NCBI RefSeq assembly: GCF_030068615.1
Contig: NZ_JASJOC010000001.1
Coordinates: 186,001 to 250,000, forward strand
Direction: 5' to 3'
DNA from: Halostagnicola sp. A-GB9-2
GTDB taxonomy: Archaea > Halobacteriota > Halobacteria > Halobacteriales > Natrialbaceae
DNA: 64,000 bases
Shown: positions 1-64,000 of the stretch, piece by piece
Layout of the letters: every line of letters begins with the position of its first letter
Numbering within the stretch: position 1 is the stretch's first letter
The notes under the pieces: model-generated
What the model was told of the DNA's origin: nothing
Database searches by the model: none
What the model saw: only the letters and a program-made list of their open reading frames with translations
Program-made: the position numbers and the translations under genes

Positions 1-80
1 GAACGATCGATCGACCCGTACTGTCATGTGAGTTGTATCCGTGGTTCACGGGTAAAAAGCCGGTGAAATCGGCGACTGAC

Positions 81-305
81 TCAACTGAGCGTGACTTTCC
101 AGGTTGTCGAACGCGCCCGACCCCACTTCTCGATATCGACGTCTTCCGATTTCTCTGCGAGGTGGGGGAGGCGAGCGCCGACCTGTTTCGATGAGAGATC
201 GATAGCTGCGGCAATGTTCTTCGCCCGGAAATACTGTTCCCCTCGGGCTGCACTCTCACGGAGATAGGAGAGAATGCGCTGTTCTTCGTCGGAGTAGTCG
301 TTCAT
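81..305 (-). CDS. Small winged-helix-like protein
   Basis: A 74-residue acidic protein starting MNDYSDEEQRIL. The pattern of a helix, a short spacer 'EQYFRAKNIAAAIDLSSKQVG' in which an AKxIA-type helix precedes a recognition-like helix, and a terminal 'WGRARSTTWKV' wing looks like a mini winged helix. It resembles the small haloarchaeal family I know as DUF7123, but no partner or target is known to me. An AT-rich element with two TTAA steps at about 335-350 lies a suitable distance upstream and may be its promoter. The function is an inference from fold-like pattern only. Confidence 0.8.
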   Translation of the reverse strand: MNDYSDEEQRILSYLRESAARGEQYFRAKNIAAAIDLSSKQVGARLPHLAEKSEDVDIEKWGRARSTTWKVTLS

Positions 306-478
306 CGTCCGTGTTCTGTCTAGGGTGTCTGTGGCCTTAACTCTTAACGGCTAAGACCAGCTTCTGACTGTGAAAATCGCCAGCAGTGACGGGTTATGAA
401 CGCGATACTCGAGGAGTGGACCGAGAGAAATACGATCGGCAGGTTGTCGCGGATTGATTCGACAGCGACGCCTTCCGT

Positions 479-682
479 TTACTCCCAGATGTGAATACCG
501 GCGACCGCGATTATCCCGAACGCGACAGCTCCAGCAAAGCCCCAGGCCGCCGTAATTTCGGGAACACCACCGAGCTCGAGCGCACCGACTATCATCGCAA
601 CAGCACCGACAACGACGAGTGCGCTGAGTGCCATCGTGAGGCCGACACCTTTGTCCGACGCAGATTCCGTTTGGGTAGTCAT
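479..682 (-). CDS. Small two-helix membrane protein
   Basis: A 67-residue protein with a short polar N terminus (MTTQTESASDKG) and two hydrophobic segments, at about residues 13-36 and 43-64, so it should be a small integral membrane protein. I placed the start at the ATG at 682; an in-frame start at 718 would add 12 basic residues unlike the rest. It stands alone between two unrelated minus-strand genes. It looks like one of the conserved small haloarchaeal membrane families; the function is unknown. Confidence 0.7.
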   Translation of the reverse strand: MTTQTESASDKGVGLTMALSALVVVGAVAMIVGALELGGVPEITAAWGFAGAVAFGIIAVAGIHIWE

Positions 683-814
683 ATCAAGCCGGTTTCGAGT
701 GAAGTCTCTTAATTGCACTCATTCGCGGTGATTCTCGCCACCGGCCAGAGCTGCTGTCGAGGCGGTGTGAACGACTCCGGCAGGTCGAATTCCCTTGAAA
801 AAGACGGAACGACC

Positions 815-1846
815 TTATCTGATCGTCGTGTGCTCGGACTCTTCGTTGAGCGCGAGATTGGCGGCGATTTCCGCGTTTCGCATGGCGTATCCCGCGGTCT
901 GTTGGACACTGACCAGCACCTCGCGAACTTTGAGGAGGTCGTCGTTGTCCATTTCGGGTAGTTCCGAGAGGATCTCTTCCTCCCGGTCCGCGATGTCCTG
1001 GTAGAGTTCGCGAGCTTCGATCGTCTTGTCGTAGTCCCGCTCGACGGCCGACTCGACCGCGAGGGACGTGATCTCGTCGACCAGTTCGGTCAGTTCTCGG
1101 ATTTCGCGCATGACGCTGCTGTCGATGTCGAGCGTGTGACCCTTCGTCTCCATCACGATATCGGCGATATCTTCGGCGTTGTCGGCGGTCAACTCGAGGT
1201 TCTTCGCGATCGAGCGGTAGCCGATTAGCGGAAAGCCGCTGTTGAGACCGACCGCACGGGCGAGGTTCGGATTCTGGTAGGCCGTAAAGATCAGGCGGAG
1301 CAGTAAGACGAAGATCTTGTTCGCCTGTCGCTCGCGGTTTAGAGCCCGCTGTGCGAGGTCCGGGTTTCCGTGGGCGAGCGCTTTGATGGCTTCGCCACGC
1401 ATCGTCCGGCCGGTTCGCTCGAGTCGCTCGAGCAGGCTATCCAGCGTGAAGTCCTCCGGGTCGACCGAACAGCGAATGGAGATGTTCTCCGGCGTTTCTT
1501 CGATGACGCCGAGTCCCATCAACTGCGTTTCCGCGCGGTAGACCGCGTTGATGTGATCCGACTCGAGCGCGCCGTCTTCGCATTCGATTCGAATGACGCG
1601 TCGACCGAGAACGTACTGGGCGACGATCGCTCGTTCAACGGCTTTCGAGTCGAGATTGTCGGCGTGGATGATCGCCTCGGTTTCTTCCGAGTTCGCAGAC
1701 TCGGGCATCACCGTCAGCGTTCCTTTGCCGCTGGTTCGAAGCGACACTTCGTCGCCTTTCTCGACATCGTGTTCGGATGCCCATTCGGCGGGGAGCGTCA
1801 TTGCGAGCGTCGACGGACCAAGCCGCTGCACTTTCCGCGTTTCCAT
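815..1846 (-). CDS. AbrB-PhoU fusion, phosphate regulator family
   Basis: A 343-residue protein. Residues 1-50 form a SpoVT/AbrB-type swapped-hairpin DNA-binding domain (METRKVQRLG, TLPAEWA, GDEVSL). Two PhoU-like helical repeats follow, roughly residues 120-210 and 220-320, with acidic motifs such as NAEDIAD and ANLALNE near the end. In archaea these fusions are thought to control phosphate uptake genes, combining a DNA-binding head with a PhoU sensor. No pst transporter lies nearby, so its targets must be elsewhere. The start is the first ATG, followed directly by the canonical AbrB opening. Family assignment is firm; the regulon is inference. Confidence 0.9.
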   Translation of the reverse strand: METRKVQRLGPSTLAMTLPAEWASEHDVEKGDEVSLRTSGKGTLTVMPESANSEETEAIIHADNLDSKAVERAIVAQYVLGRRVIRIECEDGALESDHINAVYRAETQLMGLGVIEETPENISIRCSVDPEDFTLDSLLERLERTGRTMRGEAIKALAHGNPDLAQRALNRERQANKIFVLLLRLIFTAYQNPNLARAVGLNSGFPLIGYRSIAKNLELTADNAEDIADIVMETKGHTLDIDSSVMREIRELTELVDEITSLAVESAVERDYDKTIEARELYQDIADREEEILSELPEMDNDDLLKVREVLVSVQQTAGYAMRNAEIAANLALNEESEHTTIR

Positions 1847-1948
1847 ACCGCTCCCTACGCAGGACGCGACCTTAATCCTGACTATATACTCAATACATTC
1901 TACTGCGTCGTTATATCCTTGCGTCGTTCAGAATATTGCGTCTCATCC

Positions 1949-3055
1949 TTAAACAACCTTCACGAGGCGGGTGGTATACCGCCCCGTCTGGACCTTGATC
2001 CAGCCGCGAAGCGTTTCGTCGAGTTCGTCGTCGTCGGTGTCGACATGAAACGTCCCGATGCCGTCGAGTTTCTCCTCTGACGCGACGATATCGAGCGCTT
2101 CGGATCGTCGAATAACGGCCGGCGAGATCTGGTGATTACCGCGACCAAAGAGAAATCCCTGTCCGCCGATCGGAGAGACGACGATCGTGACCGGATCCTC
2201 GAGGACCGCCAGTATTTGGTCTTCGGTCGCGTCTCGCTCGAGGAGCTCGCCGCCTCGCCAGACGTCCACGCCGAGCGGGGACGGATCGATGTCGAGTTCC
2301 GATTCGATCCGACCGACGGTGCTTCCGGGGCCGAACACGTAAGTCGTCCCCCGGTCGATATCTCGGGCATATCCGGCAGCCAGGGATTCGACGTTCCCGC
2401 TCGCGAGTTGTTTGCTCGATTGGACCTCGGAGGAAACGGGAACTGAAACGACCGCTTTCAGTTCCGACCGAACCGTCCCATCCCGGTAGGCGTCTTCGTC
2501 GATATCGTTTACCTCCCGCGGTTCGACCCGGTCGAACTCGGCAGCGACTCGACCGGCGTCGGCTGGCGTAACGGCGAACACCGAGGAGTAGATTTTCACG
2601 CCCGCCGGGACGCCGAGCATCGGCGTATCGACGCTGGCTTCCTCGAGCACTTCGGCGACGTCGACGGCGGTCCCGTCCCCGCCGACGAACAGGACCAGGT
2701 CGACATCGCACTCGAGAAACGAGCGAACCGCTCTCCGCGTGTCTTCGGCCGTCGTCTCCTCCCCGTCTGCGGACGCCGAACGCGAAAAACCTTCGGACGC
2801 GTCGGGCTCGAAGACGACTTTCGGCTCGAATCCGGCGGCTCTGACGGCGTCCTCACCCAAACTTCCCGCCGCTGTGTAGACGGAAAGCTCCGAACGGAGC
2901 CGAAAGAGCGTCTCGAGCGCGTCGCGTGCGCGACTCGGAGCCCGCGGTTTCGCACCGCGACGGCGGGCCTCCTCGAGTTTGCCGTCCGTTCCCTTTAGGC
3001 CGACTCGCCCGCCCATACCTGCGATCGGATTGACGACGAACCCGATTGAGTTCAT
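1949..3055 (-). CDS. ATP-NAD kinase family protein
   Basis: A 368-residue protein beginning MNSIGFVVNPIAGMGG, the usual opening of the archaeal ATP-NAD kinase-like family. The diacylglycerol/NAD-kinase signature GGDGT is at residues 125-129. A short region of about 85-105 is rich in Ser, Glu and Thr and looks like an insertion. The enzyme family phosphorylates NAD to NADP; this long branch (near 370 residues, larger than typical 280-residue NadK) has been annotated on similarity only, so the substrate is not certain. The start at 3055 fits the family; a longer frame to 3121 has no matching sequence. Confidence 0.88.
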   Translation of the reverse strand: MNSIGFVVNPIAGMGGRVGLKGTDGKLEEARRRGAKPRAPSRARDALETLFRLRSELSVYTAAGSLGEDAVRAAGFEPKVVFEPDASEGFSRSASADGEETTAEDTRRAVRSFLECDVDLVLFVGGDGTAVDVAEVLEEASVDTPMLGVPAGVKIYSSVFAVTPADAGRVAAEFDRVEPREVNDIDEDAYRDGTVRSELKAVVSVPVSSEVQSSKQLASGNVESLAAGYARDIDRGTTYVFGPGSTVGRIESELDIDPSPLGVDVWRGGELLERDATEDQILAVLEDPVTIVVSPIGGQGFLFGRGNHQISPAVIRRSEALDIVASEEKLDGIGTFHVDTDDDELDETLRGWIKVQTGRYTTRLVKVV

Positions 3056-3175
3056 AGGTGGGATAGCGGGGACGGCTCCAAAAACGGTGTGGCTTCCCGT
3101 TCGGCTACCACTGCGATCCACCGCGGCTCACCGTTTTTCTGAAACGTTAAGAGGGATGGGACGGGAGTATCGACC

Positions 3176-3301
3176 ATGACTGCACTGACACACCTGCTCC
3201 TCGAGGCGGAACCGGCACTTCCGATGACCATCGTCGGCTGGGGCGTCCTGCTCGTGAGCCTCCTAATAGCCGTCGTCTGGCTTGCGTTTTTGTATCGTTA
3301 A
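3176..3301 (+). CDS. 41-residue single-pass membrane protein
   Basis: A small frame MTALTHLLLEAEPALPM... with one strong transmembrane helix (about residues 17-39) ending in FLYR. It sits in the gap between two minus-strand genes and its stop codon overlaps the stop of the convergent MoCF gene by two bases (GTTAAC, 3298-3301). Coding potential is supported by a clean ATG, GC-rich third positions and a compact hydrophobic design; there is no RBS-like element and it is probably leaderless. I recognise no function. Small single-pass proteins of this sort are common in haloarchaea and often left out of annotation. Confidence 0.6.
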   Translation: MTALTHLLLEAEPALPMTIVGWGVLLVSLLIAVVWLAFLYR

Positions 3302-3987
3302 CTCGGTTGTTCGGTCCGATCTTCGAACCACTCAGCCGCAGCTTGGACGGTTTGGAGGTCGGTACTTTCGATCGCCACTCGCACGGATTCGCCGGGATAA
3401 CTCCCGACGGAGACATCGAATCGGTCCCTGAGTTCGGCGAGTCGATCGAGCAGTGCGCTTTCCGGTTCGTCCGCGACGACGACCTCGCGATGGGTCCGAA
3501 CGCCGTTGAATTCGCCGGCAATCCCGTCGAACATCGATTTCATCTCTTCTGGGACGCCGGGGAGGACGTAAATATTCTCGAGGACCACACCGGGAGCGAC
3601 GCCGTTCGTATTATGCAGCGCTCGAGCACCTGCCGGAAGATTCCCCGTTCCGTCCGTTAGATCCTCGTGGGAGTAGCCGCCTTCCTCGGCGAGCCACTCG
3701 AGCGCTCCCTCGTGCGGTTCGAGTCGTCGCCCGACCGCAGCGGCGACGCCTTCCATGGTTACGTCGTCGTGGGTCGGTCCGAGTCCGCCCGTGACGAGTA
3801 CGGCGTCGTACTCGGCTCGATACTCGTTTACTACTCGGGCGAGATCATCGATGCGATCCGGTATCGTCGTCACGCGCTCGACGGCCACCCCGCGGTCGGT
3901 GAGTTGCTCGGCGAGCCACGTCGCGTTGGTGTTGGCTGTTCGCCCGGCGAGTAACTCGTCCCCGACCGTTACCACGGCAACGTTCAT
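3298..3987 (-). CDS. MoCF/CinA-like molybdopterin-binding domain protein
   Basis: A 229-residue protein with the MoCF (MogA/MoeA/CinA N-terminal) fold: MNVAVVTVGDELLAG at the N terminus and the signature VTGGLGPTHDDVT near residue 67-79. The C-terminal part (PGVPEEMKSMFD) is typical of the CinA N-terminal domain without the nicotinamide amidase domain. Members of this group are implicated either in molybdopterin handling or in ADP-ribose pyrophosphatase activity (CinA/COG1058). I chose the ATG at 3987 because it opens directly on the first strand; an ATG at 4014 is possible. Which activity it has cannot be decided from sequence alone. Confidence 0.88.
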   Translation of the reverse strand: MNVAVVTVGDELLAGRTANTNATWLAEQLTDRGVAVERVTTIPDRIDDLARVVNEYRAEYDAVLVTGGLGPTHDDVTMEGVAAAVGRRLEPHEGALEWLAEEGGYSHEDLTDGTGNLPAGARALHNTNGVAPGVVLENIYVLPGVPEEMKSMFDGIAGEFNGVRTHREVVVADEPESALLDRLAELRDRFDVSVGSYPGESVRVAIESTDLQTVQAAAEWFEDRTEQPS

Positions 3988-4127
3988 AACACTTCGTTCG
4001 AACTCCGCGACCATAGGTATCTCGTCGCCCGGTGCCGTCGTCGACGCTTCGAACGCTGTCGACGCCCCGACCGCCGTCGGCAATTCGCTTGGAGAGGAAC
4101 TAAGTATTCTCGAGATCATCTCCGAGT

Positions 4128-4613
4128 ATGAACAGTAGAGTCGAGTCCGATGGAGCCCCGGTGAAAACGGACCGTTCCCGAACGACCGACATTGTCGGCA
4201 CAACCCGAACGCTCCGGATCGGACACGATCGCCCCATCAGGATCAGTGCGGGGCATCGAATCCTCCATCACGACGGCAAATGCGCTCGACCACACGGACA
4301 CAATTACGAAGTTTCCGTCACTGTTGAAGGCGAACTTACCGAAGAAGGATGGGTCGTCGACAAGGGAGATATTACCGAGGTGATCTCTGAGTGGGATCAC
4401 ATGTTCCTGCTCGAGGCCGGTGATCCGCTGGTCGACGCTTTCGAAGCGGCCGGCGACGGCGACGCGCTCGTCGTTCTCGAGCACCCCCCGACTGCGGAGG
4501 TGATGAGCGTCGTCTTGGAGAACCGCCTCGCGGATTCCCTGCCCGAGAGCGTGGACGAGATTACCGTCCAGGTGAGCGAAACGAGCGAACTCTGCGGCGG
4601 AGGCACTCGCTGA
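4128..4613 (+). CDS. queD: 6-carboxytetrahydropterin synthase QueD
   Basis: A 161-residue member of the 6-pyruvoyltetrahydropterin synthase fold. It converts dihydroneopterin triphosphate to 6-carboxytetrahydropterin, the second step to preQ0. Zinc ligands are the His in SAGHRI and the pair in RPHGHNYEV; the catalytic Cys precedes it in DGKCARPHGH; the later HMFLLEAGDPL and WVVDKGDI segments are also family hallmarks. The gene is first of the queD-queE-queC run, ending one base before queE. In archaea the product preQ0 is inserted at position 15 of tRNA and turned into archaeosine. An AT-rich element 'aactaagtat' about 30 bases upstream could be a TATA box. Confidence 0.93.
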   Translation: MNSRVESDGAPVKTDRSRTTDIVGTTRTLRIGHDRPIRISAGHRILHHDGKCARPHGHNYEVSVTVEGELTEEGWVVDKGDITEVISEWDHMFLLEAGDPLVDAFEAAGDGDALVVLEHPPTAEVMSVVLENRLADSLPESVDEITVQVSETSELCGGGTR

Positions 4614-4614
4614 G

Positions 4615-5499
4615 ATGCCCGTCTCGAGTTCCGGTCCGGGTTCGAAGGGTGCCTCCGCCTCGAGCACAGGAAGCGATTCCGGGCAGGAGTCGGATGCTGT
4701 CGAGAAGCCGAAGGGGGACGCACTCCCGATCAACGAACTCTTCTACTCGATTCAGGGCGAGGGAACGCTCGCGGGCGTCCCATCCGTGTTCGTCCGAACG
4801 AGCGGCTGTAACCTCCGGTGTTGGTTCTGCGACTCCTATCACACCTCGTGGGAACCCACCCACGCCTGGATGAATCTCGACGATATCGTTTCCGAAATCC
4901 AGTCCTTTGAGGAGGCGAATCACGTCGTCCTCACGGGCGGCGAACCGATGCTCCACGACGAGTCAGTGACGCTTCTCGAGCAACTCGACGAACTGGGCTA
5001 TCACACGACGGTCGAAACTAACGGGACGATCTTCCGCGACGCCCCGATCGACCTCGCCTCGATCAGCCCGAAACTCGAGAACAGCACGCCGACGCCCGAA
5101 CGCGATCCGAGGGGCGAAGTTCCGAAGGAATCTCGGGACGGTGACCGGTGGCCGGCGGGAGCCCTGAACCGGGACGAGGGCGAGTTCGAATCGAAGCACG
5201 AACGCGACCGGATCGACCTCGAGTCGATGAGCCGACTGCTGGAAACCTCCGACTTCCAGTTGAAGTTCGTCGTCACGGGCGAGGACGATATGCCCGAAAT
5301 TCTGTCGCTCCTCGAGGACCTTCGGTCGGAATCTTCGGTTCCGATCACCGCCAACGACGTTCTGTTAATGCCCGAAGGCGCGACTCGAGAGCGCCTCGCG
5401 GAGACGCGGACTCGAGTCGCCGAACTCGCGATGGATCACGGCTTTCGATACACGCCGCGGCTCCACGTCGACCTGTGGAACGACGCCCCGGAAACGTAG
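4615..5499 (+). CDS. queE: 7-carboxy-7-deazaguanine synthase QueE (radical SAM)
   Basis: A 294-residue radical SAM enzyme that rearranges 6-carboxytetrahydropterin to 7-carboxy-7-deazaguanine. The cluster-binding cysteines are C65, C69 and C72 in CNLRCWFC, preceded by the QueE opening INELFYSIQGEG and followed by VLTGGEPMLH. About 37 Ser/Gly-rich residues precede the domain; this extension is not needed by the family and may be a disordered leader. The region around residues 160-205 is a charged insertion before the SAM-domain C-terminal half. It starts one base after the queD stop and is followed by queC 20 bases later, so the three are probably one transcript. Confidence 0.93.
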   Translation: MPVSSSGPGSKGASASSTGSDSGQESDAVEKPKGDALPINELFYSIQGEGTLAGVPSVFVRTSGCNLRCWFCDSYHTSWEPTHAWMNLDDIVSEIQSFEEANHVVLTGGEPMLHDESVTLLEQLDELGYHTTVETNGTIFRDAPIDLASISPKLENSTPTPERDPRGEVPKESRDGDRWPAGALNRDEGEFESKHERDRIDLESMSRLLETSDFQLKFVVTGEDDMPEILSLLEDLRSESSVPITANDVLLMPEGATRERLAETRTRVAELAMDHGFRYTPRLHVDLWNDAPET

Positions 5500-5519
5500 A
5501 CGACGGATTAGTACCACAA

Positions 5520-6269
5520 ATGGCTCCAAAAACAGACATCGACGCGACCGACGAATTGACTTCCGAAGGCGACCGCCCCCGTGATCGCGCCGTCGTCCTC
5601 CTCTCGGGCGGCATGGACAGCGCGACGGCGGCCTACGAAGCACGAGAGCGCGGCTACGACATTTACGCGTTGCACACCTCCTACGGCCAGCGAACCGAGA
5701 GCCGCGAACTCGAGTGCGCCCGCCAACTCGCGAGCGAACTCGCGGTCGAGGACTTCCTCCGGATCGAAACGGGACACCTCGCGGCAATCGGTGCCTCGAG
5801 TCTGACGGACGAGGAGATGGCCGTCGAAGACGCGGATATGGAAAGCGAGGAAATTCCGGACACCTACGTCCCGTTTCGCAACGCGAACCTGCTCTCGATG
5901 GCGGTCTCCTACGCGGAGGCCAACGACTGCGAAGCGGTCTTCATCGGCGCCCACAGCGAGGACTTTTCGGGCTACCCGGACTGTCGGCCCGCGTTCTTCG
6001 ACGCCTTCGAACGCGTCGTCGAGGTCGGAACGAAACCCGAGACGGAGATTTCGATCGAAGCCCCCTTCGTCGAGTGGTCGAAGACCGATATCGCCGAGCG
6101 AGGACTCGAGCTCGAGGTACCCTACGAACACACGTGGTCGTGTTATCGTGAGGATGAGCCCGCCTGCGGCACCTGTGACTCGTGTGCGTTCCGGCTGCAA
6201 GCGTTTCGAAACAACGGCGTTCGGGATCCGATTGCGTACGCGACGCGTCCTTCATATCCACAGAGTTGA
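5520..6269 (+). CDS. queC: 7-cyano-7-deazaguanine synthase QueC
   Basis: A 249-residue ATP-dependent ligase/nitrile synthase that makes preQ0 from 7-carboxy-7-deazaguanine and ammonia. The PP-loop SGGMDSATA is near residues 27-35, and four cysteines for structural zinc are at the C terminus (WSCYREDEPACGTCDSC). The FRNANLLSMA and GAHSEDFSGYPDCR motifs are those of QueC. The start is the ATG at 5520; the frame is open much further upstream but only overlaps queE. Its place behind queD and queE completes the GTP-to-preQ0 route except folE and the tRNA enzymes, which are not in this window. Confidence 0.95.
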   Translation: MAPKTDIDATDELTSEGDRPRDRAVVLLSGGMDSATAAYEARERGYDIYALHTSYGQRTESRELECARQLASELAVEDFLRIETGHLAAIGASSLTDEEMAVEDADMESEEIPDTYVPFRNANLLSMAVSYAEANDCEAVFIGAHSEDFSGYPDCRPAFFDAFERVVEVGTKPETEISIEAPFVEWSKTDIAERGLELEVPYEHTWSCYREDEPACGTCDSCAFRLQAFRNNGVRDPIAYATRPSYPQS

Positions 6270-6426
6270 CGGTTCGTATCCGTTCCCTCGAATGCTTTCC
6301 TCACAGACGAACGACTCCCGGAAACTCGCAGGCACACCCAGCGGACATTTTTGTGAAGTCGCCCAATCGGTGCGAGCGACACGCATGGGGAAACGCTCAT
6401 CTGTCACTGCGTCGAATCGACCGATA

Positions 6427-6897
6427 ATGGGCCTCCCTCTCCTCGAGTGGTTTCGCGACGAAAATGGCGACTGGACGGTCCCCAGGGGACGTAAGGGTGA
6501 GTTCGTCGCGCTCGCTGTCGCCCTTCCGGTTTTAGCCTATTTCGTCGCGCCGGATCCGGGAGCGCTTCACCCGGGCTGGCTCTGGCCGGTAATCCCACTC
6601 GGAATCGCGAGCGGGCTGCTCTACACCCGGCGCTATCGACGTCACGTTATCGACGCGATCCCCGAAGATACTGGCAGTTGGGTGATCCTGACGATGCTCG
6701 GGGGCGGGTTCGGCCTCTCGACGCTCGAGGCGCTCGGTCTCGCGCGACCAGCGATGTTTTTCGCCCTCGCCGCGGGACTGACGATCCTGAGCGTGTATAC
6801 GCTTCGCCTCCTCTCACCACTCCACGACGATTGTGAGCCCGCGCGTCGCGGCGTTGAACCGCCGAGTGGAGAAGAGCCCAAAAGCACACCCAAATGA
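6427..6897 (+). CDS. Multi-pass membrane protein of unknown function
   Basis: A 156-residue protein with four or five hydrophobic segments (about residues 25-45, 50-66, 85-105 and 112-130), a basic loop RRYRRH that should face the cytoplasm, and an acidic, proline-rich tail. I selected the ATG at 6427 (MGLPLLEWFRDENG); an ATG at 6385 would add fourteen basic residues. It stands between queC and a convergent deacetylase gene whose stop lies five bases away. I recognise no family. Confidence 0.75.
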   Translation: MGLPLLEWFRDENGDWTVPRGRKGEFVALAVALPVLAYFVAPDPGALHPGWLWPVIPLGIASGLLYTRRYRRHVIDAIPEDTGSWVILTMLGGGFGLSTLEALGLARPAMFFALAAGLTILSVYTLRLLSPLHDDCEPARRGVEPPSGEEPKSTPK

Positions 6898-6901
6898 GCT
6901 G

Positions 6902-8155
6902 TTAGTCGTTGATCACGTACTCGTTTTCGACCGTTTCCGGTTGAATAACGGTTATTTCGCCCCCTTCTTCGTACTCAGATATGGCTTCGACAGCGTCCTC
7001 GAACTCCTCGAGCGACTCGTCGAGTTCGAAGTACGCCAGAGACGTGATCCCGCCCAGTTCGGCGGTCCACTCGAGTAACTGCTCGACTTCACCGGCCGAC
7101 GGATCCGACACTCGCGGACAGAGCGTCGGATTGGTCGCGTAGCCGCCGACTCCATACCGGCCGGCAAAGCCGAGTTCGTGGTGTTCCGCACAGAGATCGA
7201 GCGTCCGCTCGTTGTACCTGCCGGTCGGATAGGAGACGTATTTCGCGCCGTCCTCGTAGCCGTTATCCTCGAGCCACTCGACCGCGTCCGCGAACGCATC
7301 TTCCTGCTCGTCGTCGTCGAGTCCGGTCGGGTTCTGTGCGTTGTGCGTGTTGCTCGCGATGGTCCAGTCCGCATCAGCGAGTTCCTCGAGTTGCTCCTCG
7401 GTGAGTCGGTCGCCTTCTGCTTGCTCGTCCTCGCGAATGCGCCCGGGCGGGACGAAGGCGGTCGCCGGATAGTCGTACTCCTCGAGAATGCCGAGCGCTT
7501 CCGTGTAGTGGTTCTCGTAGCCGCCGTCGAGCTGGATCATTACCATACCGTCGTCGGGACGGGGGACGAAGTGAAGATCGTCGATCCAGATCTCCCGGCC
7601 GTCGTCTTCGCCGCCAAGCATCGTAATCTGAATCTCGGAAACCTCGCCCATGTCCGCGTCGTCATCGGCTTCTGCGACGCCGAAGTTGGTTCGCTCGAAC
7701 GAAAGTTCGCCGATCTCGCTCCGGAACGCGAGCAGGTCGCCGTCGTCGTCGAACAGCTGTATCAAGAGATCCGACAGGGAGCCCGACTCGACGGCGAGTC
7801 CGGGGCTCATCCCCGAGAAGTCTTCGGAGTCCGACAGCTCGCGTGCGATCGTGACTCGTCCGTCGGCCTCGGTCTCGAGGTGGGCGGACTGGGAGCCGGT
7901 GTAGTATCGGTCCTCGTCGGCGGAGAGCGATCCTTCGATCGTCTCCCAATCGTCGAGGTCCTCGAAATCGTCGAACTCTTCGACGCCCCCGGTTTCGTCG
8001 TCCCCCTCGTCTCCACTGTCGGATGCGTCATCGTCCGAGGGCTCGTCACCGTCGTCATCGTCGCCCGATTCGTCGGGGTTATCCAGTTCGGCGCAGCCAG
8101 CGAAGGCGACTGCGCTGATTCCCGCGGTTGTCGTGAGATACGTTCGTCGGTTCAT
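6902..8155 (-). CDS. Polysaccharide deacetylase family lipoprotein
   Basis: A 417-residue exported protein. The N terminus MNRRTYLTTTAGISAVAFAGC is a twin-arginine lipoprotein signal with lipobox AGC (C21), then a long Asp/Glu/Ser stalk (about residues 25-60). A beta-rich domain (about 65-195) precedes the NodB-like carbohydrate esterase 4 domain. The metal-binding Asp is in QLDGGYENH. The usual HTxxH metal motif reads NTHNAQNP, so the second His is replaced by Asn, and the later loop is SYPTGRYNE. This change is common in haloarchaeal members as far as I recall but makes deacetylase activity uncertain. A frame start at 8236 is less likely because it puts 27 residues before the Tat motif. Confidence 0.88.
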   Translation of the reverse strand: MNRRTYLTTTAGISAVAFAGCAELDNPDESGDDDDGDEPSDDDASDSGDEGDDETGGVEEFDDFEDLDDWETIEGSLSADEDRYYTGSQSAHLETEADGRVTIARELSDSEDFSGMSPGLAVESGSLSDLLIQLFDDDGDLLAFRSEIGELSFERTNFGVAEADDDADMGEVSEIQITMLGGEDDGREIWIDDLHFVPRPDDGMVMIQLDGGYENHYTEALGILEEYDYPATAFVPPGRIREDEQAEGDRLTEEQLEELADADWTIASNTHNAQNPTGLDDDEQEDAFADAVEWLEDNGYEDGAKYVSYPTGRYNERTLDLCAEHHELGFAGRYGVGGYATNPTLCPRVSDPSAGEVEQLLEWTAELGGITSLAYFELDESLEEFEDAVEAISEYEEGGEITVIQPETVENEYVIND

Positions 8156-8464
8156 CGGAGTGTCCAGTCCTTCGAGAAAATCCCGGTAAGTTATTGATCG
8201 GGTATCTACGCTGTATCCGTCGCCTCTCTGAGACAACGAACGGCTTCAGTGGCGGTAAACGATTGTCATCCCGAAACGATCCGAACGTCGTCTCGGTATC
8301 CGGACACACCGGAAATTACCGATGCTCGCCGCTTCAGGACAGAACACAGGCTCGAAGTGCAATTTCATCTGGCTGGGGAACGTGATTCCGGACAGCGTAA
8401 GGGGTGCAAAACGCTGTATGGTGCGGTTTACTCGAGTGGGGTCGCTGAAAACTGCTCCGGGAGA
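8156..8464. other. Intergenic region, 309 bases
   Basis: It lies between two genes on the minus strand, upstream of the deacetylase lipoprotein and downstream of the DMT transporter. An AT-rich stretch 'aagttattgatcgg' at about 8188-8201 is a possible promoter for the lipoprotein gene. I see no open frame with coding character and no strong hairpin. Confidence 0.5.
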
Positions 8465-9370
8465 CTATTCGCTCGAGTCGGTTTGGCGCTTTCCTCGTTC
8501 GATGGTCGTAGCGTAGATTCCGGCGAGGACGATTCCCCCGCCGACGACGGTCACCGCGTCGGGGACTTCCGCGAGCAGTGCCAGCGCCAGGATGGTCGCC
8601 CCGACCGGTTCGCCTAGCCAGGCGACGCTCACGACGACCGACTCGAGGTGTTTCAGCACCCAGTTGATGATCGTATGGCCGAAGATACCGGGGCCGACGG
8701 CCATCCCGAGAAAGAGCAGCCACTCGCGGGCCGGATAGGCGACGTAGTCGTGTCCTTGAGTTCCAACGAGGACGAACAAGGTCACCACACATGTGGTGTA
8801 GACGACGGTTACGTACGGGAAGAGCGAAACGCGCTGGCGGATCGACCGCCCGGCGAGGACGTACCCCGCGACGGTGATCGCACCCAGCACCGCAAGCGAG
8901 TTGCCGTAGGCGGTGGCATCCGAGAGCGGCGCCTGACCCGCATCCCCGAACGACATCGCAGTCGCCCCGGCGAGTGCGACGACGATACCGATCACCGTTT
9001 GCCGGTTGACGCGCTCGCCGAGCAAGAGCGCGGCCCCGATCGCTACGAAGATGGGCTGGGTCTGAACGAGCGTCACGCTCGCCGCGACGCTCGTGTGATT
9101 CAAGCTCTCGAACCAGGACACAAAGTGGATCGCCAGTGCGACGCCGGCGAGGCTCGCAAATCCGAGGTCGCGACTCGAGAGTCGGCCGAACTCCTCGCGG
9201 TGGAACGCGAACGCGATCGGTGCGACGATGGCAGTCGTGAAAAGCACGCGATAGAAGGCGGCGACGGAACTCGGAGCAGTACTCCAGCGGACCAAGATTG
9301 CACTCGTACTGGCGGCAAAGACCGCGAACGCGAGCGCGGCGACCGGCGTGGTCTGGACGTTCGTCCGCAC
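8465..9370 (-). CDS. DMT superfamily (EamA) transporter
   Basis: A 301-residue membrane protein with ten hydrophobic segments arranged as two EamA repeats, about residues 10-140 and 155-290. Internal helices carry family features such as ALAIHFVSWFESLNHTSVA in the first repeat and GHTIINWVLKHLESVVVS at the matching place in the second. DMT proteins export or import metabolites such as amino acids, nucleotides or drugs, and the substrate cannot be read from sequence. The C terminus is a short charged tail. The gene stands alone with no transporter partner. Confidence 0.88.
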   Translation of the reverse strand: MRTNVQTTPVAALAFAVFAASTSAILVRWSTAPSSVAAFYRVLFTTAIVAPIAFAFHREEFGRLSSRDLGFASLAGVALAIHFVSWFESLNHTSVAASVTLVQTQPIFVAIGAALLLGERVNRQTVIGIVVALAGATAMSFGDAGQAPLSDATAYGNSLAVLGAITVAGYVLAGRSIRQRVSLFPYVTVVYTTCVVTLFVLVGTQGHDYVAYPAREWLLFLGMAVGPGIFGHTIINWVLKHLESVVVSVAWLGEPVGATILALALLAEVPDAVTVVGGGIVLAGIYATTIERGKRQTDSSE

Positions 9371-9505
9371 TGTTACTGCTCGATGATCTTCCTGCCGGAA
9401 CTAACCTGTTTCGAAGGCGACACACTAGGTTGCTCCCGACGGTTGCGTCATTGGCAAGGAATCGGTGGGCCGATCCGATGGAAGGATACGCTTTCGAAGC
9501 GAGAC

Positions 9506-10102
9506 TTAGGGGTACATGCCCTCGGCTTCTCCGCTTGCGGCGTCGAGACCGACGATATCGTCTTCGGACAAGTCATCGTAGTCCTCGACGTACGCGACGG
9601 CGTCCTCTCGGTCCGCGAACGGAACGGGGCTGTCCATCGGCGCGGTGGTTCGGTCGTGGTCGTGTTCGAGGACGAACGTTGCGTCCTCGGCGTCGGTCAG
9701 TTCGCCCGTTTCGAACCCCGATACCCACGCACCGGTGATTTCGGAATCGGGTCCGCCGTGGTTCGGATCGGTCGGGTCCGCGTAATAGGCGAAGAGACAA
9801 CCGGGCGAATCGAAAAATGTGGCACCGTCCTCGCCGTGAACGAGTTGTGCGTCCCAGTCCTGCCAGTCGTTCGGTTGCATGTTACAGACCGGGCAGTTGT
9901 ACCCCTCTGGTGGATCGATCGGCTCGTCACTCGGGTGGTCCACGAGCTCGAGGGCTTCCCCACCGTTCTCGCTCCCGGATCCGTCGTCAGCGTTCGTTCC
10001 GTCGTCGCCCTCATCGTCCAGACAGCCTGCGAGGAATCCGGTTCCAGCGACAACGGCGACGAGTGCCCGTCTCGAGACCGAACAGGCATCGGATCGGTTC
10101 AT
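9506..10102 (-). CDS. NosL-like lipoprotein
   Basis: A 198-residue protein with a twin-arginine lipoprotein signal (RR at 11-12, lipobox LAGC with C27) and an acidic stalk. The mature domain carries CPVCNM, the NosL-type metal-binding motif, then WDAQLVHGEDGATFFDSPGC, also typical. NosL delivers copper to nitrous oxide reductase, but no nos genes are near. Haloarchaea carry several NosL-like lipoproteins unlinked to denitrification, so a broader copper-handling role on the outer face of the membrane is possible. The Cys-Cys-Met site itself is intact. Confidence 0.87.
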   Translation of the reverse strand: MNRSDACSVSRRALVAVVAGTGFLAGCLDDEGDDGTNADDGSGSENGGEALELVDHPSDEPIDPPEGYNCPVCNMQPNDWQDWDAQLVHGEDGATFFDSPGCLFAYYADPTDPNHGGPDSEITGAWVSGFETGELTDAEDATFVLEHDHDRTTAPMDSPVPFADREDAVAYVEDYDDLSEDDIVGLDAASGEAEGMYP

Positions 10103-10183
10103 AGTTCATCTAGCCAATACGGCATCAAAACCCGTTTGGTTCGTCTCTCGAAGCCGCTGAACTCGCCCGGCCAGCGGTCGAAG

Positions 10184-10672
10184 TTAGCGCTTTGCCTCGA
10201 GGCGCTCTTTCGTCCGCTTGTGACGGGCCCGAAACATCGGCTCGAAGCCGACCCGCGAAAACGGAGTCACGAGGTCGCCGACGGAACCGAACGGGAGCGT
10301 GTACTCGACGCGATCGCGGAGTATCGTTTCCTTGCCGTCCGCGAAAAACGAGTGCGTGTGAATCCACGTGTCGAACGGGCCGTCGACCATCTCGTCCCGA
10401 AAGAAAGCGTTGCCGTCTGACCGTTCTCGCGCAGTGATCACCGATGTCCACCGTTGTCTCGGTCCGACGCCGAACGGTCGGATGGAGAGCGAAACCTCGG
10501 ACCCGGCCTCGAGCACGCCCGGGTCGAGTTCCCCATCCGGCCCGAGCACCGATTCGACGCGCAATTCCATCCATTCTGGCGTGAGCGCTTCGAGCCCTGA
10601 AACTGTCGAGTGAAACTGCCAGACCTTCTCTATGGGTGCTCGGATTCGCGTTTCACGCTGGTAGGTCGCCAT
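10184..10672 (-). CDS. SRPBCC (START-like) family protein
   Basis: A 162-residue soluble protein with the polyketide cyclase/START-like pattern: TRIRAPIEKVWQFHS at the start, then strands, and a C-terminal helix (FSRVGFEPMFRARHKRTKERL). Such proteins bind hydrophobic ligands in a cavity; the ligand is unknown here. The FREEM-like central segment FFRDEMVDGPFDTWIHTH is shared with ligand-binding members related to YfbK/CoxG-like groups. It lies 74 bases downstream of the lrp-type gene on the same strand, so the two may be co-transcribed. Confidence 0.85.
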   Translation of the reverse strand: MATYQRETRIRAPIEKVWQFHSTVSGLEALTPEWMELRVESVLGPDGELDPGVLEAGSEVSLSIRPFGVGPRQRWTSVITARERSDGNAFFRDEMVDGPFDTWIHTHSFFADGKETILRDRVEYTLPFGSVGDLVTPFSRVGFEPMFRARHKRTKERLEAKR

Positions 10673-10746
10673 AGTGAGAACACGTGGTCAACCGGCAAAA
10701 GGGCGGAGCCTCTATTCGTTGACGTGGTTGCCGGGAGACGAGCGAG

Positions 10747-11175
10747 CTACTTGAGACGTTCCTGAAGGAAAGACGGGTGAGCCGCGGTAACGCCCTCGAT
10801 CTCGAGAATCTCGTTCGAGATGATCTCGCCCAGTGAGTCGCCATCTTCGGCTCGAACTTCGGCCATCAACATGTGATCGCCACTCGAACTGTACAGCGCC
10901 TCGATCTCGGAAAGGGCCTTGAGATCGTTGGTCGCTTCGACGTACCGTTCGCTCGCGACGTCGATCCCGACGAGGGCGATCGTCTGGCTCGAGAGTTTCT
11001 TTGGATCGATGTCCGCAGAATATCCGATAATGACACCCTCCTCCTCGAGTTGCTTGATATATTTTCGAACGGTTGGTTTCGAGACGTCCGCCCGATCGGC
11101 GATATCGGCGTAGGACGCCTGCGCATCCTCCTCGAGAACTTCGAGGATGCGATCTTGCGTTCCCTGAGTGCTCAT
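10747..11175 (-). CDS. Lrp/AsnC family transcription regulator
   Basis: A 142-residue regulator. Residues 1-50 are a helix-turn-helix (RILEVLEEDAQASYADIADRADVSKPTVRKYI) and about 65-140 form the RAM/ligand-binding domain (TIALVGIDVASERYVEAT, YSSSGDHMLMAEVRAED). Such proteins sense amino acids and regulate metabolism, often their own gene too. An imperfect palindrome CCAG-N9-CTGG at 11177-11193 touches the start codon and an AT-rich stretch (about 11199-11213) lies behind it, so autoregulation is plausible. The halobacterial LrpA1/LrpA2 group is the closest that I recall. Confidence 0.92.
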   Translation of the reverse strand: MSTQGTQDRILEVLEEDAQASYADIADRADVSKPTVRKYIKQLEEEGVIIGYSADIDPKKLSSQTIALVGIDVASERYVEATNDLKALSEIEALYSSSGDHMLMAEVRAEDGDSLGEIISNEILEIEGVTAAHPSFLQERLK

Positions 11176-11353
11176 ACCAGTATGTTTTGCTGGCGAAGAA
11201 AAATATCTTTTGTATCTGGAAACGACGGATTGCTGACGATCGAAATCATGGTAATACTGTAATCAGGCGAGCTGAGTGCAATCGCCCGGCGAGTTTGCGG
11301 ATCCGAAGCATCTATCGTCGCCCTTATTCTTTTGGTGGGCACAAGCACAACCA

Positions 11354-11692
11354 ATGGTCGACTACAATCTGGTGAGCGGTCTCGTCTGGCTCGTCTGCGG
11401 TGTGGTTATCCTGTATCTCGGCTATCTGATCGCCATTCAGGGGCGTGCGGACCTGCACTCGGCGTACGAGGAGTCAGTCGACCCCGCCTACGCGTCTCGG
11501 TGGGCGGGTGGAACGGCACTTCTCATGGGCGTCCTCGTCGTGACCTACGCGGTTCGAGAGATGGTCTACGGCTTCCAACCGTATGCCCTCGGCGGACTGG
11601 TCGTCGTATTGTTGGTGCTGAGTTACGTCTCGAAGCTGTTCGCCCGCGGCTACGGTTCTCGAGACGGCTCGGACCACGAGTCGAACGATTGA
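11354..11692 (+). CDS. Small multi-pass membrane protein
   Basis: A 112-residue protein with three transmembrane segments at about residues 8-28, 53-71 and 78-97, ending in a charged tail (GSRDGSDHESND). The start is the ATG at 11354; a longer frame from 11276 adds a stretch unlike the rest. An AT-rich stretch 'cccttattctttt' about 30 bases upstream may be the promoter. No family is recognised beyond a general resemblance to DUF3784-type proteins. The stem-loops of the tnpB remnant follow right behind its stop. Confidence 0.75.
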   Translation: MVDYNLVSGLVWLVCGVVILYLGYLIAIQGRADLHSAYEESVDPAYASRWAGGTALLMGVLVVTYAVREMVYGFQPYALGGLVVVLLVLSYVSKLFARGYGSRDGSDHESND

Positions 11693-11703
11693 TATAATTC
11701 TAC

Positions 11704-11900
11704 GACACATTCGGCTGTGTCAACAACCCCGACCACAAGGGTCGGGGCTTGTCAGTGAACCCCCGCTTTGGCGCACTTAGGCAGAGGCGTTGAAATCGCC
11801 ATTCGCGCTCACCGTTCCTGACTTCAGGGCCAGTTGACTGGTAGCCCGTCCAGAACCAGACTTGAGCCAGTTCTGGACAAGACGCCACGCCACATTCCGT
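11704..11900 (-). ncRNA. Possible guide-RNA (omegaRNA/sotRNA) end of tnpB remnant
   Basis: TnpB elements produce an RNA that overlaps the 3' part of tnpB and ends at the transposon end. Behind the tnpB stop here are two clean hairpins: GACACA-N6-TGTGTC at 11704-11721 and CCCCGACC-N5-GGTCGGGG at 11727-11747. Such overlapping RNAs are known for haloarchaeal IS1341-type genes. The upper limit given is arbitrary. Nothing shows that this remnant is transcribed; the hairpin at 11704 could equally be the terminator for the membrane protein gene ending at 11692. Confidence 0.3.
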
Positions 11901-12662
11901 GCAGCGTTGTAATCTGCGTGGAGTTCCTTCCCACAGTTTAGGCACTCGAACTCGTCACCATCGCGGTTATCCTCGTGTGTGAACCCACACTCACCGTGAT
12001 TGCACCGCTGCGACGTGTACTGAGGAGCGACGGTTTCGACTTCGATGCCGTATTCTTCAGCCTTGTACTCGACCTGTCGCTGGATTTCTCTGAACGCCCA
12101 CTGCTGGAAACTTGAAAGCGTTCGAGATGCGCGTCCAGATATACGTCAATCGCTCGAACGCGATGTGCGTACAGTCGTTGTCAACGCCCTCTCGAATGAT
12201 ACCGTTCGACACGTCGTGCAAACGCTGGCGACTCCACTCAGCAAACCAGTCACCGATTGACTGGATGGTGAGGTGCGCCGAGCGCGTCCCCGTCTGTTGC
12301 AGGTTTCCACGCCGACGCTCGTACTCGTCGCGCTTATGATTCAACTCGTCCGCGTTTCCAAGGAACGCTCCAGTGCTGGTGACAGCGAGGTAGCCATCCA
12401 CGTTGAGGTCAACGCCGAGAACCACTCCGTTCTCGGTCGAATCGTCGCTAGAAACAGGTTCGACTTTTTCCTCAACGGCAACGTGGAGGTAGTACTCACC
12501 GTCGCGCTTGTGGAGCGTGGCTTCTTTCTTTTCCCACTCATCCTCGTTCCAGTACTCCTCGAATGGCGTATCCTCGTCGTCGTGTGGGAGGACGTATTCG
12601 GCTGTCACGCGGTCGCCAGTGGTGGCGAGTGTCACGTGGCCACGTGACGTCGTAAACCACAA
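11777..12662 (-). pseudogene. tnpB: Decayed tnpB (IS200/IS605 family RNA-guided nuclease)
   Basis: Two frames together match a TnpB protein. The first, 12057-12662, begins in mid-protein (VTAEYVLP) and includes the RuvC Asp in GVDLNVDGY and Glu in IAFERLT. The second, on to the stop at 11777, carries the zinc-finger CNHGEC...CLNCG, the last RuvC Asp in LHADYNAARN, and the C-terminal tail. An extra T in 'aagtttcc' at about 12106-12112 changes frame where FQQWAF is expected. About 150 N-terminal residues are missing, with sequence like the transposon end directly beyond (12688-12711). No tnpA is present. All three catalytic codons survive but cannot be in one protein. Confidence 0.85.
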
Positions 12663-12681
12663 TATCCCACCCGCGGTCGGG

Positions 12682-12712
12682 AGTCCTCGAGCTTCAGCGC
12701 GGGGAGGATGTC
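12682..12712 (-). mobile_element. Probable transposon-end hairpin of the tnpB remnant
   Basis: On the minus strand this reads ACATCCTCCCCGCGCTGAAG followed by CTCGAGGACTC, like the stem-loop at the ends of haloarchaeal IS200/IS605 elements. It sits within some 25 bases of the truncated tnpB, so an internal deletion probably removed the 5' half of the gene. A related sequence occurs alone at 27043. Confidence 0.5.
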
Positions 12713-12896
12713 AAGTCGGTGGATCGTAGGACCTCGGCGAGGAGATGGTAGTTTCGGTGGCGGAGTCGATCAGCAGCGAGGCGTAGTATACCGGTTCCGT
12801 GGAGAGATTCAAGCCGAGAGCAAAACCATTATTCCACCGCGATATACGAAATCGAATCCGGTGAAATAATAACCCCCGCCAAGAGATGAATCTGGC

Positions 12897-14066
12897 ATGA
12901 CCCGGTCCCGTTTCATCATCCTTTTTACCGCGATCGCGCTCCTCGTTCTAACAGCCGGCTGTATCGGCTTGACCGATGACGGTGACGACCCGGGTGAACG
13001 CGTCCAGCAGGAACTGGCCGAAACGGAGCCGCCGGAAGCGCTCTCGGCGACGGTCGAAACGTCGACGACGATCGAAACTGCAAACGGCTCCGAGACCCAA
13101 TCGACGACGGAATCCGTTTGGCTCCGAAACGATGGAACGAGCCGAACCGAAGCTGTGAGCGGTGAAACGGACGGATCCGACGGCGGTTACGTCGTCGTCA
13201 ACGACGGCGACGAAGTCTGGCACCAGGACAACGAGACGGGTTCGGTAACGAGTTACGAAACCCAAACGAGCAACCAGAGCCGCCTCGAGCGCATCTACGA
13301 GGAACAGGAGCGGTACTTCGAGCGCTTCGATGTCCAATCCGTCGACGAGACGACCATCGACGACCGTGACGCCCACCGCGTCGTCTTCGAGCCACCACAA
13401 AACGAAACGCTCGAGCGGTCGATCGACATCATGGTCGAGGAGACGACCTACCGGATTCCACTCGAGACGAGCCTCGAAGACGCCGGCGACGAGCACGCGG
13501 AGGAAATAGAGATTTGGTTCGACGAGGAGACGCTCTTTCCGCTCCAGTATGAGATGAACTCCGAGTCCACCGAGTTCGCCGTGAGCTACGAAGACGTTTC
13601 GTTCGACGAGTCCTTCGAGGACGAGCTATTCGAATTCGAGCCGCCAGCCGATTCGGAACCTGAGGGAATTACCTTCCCAGAATTCAACGAATACGACGTC
13701 GTCGAAGACGCTGACTCGGCGGTCGACTTCGACGTGCGGGAGCCCGGTCCGGAAACGATACCAACTGATTTCGAACTCGATTCCGTTCAGGGGGTTACCT
13801 ACCCTGATGAGGACCGAACACAGGTTACCCAGACCTACCGAGTCGGTAGCGAACGGAGTCTATTGGTTGCCGTCGGCGACGGCCCACGAGAGATACCCGT
13901 CGACGGCTCATCAATAACTATCAGCGATGTCAACGCAACGATCGGCGAGACCGATCACGGAACGGAACTCGAGTGGAAACACGAGGGCAACTACTACCAC
14001 CTCTTCGGTGACGCGGAACTCGAAGAGCAGACGCTTCTCGAGATAGCCGAGTCACTACTCCGTTGA
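12897..14066 (+). CDS. LolA-like / DUF4367-type lipoprotein
   Basis: A 389-residue exported lipoprotein: basic start MTRSRF, hydrophobic helix, lipobox LTAGC (C22), acidic linker. The body (about residues 35-250) has the beta-sheet pattern of LolA/RseB-like proteins (ESVWLRNDGTSRTEAV, DGDEVWHQDNETGSV, TYRIPLETSL, IWFDEETLFPLQYEM). About 280-389 forms a DUF4367-like domain ending in a small C-terminal helix. The known relatives bind lipid or sense envelope state; no target is known in archaea. A gene at 23479-24624 has the same plan. The AT-rich 'gaaataataac' at about 12863 is a likely promoter. Confidence 0.82.
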   Translation: MTRSRFIILFTAIALLVLTAGCIGLTDDGDDPGERVQQELAETEPPEALSATVETSTTIETANGSETQSTTESVWLRNDGTSRTEAVSGETDGSDGGYVVVNDGDEVWHQDNETGSVTSYETQTSNQSRLERIYEEQERYFERFDVQSVDETTIDDRDAHRVVFEPPQNETLERSIDIMVEETTYRIPLETSLEDAGDEHAEEIEIWFDEETLFPLQYEMNSESTEFAVSYEDVSFDESFEDELFEFEPPADSEPEGITFPEFNEYDVVEDADSAVDFDVREPGPETIPTDFELDSVQGVTYPDEDRTQVTQTYRVGSERSLLVAVGDGPREIPVDGSSITISDVNATIGETDHGTELEWKHEGNYYHLFGDAELEEQTLLEIAESLLR

Positions 14067-14212
14067 GTCTGGTGGACTCCCAATTAGTTCCGATTGTTGT
14101 TCAACTGCCGTTCATTGTTGGACATTTGGACTGCAAACCTGCAACTCGAGGACGAAGTCGCGACTCACGGATCGACGTTCGAAAGAGAAAATCGAAGACT
14201 TTCGCTCGGTCC

Positions 14213-15148
14213 CTACGTGTGGCGCTCGAGCAGGTCGTAGCTCCGCTCCCACTCGGCGTCGTCGTCGAAGTAGCGCTCGGCGAGCGGTTCCTGCGGGACG
14301 CGGCCGAGATCTTTCTTCTCCTGCTGGTAGGATGGACTCTCGTCGTCGACGTAGTATCGACCGGTGAGGACGGTTCCCTCGTTGAGAACGTCTTCGGTCT
14401 CGTGCATCATCTGGGCGGCTTCGCCGCGGTCGGTGACGTCGAAGTCGTAGTCATCGGACTCCTGGACGTCGATATAGGGGACGTACTGGCGCGCGTCCTT
14501 GTTCCAGGTCGGACACTGGGTGAGGAAATCGACGTGTGCAAAGCCGTCGTGTTCGATGGCTTCGGCGATGATTTCCTTGGCCTGGTTCGGGTTGACGGCG
14601 GCCGTTCGGGCGATGTAGGTCGCGCCCGAGGTCAGCGACATCGAGAGCGGGCGGATCGGCGTCTTCGCCGTTCCACCGGGCTGGGTCTTTGACTTGTGAC
14701 CCTTCGGGCTCGTTGGCGAGGTCTGGCCCTTCGTCAGGCCGAAAATCTCGTTGTTGAACACGATGTAGGTCATATCGTGGTTCTCTCGAGCCGTGTGGAT
14801 GAAGTGGTTCCCACCGATCCCGTAGCCGTCACCGTCGCCGCCTGCGGCGATCACTTCGAGGCCGTCGTTTGCCAGTTTCGCCGCGCGGGCGACTGGAAGC
14901 GAACGGCCGTGGATGGTGTGAAAGCCGTACGTGTCGAGATAGCTGTTGAGCTTCCCCGAGCAGCCGATTCCGGTACAGACGAGCGTTTCTTCGGGGGTTC
15001 GCCCGACTTCCGGAAGCGCCTGTTTCAGCGATTTGAGTACACCGAAGTCACCACAGCCCGGACACCACGTCGGCTGTGGCTCGACCCCTGGGGTGTACTC
15101 CTCGCGGTCGATCTCTCGTTCGTCGCCAATTGCGTTGAAAGCACTCAT
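14213..15148 (-). CDS. korB: 2-oxoacid:ferredoxin oxidoreductase, beta subunit
   Basis: A 311-residue thiamine-diphosphate-binding subunit. The 4Fe-4S cysteines are in WCPGCGDFG and CTGIGCSG with one more downstream; the TPP-binding motif GGDGDGYGIGGNHF and the following NNEIFGLTKGQ are intact. With the alpha subunit it oxidises a 2-oxoacid (2-oxoglutarate most likely, inferred) with CoA, giving the acyl-CoA, CO2 and reduced ferredoxin. The start follows the korA stop after two bases, so both are made from one message. Confidence 0.93.
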   Translation of the reverse strand: MSAFNAIGDEREIDREEYTPGVEPQPTWCPGCGDFGVLKSLKQALPEVGRTPEETLVCTGIGCSGKLNSYLDTYGFHTIHGRSLPVARAAKLANDGLEVIAAGGDGDGYGIGGNHFIHTARENHDMTYIVFNNEIFGLTKGQTSPTSPKGHKSKTQPGGTAKTPIRPLSMSLTSGATYIARTAAVNPNQAKEIIAEAIEHDGFAHVDFLTQCPTWNKDARQYVPYIDVQESDDYDFDVTDRGEAAQMMHETEDVLNEGTVLTGRYYVDDESPSYQQEKKDLGRVPQEPLAERYFDDDAEWERSYDLLERHT

Positions 15149-15150
15149 GG

Positions 15151-17064
15151 TTAGTCACCTGCTGCGGGTTCGATGTGTACCTGTGCGGACGGTTCTTCCT
15201 CGCCACCGTTGAGGTTGATCTCGGCGGATTCGACGACCTCTGCCGGTTCGAACGGGTTCCCGTTGTACTTCAGCAGGCTCGTCATCTTCTCGCCGTACCG
15301 GCCGAGTTCCTTCTGGATCAGGCCGCGGAACTGGGCGGTGGCGTTCATCTCGACGACCATCGCTTCGTCGACGCTCTCTAAGAATTCGACCATCTCAGTC
15401 TCTGGGAACGGCATCATATCGGAGACGCCGACCGCTTTGACCGAGTGACCGTTCTCGTTGAGTCGGTCGACCGCTTCCGCGACGGCCCCCTGGGAGGAGC
15501 CCCAGGTGATGATGCCGAAGTCGGCCGACTCGTCGCCGAAGTAGGTCTGATTCGAGTCGTGTTCTTCGTCGAGTTCCTCGCGGATGTGGTCGAGCTTCTG
15601 GATGCGGCGGCTCATCTGATAGACCCGATTGTCGGGGTCTTCGCTGATGTGGCCGACCGGCGAGTGCTCGTTACCCGTCGCGAGGTAGCGTCCACCCTTC
15701 TGGCCGGGAAGCGACCGCGGGCTGACGCCGTTTTCCGCGCCCGATTCGTGTTCGTACGCGAACCGGTGGAACTTCCCTGAGGCGTCGTGTGCGGCCTCCT
15801 TGAGTTCCTCTTCGGTTAGCGTCGAGCCGAGGTCTGGGTTCGGCTCGCGGTCGAAGAACTCGACGGGAACGTTCGTGTTCTCGCCCGAAAGCTTCTGATC
15901 GTAGATGATGATCGCCGGAATCTGGTACTCGTAGGCGATGTGGAACGCGAGTCGCGTCTGCTCGTAACACTCCTCGATAGTCGCCGGTGCGAAGACGACT
16001 CGAGAGGAGTCGCCCTGGCTCGTATAGAGGACGAACTCGAGGTCGCCCTGTTCGGGTTTGGTCGGCATCCCGGTCGAGGGACCGGCGCGCATCGACTCAA
16101 GCAGAACGATCGGCGTCTCGGTCATCTCGGCGAGGCCGAGCGGTTCGCTCATCAGTGCGAAGCCGCCGCCCGACGATCCGGACATCGCTTTCGCGCCAGC
16201 GTGGCTCGCACCGACGGCGAGGGCCGCGGCGGCGATTTCGTCTTCGACCTGCTCAGCGATCCCTCCCATATCGGGGAAGTTCTGGCTGAGGATCGTAAAG
16301 ACGTCCGTCCACGGCGTCATCGGGTAGCCCGCGATGAACCGACAGCCCTCGTCGATCGAGCCGTAGGCGATCGCGTTCGAACCCGAGAGCAACGCCTGCT
16401 CGGTCTCGTGTTCGCCAGTTGGGGCACGAAGATCGTGTTCGAACTCGTACTCCTCGTTGACGATCTCATAGGCCTCGTGGAGGATCTCGAGATTCGACTC
16501 GAGGACGTCCCCGCCCATCGCGTCGCTCATCAGGTCCTCAATGTGCTCGAGATCCATGTCGAGCAGAGCCGCGGTGACACCGACACCGGCGGTGTTACGC
16601 ATGACTTCGCGGCCGTGTTCTTTCGCGAGGCCGCGAAGGTCCATCGGGAAGACGTGCCAGTCGTTCTCCTCGGCACGTTCCTCGAGATTGAGATCGGCGA
16701 CGTCCTCCTCGCTGACGAGGCCTTCGTCGTAGACGATGATCCCGCCCTCGCGGAGTTCGTCTAAGTTCTCCGAGAGCGGCTTGATCTCTTCGTTTCCGTA
16801 GTAGGCCTCTTCCTGAGGGTTCCGCGCGAACGAGTCACCCAGCGCGAGCAGGAAGTTGTAGCCGTCTCCTCGTGACTGTACCTCGTCGGCCGATGCGCGA
16901 ATTTCGACGTACGTGTGACCACCGCGAATCCGTGACGGATAGTGTCGGTGGGTGAATACGTGCAAGCCTGCGCGCATCAGCGCCTTCGCAAAGTTCTGGC
17001 TCGTCGAGTCGATTCCATCCCCGGAACCCCCTGCGATTCGCCAGATGAGTTCGTCATCGCTCAT
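15151..17064 (-). CDS. korA: 2-oxoacid:ferredoxin oxidoreductase, alpha subunit (gamma-alpha fusion)
   Basis: A 637-residue subunit in which the gamma domain comes first (about 1-190, starting LIWRIAGGSGDGID and with THRHYPSRIRGGHTYVEIR) and the alpha pyrimidine-binding domain follows (about 205-580, with GNxAIAYGSIDEGCRFIAGYPMTPWTD and the YPMTPWTD motif). This fusion is the usual haloarchaeal form. The C-terminal domain III carries ITWGSSQGA and KAVGVSDMMPFP. It works with korB in central carbon flow in place of 2-oxoacid dehydrogenases. Haloarchaea have more than one such pair, so the exact substrate is inference. Confidence 0.93.
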   Translation of the reverse strand: MSDDELIWRIAGGSGDGIDSTSQNFAKALMRAGLHVFTHRHYPSRIRGGHTYVEIRASADEVQSRGDGYNFLLALGDSFARNPQEEAYYGNEEIKPLSENLDELREGGIIVYDEGLVSEEDVADLNLEERAEENDWHVFPMDLRGLAKEHGREVMRNTAGVGVTAALLDMDLEHIEDLMSDAMGGDVLESNLEILHEAYEIVNEEYEFEHDLRAPTGEHETEQALLSGSNAIAYGSIDEGCRFIAGYPMTPWTDVFTILSQNFPDMGGIAEQVEDEIAAAALAVGASHAGAKAMSGSSGGGFALMSEPLGLAEMTETPIVLLESMRAGPSTGMPTKPEQGDLEFVLYTSQGDSSRVVFAPATIEECYEQTRLAFHIAYEYQIPAIIIYDQKLSGENTNVPVEFFDREPNPDLGSTLTEEELKEAAHDASGKFHRFAYEHESGAENGVSPRSLPGQKGGRYLATGNEHSPVGHISEDPDNRVYQMSRRIQKLDHIREELDEEHDSNQTYFGDESADFGIITWGSSQGAVAEAVDRLNENGHSVKAVGVSDMMPFPETEMVEFLESVDEAMVVEMNATAQFRGLIQKELGRYGEKMTSLLKYNGNPFEPAEVVESAEINLNGGEEEPSAQVHIEPAAGD

Positions 17065-17418
17065 AGTAATGTCATGGCCGGTGGGCCAGCAGTATCACAA
17101 TCTTCGGTCTACCGTCCCTAAAGACTTTGCTATAGATTGCCATGCATCTATCGTGAAGAATGAACAACCATCCACTTTAGGTGCCAGAATCCCTCATATT
17201 CGTTAGGAAGATTCACCAAAAGTAGAAGATTCCTGCCGTTCGAAAACCAATTTCAGGGAATACGTAAGTGTATTGGACACTCGTACAATAGTCTTGCAGA
17301 TAACTGATCGATTGGTTTTGAGAAGAGCAAGAGGGAGCCGGGATAGCAGGTAAATCCGACAACACGTTACCGAGTCATCGAGTGGCTCTCGACGCTAAAA
17401 AGACGAGACGGCTCGGGG
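17065..17418. other. Intergenic region, 354 bases
   Basis: Upstream of korA and downstream of aroC, both on the minus strand. The part at 17095-17290 is richer in A and T than the neighbours, with 'cctaaagactttgctatag' at about 17117-17135 as a candidate korA promoter (read on the minus strand). No convincing frame, hairpin or RNA gene is visible. Confidence 0.5.
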
Positions 17419-18570
17419 CTACTCGTTCTGTGGGTTACTCGGGTGATACTCGGTGTCGTACGTTCCAGGCTGATCGTCGACCCGATCGGGATTGATTCGG
17501 CCCGACAGCAACATGAAGTCGACCAGCGTCAACGCGAGCATCGCTTCGACGACCGGGACGCCTCGAGGCGGCAGTACCGGGTCGTGACGGCCGATGACTT
17601 TCTCCTCTTTGAGTTCCCCCGTCTCCCAGTCGGCCGTCTGTTGGCTCTTCGGAATCGAGGTCGGCGCGTGCAGGGTGACTTCGCCGTAGATCGGTTCGCC
17701 CGAACTGATCCCGCCCTGGATGCCGCCGTGGTCGTTTTCGACCGGCGTCGGGTTCCCCTCCGAGTCGAACTCCCAGTCGTCGTTGCGGTCTTTCCCCGTA
17801 TATTCGCGCGCTTGGCGGCCGAGGCCGAACTCGAACGCCGTCGTCGCTGGAACGGCCATCATGGCCTGACCGAGCCGTGCCGAGAGCGAATCGAATCGCG
17901 GCGCCCCCAGTCCGGTCGGCACGCCCTGGGCTTCGAAGTAGATCGAACCGCCGATCGAGTCGCCTTCCTCTTGGTAGTCCTCGATGAGATCCTGCATCTC
18001 AGTCGCCGTCTCGGGATGTGCACAGCGAACGTCGTTTTCCTCGCTGTGCTCGAGCATTTCCTCGAAGCTGACTTCCGGCGCTTGCACATCGCCGATCTGG
18101 TTGACGTGAGCCTTGAGTTCGATTCCCTGTGCGGAGAGGAGCTTCTTCGCGATGGCTCCCGCCGCGACCCAGTTGACGGTTTCGCGTGCGGACGATCGGC
18201 CGCCGCCGCCCCAGTTTCGCGTTCCGAACTTCGCTGAGTAGGTAAAGTCCCCGTGTGACGGCCGCGGCGCGGTGATGAATGGCTCGTACTTGCCGGATCG
18301 CGCATCCTTGTTCTGGATGATCATCCCGATCGGCGTCCCCGTCGTATAGCCGTCCTGAACACCCGACTTGATCGAGACGTCGTCGGCTTCGCCCCGACTC
18401 GTCGTGATCATCGACTGGCCCGGCTTCCGCCGGTCGAGGTCCCCCTGAATGTCCGATTCGGATAGCTCGAGGCCGGCGGGACAGCCCGAAACCGTACAAC
18501 CCATCGCCTCGCCGTGACTCTCGCCGAACGTGGTCACCTGGAAGAGGCGACCGAACTCGTTGCCGTTCAT
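17419..18570 (-). CDS. aroC: Chorismate synthase
   Basis: A 383-residue enzyme making chorismate from 5-enolpyruvylshikimate-3-phosphate with reduced FMN. It begins MNGNEFGRLFQVTTFGESHGEAMG, and the diagnostic GESHG, RRKPGQS, RPSHGDF, GGGGRSSARET and GGIQGGISSGEPI motifs are all present, as is the late IGRHDPVLPPRGVPV signature. Its length is normal. The frame is open to 18705, but the ATG at 18570 fits the family. aroA, the preceding step, lies at 22128 on the same strand, separated by a lipoprotein gene and an ABC exporter. Confidence 0.96.
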   Translation of the reverse strand: MNGNEFGRLFQVTTFGESHGEAMGCTVSGCPAGLELSESDIQGDLDRRKPGQSMITTSRGEADDVSIKSGVQDGYTTGTPIGMIIQNKDARSGKYEPFITAPRPSHGDFTYSAKFGTRNWGGGGRSSARETVNWVAAGAIAKKLLSAQGIELKAHVNQIGDVQAPEVSFEEMLEHSEENDVRCAHPETATEMQDLIEDYQEEGDSIGGSIYFEAQGVPTGLGAPRFDSLSARLGQAMMAVPATTAFEFGLGRQAREYTGKDRNDDWEFDSEGNPTPVENDHGGIQGGISSGEPIYGEVTLHAPTSIPKSQQTADWETGELKEEKVIGRHDPVLPPRGVPVVEAMLALTLVDFMLLSGRINPDRVDDQPGTYDTEYHPSNPQNE

Positions 18571-18735
18571 TACCGTCACCTCAGAGACGCGGACACTTAG
18601 CGGTACAGGATTGGCCTGAATTTTCGGGGGGTTCGACGAAACGGTCCGCGCGGAGAACCTATTCGCTTCCCTGAAAATCATGGGATTGTGTGATTCGCAC
18701 AACACATAACCGTCCCATCGTTGTAGCCTGGTGTT

Positions 18736-19347
18736 ATGTATCGACGCCGCGTGCTTCTCGCCGGAGTCAGTGGCACAGTAATCGCGGTCAGCGGCTGTCT
18801 CTCGGGAGAGAGCGAGTCAGATCCGAAGAGCGACTCGAGCGACGGATTCGAAACGGTCAACGGCTCCGAATCGGACGGATCCGATGGCGGACTCGAGGGC
18901 GAACCGACCGACGAATCCGAATTCGAGAACACCGACGCGACGCCCGAACCACCGGCTGATCCCGCCGACCCCGTCGCAACGTCGCGAACCGGCAGTCTAC
19001 TCGGTGAGGGGCGGAGCCACCAGATTCGAATCTGGAATCTCGCGGATGACTATCGAACCGTAGCGTACGACCTCGGGAACGCCGACGACACTGGCGGACA
19101 GACGTCGGTCGTCGGGAGCTACGGACTTGCCCCGGAACAGCACGTCCTCGTGGAACTCTTTGATCGGGAGTCGTACGAACTCGAGATTTCGGCGGACGGC
19201 ACCTCCCTCGGTATTGACGGCGACGAACCAATCGAACTCGAGGAAGCGCGGTTCGACGACGCTTGCCCGCGAACCGACGTCTTCGTCGGCGCGGAAACGG
19301 ATCTCGTGATCAGCGAAGACGCCGAAGCCGATCACTGCTCGGGATAA
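18736..19347 (+). CDS. Tat lipoprotein of unknown function
   Basis: A 203-residue exported protein: YRRRVLLAG twin-arginine signal, lipobox AVSGC (C21), then a very acidic Ser/Asp/Glu linker to about residue 80. The mature domain (about 85-200) is predicted beta-rich, with RIWNLADDYRTVAYDL and SYELEISADGTSLG, resembling an Ig-like or cupredoxin-like sandwich but lacking copper ligands. Two Cys near the end could pair. A 'cacaacacataacc' element lies just upstream. No known family is recognised. It is divergent from aroC. Confidence 0.78.
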   Translation: MYRRRVLLAGVSGTVIAVSGCLSGESESDPKSDSSDGFETVNGSESDGSDGGLEGEPTDESEFENTDATPEPPADPADPVATSRTGSLLGEGRSHQIRIWNLADDYRTVAYDLGNADDTGGQTSVVGSYGLAPEQHVLVELFDRESYELEISADGTSLGIDGDEPIELEEARFDDACPRTDVFVGAETDLVISEDAEADHCSG

Positions 19348-19414
19348 ACTGGCGGAGACCGTGACGGATGCATAGAACTACAGTCGTACGCGGTTGAGGA
19401 AATTAACGATCCGC

Positions 19415-21046
19415 TCAATCGAAGTGGAACTGGTCGATCGCTCGAGACGAGCGGTAGACCGAAAGCGCACCGAGAACGATCGCCATCAGGGCACTGGTAA
19501 TAGCACCAATCAGTCCGAGCACGAGCGGTTGCAGGCCGAGCCAGTCGGCGACGAATTCGTTGATTATTCCGGTATGTGCGATCAGGGTTGGCATCGCGGC
19601 GATAAAGAGGACGATCGAGAACGCGGTAAAGGCGATCGTACTCGGGATGATCGCCTCTTGACTTCGAGAGACGCTCACTTCCTCGTAGCGCGGGAAGATC
19701 GTCCCGATTCCCGAAGCGAGCGGGCCCGCACAGAGTGCGAGAACGATACACGAAAGGGTAAACGTGGAGACGAGCGTCAACGACATCGGACTCGCGATAC
19801 CCAGGGAAGCGGTCGAGACGGCAGTCAGCGGAACGCCAATAAGCGCGCCGGCGAAGACGTGCCCGGCGACCAGGGTCTTACCGGATTCGAGTCCGAGCAC
19901 CGTTACGGGAAGCGTGGCCCCCTCGTTTCCGAGCACGTTCAGGGTGAACAGGGTTCCAGTGATCCAGGCACCGCACAGGCCGACGAGAATCGGTAAGGAA
20001 CCGCCGATACTGCCGGTCTGTACCGTCGTCGTAATCGGCATCGCGAGAAAGATCAGCGGATAGAGCACGAACGACAGCGTGATCGGCGCACGTCGGGCTC
20101 GAGCCCAGTCGACTCGAGCCACCCCGTATATCGGTCGGGGAACGAGCGATGCCAATCTGGATTCTTCCGTCTCCGCCGCCGGTGTTTTCGTCTCTGTATG
20201 ATCGACGCGGACAGGGTCGGTATACCAGAGCCATCTCGCGAGGTGGCCGAGTGCCGTCGGGGCGATTGCCACACCGAGGACGCTAATTCCGACTGCGCCG
20301 GCGGCTCGGAATACCGACGCCTCGGAACTGAGCGTCAGGAGTGCGAGATCGCCGAACCAGACCAGCGGCGTCTGGGCGAACACTGTGATGAGCGGATCGA
20401 GCACCGAGCCGACCGACTGGGTAAAGATAACACCGAAATAAACGAGGCCGAGAAGGCCGAGAAACACCGTTCGAAGGCGGGTGAGTAGCCGGGAACGGAC
20501 GCCGGAGTTTTTCACTGCGAGTGCGAGTGCGAATCCGGAGAGGATCCCGAGTGTGACGATCGCACAGATCGTCACGAACAGCAGAAGTGCAATGAGCGCT
20601 GACTGTGCACCAACGGCAAACGCGAGTGAACCGATGCCGCCGAGTGCGACGGCTGGTATTCCCCAGAGTAACAGCTCCGCGACGACGAGTCCGCCGATGA
20701 GTTCGCGATGCGAAATCGTCGTCAGCAGTCCATCGGAATGATCGGGATCTAATCCGGTCGCGTATATTCGATAGCCGCTCAATCCCGTGACGAACAACCA
20801 GCCGTAGACGATACCGATGTGACTTATCGCGAGCGGGTCGTCAACGTTGCCAGCCTGCACGTTGTGTCCGAAGAAAAACATTGCCGCAATCCCCATCAAC
20901 GCGAACAGACTCCCGAAACCGACTGCAATGACGATAGCGAGTAACTGCCACCCGTTATCCCGCAGTTTACGCCACCGTCGGCGAAGTTCTGTTTTACCGA
21001 TGGTCCAGACGTGAGCGGTCGCCGCGGAACGTGTCCCCAGATTCAT
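19415..21046 (-). CDS. ABC-2 type exporter permease
   Basis: A 543-residue membrane protein with about twelve hydrophobic segments in two halves and an internal charged loop near residues 265-300 (DPVRVDHTETKTPAAETEE). The basic N terminus (ELRRRWRKLRDNGW) is cytoplasmic. It lies 17 bases behind the ATPase gene on the same strand, so they form one ABC exporter. No substrate-binding protein is present, which supports export. The substrate is unknown. Confidence 0.85.
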   Translation of the reverse strand: MNLGTRSAATAHVWTIGKTELRRRWRKLRDNGWQLLAIVIAVGFGSLFALMGIAAMFFFGHNVQAGNVDDPLAISHIGIVYGWLFVTGLSGYRIYATGLDPDHSDGLLTTISHRELIGGLVVAELLLWGIPAVALGGIGSLAFAVGAQSALIALLLFVTICAIVTLGILSGFALALAVKNSGVRSRLLTRLRTVFLGLLGLVYFGVIFTQSVGSVLDPLITVFAQTPLVWFGDLALLTLSSEASVFRAAGAVGISVLGVAIAPTALGHLARWLWYTDPVRVDHTETKTPAAETEESRLASLVPRPIYGVARVDWARARRAPITLSFVLYPLIFLAMPITTTVQTGSIGGSLPILVGLCGAWITGTLFTLNVLGNEGATLPVTVLGLESGKTLVAGHVFAGALIGVPLTAVSTASLGIASPMSLTLVSTFTLSCIVLALCAGPLASGIGTIFPRYEEVSVSRSQEAIIPSTIAFTAFSIVLFIAAMPTLIAHTGIINEFVADWLGLQPLVLGLIGAITSALMAIVLGALSVYRSSRAIDQFHFD

Positions 21047-21063
21047 AGGAATTTCACCACCGT

Positions 21064-21816
21064 CTATTCACCCATCACCGGTGCGCCGTGGTCGGTCGTC
21101 ACCGAAAGGAACACGTCCTCGAGCGTCGTGCCTTCGGCGGCCTCGAGCGTTCCGGTCAGCTTCTGGGGGTCTCCTTCCTCGACGATCCGTCCCTGATAGA
21201 GGACGCCGACGAGATCAGCGAGTTCCTCGACGACTGGGAGAATGTGCGTCGAGAGAAAGACAGTGTGACCCTCGTCGGTGACTTCGGAAATAACGTCGAG
21301 GACAGTCCGAGCGGCTCGAGGGTCAAGCCCGGAGGTCGGCTCGTCGAGAAAGACGACTTCGGGTTCGTGGAGCAGCGCCTGAATGAGGCCGATCTTCTGG
21401 CGCATCCCTTTCGAGTAGGCCTCGATCCGTTTGCCGGCGTCCCCGGCGAGGTCGAATCGGTCTAGCCAGAAGTTGATTCGTTCGGTAGCGGTCTCCGCGG
21501 GGATATCGCGGAGGCGCGCGAAGTACTTGAGTTGCTCTCGACCCGTAAGCTCGTCGAACACCGGCGGATCTTCGGGAAGATACCCCAGCGATGATCGGAC
21601 GGCGTCGCGGTCGGTAATCGGTTCACCCATAATCGTCGCGTTACCGGAGGTTGGGCGAGTTAGCGTTGTCAGCATTCGCATTGTGGTGGTCTTTCCGGCT
21701 CCGTTCGGTCCGAGGAAGCCGTACACCGTCCCTTGCGGGACGACGAGGTCGAGTCGGTCGACGACGGTGGTGCCGTCGAATTGCTTCGTGAGGTCAGTTG
21801 CTGTGATTGCGTTCAT
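21064..21816 (-). CDS. ABC exporter ATPase subunit
   Basis: A 250-residue ATP-binding protein. Walker A GPNGAGKTTT is near residue 36, the signature reads YSKGMRQKIGL, Walker B is VVFLDEPTSGLD and the switch His is in LSTHILP. These are typical of the CcmA/NatA type of ATPases that pair with ABC-2 permeases. It precedes the permease by 17 bases. The C-terminal 60 residues show the usual short extension (LTGTLEAAEGTTLEDVFLSV). Confidence 0.93.
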   Translation of the reverse strand: MNAITATDLTKQFDGTTVVDRLDLVVPQGTVYGFLGPNGAGKTTTMRMLTTLTRPTSGNATIMGEPITDRDAVRSSLGYLPEDPPVFDELTGREQLKYFARLRDIPAETATERINFWLDRFDLAGDAGKRIEAYSKGMRQKIGLIQALLHEPEVVFLDEPTSGLDPRAARTVLDVISEVTDEGHTVFLSTHILPVVEELADLVGVLYQGRIVEEGDPQKLTGTLEAAEGTTLEDVFLSVTTDHGAPVMGE

Positions 21817-22127
21817 ATGTTGAAAGCTGGATGGTGATTAGTCTCAATCAGGGCTCGGGTACAAAAATAACCTGTCATTCGTTTCGGAACGTTCGCGAAA
21901 GTGGTTTCGAGTATCACGCGAGAAGATGAGTTGCGATCCATTCGCACCCCCAGGGCCGAAGTCGCGTCAGCAGCCAATTCATGGGCATCCCTTCCTTTCT
22001 GTACTACCCATATAACTCAGTCTACCGTTTTCTGATTCAGAAAACCCGGTCGTACTCCGTGGATAGCAGTCGCGCGAACTCACTCCCGGTCGAATTTCAC
22101 ATCAGGGTGAGGGCTTCCCTCGAGGCG
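21817..22127. other. Intergenic region, 311 bases
   Basis: Upstream of the ABC exporter and downstream of aroA. AT-rich stretches at 21862-21873 ('acaaaaataacc') and 22000-22045 could hold the exporter promoter. No frame of coding character or RNA gene is seen. Confidence 0.5.
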
Positions 22128-23420
22128 TCACTCCGATCGATCGACGGATGCACCCAGTTCCGACAGCGTGTCGAAGAACCCGGGGAACGAGACGTCGACG
22201 TGTTCGGCCCCCTGGATCGTCGTCTCGCCGTCGGCGACGAGTCCGGCGAGCGCCAGCGACATGACGATCCGGTGGTCCGCACGGCCGTCGACCGTCGCGC
22301 CTCGGATGGTCGACTCGTCGCCGTGAACCGTCAGCGAGTCCCGCGTCTCGGTCGTTTCAACCCCCATCTTTCCGAGTTCCTCGGCCATCGCGCTCACGCG
22401 ATCGGTTTCCTTGAAGCGGACGTGTTCGGCGTTCGTAATTCGGGTGTCCCCGTCCGCGACTGCGCCGAGAGTCGCGACCGTCGGCAGCAGGTCGGGTGTA
22501 TCTTCGACGGACACTTCGATTCCCTCGAGCGGCGCTTTCGAGACGTCGATCGTACCGTCCTCGCGATTCCACTCGACAACTGCACCCATCCGATCGACAA
22601 TGTCGACGATTGCGGTGTCCCCCTGCGCGCTCGGGTTGGCACCCTCGATGCGGAGGCCGTCCTGACTCGCGATGGCTCCCGCTGCGAGCGGATACGAGAT
22701 CGACGAGAAGTCGCCGGGAACGGCGTACTCACCGCCCTCGGGCGCGTAGGACTGTCCGCCGGGAACCGCGAACCCGTCCGCGGTCGCTTCGGCGTCGACG
22801 CCGAAGTCGGCTAACACCTCGATCGTGATGTCGACGTACGGCGCAGACTTGAGCTCCGTCTCGAGGTCGATCTCGAGACCGTCTGCGGTCACTGCTCCCG
22901 CCAGTAACAGGGCGGTGATGTACTGGGAGGAGACGTCGCCAGGGATCGAGACGCTGTCACCGGAAAACGGACCGGAGACGACCAGCGGTGCCTGCCCGTT
23001 CTTTCGCGTGCTTTCGGCCTCGGCTCCGAGATCCGTGAGCGCATCGAGAAGCGGCCCTTGCGGGCGTGAACGGAGCGACTCGTCTCCGGTAAGCACGCTG
23101 GTGCCGTCGACGAGGGCGGCCGCCGCGGTTACGAGCCGCATCGTCGTGCCGCTGTTATCGCAGTCGATCACGTCCGCCGGGACCTCGGGGTCGCCGTCGA
23201 AGCCCTCGATCTCGAGCGTGCCGTCCTCGCGTCGATTTACGGTCCCACCGAACAGTTCCACCGCGCGCGCAGTCGCTCGCGTGTCCGCGCTCCAGAGGGC
23301 GTCCCGGACTGTCGCCTGCTCGGCGTAGCCCGACGCGAGAATCGCCCGATGGGTGTAGCTCTTAGATGGCGGTGCCGTCGCCGTTCCCCGAAGACTCGAG
23401 GGAGCGAGCGTGACGTTCAT
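22128..23420 (-). CDS. aroA: 3-phosphoshikimate 1-carboxyvinyltransferase (EPSP synthase)
   Basis: A 430-residue enzyme that joins phosphoenolpyruvate to shikimate-3-phosphate. It starts [28 protein letters not shown] with the substrate-binding PPSKSYTHR motif, then [10 protein letters not shown] near residue 90 and the C-terminal VRFKETDR motif and [13 protein letters not shown]. The EPSP-binding residues are all present and the length is normal. The longer frame to 23525 overlaps the lipoprotein gene and has no family match. It is on the same strand as aroC. Confidence 0.96.
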
Positions 23421-23478
23421 GCTCGATCTGTGGGGTGGATACCCTATACCGATACCGATACGCCGTCTCCACGAACGG

Positions 23479-24624
23479 CTACGGGCAGCCGATCGACGAC
23501 GCGATATCTTCGAGCGGTTCACCAATGTGCGGGCTCGATACCTCGAAACTCAGCTCCTCGCATTCCCAGAAGATGCTCTCGATGTTGCCGTCGCGGAGAT
23601 ACGCTTCGTGGCCATCGATTTCGATTGGCTCGAGTACATCCTCGTTGTGTCGTGACGATTCGCGGACGGCGACGAACAGTTCGCGCTCGGCCGTGCTCGT
23701 ATCGACGTACCAGCTCGTCGCCGTCGTGCTGAAGGATTTGTCGAGGACGGTAATCCGATCCAGATCGAACGCCTCGGGAACGTCCGGTTCAGGTAGCTCG
23801 TAGGGAACCACCGCCTCCGCAGCGGCTGGGGATTCGTATACTCCGACGGGTTCCATCCCGACTGACTCGACATCGGCATCTTCCGGCGGGTCGTACGTGA
23901 ACGTTCCATCCTCGAGACCCTCGTTGATCTCGAGTTCGTCGTACGTTACCGTCAGGCTGTGCAGGGTCGTTTCGTCCGTTTCGACGCGCGTTCGTTCTTT
24001 GATCGGGTATCGGTGTTCGTCGTCGATCCAGATCGTTCGGACGACTTCCGCCTCGTCGATCTCCCCATCATCTGCCATCCCGAGCGGAATGACGTAGACC
24101 GTTTCGCCGACCAAGAGTTCGATGGATCGCTCGAGTTCGTCATCCGATTTCGGCGTGGCGTCGACGACGTGAGTCTCCCTGTCGCCGACCGTGTCGGTTC
24201 CGTCGTATGCGAGCTCGTAGTCCTCGAGCAAGGTTTCCAGAACGAGACGCGTCCGATCGGCGACGATGCGATTGGGGTGGTGTCGTTCCAGAACCCGGTC
24301 CATCGTCGGATCGTAGCCCCAGGTAACTGCCTGGTTTCGTACCGAAACCGTCCCCGTCGGTGCTCGCGAATCGGTCGACTTGAGGACCTCCTTTCGCTGA
24401 GCATCCGGCGGACGCTGGTAGAGCCGTTCCGTCCGTTCGACAGACTCTTCGGGCGTTTCGGCGGTCATCGTCCGAACGGCGGCGAGGTCGTCGATCTCCG
24501 CACGTGCGTCGATCGCCTCCTGAACGAGTTCGTCACTTGCCGGATCCCCCTCCGAGCTGGCGGTCTCGAAACAACCGGCGAGCGCGACTGTCGCTCCCGC
24601 TGTGATGAGACGTCGACGGTGCAT
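23479..24624 (-). CDS. LolA-like / DUF4367-type Tat lipoprotein
   Basis: A 381-residue protein: [10 protein letters not shown] twin-arginine signal, lipobox LAGC (C18). The LolA-like body carries [18 protein letters not shown] and [25 protein letters not shown], which align in plan and wording with SFEDELFEFEPP and IWFDEETLFPLQYEM in the 12897-14066 protein. The C-terminal part (about 280-381) is DUF4367-like ([20 protein letters not shown]). It ends in two cysteines (FWECEEL and IGCP). The function is unknown; an envelope lipid- or stress-sensing role would be speculation. Confidence 0.83.
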
Positions 24625-24778
24625 ATATCCTGATTGTATGGTATATTGATAAGAGTGAGGATTCGAGTCGAGCGCGACTGACTCCCCCAGCGTCTGCGCA
24701 CAGATTTCCGAACTCGTCGGCTACTCGCCCAATTCCGAGACCCTCGAAATTATGTACTCGCCCGCCACAGTTCTGGCT

Positions 24779-25999
24779 ATGGATATCGATCTCTCGCCGC
24801 TCCGGTCGGCCCTCGAGGCCGAGGGTATCGACGGCTACCTCATCGACGCGGATGGGTCGGACTCCGATCAGCGGTACGTCTCCGATTTTACCGCGCCGGA
24901 TCCGTACCAGACGCTGGTCACGACAAACGGCGGAGCCGTCGACTCGAGCGATACCGGGGGACGAGAGGGGGTCAACCTGCTGGTCTCCGGACTCGAGTAC
25001 GGTCGGGCCCGAAACGAAGCCGAGGTCGACTCGATCGCCCGCCGCGCCGATTTCGACTACCGGGAACTCGTCGCGGAGTACGGCCCGTACGAAGGAAAGA
25101 TTCGCGCTATCGCAGCGTTTCTCGAGTCCCACGACGTCGAATCTGTCGCCGTTCCCGCGGGCTTTCCGACGGGGACCGCAGACGGCCTCCGAGAGCAGGG
25201 ACTCTCCGTGACGGTCGAACCCGACGGAATCGTCGAAACGGAGATTCGCGCGAGCAAGACCGAGTGGGAGATCGAACAGATTCAGGCGACCCAGCGAGCC
25301 AACGAGCAGGCGATGGCCGTCGCCGAAGGGATGATCGCGTCCGCCGACGTCGAAGACGGGATCCTCGTCCACGAGGGCGACCCGTTGACGAGCGAACGCG
25401 TCACCGAGGAGATCGAAATCACGCTCCTTCGACACGGGTGCGGTCTCGACGAGACGATCGTGGCCGCCGGAGCCGACGGAGCCGACCCTCATAACCGCGG
25501 TAGCGGGCCGCTCGAGGCCGGCGAACTGATCGTGATCGATATTTTCCCGCGGGACAAGGAGACGGGCTACTTCGGCGATATGACGCGTACGTTCCTGCGC
25601 GGGGAGCCGAGCGAGGAACAGCGACGGCGCTACGACGTGACTGAGAAAGCGTACGAAGCGGCACTCGAGGCCGTCGAGGCGGGCGTAACGGGATCGGCCG
25701 TTCACGATGTCGCCTGCGACGTCATCGAAAATGCCGGCTACGAAAGCCTTCGAAGCGATCCGACGACGAAAACGGGGTTCATCCACAACACGGGTCACGG
25801 GGTCGGCCTCGACATCCACGAACAGCCGACGGTTTCGCCGTCCGGCGGCGAACTCGAGCCCGGCCACGTCATCAGTATCGAGCCCGGCATCTACGATCCC
25901 GCCGTCGGCGGCGTCCGTATCGAGGATCTGGTCGTCGTTACCGAAGACGGCCACAGGAATTTCAACGAGTACGAGGTTCGCCTCGAGCCCAGTGACTAA
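24779..25999 (+). CDS. M24 family metallopeptidase (Xaa-Pro peptidase-like)
   Basis: A 406-residue enzyme with a creatinase-like N-terminal domain (about 1-165) and a pita-bread catalytic domain. The dinuclear metal ligands are visible: Asp in VIDIFPRD, Asp in GDMTRTF, His in NTGHGVGLDIHE, Glu in SIEPGIY and Glu in VRIEDLVV. These support a working aminopeptidase or prolidase that removes N-terminal residues next to proline; the real substrate is not known. The ATG at 24779 gives the usual start (MDIDLSPLRSAL); an upstream start at 24752 is possible. Confidence 0.92.
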   Translation: MDIDLSPLRSALEAEGIDGYLIDADGSDSDQRYVSDFTAPDPYQTLVTTNGGAVDSSDTGGREGVNLLVSGLEYGRARNEAEVDSIARRADFDYRELVAEYGPYEGKIRAIAAFLESHDVESVAVPAGFPTGTADGLREQGLSVTVEPDGIVETEIRASKTEWEIEQIQATQRANEQAMAVAEGMIASADVEDGILVHEGDPLTSERVTEEIEITLLRHGCGLDETIVAAGADGADPHNRGSGPLEAGELIVIDIFPRDKETGYFGDMTRTFLRGEPSEEQRRRYDVTEKAYEAALEAVEAGVTGSAVHDVACDVIENAGYESLRSDPTTKTGFIHNTGHGVGLDIHEQPTVSPSGGELEPGHVISIEPGIYDPAVGGVRIEDLVVVTEDGHRNFNEYEVRLEPSD

Positions 26000-26078
26000 G
26001 ATCCAAGGCAGGAAGCCGACAGCGTAACCGCCAGAACGAGCAGTCGATGAAGACCGAAATTGCGGAACTAGGCGAACG

Positions 26079-26633
26079 TTACGCTTCCGTACAGATCTCG
26101 AGGAAATTCTCGAAGACTTCGTCTCCCTCTTCGGTATGGGCGACCTCCGGGTGCCACTGGACGCCGTAGAGGTCCCGATCGGTGTCACTCATCGCCTCGA
26201 TCCCACAGACGTCGCTCGAGGCGGTGCGTTCGAACCCGTCCGGAACTTCTTTGACCTCGTCGGCGTGACTCGCCCAGACGCGGGTTTCGGGGTGGAGCGA
26301 ACCCGTAAGCGGGTCCTCGGGTGAGAGGAGGTCGACGGTGACGTCCGCGTACCCGCCGTACTCACCGCTCCCGACGCGACCACCGAACTCCTCGGCGATC
26401 AACTGCATGCCCAGACAGATTCCCAGAACCGGCATCTCCGACTCGAGATACTCTGCGGAGCGACCCGTCCGATCCATGTCCGGACCGCCGGAGAGGACGA
26501 CGCCGTCGGCGTCGACGTCTTCGGGCGGCGTGTCGTTGTCGATCAGTTCCGAGTCAACGCCGAGGTCGCGAAGCGCTCGATCCTCGAGATGCGTAAATTG
26601 GCCGTGGTTATCCACCACAACGATCTTCGTCAT
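26079..26633 (-). CDS. guaAA: GMP synthase, glutamine amidotransferase subunit A
   Basis: A 184-residue class I amidotransferase, starting MTKIVVVDNHGQFTHLEDRAL. The nucleophile is the Cys in GICLGMQ, and the His/Glu pair is in WHPEVAH. It supplies ammonia to the separate PP-loop subunit (GuaAB), the split form usual in archaea; that gene is not in this window. The frame runs on to 26795 but the added 54 residues are unlike the family. It is convergent with the M24 peptidase. Confidence 0.94.
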   Translation of the reverse strand: MTKIVVVDNHGQFTHLEDRALRDLGVDSELIDNDTPPEDVDADGVVLSGGPDMDRTGRSAEYLESEMPVLGICLGMQLIAEEFGGRVGSGEYGGYADVTVDLLSPEDPLTGSLHPETRVWASHADEVKEVPDGFERTASSDVCGIEAMSDTDRDLYGVQWHPEVAHTEEGDEVFENFLEICTEA

Positions 26634-26833
26634 TGGCGGAACGTAGCGGATCAGACGGTAAAAACGGTCCGGAACCGAGCCTGAGAGTCGATCCTCACTC
26701 GCTCGAGCGGTGACCGTGTAGCGTTTTGGGTCGTCCTCCCCGAAACGGGCGTTTCGAACGCTTCCCAGCCAGCCGTCCGCAACGATCATGGACATTCGGT
26801 ACGTTTATGGACGCCTCCCAAGAGGATTCGTGT

Positions 26834-26971
26834 ATGGCCGTTGATCTCAGTGAGTTCGACCATCCGGCGTGGCTGACCGCGGTAGGAACCGGCGTGGGGT
26901 ATCTGTTGATTCTCGTTCTCTTGACAGTCCTGCTGTTTCTTATTCCATGGCAGATCTTCGCGATGCTTTGA
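26834..26971 (+). CDS. 45-residue single-pass membrane protein
   Basis: Starts MAVDLSEFDHPAWLTAVG and has a single strongly hydrophobic helix (GYLLILVLLTVLLFLIPW). The ATG at 26834 is preceded by ACGTTTATGG-type AT-rich sequence at 26799-26810, which would place the TATA box about 30 bases upstream. It is divergent from guaAA. No function is known. It is a second example, with 3176-3301, of a small membrane peptide beside a housekeeping gene. Confidence 0.65.
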   Translation: MAVDLSEFDHPAWLTAVGTGVGYLLILVLLTVLLFLIPWQIFAML

Positions 26972-27282
26972 TCGAAGCCGCCGATTACTCGCCATGATCC
27001 GTTCGGACGGATCGTCCGTTAGATCGGACGTCTTCTCTCCTTGAGATCCTCCCCGCTCTGAAGGGCGAGGGGTTCTCCTCGCACTTCCGTAAGTCCTCGA
27101 TTTGGCCAGCGCGCTTCTCACCACCGGTAGGAAGAATCTGCAGCGGTCTTGAGGAGAGTGGTGCTACCGGACGGGAGTCGAGAGCAGTGGTTCAAACGAG
27201 GGTCGAGAGACTACCAACTGTCGAAAACACGGTAGGCAAAACGTCACGCAATCGAATCGGTCTAACGACCGGTCTGGAGATT
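26972..27282. other. Intergenic region, 311 bases, with an IS-end remnant
   Basis: Between the small membrane protein and the convergent pan gene. It contains a near-palindrome around GTTCGGACGGATCGTCCG (about 27001-27018) and a transposon-end-like hairpin (27043-27082; see the separate entry). No coding frame is convincing. Confidence 0.6.
27043..27082 (+). mobile_element. Solitary IS200/IS605-like end hairpin
   Basis: Reads GAGATCCTCCCCGCTCTGAA then GGGCGAGGGGTTCTCC, a stem-loop of the CCCCGC...GCGAGGGG type. It closely follows the end sequence next to the tnpB remnant at 12682-12712 (minus strand). No transposase gene is nearby, so it is best read as a scar of a lost IS200/IS605 copy. The identification rests on resemblance only. 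Confidence 0.5.
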
Positions 27283-28500
27283 TCAGGCGAACGTCTTCGA
27301 GACGTCTTCGGTCTCATCGGAGCTGGCCTGTACCTTCTCCCAGGCGTTCTGGAAGTCTTCCATCGCGATTTCGGTTCGGTCGTCGCGAATCGCGAACATC
27401 CCGGCTTCGGTACAGATCGCCTTGACGTCCGCGCCGGAGGCCTCCTCGGCTTCGGCGGCGAGCGTGTCGAACTCGACGTCGTCGGCGACGTTCATGCCTC
27501 GAGTGTGGATCTGGAAGATGAGTTCCCGACCCTCCTCGTCAGGTTTCGGAACCTCGATAAGGCGGTCGAAGCGGCCGGGACGAAGGATGGCGCGGTCGAG
27601 CATATCGAAGCGGTTCGTGGCCGCGATGATACGGATCTCGCCGCGCTCTTCGAAGCCGTCCATCTCCGAGAGCAGTTGCATCATCGTCCGTTGGACCTCG
27701 GCGTCGCCGGAGGTCTTGGACTCCGTTCGTTTCGCGGCGATCGCGTCGATCTCGTCGATGAAGATGACCGCGGGTTCGTGTTCGCGGGCGACCTCGAAGA
27801 GGTCACGAACCAGCTTGGCACCCTCGCCGATGAATTTGTGGACCAGTTCCGAGCCGGCCATCTTGATGAAGGTGGCGTCGGTCTGGTTGGCGACTGCTTT
27901 GGCGAGCATCGTTTTTCCCGTCCCTGGCGGGCCGTGGAGGAGGACGCCGCTCGGCGGGTCGATCCCGACGTCGTCGAACATGCCGGGTTTCTTCATCGGC
28001 ATCTCAACGGTCTCGCGGACCTCCTGTAGCTGGTCCTCGAGCCCGCCGATATCCTCGTAATCGACCTCGGGGCTCTGGGTGACTTCCATTACGCGAGCCC
28101 GGACGTCGGTTTCTCCTGAGAGCGTCTTGACGACCGAGAGGGAGTTGTTGACAGCAACTCGAGAGTCCGGTTCGAGGTCCTCACGCATCTCTTCGGTGAC
28201 TTCGGTGAGGGCTTCCTGGTTGTTGCCGTGTTGTTTGATAATAACGCCTTCGTCGGTCAGTTCCTGCACCGTCGCGACGAACAGCGGTGACTGCTTTAGC
28301 TTCTTGTTTTCGTGGGTGAGTCGCTCGAGTTTCTGCTGGTATTTGTTGTTCTCGGCGTTCGCATCGAGGAGTTTGTCACGCATCTCCTCGTTTTGCGACT
28401 CGAGGATCTCCAGACGGTCCTCGAGCGACTGCATTTTCTCCTGTTGGGACGCCTCGTCCTCATCGTATGGGAGGTCGACGTCGTCCACAGTGTCGCTCAT
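27283..28500 (-). CDS. pan: Proteasome-activating nucleotidase (AAA+ ATPase)
   Basis: A 405-residue regulatory ATPase that unfolds proteins and feeds them to the 20S proteasome. Residues 25-80 form the N-terminal coiled coil (EKMQSLEDRLEILESQNEEM), then an OB domain, then the AAA+ module with Walker A GPPGTGKTM, Walker B VIFIDEIDAI and arginine fingers in LRPGRFDR. The end is TFA, only a loose match to the HbYX motif that opens the 20S gate. The plan is that of haloarchaeal PanA/PanB. A 'tcttatga' box at 28523-28530 (minus strand) lies about 27 bases before the start, which suggests a leaderless message. Confidence 0.95.
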   Translation of the reverse strand: MSDTVDDVDLPYDEDEASQQEKMQSLEDRLEILESQNEEMRDKLLDANAENNKYQQKLERLTHENKKLKQSPLFVATVQELTDEGVIIKQHGNNQEALTEVTEEMREDLEPDSRVAVNNSLSVVKTLSGETDVRARVMEVTQSPEVDYEDIGGLEDQLQEVRETVEMPMKKPGMFDDVGIDPPSGVLLHGPPGTGKTMLAKAVANQTDATFIKMAGSELVHKFIGEGAKLVRDLFEVAREHEPAVIFIDEIDAIAAKRTESKTSGDAEVQRTMMQLLSEMDGFEERGEIRIIAATNRFDMLDRAILRPGRFDRLIEVPKPDEEGRELIFQIHTRGMNVADDVEFDTLAAEAEEASGADVKAICTEAGMFAIRDDRTEIAMEDFQNAWEKVQASSDETEDVSKTFA

Positions 28501-28590
28501 CAACCCACTCTTGGGTGTTGGTTCATAAGAGACTTCGGGTCGATACACTGCCGGTGACTGTATTACTCTGGGGCATTTATTGAAACAGAA

Positions 28591-28597
28591 AATATTA
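28591..28597 (+). promoter_or_regulatory. TATA box of the winged-helix gene
   Basis: AATATTA centred about 32 bases before the ATG at 28626, within a short AT-rich island in GC-rich DNA. This fits an archaeal TATA box and a start site just before the gene. Confidence 0.5.
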
Positions 28598-28625
28598 TTA
28601 CCTTGTATCCGAAACGGGTACTACG

Positions 28626-28895
28626 ATGAGTGCTTCAGAGCCGTTTCGACAGGAAGCCGACCCCCGCGGAAGCTGGGAGGACGTTCGAGATCTCCCGCCG
28701 AGTGCGAAACTCGTCGCGAAGGTACTCGAGTACAACGACACGATGACCCAACAGCAGATCGCAGACGAGACCCTGCTTCCGGCGCGGACAGTTCGATACG
28801 CGCTGAACCGACTCGACGAGGAAAACGTCATCGACTCCCGGTTCTCGTTTTCCGACGCACGAAAGCGACTCTACACGCTCGACATCGAATCCTGA
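28626..28895 (+). CDS. Winged-helix transcription regulator
   Basis: An 89-residue protein with a helix-turn-helix at about 42-68 (MTQQQIADETLLPARTVRYALNRLDEENVI) and a wing (SRFSFSDARKRLYTLDI). It resembles the short MarR/ArsR-like DNA-binding proteins of haloarchaea that consist of the winged helix alone. It is divergent from pan with 125 bases between the two starts, so it might act on that shared region; this is inference. A CT-rich run after the stop (about 28918-28930) may serve as terminator. Confidence 0.87.
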   Translation: MSASEPFRQEADPRGSWEDVRDLPPSAKLVAKVLEYNDTMTQQQIADETLLPARTVRYALNRLDEENVIDSRFSFSDARKRLYTLDIES

Positions 28896-28977
28896 CGGTC
28901 TCGTAGTTCCCTACGGCTTTCTTTCTCTCTTCGCTCGAACTCGACAGAGGAAGTCACTTTCACCGCGGTCACGGAAG

Positions 28978-28986
28978 CCATTTAGG
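28978..28986 (+). promoter_or_regulatory. TATA box of mre11
   Basis: CCATTTAGG centred about 29 bases ahead of the mre11 ATG at 29011. The spacing gives a start of transcription at or next to the start codon, so the mre11-rad50 message is probably leaderless. Confidence 0.5.
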
Positions 28987-29010
28987 CTAGCCACAGTAAC
29001 GTCACTGTAG

Positions 29011-30591
29011 ATGACGCGGGTGATACACACGGGTGATACCCACATCGGGTACCAGCAGTACAACGCACCCGAGCGACGGCGGGACTTTCTCGAGGCATTT
29101 CGCGAGGTCGTCGACGATGCGGTCGAAGACGACGTCGACGCGGTGATCCACGCGGGTGACCTCTTTCACGACCGACGGCCGGGACTGGCGGATCTGCAAG
29201 GAACGGTCGAGGTCTTGCGGCGACTTGACGATGCCGACATTCCGTTTCTGGCGGTCGTCGGCAACCACGAATCGAAACGCGACGGCCAGTGGCTCGACCT
29301 GTTCGCCGACCTCGGCCTCGCGACTCGACTCGACGCCGACCCGTACGTCCTCGAGGAGGTTGCACTCTACGGACTCGATTTCGTCCCCCGGTCGCGACGG
29401 GACGGCCTCGAGTACGAGTTCGAACCGCTCCCCGACGCCGCCGAGCACGCGGCGCTGGTGACCCACGGTCTGTTCGAGCCGTTCGCCCACGCCGACTGGG
29501 ATACGGAACGGCTCCTCAAGGAGTCGACCGTCGATTTCGACGCCGTTTTGCTCGGCGATAATCACAAACCCGACACCGCAGAGGTGCTCGAGACGTGGGT
29601 CACGTATTGTGGATCCACGGAGCGAGCGAGCGCGAGCGAGCGCGAGGAGCGAGGATACAACATCGTCACGTTCGACGCCGGGACCGGGACCCAATCGGAA
29701 GACGGTGGAACAGACGACGTGACGATCCGCAGACGCGGTCTCGCCGACACTCGAGCGTTCGTCTTCGTCGATGTCGAACTCAATGAGGAGGAGGGAATCG
29801 ACCGGGTACAGGATCGCGTCCGGGAGTACGATCTCGAGGACGCGGTCGTGATCGTCACCGTCGAAGGCGAGGGGCGGCCGATCACCCCCGCGACCGTCGA
29901 GGAGCTCGCGACCGACCGGGGCGCGTTAGTCTCCCGAGTCAACGATCGGCGAGAGCTTCCCGACCAGGACGATGAGGTTTCGGTCAGCTTCGCGGATCCC
30001 GACGAAGCCGTCCGCGAACGGGTCCGCGAGTTGGGTCTCAGCGACGCGGCGTTGAACCTCGATCGAACGGTGCGAAAGACCGACCTCGCGGATTCGAACG
30101 TCCGCGAGACCGCAGAACGGTTGGTTCGGGACCTCCTCGAGGAGGACGAGTCGGCGTTCGAACCCGCTCCGGATCGCGATCCCGCGGAGGTGACAACGGT
30201 CGCCGACGCGCTTGGAGACGGTAAGGGGGCCGATGACCCAGACGGGGAAGCGACCGACGAGCCCGATTCCGATGCGGAAAAAGTGACACCGGTGGGGGAT
30301 GACGACGAACCGGAGACGGCTCCGATCGACGCGGACGTGAGTTCTTCTGTGGAATCGACCGAAGCAGCCGAACCGGACAGCCTGGATAGCGACGAAGCAC
30401 CGGACAGCGCCGAGGACGGCAAAAGGCCGGAGAGTTCCGAGGAGGACGGAAGGCTGGACAGCGCCGAGGACGAGCACGAATCGGACGACGTCGGAGCCGA
30501 GGACGAATCAGTCGATCACGACCGAGAGAGCGAGCCTGCGACGGACCGTTCGGAAGGGGCAGAAACCACGTCGCTCGGTGATTTCGCATGA
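29011..30591 (+). CDS. mre11: DNA double-strand break repair nuclease Mre11
   Basis: A 526-residue protein. The phosphodiesterase domain carries all Mre11 motifs in order: [33 protein letters not shown] and GDNHK, so manganese binding and nuclease activity should be intact. A capping domain follows to about residue 380. Residues 405-520 form an extreme Asp/Glu/Ser-rich tail with repeated DSAED and ESSEEDG blocks, and the protein ends TTSLGDFA, which recalls a PCNA-binding terminus. The stop overlaps the rad50 start (ATGA), the usual arrangement. With Rad50 it forms the end-tethering complex. Confidence 0.95.
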
Positions 30592-33338
30592 AAGTCGAAC
30601 GAATACGGCTTCGGAACTTCAAGTGCTACGGCGACGCCGACCTCGGCCTCGAGCGAGGGGTCACCATCGTCCACGGCGTCAACGGGAGCGGCAAGTCGAC
30701 GCTCCTCGAGGGCGTCTTTTTCGCGCTCTACGGCTCGAAAGCGCTGGACAATCGCACGCTCGACGACGTGATTACGACGGGCGAGGAGGAAGCCGAAGTC
30801 GAGCTGGCGTTTCGCCACGACGATGTCGACTACCGGATCGAGCGTCACCTGAAGCTTCGCGGCGATCGGGCGACGACGACCAAGTGCGTACTCGAGACTC
30901 CGAACTCGACGATCGAGGGCGCGACCGATGTTCGCCGGAAGGTGACGAATCTGTTGCGGATGGACGCCGAGGCGTTCGTCAACTGCGCGTACGTCAGGCA
31001 GGGGGAGGTGAACAAGCTTATTCACGCCTCGCCGAGCGATCGTCAGGACATGATAGACGACCTCCTGCAACTGGGCGCACTCGAGGAGTACCGCGAACGC
31101 GCAAGCGACGCGCGACTGGGCGTGAAGACGGTACTTGACGGCCAACGGGACGTACTGGAGGACCTTCGAAACCAGGTCGATCAGAAGGAGGACAAGGAAC
31201 TCCATGAACGGCTGAACGAACTCGAGTCCAGACGGGCCGATATCGCGAACGAGATCGAGAACTTCGAATCCCAGCGGGAGAACGCGAGCGAGACGCTCGA
31301 GGCGTCGACGGAAGTTCTCGAGCGCCACGAGGAGACGCGCGAGGAGATCGAGACCCTCGAGGAGGAGATCGAGACGCTCCGATCGAAAATCAACGAAACC
31401 GAGCGCAAACGCGAGAACGCGAGCGAAACGATCGACGAGCGAAAGTCGCGCCGAGACGAGCTCGCGGACGAACGCGAGACGATCACGGCGGAGATCGACC
31501 ACGCGAACGAATCCGATGGCGACGGCGATGCTATCGGTGACGACGACACCCCTGAATCGATCGAGCTCCCCCAAGCGCTCGAGTCGACCGCCGATGTCGA
31601 AGAGCGGATCGACGCGCTCGAGGGCCGAGACGAACAGCTACGCGACGACCTCGAAACGCTCCGGGTCGAAATCAACGAGCGGTCGAACGAGAAAGAGCGA
31701 CTGGAAACCGAAGCGGACGAGTTCGAGTCCGAGGCGACACAAAAACGCGAGAAAGCAACCGAGCTCGAGTCGAAGATAGCCGACGACGAAAACGCGATCG
31801 ACGAGCGCGAGGAGAAGCTCTCGACGCTCGACGAACGGATCGAAACGGCCCGCGAGCGGTTCGAAGGGAGCTCGATCGACTTCGGCGACGCGGCTGACCG
31901 CCGCGAGACGGTCGCCGAGGAGCGCAAAGCGGTCGTCTCGGAGCTCGGCGACGTCGCTGCGGAGATCAAAGCCGTCGAAAGCTCGATCGAGGAGGGTGAA
32001 ACGTTGCTCGCGGAAGGAAAGTGTCCCGAGTGCGGCCAGCCGGTCGAGGACTCCCCACATGTCAACGTACTCGAGGAAAAGCGCGAGACGCTCTCCGAAC
32101 TCGAGGAAAAGCGCGAGGCACTCGAGGAGGAGCGCGAGGAATTGGACGAGCGAATCGACCGCGCGGAGACGCTCCGCGAGGCCGAACGCGATGTCGAGCG
32201 GCTCTCGGACAACCGCCAGAACGTCGCGCAACTGCTCGAGGAAAAGCGCGAGACGCTCTCGGACCGTCGCGATCGATGCGAGGAACTGCGCGAAACGGCG
32301 GACGAGCTCGAGTCGGAAGCCGAAGAGAAGCGAGAAGCCACGGACGACATCGAAGCGGCCATCGGTGACTCCCGGAGCGAACTCGGCGAGATTAACGGAA
32401 CGCGCGGCGATATCAGGGCCGAACTGGAGGATCTACACCGACTCGTCGAGATCGACGACGAGCGCGAGGAGATCGAACGCGAGATCGAAAACGCCCGCGA
32501 GCGCCGCGAGGACTGGCAGACGATGAACGACGAGCGGCGCGAACAGCTCTCGAACAAGCGGGATCGGAAACGAGCGCTCGAGGACGAGTTCGACGAGCAA
32601 CGGGTCGAGCAGGCTCGCGAACGGAAACGAAGCGCCGAAGACTACCTCGAGAAAGTCGACGAGAAGCTCTCGACGCTTCGCGAGAAGCGAAACGAGGTAC
32701 AGAACGCGATCGGCGGCGTCGAGAACGAACTCGAGGAGCTCGAACGCCTGCGCGAGCGACTCGAGTCGATCGAATCGCGTTGTGACGACCTCGAGTCGCT
32801 GTACGAGGAAGCCGAAACCCTTCAGGCGACCTACGGCGAGCTGCGGGCGGAGCTTCGCCAGCGCAACGTCGAAACGCTCGAGCGGCTCTTGAACGAGACG
32901 TTCGAGCTGGTCTATCAGAACGATTCGTACGCCTCGATCGATCTCGACGGACAGTACCGATTGACGGTGTATCAGAAAGACGGCGAACCGCTCGAGCCCG
33001 AACAGCTCTCGGGCGGCGAACGGGCCCTGTTCAACCTCAGTCTGCGGTGTGCGATCTACCGACTCTTGGCCGAAGGCGTCGAGGGAACCGCGCCGATGCC
33101 GCCGCTGATCCTCGACGAGCCGACGGTGTTTCTTGATTCGGGCCACGTCACGCAACTCGTTTCGCTGGTCGAGTCGATGCGCGACCTCGGCGTCGAACAG
33201 ATCGTCGTCGTGAGCCACGACGAGGAACTCGTCGGTGCCGCGGACGAACTCGTCCGCGTCGAAAAAGATGCGACGTCAAACCGGTCGGAACTCGAGCGCG
33301 GCGAGCCGCCCGAGATCGCGTTGCTCGGCTCCGACTGA
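30588..33338 (+). CDS. rad50: DNA double-strand break repair ATPase Rad50
   Basis: A 916-residue SMC-like ATPase. Walker [10 protein letters not shown] is at residues 30-38; two long coiled-coil arms (about 190-470 and 495-750), rich in Glu and Arg, flank a zinc hook with C479 and C482 (CPECGQPV). The C-terminal half-site has the signature [12 protein letters not shown] and Walker [12 protein letters not shown]. The hook cysteines and ATPase motifs are intact. The gene overlaps mre11 by four bases, so the two are translated together. Confidence 0.96.
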
Positions 33339-33405
33339 TCTTTACAGGTCGGCTGGTTCGAGTTTGTCGTTCAGTCTGTCCTTCTCGAGAACGTATCGAC
33401 CGACT

Positions 33406-33828
33406 TCACTCCGTTCGAATCCCCTCGAGCGCATCCGTCCCGGTTTCGGTGACGCGATACCCGCGTTCGCCCGAGACCTCCGTCTCTGCGAGCAGATCGG
33501 CGGCCGTGAGTACGGCGAGCGTTCCGTGAAGGTCGCTTTCACAGAAGGCGGTATCGCCCAGGATCGTCCGAACGCGGGTCGGACCCCGGTCGGCGAGTTC
33601 GAACAGCAGTCCGAGCGTCTTCTCGTCGTGGACGTTCGTGACGAGCGTTCGAACCGGATCGGCGACGCCGCTCGCGGCCGTCTCGAGCGGCGACTGGTCG
33701 GTAGCCTCAAGTCGGTCGTTGCGGACGTAACATTCGTTACCGGTTGCCGGATCCCGGACGAGACTCGCATCGTCCGATCTTTTCAAGAGAACGTAGTCGG
33801 TTCCGTCGTCGTCACGTACGGTTTTCAT
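33406..33828 (-). CDS. Conserved haloarchaeal protein with winged-helix features
   Basis: A 140-residue acidic protein. The first 40 residues resemble a small beta domain (DYVLLKRSDDASLVRDPATG) with a motif NECYVRNDRLE; the second half (about 60-138) looks like a winged helix (LLFELADRGPTRVRTIL, LHGTLAVLTAADLL, GYRVTETG). It resembles the haloarchaeal family I recall as DUF7346, usually placed beside mre11-rad50. It may be a regulator of that block, but this rests only on location. The gene is convergent with rad50. Confidence 0.8.
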   Translation of the reverse strand: MKTVRDDDGTDYVLLKRSDDASLVRDPATGNECYVRNDRLEATDQSPLETAASGVADPVRTLVTNVHDEKTLGLLFELADRGPTRVRTILGDTAFCESDLHGTLAVLTAADLLAETEVSGERGYRVTETGTDALEGIRTE

Positions 33829-33843
33829 GGTGTAGGTAGTGTG

Positions 33844-34275
33844 TTACCGCTCTGAGGAGGGGTCTGAGTCAAGGGAGTCCTGGGATCGAAAAGCCCTGTA
33901 TCGGCGGTACGCGAGCCCGAACAGGACGAGGCCGCCGACAGCAAGGACGCCACCGATGGTCGTCATTCCCTGGATGAAAAACAACATCACGCCGAGTGAG
34001 AACGCGAGCAACGCGGCGTTGACCGCGACAACGATCGCCCAGAAGTGTTGAAACACTGCTTTCGGAACGTCCGTCTCGTCGGTCGAGACTTCCGGAATCG
34101 AAACTTCCGGCGGCGAAACCGTCGGATGCTCGGGCTCTTCGGGCGTTACGTCGGGAATCGTAATCGAATCGCTCTCCGGGTCTTCGAACTCCGCCTCCGG
34201 ATCGTATTCATCCGGTTCGTTTTCGGATCGCTCGAACACCACAGAAGTGAGAACGGCCACGAATGGCAAAAGCAT
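33844..34275 (-). CDS. Membrane protein, conserved haloarchaeal
   Basis: A 143-residue protein: very acidic N-terminal half with the TIPDVTPEEPEHPTVSPPEVSIPEVS proline/glutamate run, then two or three hydrophobic segments (about 83-102 and 105-124) and a basic end RRYRAFRSQD. It resembles the family I recall as DUF7322. Family members usually start nearer FERSENEPDEYDPE, so a GTG at about 34239 may be the real start rather than the ATG at 34275. The function is unknown. It lies 15 bases behind the previous gene's start on the same strand. Confidence 0.78.
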   Translation of the reverse strand: MLLPFVAVLTSVVFERSENEPDEYDPEAEFEDPESDSITIPDVTPEEPEHPTVSPPEVSIPEVSTDETDVPKAVFQHFWAIVVAVNAALLAFSLGVMLFFIQGMTTIGGVLAVGGLVLFGLAYRRYRAFRSQDSLDSDPSSER

Positions 34276-34344
34276 TCGCGTTCGTCTCCATCCACCTTCA
34301 GGTTAGCTTGTCGACATTCGTTCTCCTGTCGTCGGTACGCCCGG

Positions 34345-34527
34345 TCAAACGATCTCTTTGAGCGGGAGCGTCTGCGTCGTCTCGACCCACGCGAGGGGGT
34401 TTTCGGCGTCATAAAAAACGACGCCGTCGTCCGTTTCGTACGATTCGATCGTTTCGGTGCCCGTGGGTTCACTACTCGGTGCGTCGGCCGTCGTCTCGTC
34501 GGTAACTCGAGTGGACACTTCGATCAC
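34345..34527 (-). CDS. Small conserved haloarchaeal protein
   Basis: A 60-residue protein with a GTG start at 34527. The conserved core is YETDDGVVFYDAENPLAWVETTQTLPL, which matches the haloarchaeal family I know as DUF7331. The N terminus is Thr/Ser/Glu-rich and may be disordered. The neighbourhood of DNA repair and replication genes is conserved in haloarchaea as far as I recall. The function is unknown. It is divergent from polB. Confidence 0.72.
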   Translation of the reverse strand: MIEVSTRVTDETTADAPSSEPTGTETIESYETDDGVVFYDAENPLAWVETTQTLPLKEIV

Positions 34528-34654
34528 CTTGGACCATGCTATGTGTTACCAATTTATAGGTCTTATTGCCTCTGCAATATCACGTTCGGCGACGCGACCG
34601 GAGTACACGGCCGTCGCTCGCCGGTTCGAACCGCCCGAAGAACCGTATGCGGGG

Positions 34655-34663
34655 GTTTTTATC
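34655..34663 (+). promoter_or_regulatory. TATA box of polB
   Basis: GTTTTTATC centred 28 bases ahead of the polB ATG at 34687; the spacing implies a leaderless transcript. Confidence 0.5.
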
Positions 34664-34686
34664 CGACGGCTCCAAAATCAGCAACC

Positions 34687-37407
34687 ATGACTGACGCGGG
34701 ACAGACCGGACTCGACTCGTTTTCTGCCGAGTCCGGGGAGCGACCGGACGAGGAGGCGATGGCCGTCGCGGGCAACGGCGGGACGGAGCGCCCGGAAGTG
34801 GTCGACGTCGTCGAGGAGACCCTGCCGGACGCGACGGGCGAACTCGAGCTCGCCGTGATGCAGGTCGATTACACGATCGACGGCTACGGCGACGACGAGC
34901 GGGTTATCATGAACGTCTTCGGGCGCACGCCGGCAGGGGACTTAGAGCACATTCGCGTTCTGGGCTTCAAGCCGTATTTCTACGCACCCACGGATTCGCT
35001 CGACCGGCCGCCCGAAGAGGAGTACGACCGCCTGACTGGGAGCGAGGAAACCGGCAAAAACGGAGAGCCCTACGAGAGCATTCGCGGCGAGCGGTTGACG
35101 AAAATATTCGGACAGACGCCTCGAGACGTCGGGAAAGTCAGAGACGAGTTCGACCACTTTGAGGCCGACGTGTTGTTCCCGAACCGTTTTCTCATCGACA
35201 AGGATATTCGAAGCGGTATCACGGTGACCGAGCGCCGAAACGACGACGGGACGCTCGTCGTCCCCCACGACGAAGTGGTCGCCACAGATGTCGACGCCGA
35301 CCCGCGGGTCAATACGTTCGACATCGAAGTCAACGACCGGGCCGGATTCCCCGAAGACGGCGAAGAGCCCATCGTCTGTCTTACGAGCCACGACTCCTAT
35401 CGCGACGAGTACATCATGTGGCTCTTCGAAGCGCCGGACGGCGAGGGACAGATTCCCGGCGAAATCGACGAGTACGAGCCGATCGAAGGTGAGATCGAAC
35501 ACGAAGTTCGCGCGTTTTCGGAGGAAGAAGCGATGCTCGAGGCGTTCGTCGACTACATCGACGACACCGACCCGGACATCCTCACCGGCTGGAACTTCGA
35601 GGACTTCGACTGTCCGTACTTTCTGGATCGACTCGAGGAACTCGAAGGGCCCCACCACGACTACGATCTGAATTCGGACCGACTCTCGCGGGTCAACGAG
35701 GTCTGGCGAAGCAACTGGGGCGGCCCCGACGTGAAAGGTCGCGTCGTCTTTGATCTGCTCTATGCCTACCAGCGGATGGTCTTCTCGGAGCTCGATTCGT
35801 ACAGGCTCGACGCCGTCGGCGAGGCCGAACTCGGCGTTGGGAAAGAACGGTACGCCGGCTCGATCGGCGACCTCTGGGAGGACGATCCGACGCGGTTGCT
35901 CGAGTACAACCTCCGGGACGTCGAACTCTGCGTCGAACTCGACCGCCAGCAGTCGATCGTGCCCTTCTGGGACGAGGTGCGCTCGTTCGTCGGTTGCAAG
36001 CTCGAGGACGCGCCGACGCCCGGCGATACGGTCGACATGTACGTCCTCCATCAGGCTCACGGCCAGTTCTCCCTTCCCTCGAAAGGCCAACAGGAAGCCG
36101 ACGAGGAATACGAGGGCGGGGCCGTCTTCGAGCCGATTACGGGCGTTCGAGAGAACGTGACCGTGCTCGACCTGAAGAGTCTGTACCCGATGTGCATGGT
36201 GACGATCAACGCCTCGCCGGAGACGAAAGTCGATCCCGACGAGTACGACGGCGAGACGCATATCGCACCGTCGGGAACCCACTTCCAGAAAAAGCCCGAC
36301 GGGGTCATGCGGGAGATGATCAACCAACTGCTCGCCGAACGAGAGGAAAAGAAGTCGCTTCGAAACGAGTACGAACCCGGAAGCCGGGAGTACGAGCAGT
36401 ACGACCGCCAGCAGGGTGCCGTCAAGGTTATTATGAATTCGCTCTACGGCGTATCGGGATGGGAACGCTTCCGGCTCTACGATAAGGACGCCGCGTCCGC
36501 AATTACCGCAACGGGGCGCGAAGTTATCGAGTTTACCGAAACCGCGTCGAAGGAACTCGACCATACCGTCGCTTACGGAGATACGGATTCTGTCATGTTG
36601 GAACTCGGACCGGATGTCTCGAGAGAACAAGCGCTCGAGCAATCGTTCGACATCGAGGACTACGTTAACGACCGGTACGACGACTTCGCACGCGAGGAAC
36701 TGAACGCGGAGGAACACCGCTTCCAGATCGAATTCGAGAAGCTGTATCGTCGGTTCTTCCAGGCCGGGACGAAGAAACGCTACGCGGGACACATCATCTG
36801 GAAGGAGGGCAAAGACGTCGACGACATCGACATCACCGGGTTCGAGTACAAGCGCTCGGACATCGCCCCGATCACCAAAGAGGTCCAGCACCAGGTCATC
36901 GAGATGATCGTCCGCCAGGGCGATATCGAGGGCGTCAAAGAGTACGTCAACGGAATCATCGAAGAGTTCGAGTCGGGCAACGCAAACCCCGAAGAGATCG
37001 CCATTCCGGGCGGCATCGGGAAACGGCTCGACAACTACGACACCGACACCGCACAGGTTCGCGGCGCGAAGTACGCGAATCTTCTGCTTGGAACCAACTT
37101 CGACCGCGGGAGCAAGCCCAAACGGCTGTATCTCGATCGCGTTGATCCATCCTTCTTCCGCAAACTCGAGGAGAACAACGAGTTCGACGCCCGACGCGAT
37201 CCCCTTTACGGCGCGTTCAAGCGCGATCCGGACGTCATCTGCTTCGAGTACGACGACCAGATTCCCCCCGAGTTCGAGATCGATTACGATACGATGCTCG
37301 AGAAGACGTTAAAGGGACCGATCGAGCGCATTCTCGAGGCGCTCGACGTCTCGTGGGAGGAGGTCAAATCCGGACAGGAGCAGACAGGTCTCGACAACTT
37401 CATGTGA
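34687..37407 (+). CDS. polB: DNA polymerase family B, replicative
   Basis: A 906-residue polymerase. The exonuclease domain starts with FDIEVND (D212, E214); the Pol motifs are DLKSLYP (D495), KVIMNSLYG, and YGDTDSVM (Asp at 632 and 634). No intein interrupts the active-site motifs, although many haloarchaeal polB genes carry inteins there. PCNA-binding-like motifs stand at both ends: QTGLDSF at residues 6-12 and QTGLDNF at 899-905. It is the B-type polymerase of the archaeal replisome. The ATG at 34687 begins where the N-terminal motif and promoter fit; a longer frame extends to 34045. Confidence 0.96.
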   Translation: MTDAGQTGLDSFSAESGERPDEEAMAVAGNGGTERPEVVDVVEETLPDATGELELAVMQVDYTIDGYGDDERVIMNVFGRTPAGDLEHIRVLGFKPYFYAPTDSLDRPPEEEYDRLTGSEETGKNGEPYESIRGERLTKIFGQTPRDVGKVRDEFDHFEADVLFPNRFLIDKDIRSGITVTERRNDDGTLVVPHDEVVATDVDADPRVNTFDIEVNDRAGFPEDGEEPIVCLTSHDSYRDEYIMWLFEAPDGEGQIPGEIDEYEPIEGEIEHEVRAFSEEEAMLEAFVDYIDDTDPDILTGWNFEDFDCPYFLDRLEELEGPHHDYDLNSDRLSRVNEVWRSNWGGPDVKGRVVFDLLYAYQRMVFSELDSYRLDAVGEAELGVGKERYAGSIGDLWEDDPTRLLEYNLRDVELCVELDRQQSIVPFWDEVRSFVGCKLEDAPTPGDTVDMYVLHQAHGQFSLPSKGQQEADEEYEGGAVFEPITGVRENVTVLDLKSLYPMCMVTINASPETKVDPDEYDGETHIAPSGTHFQKKPDGVMREMINQLLAEREEKKSLRNEYEPGSREYEQYDRQQGAVKVIMNSLYGVSGWERFRLYDKDAASAITATGREVIEFTETASKELDHTVAYGDTDSVMLELGPDVSREQALEQSFDIEDYVNDRYDDFAREELNAEEHRFQIEFEKLYRRFFQAGTKKRYAGHIIWKEGKDVDDIDITGFEYKRSDIAPITKEVQHQVIEMIVRQGDIEGVKEYVNGIIEEFESGNANPEEIAIPGGIGKRLDNYDTDTAQVRGAKYANLLLGTNFDRGSKPKRLYLDRVDPSFFRKLEENNEFDARRDPLYGAFKRDPDVICFEYDDQIPPEFEIDYDTMLEKTLKGPIERILEALDVSWEEVKSGQEQTGLDNFM

Positions 37408-37581
37408 TCGAGTCGCGGTGTGACTGTGCGACCGCCGAACGTTTGGGCCGAAACGCGCGCTGTCGCCGGAACACTTTCACTTTCCAAAAATTATCTTCCG
37501 AAATCGGAACCGTAACCAATTAGATACCAAACCCTTATCACTCACACGACCCACCTTTTGGACGACAGAGGTATTCGTACT

Positions 37582-38493
37582 ATGGCACGCTTAGAGCTCC
37601 GAAATCTGCATGCAGAAGTGGCAGAGGGCGACGAACAGATCCTGCACGGCGTCGACCTCGAGGTCGAGTCGGGCGAGATCCACGCACTGATGGGGCCGAA
37701 CGGCTCCGGGAAGTCGACGACCGCCAAGGTCATCGCCGGTCACCCGGCCTACGAGGTCACGGAGGGCGAAGTGCTCGTCCACCTCGACGAGGACGAGTTC
37801 GGCGACGACTTCGAGATTCCCGAAGACAAGCGGACGTGGAACATCCTCGACCTTGAGCCAAACGAGCGCGCGGCACTGGGTATCTTCCTCGCGTTCCAGT
37901 ACCCGGCCGAGATCGAAGGCGTCACGATGACGAACTTCCTCCGAACCGCGCTTAACGCAAAGATCGAAGAGCGCGAAGAGCTCTTCGAGGAAGGCGAAGG
38001 CGAAGACGACGCCGAGGACGAAGACGAAGGCTTCGAGACCTCGCCGATGGAAGGTCCCGCCGACGACGGCGAAATCGGCGTCGCCGAGTTCCAGGAAATC
38101 CTCGCCGAGAAGATGGAGGAACTCGACATGGACGAGCAGTTCGCCCAGCGCTACCTCAACGCCGGGTTCTCCGGCGGCGAGAAGAAACAAAACGAGGTCC
38201 TGCAGGCCGCGATCCTTGAGCCGGCAGTTGCAGTGCTCGACGAGATCGACTCCGGACTGGACATCGATCGACTCCAGGACGTCTCGAACGGCATCAACGC
38301 CCTTCGCGACGAGCAGGGAACTGGGATCCTCCAGATCACCCACTACCAGCGAATTCTCGACTACGTCGAACCCGACACCGTCCACATCATGCTCGACGGG
38401 GAAGTCGTCAAGAGCGGCGACGCCTCGCTGGCCGCAGAGCTTGAGGACAAGGGGTACGACTGGGTCCGAGAAGAGGTCTACGAGACGGCGTAA
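37582..38493 (+). CDS. sufC: Fe-S cluster assembly ATPase SufC
   Basis: A 303-residue ABC ATPase. Walker A GPNGSGKST is at residues 38-46, the signature GFSGGEKKQNE and Walker B AVLDEIDSGLDID are intact. The region about 125-165 is a long acidic insertion (EEGEGEDDAEDEDEGFETSP) that is larger than in bacterial SufC. It drives the SufB-SufD scaffold. It is the first of sufC-sufB-sufD. An AT-rich 'cccttatcac' at about 37528 is a possible promoter. Confidence 0.95.
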   Translation: MARLELRNLHAEVAEGDEQILHGVDLEVESGEIHALMGPNGSGKSTTAKVIAGHPAYEVTEGEVLVHLDEDEFGDDFEIPEDKRTWNILDLEPNERAALGIFLAFQYPAEIEGVTMTNFLRTALNAKIEEREELFEEGEGEDDAEDEDEGFETSPMEGPADDGEIGVAEFQEILAEKMEELDMDEQFAQRYLNAGFSGGEKKQNEVLQAAILEPAVAVLDEIDSGLDIDRLQDVSNGINALRDEQGTGILQITHYQRILDYVEPDTVHIMLDGEVVKSGDASLAAELEDKGYDWVREEVYETA

Positions 38494-38554
38494 CCGAATG
38501 CAGCTAGAACAACGGTAATAACGCTACAGCCGTAAACACGAATACATACAAATC

Positions 38555-39985
38555 ATGAGTTCCGAACAAGATCACCTCAAAGACACTGACACTGAAGCGC
38601 GCTTCGAGTTTAAAAAAGAAGAGCGCTCGGCCGTCAGATCTGACAAAGGCCTCACCGAAGAAGTCGTTCGACTGATCAGTGAGGACAAAGACGAACCGGA
38701 TTGGATGCTCGAGCGGCGTCTGCGTGCGCTACAGCAGTACCACGCGATGCCGATGCCGACGGACTGGCCCGGCCAGCCCGACCTGACCGAGCTCGACATC
38801 GAAGAGATCGTTCCGTACATCCGCCCGGACGTTGACAAGCGCGAAGGCGTCGACGACTGGACGGAGCTTCCGGACGAGATCAAAGACACGTTCGACAAAC
38901 TCGGCATTCCGGAAGCCGAGAAGAACGCACTCTCGGGTGTCGGCGCGCAGTACGAGTCCGAGGTCGTCTACCAGAACATGCAGGACCAGTGGGAGGAGAA
39001 AGGCGTGATCTTCATGAACATGGATCGCGCCGTCGAAGAACACCCGGAGCTCGTCAAAGAGTACTTCATGACGACCTGCGTGCCCCCAAGCGACAACAAG
39101 TTCGCCGCGCTCCACGGCGCGGTCTGGTCCGGCGGCTCCTTCGTCTACATTCCCGAAGACGTTACCGTCGAGATGCCCGTTCAGGCGTACTTCCGGATGA
39201 ATTCGGAAGGGATGGGCCAGTTCGAGCACACGCTTATCGTCGCCGAGGAAGGCTCCGAAGTCCACTATATCGAGGGCTGTTCCGCGCCGAAGTACGGCTC
39301 GCACAACCTTCACTCGGGCTGTGTCGAGGTCTTCGTCGAAGACGACGCTCACGTTCAGTACTCGACGGTGCAGAACTGGTCGAAGAACACGTTCAACCTC
39401 AACACCAAACGCGCCATCGTCGAAGAGAACGGCACGATGGAGTGGGTCTCGGGCAGCATGGGATCGAAAGCGACCATGCTCTATCCGTGTACGATCCTCA
39501 AGGGTCGCGGCGCGACGGACACCCACATCACGATCGCATTCGCAGGTGAAGGCCAGAACATCGACACCGGTGCGAAGGTCTACCACAACGCACCCGACAC
39601 CAGCTCGACCATCGAGTCCAAGTCCGTCTCGAAGGACGGCGGTCGAACCAACTACCGCGGCCTCGTCCACATCGCCGACGGTGCCGAGAACTCGAGTACG
39701 GCAGTCGAGTGTGACGCCTTGATGTTCGACAACGAGTCCACCTCAGACACCATGCCGTACATGGAGATCGAGGAGGCGAAAGTCGACGTTGCCCACGAGG
39801 CGACCGTCGGCAAGATCGGCGACGAGGACATCTTCTACCTCCAGTCCCGCGGACTGGACGACGACGACGCAAAGAAGATGATCGTCGCCGGCTTCATCGA
39901 ACCGATCACGGAAGAGCTCCCGATCGAATACGCAGTCGAACTGAACCGTCTGATCGAACTCGAGATGGAGGGAAGCCTCGGATAA
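38555..39985 (+). CDS. sufB: Fe-S cluster scaffold SufB
   Basis: A 476-residue scaffold protein. Typical SufB segments appear in order: LTEEVVRLISEDKDEPDWMLERRLRAL near the start, YMTTCVPP-like region FMTTCVPPSDNKFAALHGAVW, then the right-handed beta helix with HYIEGCSAPKY and the C-terminal YLQSRGLDDDDAKKMIVAGF. C-terminal Cys in VECDAL and the helix cysteines are those associated with cluster binding in SufB. It partners SufC and SufD. 61 bases separate it from sufC, with an AT-rich stretch in between that might hold a second promoter. Confidence 0.95.
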   Translation: MSSEQDHLKDTDTEARFEFKKEERSAVRSDKGLTEEVVRLISEDKDEPDWMLERRLRALQQYHAMPMPTDWPGQPDLTELDIEEIVPYIRPDVDKREGVDDWTELPDEIKDTFDKLGIPEAEKNALSGVGAQYESEVVYQNMQDQWEEKGVIFMNMDRAVEEHPELVKEYFMTTCVPPSDNKFAALHGAVWSGGSFVYIPEDVTVEMPVQAYFRMNSEGMGQFEHTLIVAEEGSEVHYIEGCSAPKYGSHNLHSGCVEVFVEDDAHVQYSTVQNWSKNTFNLNTKRAIVEENGTMEWVSGSMGSKATMLYPCTILKGRGATDTHITIAFAGEGQNIDTGAKVYHNAPDTSSTIESKSVSKDGGRTNYRGLVHIADGAENSSTAVECDALMFDNESTSDTMPYMEIEEAKVDVAHEATVGKIGDEDIFYLQSRGLDDDDAKKMIVAGFIEPITEELPIEYAVELNRLIELEMEGSLG

Positions 39986-39998
39986 CTCCGAGATCACA

Positions 39999-41210
39999 AT
40001 GAGTACGCAGGTACACGCCAATCTAACGGATGCACAGGTACGCGAAATCAGCGGGAACTTAGACGAGCCCGACTGGCTTCTCGAGACGCGTCTCGAGGCC
40101 CTCGAGGCACTCGAGGAGCTGGACATGCCCGACGTCATCCGAACGCCGGGACAGAACTGGACCAACCTCTACGAGCTCGACTTCGAGTCGCTCGTTGATC
40201 CGCTGAACGCCGCCGAAGAGAAAGAGCAAGTCGGACCGGACAACGCTGAGGTCCTTTCGTGGGCCGAGGCTCTCGACGAACACGAAGCCCTCATCGAGGA
40301 TCACTTCGGTTCCATCGTCGACCCACAGGAGAACTACCTCACGGCGCTTTCAACGGCGCTTTTCTCCACGGGAACGGTCATCTACGTCCCCGAAGGGGTC
40401 GACGCCGAGGACGTGACGATCCGGACCGAGATGAACTCCCGGTCGCTATTTAACTACACGCTCGTCGTTACCGAGGAGTCGTCGTCCGTGACGATTCAGG
40501 AACGCCAGTCGACTGGCACTGAGTTGGAAGATGAGCAGTATTACAGCGGCATCGTCGAAGTCGCCGCCGGCGAGAACAGCTACGTCCAGTACGGCTCGCT
40601 ACAGGATCTCTCCGAGGAGACGTACAACTTCACCGTCAAGCGAGCGGACGCCGACACCTACTCCACGGTCAACTGGATCGAAGGCAACGTCGGCTCGAAG
40701 CTCACCAAGACCGAAACTTCGACAGAGCTCAACGGAGACAGCTCCGAGAGCCAGATCGTCGGTGCGTTCTACGGTCACAACGACCAGCACTTCGATCTCG
40801 ACGTTAAAGTCTGGCACCGCGCCGAACACACGACGGCGGACCTCGTTACCCGCGGCGTCACCGACAACGTCGCTCGATCGGTCTACGAGGGTGTCCAGGA
40901 CGTCGGGCAAGACGCCTGGGACACGAGTTCCTACCAGCGCGAAAACACGCTGATGCTCTCCGATGAGAGCGAGGCAGACGCCTCTCCGAAGCTCATCATC
41001 AACAACCACGATACGGAAGCCTCACACAGCGCAACCGTCGGACAGGTCGACCAGGAGGACCTCCTGTATATGACCTCCCGCGGTATCACGCCCGAAGCGG
41101 CTCGAAACATGCTCGTCGAAGGCTTCTTTGTTCCCGTCCTCGAGGAAGTCGCCGTCGACGAACTCCGCGAGGACTTCGAGACGCTGGTTCGAACCCGGCT
41201 TCGCAACTAA
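39999..41210 (+). CDS. sufD: Fe-S cluster assembly protein SufD
   Basis: A 403-residue SufB paralogue with the same plan: a short helical start (EISGNLDEPDWLLETRLEALEAL), the beta-helix core, and the C-terminal LLYMTSRGITPEAARNMLVEGFFVPVLE. It lacks the cluster cysteines of SufB, as expected. It begins 14 bases behind sufB, so they are co-transcribed. No sufS or sufU cysteine desulfurase or scaffold follows; in haloarchaea these are commonly elsewhere. Confidence 0.94.
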   Translation: MSTQVHANLTDAQVREISGNLDEPDWLLETRLEALEALEELDMPDVIRTPGQNWTNLYELDFESLVDPLNAAEEKEQVGPDNAEVLSWAEALDEHEALIEDHFGSIVDPQENYLTALSTALFSTGTVIYVPEGVDAEDVTIRTEMNSRSLFNYTLVVTEESSSVTIQERQSTGTELEDEQYYSGIVEVAAGENSYVQYGSLQDLSEETYNFTVKRADADTYSTVNWIEGNVGSKLTKTETSTELNGDSSESQIVGAFYGHNDQHFDLDVKVWHRAEHTTADLVTRGVTDNVARSVYEGVQDVGQDAWDTSSYQRENTLMLSDESEADASPKLIINNHDTEASHSATVGQVDQEDLLYMTSRGITPEAARNMLVEGFFVPVLEEVAVDELREDFETLVRTRLRN

Positions 41211-41378
41211 GCGGTTCGTTTTCGGTCAGTTGTGGTCCGATCACTTTTGGTTCGTTTTCGTCGTGTAGAGAGTCGCGTTGACACGTCGTTTCGGCGCGGG
41301 TCCGAAAGTGTCGCCCGGTTTTGGACCGGAACGTTGACCGATCAGGGACACCGACAAGCGTCATCGAAGAAGCGGGAA

Positions 41379-41388
41379 GTTAAGTAAC
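41379..41388 (+). promoter_or_regulatory. TATA box of the ferritin-like gene
   Basis: GTTAAGTAAC centred about 26 bases ahead of the ATG at 41409; a leaderless message is implied. A DtxR-type site within it cannot be claimed from a single promoter. Confidence 0.45.
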
Positions 41389-41408
41389 ACGCCCACCCAG
41401 ACAGGTGT

Positions 41409-41903
41409 ATGAGTCTGGGACAGCGTGTCTCGACCGACCACCAGCTGACCCGCCTCCTCCAGATTGGCGTGGTCCTCGAGGAAGTCGTCGAGTCGCGCGC
41501 CGCCCATCACCTCGAATCGCTCCCCGCCGATGAACGCGCGGAGGTCGACAAAGAGGTCAGGGAGCTACTTATGGAGGCCGCGGAGGAATCGGCCGACCAC
41601 CGCGATCGGCTCGAGACACTGATCGAGGATCTCGAGGCGGAAACGGTCGGCTACGAGGAGATAAATCAGCTGGTCGATGCCCAGTACGGACCGCCGGAGG
41701 ATACCGATGGCGTCCTGTACGACCAGCTCTGTAACGAGGAGACCGCCTACAAATTCTACGACGATCTCATCGAAGCGATCGAAGCTTCCGACGCAGCGTT
41801 CGCCGTCGACCGAGATCGAGTCCTCGAGACGTTGCGAGAGATCCGCGAGGAGGAAAAAGAGGGCGTCGAGGAGGTCACAGATATTATGGAGCGACGAGCA
41901 TGA
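41409..41903 (+). CDS. Ferritin-like (rubrerythrin-type) helical protein
   Basis: A 164-residue, almost wholly helical and acidic protein. The pattern of a four-helix bundle is clear, with Glu-rich pairs that might bind metal: EEVVESRAAHHLESL in helix 1, EAAEESADHRDRLETLIEDLE in helix 2 and NEETAYKFYDDLIEAIE in helix 3. It resembles the ferritin-like proteins of haloarchaea placed next to suf genes. A role in iron storage or delivery is inference from fold and neighbours. The DtxR-like gene follows 76 bases later. Confidence 0.83.
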   Translation: MSLGQRVSTDHQLTRLLQIGVVLEEVVESRAAHHLESLPADERAEVDKEVRELLMEAAEESADHRDRLETLIEDLEAETVGYEEINQLVDAQYGPPEDTDGVLYDQLCNEETAYKFYDDLIEAIEASDAAFAVDRDRVLETLREIREEEKEGVEEVTDIMERRA

Positions 41904-41979
41904 TCGGGACACGTAGTTGTTACAGACGACCGACGAGTCGGACCGATCGACGACCAACGCAGTGTAACAAGGGTTGGCG

Positions 41980-42408
41980 ATGAATACAGCAGATCAATAC
42001 CTCAAGGCGATCTATCTCGCCCAGCGAATGGAAGACGGTCCGGCATCGACCGGGACGCTCGCGGATCTCCTCGGCGTGAGCCCGGCGAGCGTCAACGAGA
42101 TGATCGGCAAACTCGAGGAGAAAGAACTCGTCGACCACGAAAAGTACAAAGGAGCGAGTCTCACGGACGAGGGGCTCGATCGGGCCCACGAGGCGCTCCA
42201 GACGTACTGTATCATCGAACGCTTCCTCGCAAACGTCCTCGAGGTCGACGAGTTTCGCGACGAAGCGCGAGCGCTCGAAAGCGTTATCGACGATACGGTC
42301 GCCGACAGACTCGATACGATCATCGACCGCCCGGAACAGTGCCCCGACTGTTTCGACCCGGAAGCCGACTGCTGTCGCCTGCTCGAGGTCGGCGGGCCGG
42401 CGAACTGA
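41980..42408 (+). CDS. DtxR/IdeR-type metal-dependent regulator
   Basis: A 142-residue regulator. The N-terminal winged helix (MNTADQYLKAIYLAQ, TGTLADLLGVSPASVNEMIGKLEEKELVDH) is followed by the metal-binding dimerisation domain (FLANVLEVDEFRDEARALESVIDDTVADRLDTI). A C-terminal Cys cluster (CPDCFDPEADCCRLL) looks like an extra metal site. The family represses iron uptake or similar genes when iron or manganese is bound. It lacks the SH3-like third domain of the larger members. Its place next to the suf and ferritin-like genes suggests iron control, as inference. The ATG at 41980 is preferred to the TTG at 41974. Confidence 0.9.
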   Translation: MNTADQYLKAIYLAQRMEDGPASTGTLADLLGVSPASVNEMIGKLEEKELVDHEKYKGASLTDEGLDRAHEALQTYCIIERFLANVLEVDEFRDEARALESVIDDTVADRLDTIIDRPEQCPDCFDPEADCCRLLEVGGPAN

Positions 42409-42417
42409 CGGCTGTTA

Positions 42418-42428
42418 GATTTGTTTTT
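42418..42428 (+). terminator. T-rich terminator behind the DtxR-type gene
   Basis: A run TAGATTTGTTTTT follows 10-20 bases after the stop at 42408, as in archaeal U-rich terminators, in a gap of 29 bases before a convergent gene. Confidence 0.45.
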
Positions 42429-42437
42429 ACGGGGGTA

Positions 42438-42629
42438 TCAATCCTTCTCGAGCAAGTCCTCGTAACGGGCCCGTTCAATACGATACGACCCGCACCCTGG
42501 GCAGTACTGTCTGTTCAATTCGAACTGTCGATGGCAGTTTCCACATTGATACGCACGATCGCTCGCCTCTTGACTCCCGATGTCGGTGAGATACCTTCGG
42601 AGAGCGCCGACCCAGCTTCGAGGGTTCAT
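42438..42629 (-). CDS. Zinc-ribbon peptide, 63 residues
   Basis: Two CxxC pairs (CGNCHRQFELNRQYCPGC) make a small zinc ribbon preceded by about 30 residues (LRRYLTDIGSQEASDRAYQ) and followed by an acidic end. Its ATG overlaps the last codon of the upstream PLD gene (ATGA), so the two are translationally linked. Such ribbons bind nucleic acid or protein. No family is recognised beyond that. It is likely a real gene, given the four cysteines in exact spacing. Confidence 0.75.
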   Translation of the reverse strand: MNPRSWVGALRRYLTDIGSQEASDRAYQCGNCHRQFELNRQYCPGCGSYRIERARYEDLLEKD

Positions 42630-44647
42630 TCGGGACGATCACCCGACCGCTTTGCTGTGTCGTCTCGATCAGCTGGGGAAACCGAGTCGGATTCGCCACT
42701 GTCGTTCCGTTGGGCAATATCCTCACTCGGCTGTTCCGTACCCGAACGCCGACTGGAGTTGTCGGATTTCCCGACGGCCGAAACCTCGCGATCGCCGAAC
42801 GTGATGTAACGGTGTCCGACGAGTGCGGCGACGATCAGCGCCACGATGACACCGAGGCTGAGTCCGACCGGAAGCGACCACGACTCGCCCTGCCAGTCGT
42901 CGTCGAAGACCGCCCGATAGTAGGCCGCTGGTTCTTCTCCGTGAACCGCGAGAACGACTTCACGATTGTTCTCGAGCGAATTATCGTTCCAGTTGAGACT
43001 CCCGACGAGAGTCGTCTCGTCGTCGATAATCACCCCCTTGGCGTGAATCTTCTCGAATCGGTCTCCGGGCTCGACGAGTGACACCTCGAGCGGAAGCTCC
43101 TCGTCCGCAGCCGTTCGCTCGAGCGAGGCTTTCAATTCGGCATTGTCGTCTTCGACGTACCAGGACGAATCGAGCAGGATCCGGACCTCGACGCCGCGGC
43201 GGGCGGCATCGACGGTTTCCTCGACGAGAGAAACGCCAGAGCCGCCGATACTGGCCTGCTTGACGAGTATTTCGTCTTCGGCTTCGGCGAGAAGTTCCCG
43301 GACGCGCTCTTGTGCGTTGTCGGGAGCGAGGAGGAGTTCGACGCCGTCGACGTCGACCGCTTCTGCTCGATGTTCCGACGTGAATTCGGTCTGGCCCCGT
43401 TCGTCAGTTTCGTCGTCGACGAAGGTCGTGTTTTCTCGATGGCTCGCGCCCGATTTCGTGTCCCATCCCTCGAAGTCGGCGATGAAAACCGTCTCGAGGG
43501 CCGTTGCGAGTTCCCGATCCTCGACGGTGATCCCCCACCCTCGGCTCGAGTCGCCGCCCAGACCCGAGGGTTTCCAGTTCTCGCTCGTGACCAGCACCGT
43601 GTCGTCGGCGATAGCGTATTTCGGGTGGTGGAACTGATACCGCGCTCCCTCGCCACCGGTCGCGCGAACGTTGACGTCACCGTCTTCGAGCGACTCGAGG
43701 ATCGATTCGGTCGGTTCTGGCGTTCCGCCGACTGGACCCGACTCGAGGAGGACGTCGACGTCGACACCGCGTTCGCTGGCCTTTACCAGTTCCGCTGCGA
43801 TGGTCTCGGACGTGAAGGTATAGCCCGCGACCACGAGTCGATTCTCGGCGTCGCGAATCGTTTCAAGCGGGATATCGGGGCTATCGGGAAGGACGAACGC
43901 CGTCGCTTCGTCGGCGTCGGTGGTTGTCCGCTCGAGACAGGTCGCGTCTCGCGGCCACCATTTTCCCTGGCTCTCTCCCGCCGTTGGGTTGTCCGTGTTT
44001 CCCTCCTCGAGATCGCTTCGATACCAGCGCTCGGCGAGGGGTGCATCGTCGTATGAGACCGTATCGATTCGTTCCGACCCGTTCCGAAGCTCGAGGCTAT
44101 CCCCGTCGGTCGCGAGGCGGAGGTGTCCGTCGAGCTCGAGCGGGCTGTCGTCGGTGAGTGTCGCCGTTTCGTTCGCGTCGGTCGTAACCGCGACACGGTC
44201 GGAGACCGTTTCGTTCGGGAACGTTGCAGTCGTGTGTCCGTCCGTGACGGTCCAGTTCTCGAGCGACGTCTCCGGCGGCGTCTCGAGGACGAAAAACTCA
44301 CCCACGTTTTCGTACGTCGTGGGGTTGGGGTACAGTTCGACGATTCGTGGTTTATCAAGGATGCGGGGTTCGCCGTCGGCTCGAGCGTGTTTCGGACACG
44401 CGAGCGCGGACGTGGTGTTTTCGAACCCTGGTATCCCGTCTGACGGCGTTGCTGTCTGTACGCTTGTGTCGGTCGGCGTTGCTGTCTGCATCCGCTCTGA
44501 GCCATCCTCGAGGGACTTGCTGTCGGCGTCGACTCCGGGCTGTCGATCACCGATCATCGAGGGAATATCAATGAGAGCGGTAGCTATTACGCTCGCGAAG
44601 AGACAGCAAACGAGGACGGCGACGAGTAGCGCCCGGATACGCATCAC
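42626..44647 (-). CDS. Phospholipase-D-like protein with a lamin-tail domain
   Basis: A 673-residue exported protein. Residues 4-25 are a signal or anchor helix, then a Ser/Thr-rich region. A lamin-tail-like beta domain (about 95-200: KPRIVELYPNPTTYENVGEFFVLE, LENWTVTDGHTT) follows. Two HKD half-sites make the PLD fold: HPKYAIADDTVLVTSENW and HAKGVIIDDETTLVGSLNW, both with the conserved His, Lys and Asp/Asn residues. A membrane helix (SLGVIVALIVAALVGH) near residue 600 and a charged C-terminal tail end the protein. The active site would be outside the cell. Whether it cuts DNA or lipids is unknown. Its stop overlaps the zinc-ribbon gene. Confidence 0.88.
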   Translation of the reverse strand: MMRIRALLVAVLVCCLFASVIATALIDIPSMIGDRQPGVDADSKSLEDGSERMQTATPTDTSVQTATPSDGIPGFENTTSALACPKHARADGEPRILDKPRIVELYPNPTTYENVGEFFVLETPPETSLENWTVTDGHTTATFPNETVSDRVAVTTDANETATLTDDSPLELDGHLRLATDGDSLELRNGSERIDTVSYDDAPLAERWYRSDLEEGNTDNPTAGESQGKWWPRDATCLERTTTDADEATAFVLPDSPDIPLETIRDAENRLVVAGYTFTSETIAAELVKASERGVDVDVLLESGPVGGTPEPTESILESLEDGDVNVRATGGEGARYQFHHPKYAIADDTVLVTSENWKPSGLGGDSSRGWGITVEDRELATALETVFIADFEGWDTKSGASHRENTTFVDDETDERGQTEFTSEHRAEAVDVDGVELLLAPDNAQERVRELLAEAEDEILVKQASIGGSGVSLVEETVDAARRGVEVRILLDSSWYVEDDNAELKASLERTAADEELPLEVSLVEPGDRFEKIHAKGVIIDDETTLVGSLNWNDNSLENNREVVLAVHGEEPAAYYRAVFDDDWQGESWSLPVGLSLGVIVALIVAALVGHRYITFGDREVSAVGKSDNSSRRSGTEQPSEDIAQRNDSGESDSVSPADRDDTAKRSGDRPE

Positions 44648-44825
44648 TCGTTCTGGCCGCGTATCGATATTTAAACCCTCAGACGGAACGTGAACGGTTG
44701 TCGACAGCCGGTAGGGCGTCGTCGGAACGGACAGCGAGTAAAGCGATCGAGGGCGACGAAATGAGGGGCGAGACGGTTACACGAAGTTCAGGAGAAAGTC
44801 TTCGACTTCAGTCGTGTGAAGGGCG

Positions 44826-46298
44826 TCAAGCCGCCGGCTCGAGGTCGACCTTCTCGGCTTCGGCCTGCACGAGGTATGCCCGATCGTCGGATGCACCGGC
44901 AACGGCCTCGAGAGCACGTTCGGTGCCGATCTGGTTGAGCGCCCAGGCGGCGCTCGCGCGAACGGTATCTTCCTCGTCCTCCTCGAGCCGTTCTGCGAGC
45001 GGGTCGATCGCTCGAGTGTCGCCGATGAGACCGAGCGCGCGAGCGGCGGAGCTTCGAACGACGGCCTCCTCCTCGGCTAGTTGGTTCGCGATCGGTTGAA
45101 CGGCCTCCTCGCTGCCGACTTCACCCAGTGCACGCATCGCGGGGCGCTGTAATTGGGGGTTCGAATCGACGTAGTCGAGCAAGGCCTCGACGACGTCCTC
45201 GTCGGCTTTGCCGATCTTTCCGAGGATCGACATCGCGGTGGTGTCCCGTCGGTTCGCCCGTTGGAGCATGGGTTCGATCGCTTCCTCGGGGCCCATCCGC
45301 TCGAGGGACTCGAGACAGTGTTCCTCCATGAAGTCCGACCCCAGCGACTCGAGGGCGAGCAACACCATGTCGACGTTGCCGCGTTTCTCGTGAACTTTCA
45401 GCGCGTGCCACTCCGGCGGGAAGTCTTTGACGTGATCGAGCACGTCGTAGTACCCTTCTCGGCGGAGCTGTTCGCGAACCTGTAGGTCGTCCCACGCCGT
45501 CGCGTCGTCGACGTCCGACTGGAGGTCGTCGGTCGTCTCGAGGAGTGATGCGATCTCCTCGTCGTCTTCGTCTGGATCGAGTTCGGCGGATTCGATTTCG
45601 GCCTCGACGGTCTCAAGGGCGGTGATAAGCGCCTCGAGAAGGGGTTCGTCGTCTGCGGGAGAAATAGAGGTCCCGAGAACGGCGTTGCTATTCTCGAGAG
45701 CGGCCTCGACCGCCTCGCGGAGTTCCACTTCGCCTTCTTCGGTCCAACGAGTTCCTTCGATATCGCCTTTGGCATCATCGACCTCGCTGACGATGTCTTC
45801 GGCGTAGGGTCCCCGCTGGTCGTCGACGTCGGACTGGACGTCGTCGACATCGTCCTCGAGCGCGTCGATCTCGTCTTCGACCTCGTCGAGTTCCTCCTCA
45901 AGCGCCTCGTGTTCGGTTTCGAGTGCCGCGATCGGTCCGGTGGGTTCGTCGTCGGCCTCCTCGTCTCCCTCATCGGACTCTTCGTCCTCGTCCGTTTCGG
46001 GTTCGGGAAGCTCGATGTCGTCGAACTCCTCGCGCAGGGAGTCGAACGCCTCGCGAACGGGGTCGATCTCCTCACGGACGGGCTCGAGTTCCGCTTCGAC
46101 ATCGTCGAGGTCGTCCTCGGTCTCGGCGGCTTCGAACGTCTCGCGAACGGGGTCGATCTCCTTGCTGATCGGCTCCAGATCGTCGCGGACGGGCTCGAGA
46201 TCGCCCTCAATCGACTCGAACCGTTCGCGGACCGAATCGATCCTCGTCTCGAGGTCCGCCTGCGTCGGCTCGGAGTCGGGAGCGTCCTCGTCGCTCAT
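44826..46298 (-). CDS. Coiled-coil and HEAT-repeat protein
   Basis: A 490-residue acidic protein in two parts. Residues 1-290 are coiled-coil, with an early run in which LEP/IDP units recur at 7-residue spacing (Pro 36, 43, 50, 73, 80) and a Glu/Asp-rich region. From about 330 to 480 there are HEAT/PBS-lyase-like repeats (MGPEEAIEPMLQRA, QRPAMRALGEVGSEEAVQPIANQL, SSAARALGLIGDTRAIDPLAERL, VRASAAWALNQIG). HEAT repeats of this type serve as protein-binding scaffolds. No enzyme residues are seen. The ATG at 46298 starts the acidic region; 46349 is also open. Partners are unknown. Confidence 0.85.
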   Translation of the reverse strand: MSDEDAPDSEPTQADLETRIDSVRERFESIEGDLEPVRDDLEPISKEIDPVRETFEAAETEDDLDDVEAELEPVREEIDPVREAFDSLREEFDDIELPEPETDEDEESDEGDEEADDEPTGPIAALETEHEALEEELDEVEDEIDALEDDVDDVQSDVDDQRGPYAEDIVSEVDDAKGDIEGTRWTEEGEVELREAVEAALENSNAVLGTSISPADDEPLLEALITALETVEAEIESAELDPDEDDEEIASLLETTDDLQSDVDDATAWDDLQVREQLRREGYYDVLDHVKDFPPEWHALKVHEKRGNVDMVLLALESLGSDFMEEHCLESLERMGPEEAIEPMLQRANRRDTTAMSILGKIGKADEDVVEALLDYVDSNPQLQRPAMRALGEVGSEEAVQPIANQLAEEEAVVRSSAARALGLIGDTRAIDPLAERLEEDEEDTVRASAAWALNQIGTERALEAVAGASDDRAYLVQAEAEKVDLEPAA

Positions 46299-46429
46299 CC
46301 CACCACCCGGCGGGCCGTCTTCGTCCTGACTCTGTGCATACGATATCATCGTGTCAGGACGCTCCTAAGCGTTTCCATGCAGAGTCTACGAACGCCCTCG
46401 CTCGAGCGGTGAGAGAATACGGTCCTCGA

Positions 46430-47185
46430 CTACACGTTCCCGTGTATCTCCGTGTTTTCGGCGTCGCCGGGCTCGGAAGCGTCCGACTGCGTGTCTTCGC
46501 GCCAGTAGAACCACGGACTGAGCGTCATGTATGCGATCCCGAGCGTGAGCAAGGCGTACGGAAAGGTCCGTCCGGCGAAGCTCGGAACGAGAATCGCCAG
46601 GACGTGAACGATGCCCATGATCAGCGTGTCTCGAACGAGCAGATCCGGATACCGGATCCGGGACACCATGAGATAACAGAACGCCCCCGTAACACCGAGA
46701 ATGAGCCACGGTTCGGTGGCGGGCCCGCGGGCGAGAATCGCGGCACCGATAATCGTCGCCGCCAGCGTCGTCTGGATCCCTTCCGTGTGACTCGCCGTCG
46801 TATCGTAGGCGGTGTACATGCCGAGTCTTGCAACGGCCATCGCGACGAACAGCGCACAGATACCGATCACGAGGAGCAACTCGGACGTGATCGCATCGAA
46901 CCCGATACCGAGTCCGTCGGTGACGACGACGAACGCGAGGACAGCGGGAGCGACCCCGAAGGAGGCGACGTCGGCCAGCGAGTCGAGATACGGTCCCGCC
47001 TCGGTTCCGCCGTATCGGCGGGCGAGAATGCCGTCGAGTCCGTCCGCGATCGCAGCGAACAAAATGAGCCTGGCGGCGACATCGATGTCGACGAAGGCGA
47101 CGACGACGGCGATAAAGCCGAGTGCAGCGTTTGCGATCGTCACTGCGTCGGCAACGCCGAGTCGACCGACGAACCGGGGGAGCAT
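46430..47185 (-). CDS. pssA: Archaetidylserine synthase (PssA-type CDP-alcohol transferase)
   Basis: A 251-residue membrane enzyme with the CDP-alcohol phosphotransferase motif DGLDGILARRYGG followed by PYLDSLADVASFG, which gives the D-G-x2-A-R-x8-G-x3-D-x3-D pattern. About eight membrane segments follow. In haloarchaea PssA makes archaetidylserine and, with PssD, supplies the lipid to which proteins with PGF-CTERM tails are attached by ArtA. A polysaccharide deacetylase with such a tail is found 5 kb away (52363). It is divergent from the halocyanin-like gene. Confidence 0.9.
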   Translation of the reverse strand: MLPRFVGRLGVADAVTIANAALGFIAVVVAFVDIDVAARLILFAAIADGLDGILARRYGGTEAGPYLDSLADVASFGVAPAVLAFVVVTDGLGIGFDAITSELLLVIGICALFVAMAVARLGMYTAYDTTASHTEGIQTTLAATIIGAAILARGPATEPWLILGVTGAFCYLMVSRIRYPDLLVRDTLIMGIVHVLAILVPSFAGRTFPYALLTLGIAYMTLSPWFYWREDTQSDASEPGDAENTEIHGNV

Positions 47186-47348
47186 ACTCGCGAATTCGAC
47201 GGGGAGTTACCTTACGTGTTTTCGTTTGGTCGACGGCTCGCAGTTCCGTTTGGCCGACCCTGGGAGGTCCCGGTGAGACCGACCGAACCACACCTTCCAA
47301 CTGGGAATCGAACCGGGGGCTTATATTCAGTCTCTGCTAAGCACGGTT

Positions 47349-47789
47349 ATGAACCGCCGTGCCTATCTCGCTTCCCTGGGAACGGTAACCACAGTGGGGA
47401 TAGCGGGTTGTTCAACGGTCTCTGGAATGTTCGGAGAGCCCTGCAGTGGCGACAACTGTGATGTCGGCATGACCCGGACCGAATTCGTCCCCGAAACGTA
47501 CGAAATATCTGCCGGGGAAACCGTCGTCTGGAAGAATACGAGCGAAGCCGACCACACGGTTACGGCGTACTGGTCGGGGAAGTTCGAAGAGGGGGACGCA
47601 GAGTACTTCGCCACCGGCGACTACGACGATTTCGAGACGGCAGACGAGGAGTTCTGGAACGAAGCGAACGGAACCATCAGCACTCGAGAGACGTTCGAAC
47701 ACACCTTCGAGGTCCCGGGAACGTACAGCTACGTCTGCTTGCCGCACGAAGACGGCGGAATGATCGGGTTCATCGAAGTCACCGAGTGA
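47349..47789 (+). CDS. Halocyanin-like blue copper lipoprotein
   Basis: A 146-residue lipoprotein with a Tat signal (MNRRAYLASL) and lipobox IAGC (C21). The copper ligands of a type 1 site are present: H69 (ADHTVT), C130, H133 and M138 in YVCLPHEDGGM. An extra Cys pair (PCSGDNC) could form a disulfide. It acts at the outer face of the membrane as a small electron carrier. The length is normal for haloarchaeal halocyanins. Confidence 0.9.
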   Translation: MNRRAYLASLGTVTTVGIAGCSTVSGMFGEPCSGDNCDVGMTRTEFVPETYEISAGETVVWKNTSEADHTVTAYWSGKFEEGDAEYFATGDYDDFETADEEFWNEANGTISTRETFEHTFEVPGTYSYVCLPHEDGGMIGFIEVTE

Positions 47790-47876
47790 CAGTGTAGTTG
47801 CGGTTTCGAGACATCCCGTCGCGAAAAAACGATTCGATCGATCGAACGGTGGCGTCGAACGGCGTGGTTCGAACTG

Positions 47877-48518
47877 TTAGTCGTCCGCCGCGACGTCTTC
47901 TTCGTCGACGTCGACTGCCGTCGCCTGTTCCTCTGCGACTTCTTCCGGATGCGCTTCAAGAGTCGTCTTCTGAATCTCGACGCGGCGAAGCGGATAGATT
48001 GGCTTCGCTTCGCCGTAAATCGCCGAGGAGAGTCGACCTTCGACGACGCCGTCGATCAGGTCGTCGAACGTTCGCTCTTCGGCGGCTTCCTCGACCATCT
48101 CGACCATCTTTTCGCGGATGGCCTTCTCCTGGCTCGCGTCGGCCTTCTTGGTCGTGAACGCGACCGGCTGGATCTGGACGCGGTAGTCGTCCGTCGTGAG
48201 GACGGTGACATAGGCCTCGATCTTGGAGGCCCCGCGTCGGACCAGCGAGCGCAGGTAATCCCGCGTCAGGGAGTGCTCCACGAAGTCCGTGTACGCACTG
48301 TCGCTCCCGACGTCGGTAATCTTGAAGGTGAGCTTCGTGTTGTTTTCGCTGGCGGTGTTGGTCAGATCGCCAAGCGTTGTTTCGATGGTCCGTCCGTAGA
48401 CCTTGTCCGGTTCATCTGCAGGTGTTTCGCCGAGCACTTCGCGGTCGAACTGCTCCGGGGCGTGTACGGTGTACCACCGTTTTTCCTGCTTTGCGCGTGA
48501 AACTGATCGTTCGCTCAT
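47877..48518 (-). CDS. rps3ae: 30S ribosomal protein S3Ae (S1e)
   Basis: A 213-residue protein of the eukaryote/archaea-specific S3Ae family: MSERSVSRAKQEKRWYTVHAPEQFDREVLGET at the start and the conserved RDYLRSLVRRGASKIEAYVTVLTTD in the middle. The tail is acidic (VDVDEEDVAADD), as is usual in haloarchaea. It is the last gene of a run rps15-recJ-like-pcc1-rps3ae, and its ATG overlaps the end of pcc1 by four bases. Confidence 0.96.
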   Translation of the reverse strand: MSERSVSRAKQEKRWYTVHAPEQFDREVLGETPADEPDKVYGRTIETTLGDLTNTASENNTKLTFKITDVGSDSAYTDFVEHSLTRDYLRSLVRRGASKIEAYVTVLTTDDYRVQIQPVAFTTKKADASQEKAIREKMVEMVEEAAEERTFDDLIDGVVEGRLSSAIYGEAKPIYPLRRVEIQKTTLEAHPEEVAEEQATAVDVDEEDVAADD

Positions 48519-48865
48519 TGTGTGTTAGGTTCGTGTTTCGTGTCGGTGTCGGAGTTCGTCGCGGGCGGGGACGCGCCGTCCGCATCCGCACTCGAGTCCC
48601 TCCGACGGTTGGTTTTCTGCGAGTCGATGCTGCCAGATGTGCGCTCGGCAATACTGCGAGCGACGTCGAGGTTGACGACGTAATCGTCGACCGTCGAGTG
48701 CAAACTGCCGGTCGTCTCGCGTTCGATCCGCGTGACGACGGCTCGGGTGCCGTCCTCTCGGCGTTCGACACTCGTCTCCATCTCATCGGTGTTGTCGGGC
48801 GCGAGCGCCCGAGCGAGGCGTTCCGCATCGTCGTGTGTCGTCCGAATCGTCGCTTTCCTCGTCAT
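48515..48865 (-). CDS. pcc1: KEOPS complex subunit Pcc1
   Basis: A 116-residue protein. The first 80 residues hold the Pcc1 fold (ATIRTTHDDAERLARALAPDN, TRIERETTGSLHSTVDDYVVNL); the rest is a disordered polar tail. Pcc1 dimerises and supports Kae1 in making t6A at position 37 of ANN-decoding tRNAs. The ATG at 48865 overlaps the stop of the RecJ-like gene, and its own stop overlaps rps3ae, so translation is coupled on both sides. A longer start at 48958 is unlikely, as it would run through the RecJ-like end. Confidence 0.92.
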   Translation of the reverse strand: MTRKATIRTTHDDAERLARALAPDNTDEMETSVERREDGTRAVVTRIERETTGSLHSTVDDYVVNLDVARSIAERTSGSIDSQKTNRRRDSSADADGASPPATNSDTDTKHEPNTQ

Positions 48866-50094
48866 ATCTGCCCTCGTACTGCCGCGATGATCGTCGATTC
48901 GTCCGCGTCCGAGTCGTAGGTCAGGTAGCCGCGCCGTCGGCCCACGTCGTAGCCACACCCGATCCCCTCGCCGTCGAGTTCGCGGGTGATCGCCTCGAGC
49001 GTCGACCCGAGGGGACGTGCGTCGGTGGTCGCGACACCGGTTTCACCGTCACCGACCGCCAGAACGAGCGGTTCCGGTGATCTGTAGGCCGCTGTGAGTC
49101 GGGCGACGGTTTCGACCGGGCCGTCGTCGATGTTGACGACGACGATACCGTTGTAGCGTTCGGTCGAGCCGGCCCCAAGCGCCGCGTGTGCGACACGACC
49201 GTGGTCGCGCCACGCGTCGAGTGCCGGATCGCGTGCGTCGTGACCGAGCGCCAGCGCGATTCCGGTTCCCGGCTCAACGCGCGCCGTCGCCTCGAGCACG
49301 TCGGCGTAGCCGCCAATCGTCTCGAAGACGGGTACAGTGTGTCGAGTCGACTCCGGTACGTCTGGCGACGCGTTCGTCGCCGCGTACGGACTCAGAGCTC
49401 GAGCGATCGCGTTCGAAGCGCCGTCGGTAGCTTCCGGCATCCCAACAGCGTCGATCGCGACGAGCGAGCCGATCTTCCGGTGAATCTCTCGAGACGCGCT
49501 CGTTTCGGAGTCGATCCCCTCCGCGGGGACGAGAGCCGAAAACGCCTCTCGAGTCGCCTCGGGATCGCCGGACCACGGAGCCCGCACTCGCGTCGAGTGG
49601 GCGAGCCCGTCGATCGGGTCCGCCGTCGGTACCGCAACGCCGGGTCGTTCTTCGAGTAGATTCCGCTCGAGTGCCGCCTCGAGGAGCCACTCGGTCTCGC
49701 CAGCGCCGGGATCGACGCCGGCCGCGACGACGCCCGCAAGCGCGAGTACTGGATCCGGCGTCGAACCCAGTTCGCGTGCGAGTTCGCAGGCCTCGAGGGT
49801 GGCCGGTCGATCCGAGGGGTCGATCCGGGACACGTCGCCGTCGACCGTGCCGACGACGAGCGTCTGATCGGTCTGGGGTCGGTCCTGACTATCCTCGGTG
49901 AGGGTCGTCCGTTCGCCGACCGTCCTGACGGCACTCACCTGAAACGGGATCTCCCGTTCGGCGAGCGCGTCCGCGATGACCCCGCAAGCGGCGAGCGCGT
50001 CGCCGTCTGGTCGCGTGACCAGACGGACGAAGCTCGCGCTCTCGAGGTCGGCGGTGGCGAGTGTGGCTTCGGTCGAACGACCCTCTGTAGACAT
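48862..50094 (-). CDS. RecJ/DHH-family-like protein without the DHH motif
   Basis: A 410-residue protein of the DHH phosphoesterase plan. Motif I survives as RPDGDALAACG, but where iiDHH should follow the sequence reads VGTVDGDVSRIDPSDRP, so the catalytic DHH triplet is lost. A DHHA1-like C-terminal region (GIGCGYDVGRRRGYLTY, IIAAVRGQI) is present. Such inactive relatives, like Cdc45 in eukaryotes and some archaeal RecJ copies, may be structural, for example with GINS. It is wedged between rps15 and pcc1, overlapping pcc1 by four bases. The exact role is inference. Confidence 0.82.
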   Translation of the reverse strand: MSTEGRSTEATLATADLESASFVRLVTRPDGDALAACGVIADALAEREIPFQVSAVRTVGERTTLTEDSQDRPQTDQTLVVGTVDGDVSRIDPSDRPATLEACELARELGSTPDPVLALAGVVAAGVDPGAGETEWLLEAALERNLLEERPGVAVPTADPIDGLAHSTRVRAPWSGDPEATREAFSALVPAEGIDSETSASREIHRKIGSLVAIDAVGMPEATDGASNAIARALSPYAATNASPDVPESTRHTVPVFETIGGYADVLEATARVEPGTGIALALGHDARDPALDAWRDHGRVAHAALGAGSTERYNGIVVVNIDDGPVETVARLTAAYRSPEPLVLAVGDGETGVATTDARPLGSTLEAITRELDGEGIGCGYDVGRRRGYLTYDSDADESTIIAAVRGQI

Positions 50095-50100
50095 CTGGAA

Positions 50101-50568
50101 TTACTCCTCGAGAAGCGACTTCGCGACGTCGTAGGAGTAGGTGAAGTCGGGTTCGACTTCCTTCCCGCGGTAGTAATCGACGAGTCGGCGCACTTTCGAT
50201 TCGGTGTTTTGCAGTGCGCGCTTGTTCTGGTAGTCCTGTGGGTTCTGCTGGACGTGCTCGCGGAGTCGGATCGCACGTGTCATCAGGCTTCGGAGGTCCT
50301 CGGGAAGCTCCGACCGCGCGTCGTTCTCCTCGAGAATCTCGGTGAGCTTCTTGCCGGTCGCCAGTTTGACGTCCGGAATCGGCGTGCCCGTGACACCCTC
50401 GTCACGTAGCTTGATGCCGATCTGGCTCGGATCGTAGCCCTGCTCTGATAGTTCGACGACCCGCTCTTCGATCTGGTCTGGGTCGACGTCGCTCCACTCC
50501 GGTGGTTCGTCTGCCGCCGGCTTGTCCGATCCGGACGAGCCTCGACGGCGTGTATGCATTCGTGCCAT
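50101..50568 (-). CDS. rps15: 30S ribosomal protein S15
   Basis: A 155-residue protein starting MARMHTRRRGSSGSDKPA, with the archaeal/eukaryotic S13e-like N-terminal extension and the helical S15 core (DQIEERVVELSEQGYDPSQIGIKLRD; LRSLMTRAIRLREHVQQNPQDYQNKRALQ; VRRLVDYYRGKEVEPDFTYSYD). The frame continues upstream to 50646 but the ATG at 50568 is the family start. It is the first gene of the operon, seven bases before the RecJ-like gene. Confidence 0.95.
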   Translation of the reverse strand: MARMHTRRRGSSGSDKPAADEPPEWSDVDPDQIEERVVELSEQGYDPSQIGIKLRDEGVTGTPIPDVKLATGKKLTEILEENDARSELPEDLRSLMTRAIRLREHVQQNPQDYQNKRALQNTESKVRRLVDYYRGKEVEPDFTYSYDVAKSLLEE

Positions 50569-50813
50569 TGATTGAGGATAGGAAACGCACTGACCGCCGC
50601 ATATGTCCGGCTCTCGCCGGGTTGCACTTCCGCAATCTCGAGTCACCCAAAGAGACGGGGTGACAGGGTCAGATTTGCGGCCGTGCGGTTCCCACTGGTA
50701 TCTACTCGGTTAGGGACTAAAGGGTTTCTACCTCCGACCGCGAGTGCTGTATTAGGGGGTTGTTGTCTGATCGAGTGTGGGACAGTACCGCGGTTCCCTC
50801 CAATTCGAGGGGT

Positions 50814-50821
50814 TTATTTAT
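50814..50821 (+). promoter_or_regulatory. TATA box of tRNA-Ala
   Basis: TTTATTTA centred about 34 bases ahead of the mature 5' end at 50851. This is the usual spacing for a haloarchaeal tRNA with a short leader. Confidence 0.6.
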
Positions 50822-50850
50822 GCCCACAAAAAACCCGTAAGTACGAACGA

Positions 50851-50922
50851 GGGCTCGTAGATCAGTGGTAGATCATCCCCCTGGCACGGGGAAGGCCCGG
50901 GGTTCAAATCCCCGCGAGTCCA
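50851..50922 (+). tRNA. tRNA-Ala (GGC)
   Basis: A 72-nt cloverleaf. The acceptor GGGCTCG pairs with CGAGTCC including the G3:U70 pair that marks alanine tRNAs. The anticodon stem TCCCC/GGGGA holds the loop CTGGCAC, giving anticodon GGC. The T-arm is CGGGG-TTCAAAT-CCCCG, with an A discriminator at 50922. The terminal CC-A beyond the discriminator is not encoded. It lies at the edge of a low-GC accessory segment and could be its integration site. Confidence 0.95.
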
Positions 50923-51357
50923 CTCCTTTTCGCCGCGAACAAACTCTCGAGCGGCGCAAATCGTCGGCGAAGGCGGGATTTGAAGCCCTGGAAGTCGCAG
51001 CGCGAACGAAGTGAGCGACCGTCTTCCTTCGGGTTCAAATCCCGGCGTCTTCGCGAGCAACGCAAGCGAAGGCTCGGGAGACGAAGTCTCCTGTTGAGTT
51101 CACTACTTTCTGCGTTATCACCCAATTGGCCAGACAGCGGCGTGTCTTCATGAGTCACCGAGCCGGATTTTGGGTGACTTTCATCGCAAAACCGGCAGTC
51201 GCGTCTGAGTAATTTGAACCCGTCTTCGCTGTACCCCTTGAGCCATACGCCGGTTTCACGCAGAGAGTTGCGCTGGATGATATTATCAATTCTATCCTCT
51301 CCCGGCCTCATCGGATAGACAAGCAAATTGATACCACTGGGATGTAGTGGTAGGAGT
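50923..51357. other. Hairpin-rich spacer behind tRNA-Ala, 435 bases
   Basis: The near part holds an inverted repeat of tRNA T-arm-like sequence (entry below), then a perfect hairpin GGAGAC-GAA-GTCTCC at 51077-51091. The remainder to 51357 is AT-richer and has no convincing gene on either strand. Confidence 0.6.
50963..51056. repeat. Long imperfect inverted repeat with T-arm-like ends
   Basis: The left arm (50965-50988) reads CGGCGAAGGCGGGATTTGAA and on to GCCC; the right arm (51031-51055), read on the minus strand, is CGAAGACGCCGGGATTTGAA with CCC. A 42-base centre contains GCGCGAACGAAGTGAGCG, itself palindromic. Each arm contains a TTCAAATCCCG, the T-loop consensus, but no complete tRNA can be folded from either. 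Confidence 0.65.
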
Positions 51358-51780
51358 ATGCGCACATCTCCCGAGGAAATTACAGTCGGTGGTCATTACG
51401 AAAAAGACGAAATCGAGGAAGCCTTCGATACTGGCTTTGGGTACCAGATTTCTGGCATTAATCCTCGGCGAGACAGTCAAGACAGACGCTATGTGCTAGT
51501 GTTCGCCAACGAGGATGGCCCGTATGATGACTCGGTAACGCAGAGTAAATTCGAGTACATTGGAGAAGGTCTCTCGGGAGACCAAAGTGAATCCTCCCCG
51601 GGGAACTCAGTTTTAATTGATGCTGTGTCTTCAGGAGCCCCGGTCCATTTCTTCTATCAGGATTCCGGTAATGGTGAGTGGGAGTATCAGGGATTAGTTG
51701 ATGTCCTCGACTATCGGTTCGAGGAGCAAGATGGTCGACAGATTTTGGTGTTCGAAATGGAACACCAAGAGCAGAACTGA
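51358..51780 (+). CDS. Stand-alone reader-like domain related to those of HNH nucleases
   Basis: A 140-residue protein: MRTSPEEITVGGHYEKDEIEE then a beta-rich core with GYQISGINPRRDSQDRRYVLVFANEDGPYDD, FEYIGEGLSGDQ, FFYQDSGNGEWEYQGLVDV and an ending FEMEH. I recognise this plan as the N-terminal domain found in front of HNH endonucleases in haloarchaea, similar to SRA/DUF3427-type modules that bind modified DNA. Here the nuclease part is missing: a stop ends the protein right after FEMEHQEQN. Base composition is clearly lower in GC than the neighbours. It may be an orphan reader, an antitoxin-like or a relic; I could not decide. Confidence 0.65.
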   Translation: MRTSPEEITVGGHYEKDEIEEAFDTGFGYQISGINPRRDSQDRRYVLVFANEDGPYDDSVTQSKFEYIGEGLSGDQSESSPGNSVLIDAVSSGAPVHFFYQDSGNGEWEYQGLVDVLDYRFEEQDGRQILVFEMEHQEQN

Positions 51781-52362
51781 GGGCAGTTACTTCCCGTCGA
51801 GGAAATCCCGCTGAAGATTTTGTGAGGTCGCCCATGCTCGGTCGTCAACAGGGGTCCCCGACCGTAGTCCTCATTTTGGCGGAGGTAAACTACCCCTCAC
51901 TACTCGAGCGCTTTTGACTAGCTCTGACGGCGAAACATCTATGTCGATGAATTTCCGAAAATCAGCTCGCTGAATGTGTACGGTCGATGAGCGCATCTCA
52001 GAACACCTTGCGGAAGATTCCTGGGCGACATCGCGTCATCTCCCCTTTGATTGGGGAGCTACTCTTTCCTAGACTCTCGTATTTGATAGTCACAACTTCC
52101 GACCGGTGCCCCTCAACTCAAGAGCCGGTGACGTTCACCCTCGAGTTCAACGACACCAGCCTGGTACAGTTACTCGGAGTCGTTCGGTTCAGTTGAAAAT
52201 TGGTATTCCTTGATGCTCCGAATCACAAGGTGAGAATTTAACTGTGATCTCTAAATCCACAAATGATTTTATGTTGGTTTAGATTTCTGAGGCTATAACC
52301 AATGGTGTTTCCAGAGATAATGATAAAGGGTTTATAATATTGGATTATTGTACTTCCAATAT
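51781..52362. other. Intergenic region, 582 bases, AT-rich
   Basis: From 51781 to 52270 there is no frame with coding character: the best (51987-52196, plus strand) is unremarkable in composition. AT-richness rises towards 52360, with the TATA box of the next gene. Short direct words such as 'ctactcgag' point to debris of a mobile element rather than functional DNA. Confidence 0.5.
52331..52340 (+). promoter_or_regulatory. TATA box of the second polysaccharide deacetylase
   Basis: TTTATAATAT centred about 28 bases ahead of the ATG at 52363. The spacing implies a leaderless message. Confidence 0.6.
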
Positions 52363-53586
52363 ATGGTGACACGAAGGGGGATGCTTGCAACGGGGGTATC
52401 TACAGTAGGGGGAGTCTCGCTACCATTTACGGCATCTGCGAGCAAAACAGAGGGGATGGTCGTATTCACGTACGATGATAGCCCTCTCGAAGACTATACA
52501 GAAACGTTTCCGGTTCATCAGGAATACGATGTTCCGGGCTGCATAGCCGTCTGCCCTGGATTGATGGACTCGTCGACTGCGTATATGGACTCGGACCATG
52601 TTGTGAAAATGAACAATGCTGGCTGGGAGGTTATGTCGCACACACTGAAACACAGAGCACTCGGACATATCCCGCTCACAAAGGACTGCGATCCGGCCAA
52701 TAACCGAATTTATGTTGACACCAACCGGCACGGACGATATGTGGATGACCCTATCGCCCTTGTCACCGACGGCGAGGAGTTGGTTACTGGGGTAGTCAGC
52801 GACAGCGGGACAAACGAAAAAGGCGACTACATCGATCTCAAGTCGAAAGTAGGCAAAATAATCGAATCAGACGATTCATACGTCCGTTACACCGAGGAGT
52901 TTACCCGCAAAATACTCTCGAAAAGTAAATCTCGAATTAACGAATGGGGGATACCAGCGACTGGATTCGTCTATCCCTACGGGCGGTACGATGGGCTTGT
53001 CGAGCGAATCGTTCCCGAATATTACGAGTCGGTCCCAAACCACCGAACTGGGCGAGGTGGACACAATCCGATCAATGAACTAGTGCCGACGGAAATGATT
53101 CGGCAGTACATCGAGACCGACATGGCAACTGATGAAGAAATCCACGAATTCATGGAGACAGTCGCCAGTCGGGACGTTCTCGGAATCACTGGCGGGCACA
53201 GCCAGTATGACACGCTTCCCGCTGACCGAGTCGAGTTCGCCATTCAAAGCGCACTGGATCACAATCTTGAAATCGTCACGGTACAGGAGGCACTTGACAC
53301 GCTGGGGATCGTTGAAAAGCCGGATCTACCAGTGAATGGTGAGGAATCCGATGGTAGCGAATCCCCAAACGAGCATGCTCCAGACTCTCCAGATAATAAT
53401 GGAACGGATACCAAAAACGAGAGTTCAACAGAAGGCGAATCAGATGGTGGCGATGCTACTAAGAGAGATAACGAAAGTTCTGCCGACGCAACACCCGGTT
53501 TGGGCGTCATCGCAGGCACTACAGCCACGGTTGGAGGAGCGCTTGCCGCCAGTCGCTTACTTTCTAGCGATTCTGACGATGCGTGA
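52363..53586 (+). CDS. Polysaccharide deacetylase with PGF-CTERM-like tail
   Basis: A 407-residue exported protein: MVTRRGMLATGVSTVGG Tat signal, then the NodB domain (about 30-320). The metal site looks complete: TYDDSP and SHTLKH (HTxxH), with YPYGRYD and the late TGGHSQYD. It lacks the lipobox of the 6902-8155 protein. A polar, Ser/Asn-rich stalk (about 325-375) leads to PGLGVIAGTTATVGGALAAS at the end, a variant of the PGF-CTERM sorting signal. Composition is AT-richer than the chromosome, so it was probably acquired. The ATG at 52363 is preferred to a TTG at 52348 because of the promoter spacing. Confidence 0.85.
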   Translation: MVTRRGMLATGVSTVGGVSLPFTASASKTEGMVVFTYDDSPLEDYTETFPVHQEYDVPGCIAVCPGLMDSSTAYMDSDHVVKMNNAGWEVMSHTLKHRALGHIPLTKDCDPANNRIYVDTNRHGRYVDDPIALVTDGEELVTGVVSDSGTNEKGDYIDLKSKVGKIIESDDSYVRYTEEFTRKILSKSKSRINEWGIPATGFVYPYGRYDGLVERIVPEYYESVPNHRTGRGGHNPINELVPTEMIRQYIETDMATDEEIHEFMETVASRDVLGITGGHSQYDTLPADRVEFAIQSALDHNLEIVTVQEALDTLGIVEKPDLPVNGEESDGSESPNEHAPDSPDNNGTDTKNESSTEGESDGGDATKRDNESSADATPGLGVIAGTTATVGGALAASRLLSSDSDDA

Positions 53587-53588
53587 GG

Positions 53589-53594
53589 TTTTTT
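53589..53594 (+). terminator. T-run behind the second deacetylase
   Basis: Six T residues start three bases after the stop at 53586, as expected for an archaeal U-rich terminator. Confidence 0.45.
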
Positions 53595-53766
53595 ACAATA
53601 GATGAAATAAATACTATTCTCTGAGTGAGCCAATTTTCAGACAAAATTTGTACAAAGGCACCATTGAGAATACCCTTCTGTCGTTAAAATCTTCGATTCG
53701 TCCTCTTCAGCACTTAGTGATGCTGTACTTGTCTGCATCGGGCTGTGCCCGTCTCATGCTTCATAA

Positions 53767-53834
53767 GGTCGGTTGTAAGTCATTTCCAGTCAGTCGTCAC
53801 CCCGATCTGGCGAATGACCGGTAAACAACTACCC
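53767..53834 (-). repeat. Palindromic repeat, copy 1
   Basis: Reads GGTCGGTTGTAAGTCATTTCC, with CAGTCAGTCGTCA near its centre, and ends TGACCGGTAAACAACTACCC. The copy at 58678-58759 read on its minus strand is GGTCGGTTGTCAGTCATTTCC...TGACCGGTAAACAGTTCC, so the two are related along most of their length but in opposite orientation. Here the palindrome has accumulated mismatches. Confidence 0.75.
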
Positions 53835-53914
53835 GGTCATCTGGATCCAAACGCCGACTGAACAGACCTCGAGCCACAGTCTACCCAACCAAAAAACATC
53901 CTTGAGGACCCCAA

Positions 53915-54253
53915 CTACTCGAGCAAATCTCCTCGAACCCGACACCCGCAGGGATACGCATTGTGGAAATCTGGAATGAGTTGGACGACCGCAGTAACCG
54001 GAAGTCCACACTCGGGGCATTCGGGGTGAGACGACAGTTTCTCGTCGGTCACCCGAACGCCGAGATTCGTTACGACGAGCGAAACCCCGTGAACCTCGAG
54101 ATGGACCTCAACCTTCTCGCCACCGGAATCGACCAACCGCGCGAGCGCCTCCGGGTCGAACTCGCTGGCGAGCTGGTAGGCGTCTCGAGGGACGCCCTGT
54201 TTCTCGAGAGTCCGAACAATGTCTACGACCAGGTCGGTCGTCGGCGGGGTCAT
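53915..54253 (-). CDS. HalOD1-like domain with C-terminal zinc knuckle
   Basis: A 112-residue protein. Residues 8-75 have the look of the haloarchaeal HalOD1 output domain (DIVRTLEKQGVPRDAYQLASEFDPEALARLVDSG, HLEVHGVSLVVTNLGVRV). A cysteine cluster follows (CPECGLPVTAVVQL...YPCGCRV), giving a possible CxxC plus CxC zinc site. HalOD1 stands at the ends of sensor proteins, and here it occurs without a sensor. The role is unknown. Confidence 0.72.
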   Translation of the reverse strand: MTPPTTDLVVDIVRTLEKQGVPRDAYQLASEFDPEALARLVDSGGEKVEVHLEVHGVSLVVTNLGVRVTDEKLSSHPECPECGLPVTAVVQLIPDFHNAYPCGCRVRGDLLE

Positions 54254-54608
54254 CGCTTAGACCCACCTCCAGGCGCGTGAGCGGCGGCTGGCGGTAATTG
54301 ACTTCGATTCGTCTGTCGGACGGGATGTTTAAGCCCGCGGAGAAGCAATCGTATCATGGCAACTGACCCTTGACGGGTTCGGAAGCCACGTCTCGGGTGT
54401 CATCACCACCCGGGGCATTTCAATACGAACGCCCCCTTCCGTGGAGTTTCGGCTTCCATTTGACAACACGTCCTGTATTGTCATATAACTACTGTTTTCG
54501 GAGAGGAATAATGTGTTCTCGTCTTTATTGTCGCATTCATCCGACAGACTGTCACAGTCAGCGAAAGACAGACAGTCACGGTCACCAAAAGAAGGGGGCC
54601 CGGAGCGG
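54254..54608. other. Intergenic region with a broken gene start, 355 bases
   Basis: A TATA-like GTTTAAGCC at about 54326-54335 precedes an ATG at 54357 by 27 bases, but the frame (MATDP) stops after five codons. The rest to 54608 has AT-rich stretches and repeated short words (ACAGTCAC) with no gene. It looks like a gene whose body was lost. Confidence 0.5.
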
Positions 54609-54995
54609 CTACTGCCACAGCGCGGTGTCCGTGTAGTTCACAAACCGTGTGATTCGACCGTCCTCGAGTTCGCAGACGTGTGCGAACGGGCTCTCGATCC
54701 GCTCGCCCATCTCCGGTGTCGCGTAGAACGTCCCGAGCGCAACGACCATCTCATCGCCGTCGATGACCCGCTCGCATTCGACGCGAAACTCCTCGTAGTC
54801 GTCCATAACTGGCTCGAAGACGTTCTCGAGCACTGCCTCGGGGCTCTCGTGGGTCCCGCCGTACGTGGACCCCTCCGGTTCGGTCCACTCGATGTCCTCG
54901 GCCATGTTAGCCAAGACGGCGTCGATGTCACCCTCGTTAAAATCGTCGTACATCCCCCGGACTATCTCGGTGTTACTCTGCGTGATTACTGCCAC
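54609..54995 (-). CDS. SnoaL-like (NTF2-fold) protein
   Basis: A 128-residue protein with a GTG start at 54995 (MAVITQSNTEIVRGMYDDFNEGDID). The NTF2-fold pattern follows: AVLANMAEDIEWTEPEGS, HESPEAVLENVFEPVMDDYEEFRVECERVIDGDEMVVALG, and the last strand FAHVCELEDGRITRFVNYTD. Such cone-shaped domains bind or isomerise small hydrophobic compounds; the ligand is unknown. Composition is that of the core chromosome, unlike the deacetylase upstream. Confidence 0.85.
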   Translation of the reverse strand: MAVITQSNTEIVRGMYDDFNEGDIDAVLANMAEDIEWTEPEGSTYGGTHESPEAVLENVFEPVMDDYEEFRVECERVIDGDEMVVALGTFYATPEMGERIESPFAHVCELEDGRITRFVNYTDTALWQ

Positions 54996-55259
54996 TGTTC
55001 TACACCACCTATAATTAGGATCCCAGAGACAATAGATCTGGCACCTGCCTACCCAGGGAGCCAGAAGCGAGATCACGACCCTAGGCCGATTTTGACGCTG
55101 TACTCACCCATTCAACAGTAGCCAGTTGGCTATGCTGAGTATCCCCCGCCCGTTCTGCTCGCTCGTGAGTTGACGAATATCCTCGATATGCGTCCAGTCT
55201 TCTGCAATTCGAGACACTTCATCGGAGAAGATATACCCCCTCTTGTCTACTATCTGATT

Positions 55260-55652
55260 ATGAATGGAAACGTATCATCGAAGGATGTGTGGTTCCTACT
55301 CGGATTTGGATTCGCTATCTGGCTGATTGCAACCGTGGCGTTTCGACTCGTTGGACAGGTTCTCATCAGTCCAGATACGCCCTACATAATTGCAGGTCTG
55401 TTCGTGGTTACTATTCCTGCGATGGTTCTATTGACCATCGGGGCCTTCCGCTGGAGAGCCGTCGATTCAACTCACCGTCCACTGGCCGCAATACTGCTGG
55501 TAACACCGGGAATGGTTCTTGATGCGATCGTATTACCCTTCTTCGGAACCGTCTTCCCGAATATGGTTGTCGAATCAGCACAGTATTTCGGCGGCTTCCT
55601 TCTGCTGGCATACGTCCTCGCTCTGCTGGTCGGACTGTTCTCCGGCCGGTAA
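55260..55652 (+). CDS. Small membrane protein (DUF5367-like)
   Basis: A 130-residue protein with four transmembrane segments (about 8-28, 38-58, 70-92, 103-125), starting MNGNVSSKDVWFLLGFGFAIW. It looks like the DUF5367 family, whose members are small four-helix membrane proteins of unknown function in bacteria and haloarchaea. The frame is open 30 codons upstream, but the ATG at 55260 begins at the first helix. AT-rich sequence ('tatctgatta') lies directly before it. Confidence 0.72.
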   Translation: MNGNVSSKDVWFLLGFGFAIWLIATVAFRLVGQVLISPDTPYIIAGLFVVTIPAMVLLTIGAFRWRAVDSTHRPLAAILLVTPGMVLDAIVLPFFGTVFPNMVVESAQYFGGFLLLAYVLALLVGLFSGR

Positions 55653-56085
55653 TCGACCGACGAACGCCGGGTTGTCATACGGTCACATAGGGAGAGGTTG
55701 TTGGTGAAAGTACAAGCGAGATGGAGACAAAGACAATGCGCTTAGTTTTCTGCGTTGAGTTTGATTTCGATACCTAAATGGGTCAATCGACTTCTCTGGG
55801 CGAAGGCCAGGTCCGAGAGGCGATACGCTGGACAGTTTCAGCCACGCCCTCAGAAAACACCACGATCGGAGAGCGAGTCGGCTCCGTCACAGTCGCCGAT
55901 ATCTCCTAATCTAACGCCGTATGGCGATTCACCAAAGCCAGCAAAGGCTATCTCACGACTGTCTCTCGAGCACGTCTACCCCGCGAACGAATCCCTGACC
56001 CGACCAATCTATATCTCCGTTCGAGACTAACTGGCTCTCAATGCGAATGTTGGCCGCCCACGCCGACGCAGGGGAACGCTAAGAA
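55653..56085. other. Intergenic region with gene debris, 433 bases
   Basis: A 43-codon frame (55778-55909, starting MGQSTSLGEGQVREAI) and, in another frame, a stretch reading RFTKASKGYLTTVSRARLP (about 55925-55980) look like pieces of one small gene broken by a frameshift. Neither half is convincing alone. No RNA gene is seen. Confidence 0.4.
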
Positions 56086-58674
56086 ATGACGGGAACCGTG
56101 GCACAGCGATACGCTCGAGTCATCACCGAGCACAGCCGCTTGGTCGTCGCCCTCCTGTTAATCGCAACCACCCTCGTCGCGGCCGGAGCGGCCGTTGGCG
56201 AAACGGAGGATGCGGGAATCGGCGAGTTCGAGACCGATTCCGAAGAAATCGAAGCACTCGAGGAGATCGAAGCAACCTACGGCACTGACGACGGCGTGGT
56301 CACCCAAATCGTGATACGCGAGGGTGACGGCGACGTGCTCACTCGAGACTCGTTGCTCGATGGCCTCGAGTTACAACAGGAGATCCGAAACGACCCTGAC
56401 ATCGACGCCACGCTCGAGGACGACCCGTTCCTCGCGCTCGAGAATCTCGTGGCCACGGGTGCCGTGTTCGAAGACCGCGCCGCTGAGGCGAACGGCCAGC
56501 CCGACACGTCCGAACCCACGCTCAAGGAGCAGATCGAGGCACTCGAGTCGCGATCGGACGAGGAGGTCGAAGAACTGCTCGCGGACGTGCTCGATCCCGA
56601 TGCGGAACAGGGCGGCGAGGACGCCTACGAGTTCCTGCCGACGGCGTACGAACCGGGCGAGACCGAGGCGGAGTCTCGAATCGTGTTCGCCTTCCAGATC
56701 GACGAAACTGGTCCTGACGAGGAACCCCAGGCCACCTACGACGCGCAGGTGACGATCGACTCGCTGGTCGACGACCGGTTCGACGACGCGTTCGTCTTCG
56801 GGCAGGGCGTTACCGACGAAGCGTCCTCGAGCGCCGTCGGCGATAGCTTCGCGATCATTACCCCCTTCGCGCTCGTCCTCGTCCTGTTCGTGCTGGGGGT
56901 CACCTACCGCGACGTCGTCGACGTTGGCATCGGCCTCGTGGGGATTGCCATGGTGCTCGCCTGGCTCGCGGGGATCATGGGCTGGCTCGAGATCCCGATG
57001 AGCCAGCTGTTGATCGCGGTGCCGTTTCTGTTGATCGGCCTGGCGATCGACTACTCGCTCCACGTCGTGATGCGATACCGGGAGGCCCGCGCTGGGTTGT
57101 TGGAACCGAAATCGAAACCGGAACCGGAACCGAACCCGAAAGGAGACGGTGACCGGATCGGCCCGAAAGTCGGGATGGGAATCGGACTCGCGGGCGTCTC
57201 GCTCGCGCTCGCGGCCGCGACGTTTTCGACGGGCGTCGGCTTTCTCTCGAACGTCGTCAGCCCGCTTCCGGCGATTCGGGACTTCGCGATCCTGAGCGCC
57301 GGCGGAATCTTCGCGACCTTCGTTGTGTTCGCGATGTTCGTTCCGGCGTTGAAAGTCGAAGTCGACGGCATCCTCGAGAACCGATTCGATCGCGACCGCG
57401 CCAGGGAGCCGTTCGGGATGGGCGGCGGGCTCGTTACCCGCGGGCTCGGCGGTGCCGTCGCGGTCGCCCGTCGAGCGCCGTTGGCCGTCATCGCCGTCGC
57501 GTTCTTGCTCGCGGTCGGCGGTGCCTACGGCGCGACCGGCATCGACACGGAGTTCAACGAGGCGGATTTCCTGCCCCAGGACGCGCCGGAGTGGACCGAC
57601 TCCTTACCGGGGCCGTTTGAACCGGACACGTACACGATTGCCGACGACGTCGAATACCTCAGTGACAACTTCCGAGAGCGCGGCGAGGATACACAGACCC
57701 AGATACTGATACGCGGCGATGTGACCGATCCGGCGACGCTTCCGTCCATCGACGACGCATCCGCTGAGGCGAACACGAGCGGGACCGTTCTCGAGAATCC
57801 GGACGGGGACGCCGCGATCGACGGGCCCCAGACAGCCATCCGCGAGATCGCGGCAGAAAACGAAACCGTCGCGGCGGCGCTCGAGGAACGCGATACGTCC
57901 GGAAACGACCTTCCCAACGAGGACGTAGACGAGTTCTACGACCTCCTCTTCGATGCCGACGAGGATCGAGCGAGCGAGGTACTCTACCGGACGGACGACG
58001 GCGAGTACGAAACGAGCCGGTTGATCATCGACGTGCGCGGTGACGCGGCCGCACAGGATGTTGCGGACGACACGAACGACGTCGCGACACTGATCGAGAC
58101 CGGCGGGCCGGTGACTGCGACGGCGGCCGGCGGTCCCGTAACGACGGCGGTCGTCCAGGACGCGTTGCTCGAGACGCTCGTCCAGGCGTTCGCGGTCACG
58201 CTCGTCGTGATTCTTACGTTCCTGACGGGGCTCTACTGGATTCGACACCGCTCGCTCACATTAGGGGCCGTCACGCTCGCGCCGGTCGTCGCCGCGCTGG
58301 CCTGGTTGCTCGGAACGATGGCGGTACTCGAGGTGCCGTTCAACAGCGAAACGGCGGTAATCACGAGTCTCGCGATCGGCCTCGGCGTCGACTACAGCAT
58401 TCACGTCGGCGAACGGTTCGTCGCCGAACGCGACGCACGAGACTCCCTCGACGACGCGCTCGTCGCGACGATCACCGGAACCGGCGGGGCCCTCCTCGGG
58501 AGCGCGGCGACGACGGCCGCCGGATTCGGCGTCCTCGCGCTCGCGCTCGCGCCGCCACTCCAGCGATTCGGGCTGGTCACCGGCCTGAGTATCGTCTTCG
58601 CGTTCCTCGCGTGTCTCACGGTGCTTCCGTGCCTGCTTGTCGTCCGCGAGCGCGTTCTCAATCGGGTCGGGTGA
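56086..58674 (+). CDS. RND/MMPL superfamily membrane protein
   Basis: An 862-residue transporter. After the first helix (LVVALLLIATTLVAAGAAVG) a large acidic extracellular domain (about 40-255) precedes five helices; a second copy of helix, domain (about 485-690) and helices follows. The helix 4 motif with Asp in GLAIDYSLHVVMRYRE and its partner GLGVDYSIHVGERFV is the RND/MMPL proton-relay signature. A basic Pro/Glu repeat (KSKPEPEPNPKGDGD) sits in a cytoplasmic loop. Such proteins export lipids or drugs in proton exchange. The substrate is unknown; SecDF-like variants are less likely. Confidence 0.92.
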   Translation: MTGTVAQRYARVITEHSRLVVALLLIATTLVAAGAAVGETEDAGIGEFETDSEEIEALEEIEATYGTDDGVVTQIVIREGDGDVLTRDSLLDGLELQQEIRNDPDIDATLEDDPFLALENLVATGAVFEDRAAEANGQPDTSEPTLKEQIEALESRSDEEVEELLADVLDPDAEQGGEDAYEFLPTAYEPGETEAESRIVFAFQIDETGPDEEPQATYDAQVTIDSLVDDRFDDAFVFGQGVTDEASSSAVGDSFAIITPFALVLVLFVLGVTYRDVVDVGIGLVGIAMVLAWLAGIMGWLEIPMSQLLIAVPFLLIGLAIDYSLHVVMRYREARAGLLEPKSKPEPEPNPKGDGDRIGPKVGMGIGLAGVSLALAAATFSTGVGFLSNVVSPLPAIRDFAILSAGGIFATFVVFAMFVPALKVEVDGILENRFDRDRAREPFGMGGGLVTRGLGGAVAVARRAPLAVIAVAFLLAVGGAYGATGIDTEFNEADFLPQDAPEWTDSLPGPFEPDTYTIADDVEYLSDNFRERGEDTQTQILIRGDVTDPATLPSIDDASAEANTSGTVLENPDGDAAIDGPQTAIREIAAENETVAAALEERDTSGNDLPNEDVDEFYDLLFDADEDRASEVLYRTDDGEYETSRLIIDVRGDAAAQDVADDTNDVATLIETGGPVTATAAGGPVTTAVVQDALLETLVQAFAVTLVVILTFLTGLYWIRHRSLTLGAVTLAPVVAALAWLLGTMAVLEVPFNSETAVITSLAIGLGVDYSIHVGERFVAERDARDSLDDALVATITGTGGALLGSAATTAAGFGVLALALAPPLQRFGLVTGLSIVFAFLACLTVLPCLLVVRERVLNRVG

Positions 58675-58677
58675 CTG

Positions 58678-58759
58678 ATAGGGTCGGTTGGAACTGTTTA
58701 CCGGTCAGTCGCCACTCCGCTCTGGCGACTGACCGGAAATGACTGACAACCGACCCTAT
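58678..58759 (+). repeat. Palindromic repeat, copy 2
   Basis: An 82-base near-palindrome: ATAGGGTCGGTTG at the left end is matched by CAACCGACCCTAT at the right, and GGTCAGTCGCCA by TGGCGACTGACC near the centre; a few loops do not pair. It starts four bases after the stop of the RND gene and could be its terminator, but a second copy lies at 53767-53834 in inverted orientation, which marks it as a dispersed element. Confidence 0.8.
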
Positions 58760-58836
58760 GACATGGGCACAGAACTACCGGGTCGGCGGGACGCTGACGA
58801 ATGGGTTTTTGAGTGATAGGGAGGCGAACCCCGTTC

Positions 58837-61032
58837 ATGACTATCGACGGCGACGACTGGTCGGGTTCGTCCCTCGATTCAGAAGAGCCGAAACGCATGC
58901 AGGAGACGCTTTCCACCGCCGGTACGATCGCTACGACGCTCTCTGCCGTCGTCGAGACCCGGACGGTAACCGTCCAAGACGACATCGACGAGGAGACGTT
59001 CTTTTCGACGGACGATGGAGTGACGACGGTCACGAACCGATACGACCTCGAGAAGGCCGTCCCGATCGAGCGAAAGACACAGTTCCGGGAAGTCGATCGA
59101 TACTGGGTGAACGAACCCTACGCGTTCGTCAGCATCTTCCACTCGACGACCGAAAACGAGCCGAAATACTTCCTGATCGAACCGCACCTGAACGACCTCG
59201 AGGCAGACGTTCGGGAGTTCCTCGCCGAAAAGCTCCGGACGACGATCAAGTACGCTGACGAGGAGGGCAAACAACGGGCGGAAAGGCGGGACGTCATCGA
59301 GCGGAAAACCAGACGACTGCTTGAGCGATACGATCTGCTCGAGAAGACGAACGGCCGTAACGGAGGCGGCCTCCTCGAGACGATCCGGGCGCTGTTTCGG
59401 GGTGAGCGAGCCGATCGAGGCCGCCGAGACGAGCGAGAGACGGACCAACCGGATGGCGCACGCGAACTTCGAGGAATCGAAGCGCGTCCGGAGCCAGCAG
59501 TTCTCGCGGCCGATCGAGAAACGCTCAGCGAGTACCAGATCGAGAAGCTCCGCTACCGGCTGAATCGGGACTTCGTCGGCTACGAGCGCATCGACGGGAT
59601 CAAACGCGATCCCAACGTCGAGGACATCTCCGTCGACGGCTACAACGCTCCGGTGTTCGTCTACCACGCAGAACACGAACAGCTCATTTCGAACGTCCGC
59701 CACGGCGAATCGGAACTCGACGACTTCGTCGTCAAACTCGCCCAACGGTCCGGAAGCGGGATCAGCAGGCGACGACCGCAAGTCGACGCCACGCTCCCCG
59801 ACGGCTCGCGGGCGCAACTGACGCTCGGCTCGGAGGTTTCGGATCACGGAACGAACTACACGATCCGGCAGTTCACCGACGTTCCGTTTACTCCGATCGA
59901 TCTCGTCAACTGGAACACGTTCAGCCTCGAGGAGATGGCGTTCCTTTGGCTGGCCGTCGAGAACGGAAAGAGCCTGCTCCTGGCCGGCGGAACGGCATCC
60001 GGGAAGACGACGAGCCTGAACGCCGTCTCCCTGTTTATCCCCTCGAGTTCGAAAATCGTCTCGATCGAGGACACGCGGGAGATTACGCTCCCGCAACGAA
60101 ACTGGATCGCGAGTACGACGCGGCCCTCGATCGCGACCGATTCTGCGGGCGCGATCGACGAATTCGACCTGCTCGAGGCGACGCTCCGTCAACGCCCGGA
60201 CTACATTTTGATGGGCGAAGTTCGCGGCGAGGAAGGACGAACGCTGTTTCAGGTCATGTCGACGGGCCACACTACCTGTACGACCTTCCACGCCGACTCC
60301 GTCGACGAGGTCCTCAAGCGGTTTACGACGACGCCGATCGATGTCTCGAAAACGATGGTTACCGCGCTGGATCTGGTATCGGTCCAGACCCAGACTCGAG
60401 TGCAGGGACGGACTGTCCGACGGAACAGGGGAATCACCGAGATCAACCACTACGACGCAGAGAACGACGAAATCAACGTTCGAGACGTCTATCAGTGGCG
60501 GGCGGCGACCGACGATCATCGAAAGATCGGCGACTCGAACACCCTCGAGGAGATTCGCTTCGATCGCGGCTGGAGCCGAGAACGACTCGAGAACGAGCTG
60601 TTCGAGCGACGGGTCGTACTCGCGTACCTGATCGAGAACGGATTAAACGCCTACGCGGAAGTCGCCGCGACTGTACAGGCGTATACGACCGATTCGGACC
60701 GCGTCCTCGCTCTGCTGGCGAACGATCGCCTCGAGGAGGGACTTGAAGAGCTTCGCGAAATGGAGAGCGTGCTGATCGACGGGAATTCGTTGGCGGATGA
60801 CCTCGTTTCTCGTCCAGAGCCGTCCGCAGCGACGGAAAGGCGCTCGAAGAGCGTTCTTGCTCGCGCTGATGACACGATATTCGAGGACCATCGCACCGAA
60901 AACGCGCGAGCGACGGCGAGACACCCGTCCAAACCCGACGGTCCGGCCCCCTCCGATGCTGAGTCCCTCTCCAGTCTCGAAGCTGATTCTCGCCCCGAAC
61001 TGTCACTTCAAGCGGATGGGGACGATCCATGA
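58837..61032 (+). CDS. Type IV pilus/secretion ATPase (PilB-like)
   Basis: A 731-residue ATPase of the archaeal type II/IV secretion group. The N-terminal part (about 1-230) is charged with a coiled-coil and an acidic/basic insertion. The nucleotide-binding domain has Walker A GGTASGKT (384-391), the Asp box SIEDTREI, Walker B YILMGEVRGEEG and the His box STGHTTCTTFHADS. The C-terminal 150 residues are polar and poorly conserved. It powers assembly of pilus-like structures. Its stop overlaps the next gene. Confidence 0.93.
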   Translation: MTIDGDDWSGSSLDSEEPKRMQETLSTAGTIATTLSAVVETRTVTVQDDIDEETFFSTDDGVTTVTNRYDLEKAVPIERKTQFREVDRYWVNEPYAFVSIFHSTTENEPKYFLIEPHLNDLEADVREFLAEKLRTTIKYADEEGKQRAERRDVIERKTRRLLERYDLLEKTNGRNGGGLLETIRALFRGERADRGRRDERETDQPDGARELRGIEARPEPAVLAADRETLSEYQIEKLRYRLNRDFVGYERIDGIKRDPNVEDISVDGYNAPVFVYHAEHEQLISNVRHGESELDDFVVKLAQRSGSGISRRRPQVDATLPDGSRAQLTLGSEVSDHGTNYTIRQFTDVPFTPIDLVNWNTFSLEEMAFLWLAVENGKSLLLAGGTASGKTTSLNAVSLFIPSSSKIVSIEDTREITLPQRNWIASTTRPSIATDSAGAIDEFDLLEATLRQRPDYILMGEVRGEEGRTLFQVMSTGHTTCTTFHADSVDEVLKRFTTTPIDVSKTMVTALDLVSVQTQTRVQGRTVRRNRGITEINHYDAENDEINVRDVYQWRAATDDHRKIGDSNTLEEIRFDRGWSRERLENELFERRVVLAYLIENGLNAYAEVAATVQAYTTDSDRVLALLANDRLEEGLEELREMESVLIDGNSLADDLVSRPEPSAATERRSKSVLARADDTIFEDHRTENARATARHPSKPDGPAPSDAESLSSLEADSRPELSLQADGDDP

Positions 61033-62954
61033 GATTCGAGGGAGCCTCGGCTGTCGGGAAACGGGCGGTGAGTCTCACGACGCTCGAGACGAAACTCGAG
61101 CGGGCCGGAATAACTGAGGCCGCAGAGGGCTATCTCGCTCGTGCTGGCGTCGTTGGATTCGTCGTCGGCCTCATCAGCCTGTTGCTCGGAGTGGGGCTCG
61201 GCTCCACGCTGGGCGAGACGAGCACTGCTCTGGAAGCCTCCGTCGCAGTTGCCGGAACGGGGCTCCTGTTCGGAACGGCCGGCGCAATACTCGGCTTTGG
61301 TTCGATTATCGTCCGCCCGTACGCACGAGCGACCGCCAAAAAGCGCGAGATCAACATGCTCCTTCCCGACGCCGTTTCGTTTATGTACGCGCTGTCGGTC
61401 GGCGGCCTCGATCACCTCGAGCTCCTCGAGGCGGTCGCCGACGCGGAGGACGCCTACGGCGAAGTCGCAGTGGAGTTCCAACGCGTTCTGCGGGACGTGG
61501 AGTACGTTGGGTCCGATTATCGAAGTGCGATCCGAACGCAGGCACACGAAACACCGAGCGACGGACTGTCCCAGTTCTTGCTGGATCTGCTCTCGACTAT
61601 CAACAGCGGCGGTGACATGGAGCGGTTCCTCGAGGAGAAATCGGAACGCCACGCCCAGACCGCCAAACAACAACAGGAACGAACGCTCGACACGCTGGAA
61701 CTGGTCGGCGAACTGTATATGACGCTCTCACTGTTCCCGCTCTTGCTGGTGATCGTCGTCGTCGTGATGCAACTGCTTCCGAACGCGGCTGTGACGGGCC
61801 AACTGCTCTATCTGACCGTGTACGGACTACTTCCGGCGATTGGAATCGCGTTCCTCGTGCTCATCTCGACGATCAAACGGGACGAGTGCGGTGACGGAGT
61901 CCTCGAGTTCGCACGTTCCTATCGGCAAAGCGAGACGACGCCCAAAGAGGGGCTTTCGGATTCGGACCCCGCCGAGCGATTCGTCGGCCGTTACCGGATT
62001 TTCACTCGGATAAGGCACCGAGAGCGCGCGTACAAGAGATGGACCCTTCTCGCGGAGCCACACGCGTTCTTTCGCGAGCGCCCACTCGCTACGCTCGCGG
62101 TGACCATTCCGGCATCGCTTCTCGTTGTCGGAGGGGCGACGGTAATCGGCATCAGTGGGCTTCCCTGGGGCGGTAGTGCCGCTGATCCGATACGGGCGAC
62201 GGTCGTTTCCCTGTATGTTCCGCTGTATCTCGTTTTGACTCCACTCGCGGCGTTCTACGAGTGGAACGTCTCACGGCGTACCGCGGTCGTCGACACGTTT
62301 TCGGAAGACCTCCGAAAGCTCTCGAGTGCAAACGATACGGGGCAACCGCTCCTCGCGTCGCTCCGATCGGTTTCCCAGACGGCCGACGGAAGACTGGCTA
62401 CCGAGTTCGAAGCGATGCATACCAAGGTCGCCTACGGGAGGCGTCTGGACCAGGCGCTCGTCGAGTTCGCAAACAGCTATCAGCTCCCGAGGCTGGCCAG
62501 GACGACGCGGCTCATCACCGAAGCGCAAAAAGCGACGAATCACATCACGCCCGTGTTACGGACGGCCGCAACGGCGAGTGAGAACCACGACGAACTCGAG
62601 CGAGAGCGACGGTCACGAACCCGAATGCAGGTCGCCATCATCGTCATGACGTTTCTGACGGTACTCGCCGTTATCGCGGTCTTGCAAACGCAGTTCGTCG
62701 AGACGATGTCGGGGCTCGGGACCGAAACTGCCACCGGTAGCGGCGGCGCTTCCGGCCAACTGACGAACGTCGATTCCAGTTCTCGTATCGATGCCGGCAC
62801 GCTTTCGGCGGTGTTCTTTCATGCGGTAACCCTCCAGGCGATTCTCTCGGGATTCATCTGTGGATACCTTCGGAACGCGGACCTGTTGAGCGGAGCGAAG
62901 TACGTGATCGCGCTTTCGACTATCGCGCTCGTCGGCTGGGCGGTGGTGATTTGA
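61029..62954 (+). CDS. Type II/IV secretion membrane protein (PilC/TadC-like)
   Basis: A 641-residue inner-membrane platform protein with two T2SSF domains, about residues 95-260 and 425-570 (YALSVGGLDHLELLEAVADAEDAYG; SSANDTGQPLLASLRSVSQTADG). About nine transmembrane helices flank them. It starts within the stop of the ATPase gene (ATGA overlap) and ends one base before the next gene. It is the partner of the ATPase for building pili. Confidence 0.93.
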   Translation: MRFEGASAVGKRAVSLTTLETKLERAGITEAAEGYLARAGVVGFVVGLISLLLGVGLGSTLGETSTALEASVAVAGTGLLFGTAGAILGFGSIIVRPYARATAKKREINMLLPDAVSFMYALSVGGLDHLELLEAVADAEDAYGEVAVEFQRVLRDVEYVGSDYRSAIRTQAHETPSDGLSQFLLDLLSTINSGGDMERFLEEKSERHAQTAKQQQERTLDTLELVGELYMTLSLFPLLLVIVVVVMQLLPNAAVTGQLLYLTVYGLLPAIGIAFLVLISTIKRDECGDGVLEFARSYRQSETTPKEGLSDSDPAERFVGRYRIFTRIRHRERAYKRWTLLAEPHAFFRERPLATLAVTIPASLLVVGGATVIGISGLPWGGSAADPIRATVVSLYVPLYLVLTPLAAFYEWNVSRRTAVVDTFSEDLRKLSSANDTGQPLLASLRSVSQTADGRLATEFEAMHTKVAYGRRLDQALVEFANSYQLPRLARTTRLITEAQKATNHITPVLRTAATASENHDELERERRSRTRMQVAIIVMTFLTVLAVIAVLQTQFVETMSGLGTETATGSGGASGQLTNVDSSSRIDAGTLSAVFFHAVTLQAILSGFICGYLRNADLLSGAKYVIALSTIALVGWAVVI

Positions 62955-62955
62955 G

Positions 62956-63453
62956 ATGGTAAAAACACGATCACACTGGGTTTCAATCGGTGAGGTGGAT
63001 CGGGGCCAGACCGCACAGGATTTCGCCATCGGGATCGGGATATTCCTGCTGGCGGTTGCGTTCGCGTTCGCGACGGTCCCCTCGCTCGTCGGACCGGATG
63101 CCGTAGAGAGCGACGGCGCCGCATACGCTCAGGCCGACCGCGTCGCAACGGCAATCGTCGACGACCTCGAGACCGGCGAGAACCCGAACGAACTAGACGG
63201 AGACCGACTCGAGAACGAGTACGATACCGAAGGGTTTCCGGAGCGGTTCGGGCTTCGAACGGTCGACGGAGCGTCGCTCGAGTCGGTGACGATTTCTCTT
63301 GAGACGCTCGACCGAGAAACCAGCCTCCTGACGCGGGGAGACGCCGATGTGGATGATCACTCCGCAGTCACGGTCGAGCGCCTCGTTTCCGTAGCCGGTA
63401 TCAACGAGTGTCAGTCCGCTTGCCGGCTCACCGTGAGGGTTGGGAACCGATGA
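62956..63453 (+). CDS. Pilin-like protein 1
   Basis: A 165-residue protein: a charged start of 17 residues, then RGQTAQDFAIGIGIFLLAVAFAFATVP, a type IV pilin-like N terminus with hydrophobic helix, and a beta-rich globular part (ESDGAAYAQADRVATAIVDDLETGENPNEL, then LESVTISLETLDRE). Two Cys at the end (CQSAC) could bond. It resembles the haloarchaeal family I recall as DUF7287. It directly follows the platform gene. Confidence 0.83.
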   Translation: MVKTRSHWVSIGEVDRGQTAQDFAIGIGIFLLAVAFAFATVPSLVGPDAVESDGAAYAQADRVATAIVDDLETGENPNELDGDRLENEYDTEGFPERFGLRTVDGASLESVTISLETLDRETSLLTRGDADVDDHSAVTVERLVSVAGINECQSACRLTVRVGNR

Positions 63454-64000
63454 GTCCCCGTTTGCTTTCCCTCCCGTGGCGGGCGATCACCTCGATCAGC
63501 CGTATGAACGAGCCTCGAACACCCGACCGCTCTGGCGGAGATCGCGCTCAGGCGTACACGCTTGAGGGATTCGTCGGAGCCGCAATCGTTCTCGGTGTGG
63601 TCCTTATGGCCCTTCACTCGGGACCGCTCGCGGCGGTTATGGAGGAGTCAGGCGAACGTGATCGTCAAAACCAGCTCCAACAGGAAACGCAGGATGCGCT
63701 CGTCGTCGCAGCCGCTGCGGACGGGGGACCGGGCGACGAAGAAGTGGGAACCCTTTCGGCGTTCGTTCGTGCATGGAACGGCACCCAGTTCTCGAGTGAT
63801 GAGGTCGAAAGCTACGTTCTTGGAGAGGTACTGGCCGAACAGTTCGGAGAATCTCCGAGGGATCTGGAGTATCTGATCTCGTTCAATTTCGAGAACGAAA
63901 ACGGCTCGGTCAGCCAGGAGACGGTGTATGCGACCTCCGACGAAGAGCCGGACACAAACGCAGTCGCCGCGAATTACGTGGTAACTGTCTTTGGGGACCA
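63450..64000 (+). CDS. Pilin-like protein 2, cut by the window end
   Basis: At least 183 residues; the frame runs off the window. After about 32 residues (MSPRLLSLPWRAITSISR...) comes RAQAYTLEGFVGAAIVLGVVLMALHSGP, a type III/pilin-like N terminus with one hydrophobic helix; the rest is acidic and beta-rich (YLISFNFENENGSVSQETVYAT). Its ATG overlaps the stop of the previous gene. It resembles the haloarchaeal pilin-like family I recall as DUF7288. The operon probably continues beyond the window with further pilin-like genes. Confidence 0.8.
   Translation, partial: MSPRLLSLPWRAITSISRMNEPRTPDRSGGDRAQAYTLEGFVGAAIVLGVVLMALHSGPLAAVMEESGERDRQNQLQQETQDALVVAAAADGGPGDEEVGTLSAFVRAWNGTQFSSDEVESYVLGEVLAEQFGESPRDLEYLISFNFENENGSVSQETVYATSDEEPDTNAVAANYVVTVFGD

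Follow-up and report, generated by a model that had tools for sequence, protein, structure and literature searches.

A 140-residue protein encoded in a 64,000-nucleotide stretch of the Halostagnicola sp. A-GB9-2 genome (hereafter the window) consists of a predicted SRA domain that ends without a nuclease. The reading that we favor, at a probability of about one half, is that this protein is a retained SRA reader that once traveled as part of an SRA–HNH cargo gene; its HNH domain would have been lost, the accompanying integrase would have decayed, and the remaining domain would act by occupying a modified base, as a shield or as a sensor. The observations behind this reading, drawn from sequence, are the predicted fold, kinship with nuclease fusions, absence of HNH, an element in Halobonum tyrrellensis (L007) with the parental gene arrangement, an ancestor shared with the solo locus L054 that already stood alone, and purifying selection. 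The features of the locus, in window coordinates, are as follows.

51358..51780, plus strand: stand-alone SRA-fold protein of 140 residues (open reading frame, alignment, model, kinship, and selection counts)
50851..50923, plus strand: tRNA-Ala(GGC) (ARAGORN and Rfam)
51031..51047, plus strand: 17-nt copy of the tRNA 3′ core with a different tail (read by eye; too diverged for a pattern search)
51095..51357, no strand assigned: conserved, apparently noncoding 5′ flank of the solo gene (DNA matches to L054, L007, and L002)
51787..51816, minus strand: C-terminal integrase remnant, LQRDFLDGK-stop, tail to tail with the solo gene (translation; likeness judged by eye)
51819..51872, minus strand: internal integrase remnant of 18 residues (tblastn and DNA match to L007)

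The reading frame at 51358–51780 is intact, from an ATG start to a TGA stop, and the GC content drops from ~0.64 to 0.50 around it. Because relatives are encoded at 20 loci in a first scan, and the domain is matched at E ≤ 0.001 in 93 of 391 sampled Halobacteria genomes, a chance ORF is ruled out and the gene is, on these matches, a real one. Pfam and NCBIfam hold no model that matches the protein; its PHROGs match (3.7e-35) is to a family of unknown function, and in PADLOC residues 46–120 match a type IV model weakly (0.00019). The tRNA-Ala(GGC) gene, the sole Rfam match above cutoff over 50800–52400, lies 434 bp upstream on the same strand, and the next genes downstream encode a polysaccharide deacetylase and a protein with a weak, below-cutoff HalOD1 match. 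The 5′ flank is 82–84% identical to that of L054 over 253–256 bp, 74% identical to that of the HNH-linked L007 over 140 bp, and 71% identical to that of L002 over 109 bp, and it could contain a regulatory element or integrase arm sites. Between the window and L054 this flank is more alike than the synonymous sites of the gene, which are ~51% identical. An antisense ORF at 50904–51365 was rejected as a gene, having no Pfam match and being interrupted in L054. A scan for bacterial-type promoters and terminators, a method not designed for archaea, scored near chance level.

The earlier note, which had described the protein as a lone DNA-reader-like domain, pointed to SRA, DUF3427, and ScoMcrA sulfur-binding domains (SBD) as possible structural relatives. 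An AlphaFold2 model built from 32 sequences (pLDDT 86.1, pTM 0.82) predicts an SRA fold across the whole domain. SRA domains rank at the top of a Foldseek search of the PDB (SUVH5 SRA, E 1.5e-7; ScoMcrA, E 4.8e-7), and VIA, a second aligner that re-ranks Foldseek's own list, returned SUVH5 SRA at Z 14.0 over 129 residues, TagI at Z 12.1, and ScoMcrA at Z 12.0. By sequence, the nearest solved structure is ScoMcrA residues 293–365 (E 0.0014 for 5zmm and 0.0007 for 5zmn); the best ScoMcrA alignments cover residues 293–365 and 255–395, which is the SRA region, the SBD being residues 91–260. No SBD is among the sequence and structure matches listed for the solo protein, and no Pfam match to DUF3427 is listed for it or its 32 aligned relatives. 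PF02182 (SAD_SRA) matches 6 of the 32 aligned relatives at E ≤ 1, the best at 1.9e-8, and leaves the window protein itself unmatched. Within the domain, Y56, D58, and Y67 are invariant in 32/32 sequences. Their spacing resembles that of Y416, D418, and Y428, which hold the flipped base in SUVH5 (PMC4740795), and of Y55, D58, and Y67, the two tyrosines and aspartate that form the flipped-base pocket of TagI (PMC6212794), the equivalence being one of motif and not of superposition. We infer that these residues form a candidate base-flipping pocket. In ScoMcrA, according to its authors, the residues with which UHRF1 and SUVH5 recognize 5mC are not conserved (PMC6224610).

Most relatives of the solo protein are, judging from their domain order, HNH nuclease fusions. 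Domain order was read at 43 hand-picked loci, each genome locus being taken once. Eight encode the SRA domain alone: the window, L002 (Natronorubrum thiooxidans), L003 (Haloarcula amylovorans), L006 (a MAG), L054, L055, L056, and L019 (a MAG). Among the other 35 are the arrangements SRA-HNH, HTH-SRA-HNH, SRA-wH-HNH, and SRA-EVE-like-HNH; in two of the 35, L016 (which has masked bases) and L040, HNH was not detected. Alignments to the HNH-linked loci bear out the earlier proposal that the 140 residues correspond to the N-terminal domain of HNH endonucleases from haloarchaea. Six of the solos are intact; in the other two, an in-frame TAG (L055) or a frameshift (L019) breaks the gene. Leaving the frameshifted L019 uncounted, the stop falls at residue 140 in five of seven and at residue 138 in two. 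Queries with HNH had no match at E ≤ 0.05 anywhere in the window or in the stretches around six other solos, and none at E ≤ 0.01 across 6 kb at the eighth (L019/L089). Segments of HNH, winged helix, EVE-like domain, and N-terminal HTH, used as queries, revealed no partner domain near the solos (3.4 kb for the window, L001). The possibility that HNH had been lost from view in the window through a frameshift, which the earlier note had raised, was rejected: the queries were negative in all frames at E ≤ 0.05, and no HNH domain was recovered. The protein therefore stands alone, as first supposed, and since it stops after the SRA domain it falls outside the definition of an SRA–HNH endonuclease.

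The search for further copies that the earlier note had suggested thus yielded eight solo loci in haloarchaea; the source genome itself (38 contigs, 99.97% complete) has one copy of the domain at E ≤ 1, with no second copy, HNH-linked or solo. SRA is the sole sensor detected beside HNH in nine loci (L007, L009, L010, L011, L042, L043, L044, L046, and L048), of which L010 is frameshifted, and broken HNH-linked copies occur at L005, L010, L020, L036, L059, and L086. The genome of Haloarcula amylovorans LR21 combines the solo L003 with L014, an HTH-SRA-wH-HNH enzyme, a natural setting for competition between the two. Among mobile elements, a scan of viral contigs gave two loci with the domain; the matches in a phage collection were HHPV3 and HHPV4, at 76%; and a plasmid collection gave three records, in all of which the match falls on an annotated HNH endonuclease. 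When neighboring ORFs of at least 80 residues were compared at E ≤ 1e-8, up to ~6 kb per side, no recurrent neighbor emerged at seven solo loci besides an S15 ribosomal-protein/tRNA context common to the window and L002.

The arrangement from which the solo gene would have come is seen in Halobonum tyrrellensis, where an element of ~2.3 kb consists of a tRNA-Ala 3′ end, an SRA-HNH gene, a convergent integrase, and a second tRNA 3′ end.

L007 2303-2325: tRNA-Ala 3′ end, first copy
L007 2583-3509: SRA-HNH gene
L007 4649-4671: tRNA 3′ end, second copy

Both the integrase and the direct repeats of the tRNA 3′ end are present in L007; the tyrosine integrase is intact, its stop codon overlaps that of the SRA-HNH gene, and these are the only two recognized genes between the att repeats. 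By its gene content and order, this element shows what appears to be the parent arrangement of the solo gene. It would also be a very small vehicle by which restriction genes spread among haloarchaea. In window 50001–57000 the integrase was found only as scraps, together with a single full copy of att. What reads as the C-terminal end of the integrase lies 6 bp beyond the solo stop, is followed by the internal scrap, and is alike, as judged by eye, to the LQREFFDSR-stop of the intact L007 integrase; the 18-residue scrap matches residues 217–234 of that integrase at 78% (tblastn, E 5e-6 to 3e-5). The same integrase end follows the solo at L054 (37 bp at 92% to the window), so that in both the solo gene lies tail to tail with an integrase end. 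At L054 an intact integrase sits across an att copy from the solo: in G224, a segment of ~12.3 kb that includes an integrase is enclosed by two copies of the tRNA 3′ end and is followed by L054. At the six other solos (L002, L003, L006, L019, L055, and L056), no integrase was found at E ≤ 0.01 in an interval reaching from ~1 kb upstream of the gene start to 3.4 kb downstream of it.

The suspicion that the gene lies at a tRNA integration site gains support from this tRNA-Ala(GGC) and the integrase scraps and from congeners. Homology between the window and four congeners ends at the tRNA-Ala 3′ end, three of the four have integrases related to the HHPV4 integrase at this tRNA, and 23-nt repeats of the tRNA 3′ end flank the elements in L007, L072, and L087; judging from these comparisons, the 3′ end of tRNA-Ala(GGC) is an attachment site for integrases in related genomes. 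The 17-nt copy at 51031..51047 is possibly a degenerate attachment site, and window 50900–51043 matches the G087 congener (L072 4998-5153) from the second att copy onward. The congeners with HHPV4-like integrases at the same tRNA are L070, L071, and L072; L070 and L071 also have homologs of HHPV4 proteins 3 and 4, and no SRA gene lies in the 9.5–10.4 kb covered at the occupied site in any of the three. A same-strand tRNA gene lies at most 450 bp upstream in four of the eight solos, a tRNA 3′ fragment in a fifth, and neither in three, and tRNA-Ala lies 132–351 bp upstream in 8 of the 35 nonsolo loci (L007, L008, L009, L010, L011, L015, L028, and L086). At L010:5796-8382 and L015:5702-8597, an SRA-HNH gene is placed between two complete tRNA-Ala(GGC) genes ~2.5–2.8 kb apart, which suggests that the whole tRNA was duplicated with the insert.

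The window gene and L054, which belongs to another genus, share 84% identity over the 253 bp before the start and 92% over 37 bp beyond the stop, and 100 shuffles stayed far below both matches. As the flanks are shared on both sides, their common ancestor was already solo. Nei–Gojobori counts for this pair give dN 0.105 and dS 0.81 (dN/dS ~0.13; Fisher p 5.5e-15), and those for the window and L002 give dN 0.070 and dS 1.73 (Fisher p 1.7e-32); the ratios of seven HNH-linked pairs are similar, and synonymous sites are saturated in the more distant pairs. The solo protein has, by these counts, been under strong purifying selection since the window/L054 split, and such selection on a nuclease-free SRA domain suggests an independent function for the reading part. 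A tree, in which L019 was scored as fused, requires two state changes for the solos; a single solo clade is neither supported nor rejected (AU p 0.517; present in 40% of bootstrap trees).

The most credible of the rival explanations, though an unlikely one, is a relic, as the earlier note had entertained: a functionless, disappearing N-terminal leftover of an SRA–HNH nuclease after a deletion. The stop or frameshift in two of eight solo loci fits this explanation, as do the many broken HNH-linked copies, which indicate fast turnover, and the low GC content and integrase scraps around the gene. However, six of the eight copies are intact, their ends differing by no more than two residues, the solo state is older than the window/L054 split, and nonsynonymous change since then has been far below synonymous change. 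With a solo ancestor, a low dN/dS, and a co-traveling integrase reduced to scraps, a kept gene ranks above a relic. It would be a different matter if the protein were an accessory factor of the element that aids or controls integration or excision at tRNA-Ala, for which the nuclease part would be dispensable. SRA-HNH and integrase are the only recognized genes within L007, with overlapping stops, the 5′ flank near att is conserved between solo and HNH-linked loci, and solo and integrase are tail to tail in the window and L054. Yet six of eight solos have no integrase match, the window has scraps only, and the L054 integrase lies beyond an att copy, so the solo gene outlives the integrase; moreover, the three congener integrases at the same site have no SRA gene in the 9.5–10.4 kb covered there. 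We regard such a role as improbable.

Membership of SRA in the PUA superfamily (PMC10101028, PMC11037411) raises the further prospect that the protein now binds RNA or a protein partner instead of DNA, which would agree with the report that the SRA domain of HHPV4I makes no contribution to DNA binding and that its removal raised binding (PMC10101028). We think this quite improbable, in that the candidate base-flipping residues are invariant and SRA is the sole detected sensor beside HNH in nine loci. Least probable of all is a split restriction system in which the solo guides an HNH or other nuclease encoded elsewhere: SRA is common to the fusion architectures seen, in a set of loci collected by that very domain, but no HNH was found near any solo, and among seven solo loci the only neighboring ORFs in common are those of the ribosomal-protein/tRNA context of the window and L002.

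The retained reader that we favor could have arisen and could work as follows. The ancestor would have been a modification-dependent SRA–HNH nuclease, cargo of a very small integrative element at the tRNA-Ala 3′ end; the nuclease part would then have been lost and the integrase would have decayed, with the reader module retained by selection. The present protein would bind DNA, flip a modified base into the conserved pocket for which Y56, D58, and Y67 are the candidates, and, having no nuclease, work by occupancy of the mark. It would most likely shield marked DNA of the host or element against SRA–HNH enzymes that read the same mark, or serve as a noncleaving sensor; our best guess is thus a noncleaving reader or shield of modified DNA whose target sites are common to SRA–HNH enzymes. 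If the solo does shield marked DNA, the reader itself would have been turned into a protein of immunity to modification-dependent restriction. A bolder version, which we consider doubtful, is that the haloarchaeal SRA domain reads a mark outside those assayed and that the solo is a dedicated immunity protein against the SRA–HNH enzymes of pleolipoviruses and mini-elements at the same tRNA, domesticated by loss of the nuclease. The 140-residue solo offers a handle for finding the SRA ligand.

Methyltransferase content was compared for two candidate marks, neither of which gained support. Across 24 genomes (with L012 and the genome of the eighth solo, L019, left out), the C5 methyltransferase family PF00145 was found in three, namely in one of seven solo genomes (G345) and 2 of the 17 others; solo genomes do not in general carry 5mC methyltransferases, and, PF00145 being rare, a cognate 5mC mark is not apparent in most. 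PF01555 was missing from 3 of the 24 genomes (G354, G194, and G317). The enzymes of these three have SRA as their only detected modification sensor, that of G317 also having an N-terminal HTH, a pattern that was promising but post hoc. As for m4C at CTAG as ligand, the larger set shows no link: the methyltransferase was absent in 14 of 93 SRA genomes and 45 of 298 non-SRA genomes, counts that were read by eye with both draws taken as the same 391 genomes. The query, the G000 PF01555 protein, which we take to be probably a widespread orphan CTAG methyltransferase, was absent in 59 of the 391 genomes, and many genomes with short SRA ORFs (~265–350 residues, taken by length) have a match to it. 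The first PF01555 pattern is confounded by kinship, because Halorubrum often lacks the CTAG methyltransferase (PMC6471742).

Among known systems, the closest characterized relative of the solo protein is, on sequence identity, HHPV4I (HhiV4I), the N-terminal SRA domain of which is 76% identical to solo residues 1–138. It too is the product of a mobile-element gene, that of the archaeal pleolipovirus Haloarcula hispanica pleomorphic virus 4, with a tyrosine integrase, but it possesses winged-helix and HNH domains where the solo has SRA only. The haloarchaeal cytoplasm is far saltier than 100 mM. Assayed for cleavage and mobility shift at ~100 mM salt, HHPV4I cuts near Gm6ATC, a dependence that resides in the winged helix; without its SRA domain, m6A-dependent cleavage remains and DNA binding is tighter (PMC10101028). 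DNA with 5mC, 5hmC, or g5hmC was not efficiently cut, and binding to it was described as undetectable (data not shown in the source; PMC10101028), the 5mC/5hmC negative being repeated in PMC11037411. Of the earlier proposal that the domain reads modified DNA, then, the reader-type fold stands, whereas reading itself is not established, the HHPV4I SRA domain being reported as dispensable and none of the tested cytosine modifications as efficiently cut (PMC10101028). The authors call that domain likely inactive and suspect a hidden function because HHPV3 keeps it (PMC10101028). A solo lineage under selection would mean that the SRA domain works without a nuclease, which bears on the role of the HHPV4I domain left open in these two papers.

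ScoMcrA (Sco4631), the solved structure whose SRA region comes closest to the solo in sequence, differs in being a multidomain SBD-SRA-HNH protein of 561 residues, described as using the SBD for phosphorothioate and as having activity stimulated by 5mC and 5hmC (PMC7461809, PMC6224610). The TagI/ScoA3IV family of SRA–HNH enzymes has the SRA fold predicted for the solo (Z 12.1 for TagI) and a pocket of two tyrosines and an aspartate (PMC6212794), for which the solo has candidate counterparts by motif; TagI, however, dimerizes via HNH, which the solo lacks. Stand-alone EVE proteins are likewise single-domain members of the PUA-like superfamily that occur in archaea, although they form another family and those described adjoin restriction operons (PMC7641849), whereas the solo SRA genes have no recurrent neighbor. 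The literature searched, mainly open-access, contained no report of solo SRA proteins of haloarchaea. A nuclease-less SRA protein is nevertheless already in print: HHPV3 protein 15, a natural SRA protein without HNH (PMC10101028), the model of which is the best viral structural match to the solo. It differs in having 258 residues, comprising SRA, a partial winged helix, and a tail matching HHPV4 protein 24. Comparison of HHPV4 (L076) with HHPV3 (L077) reveals an extra module in HHPV4, from the HNH end through the integrase, that is missing in HHPV3, and a module with HNH and integrase has been described in HHPV4 at the border between SRA/winged helix and tail (PMC5867852).
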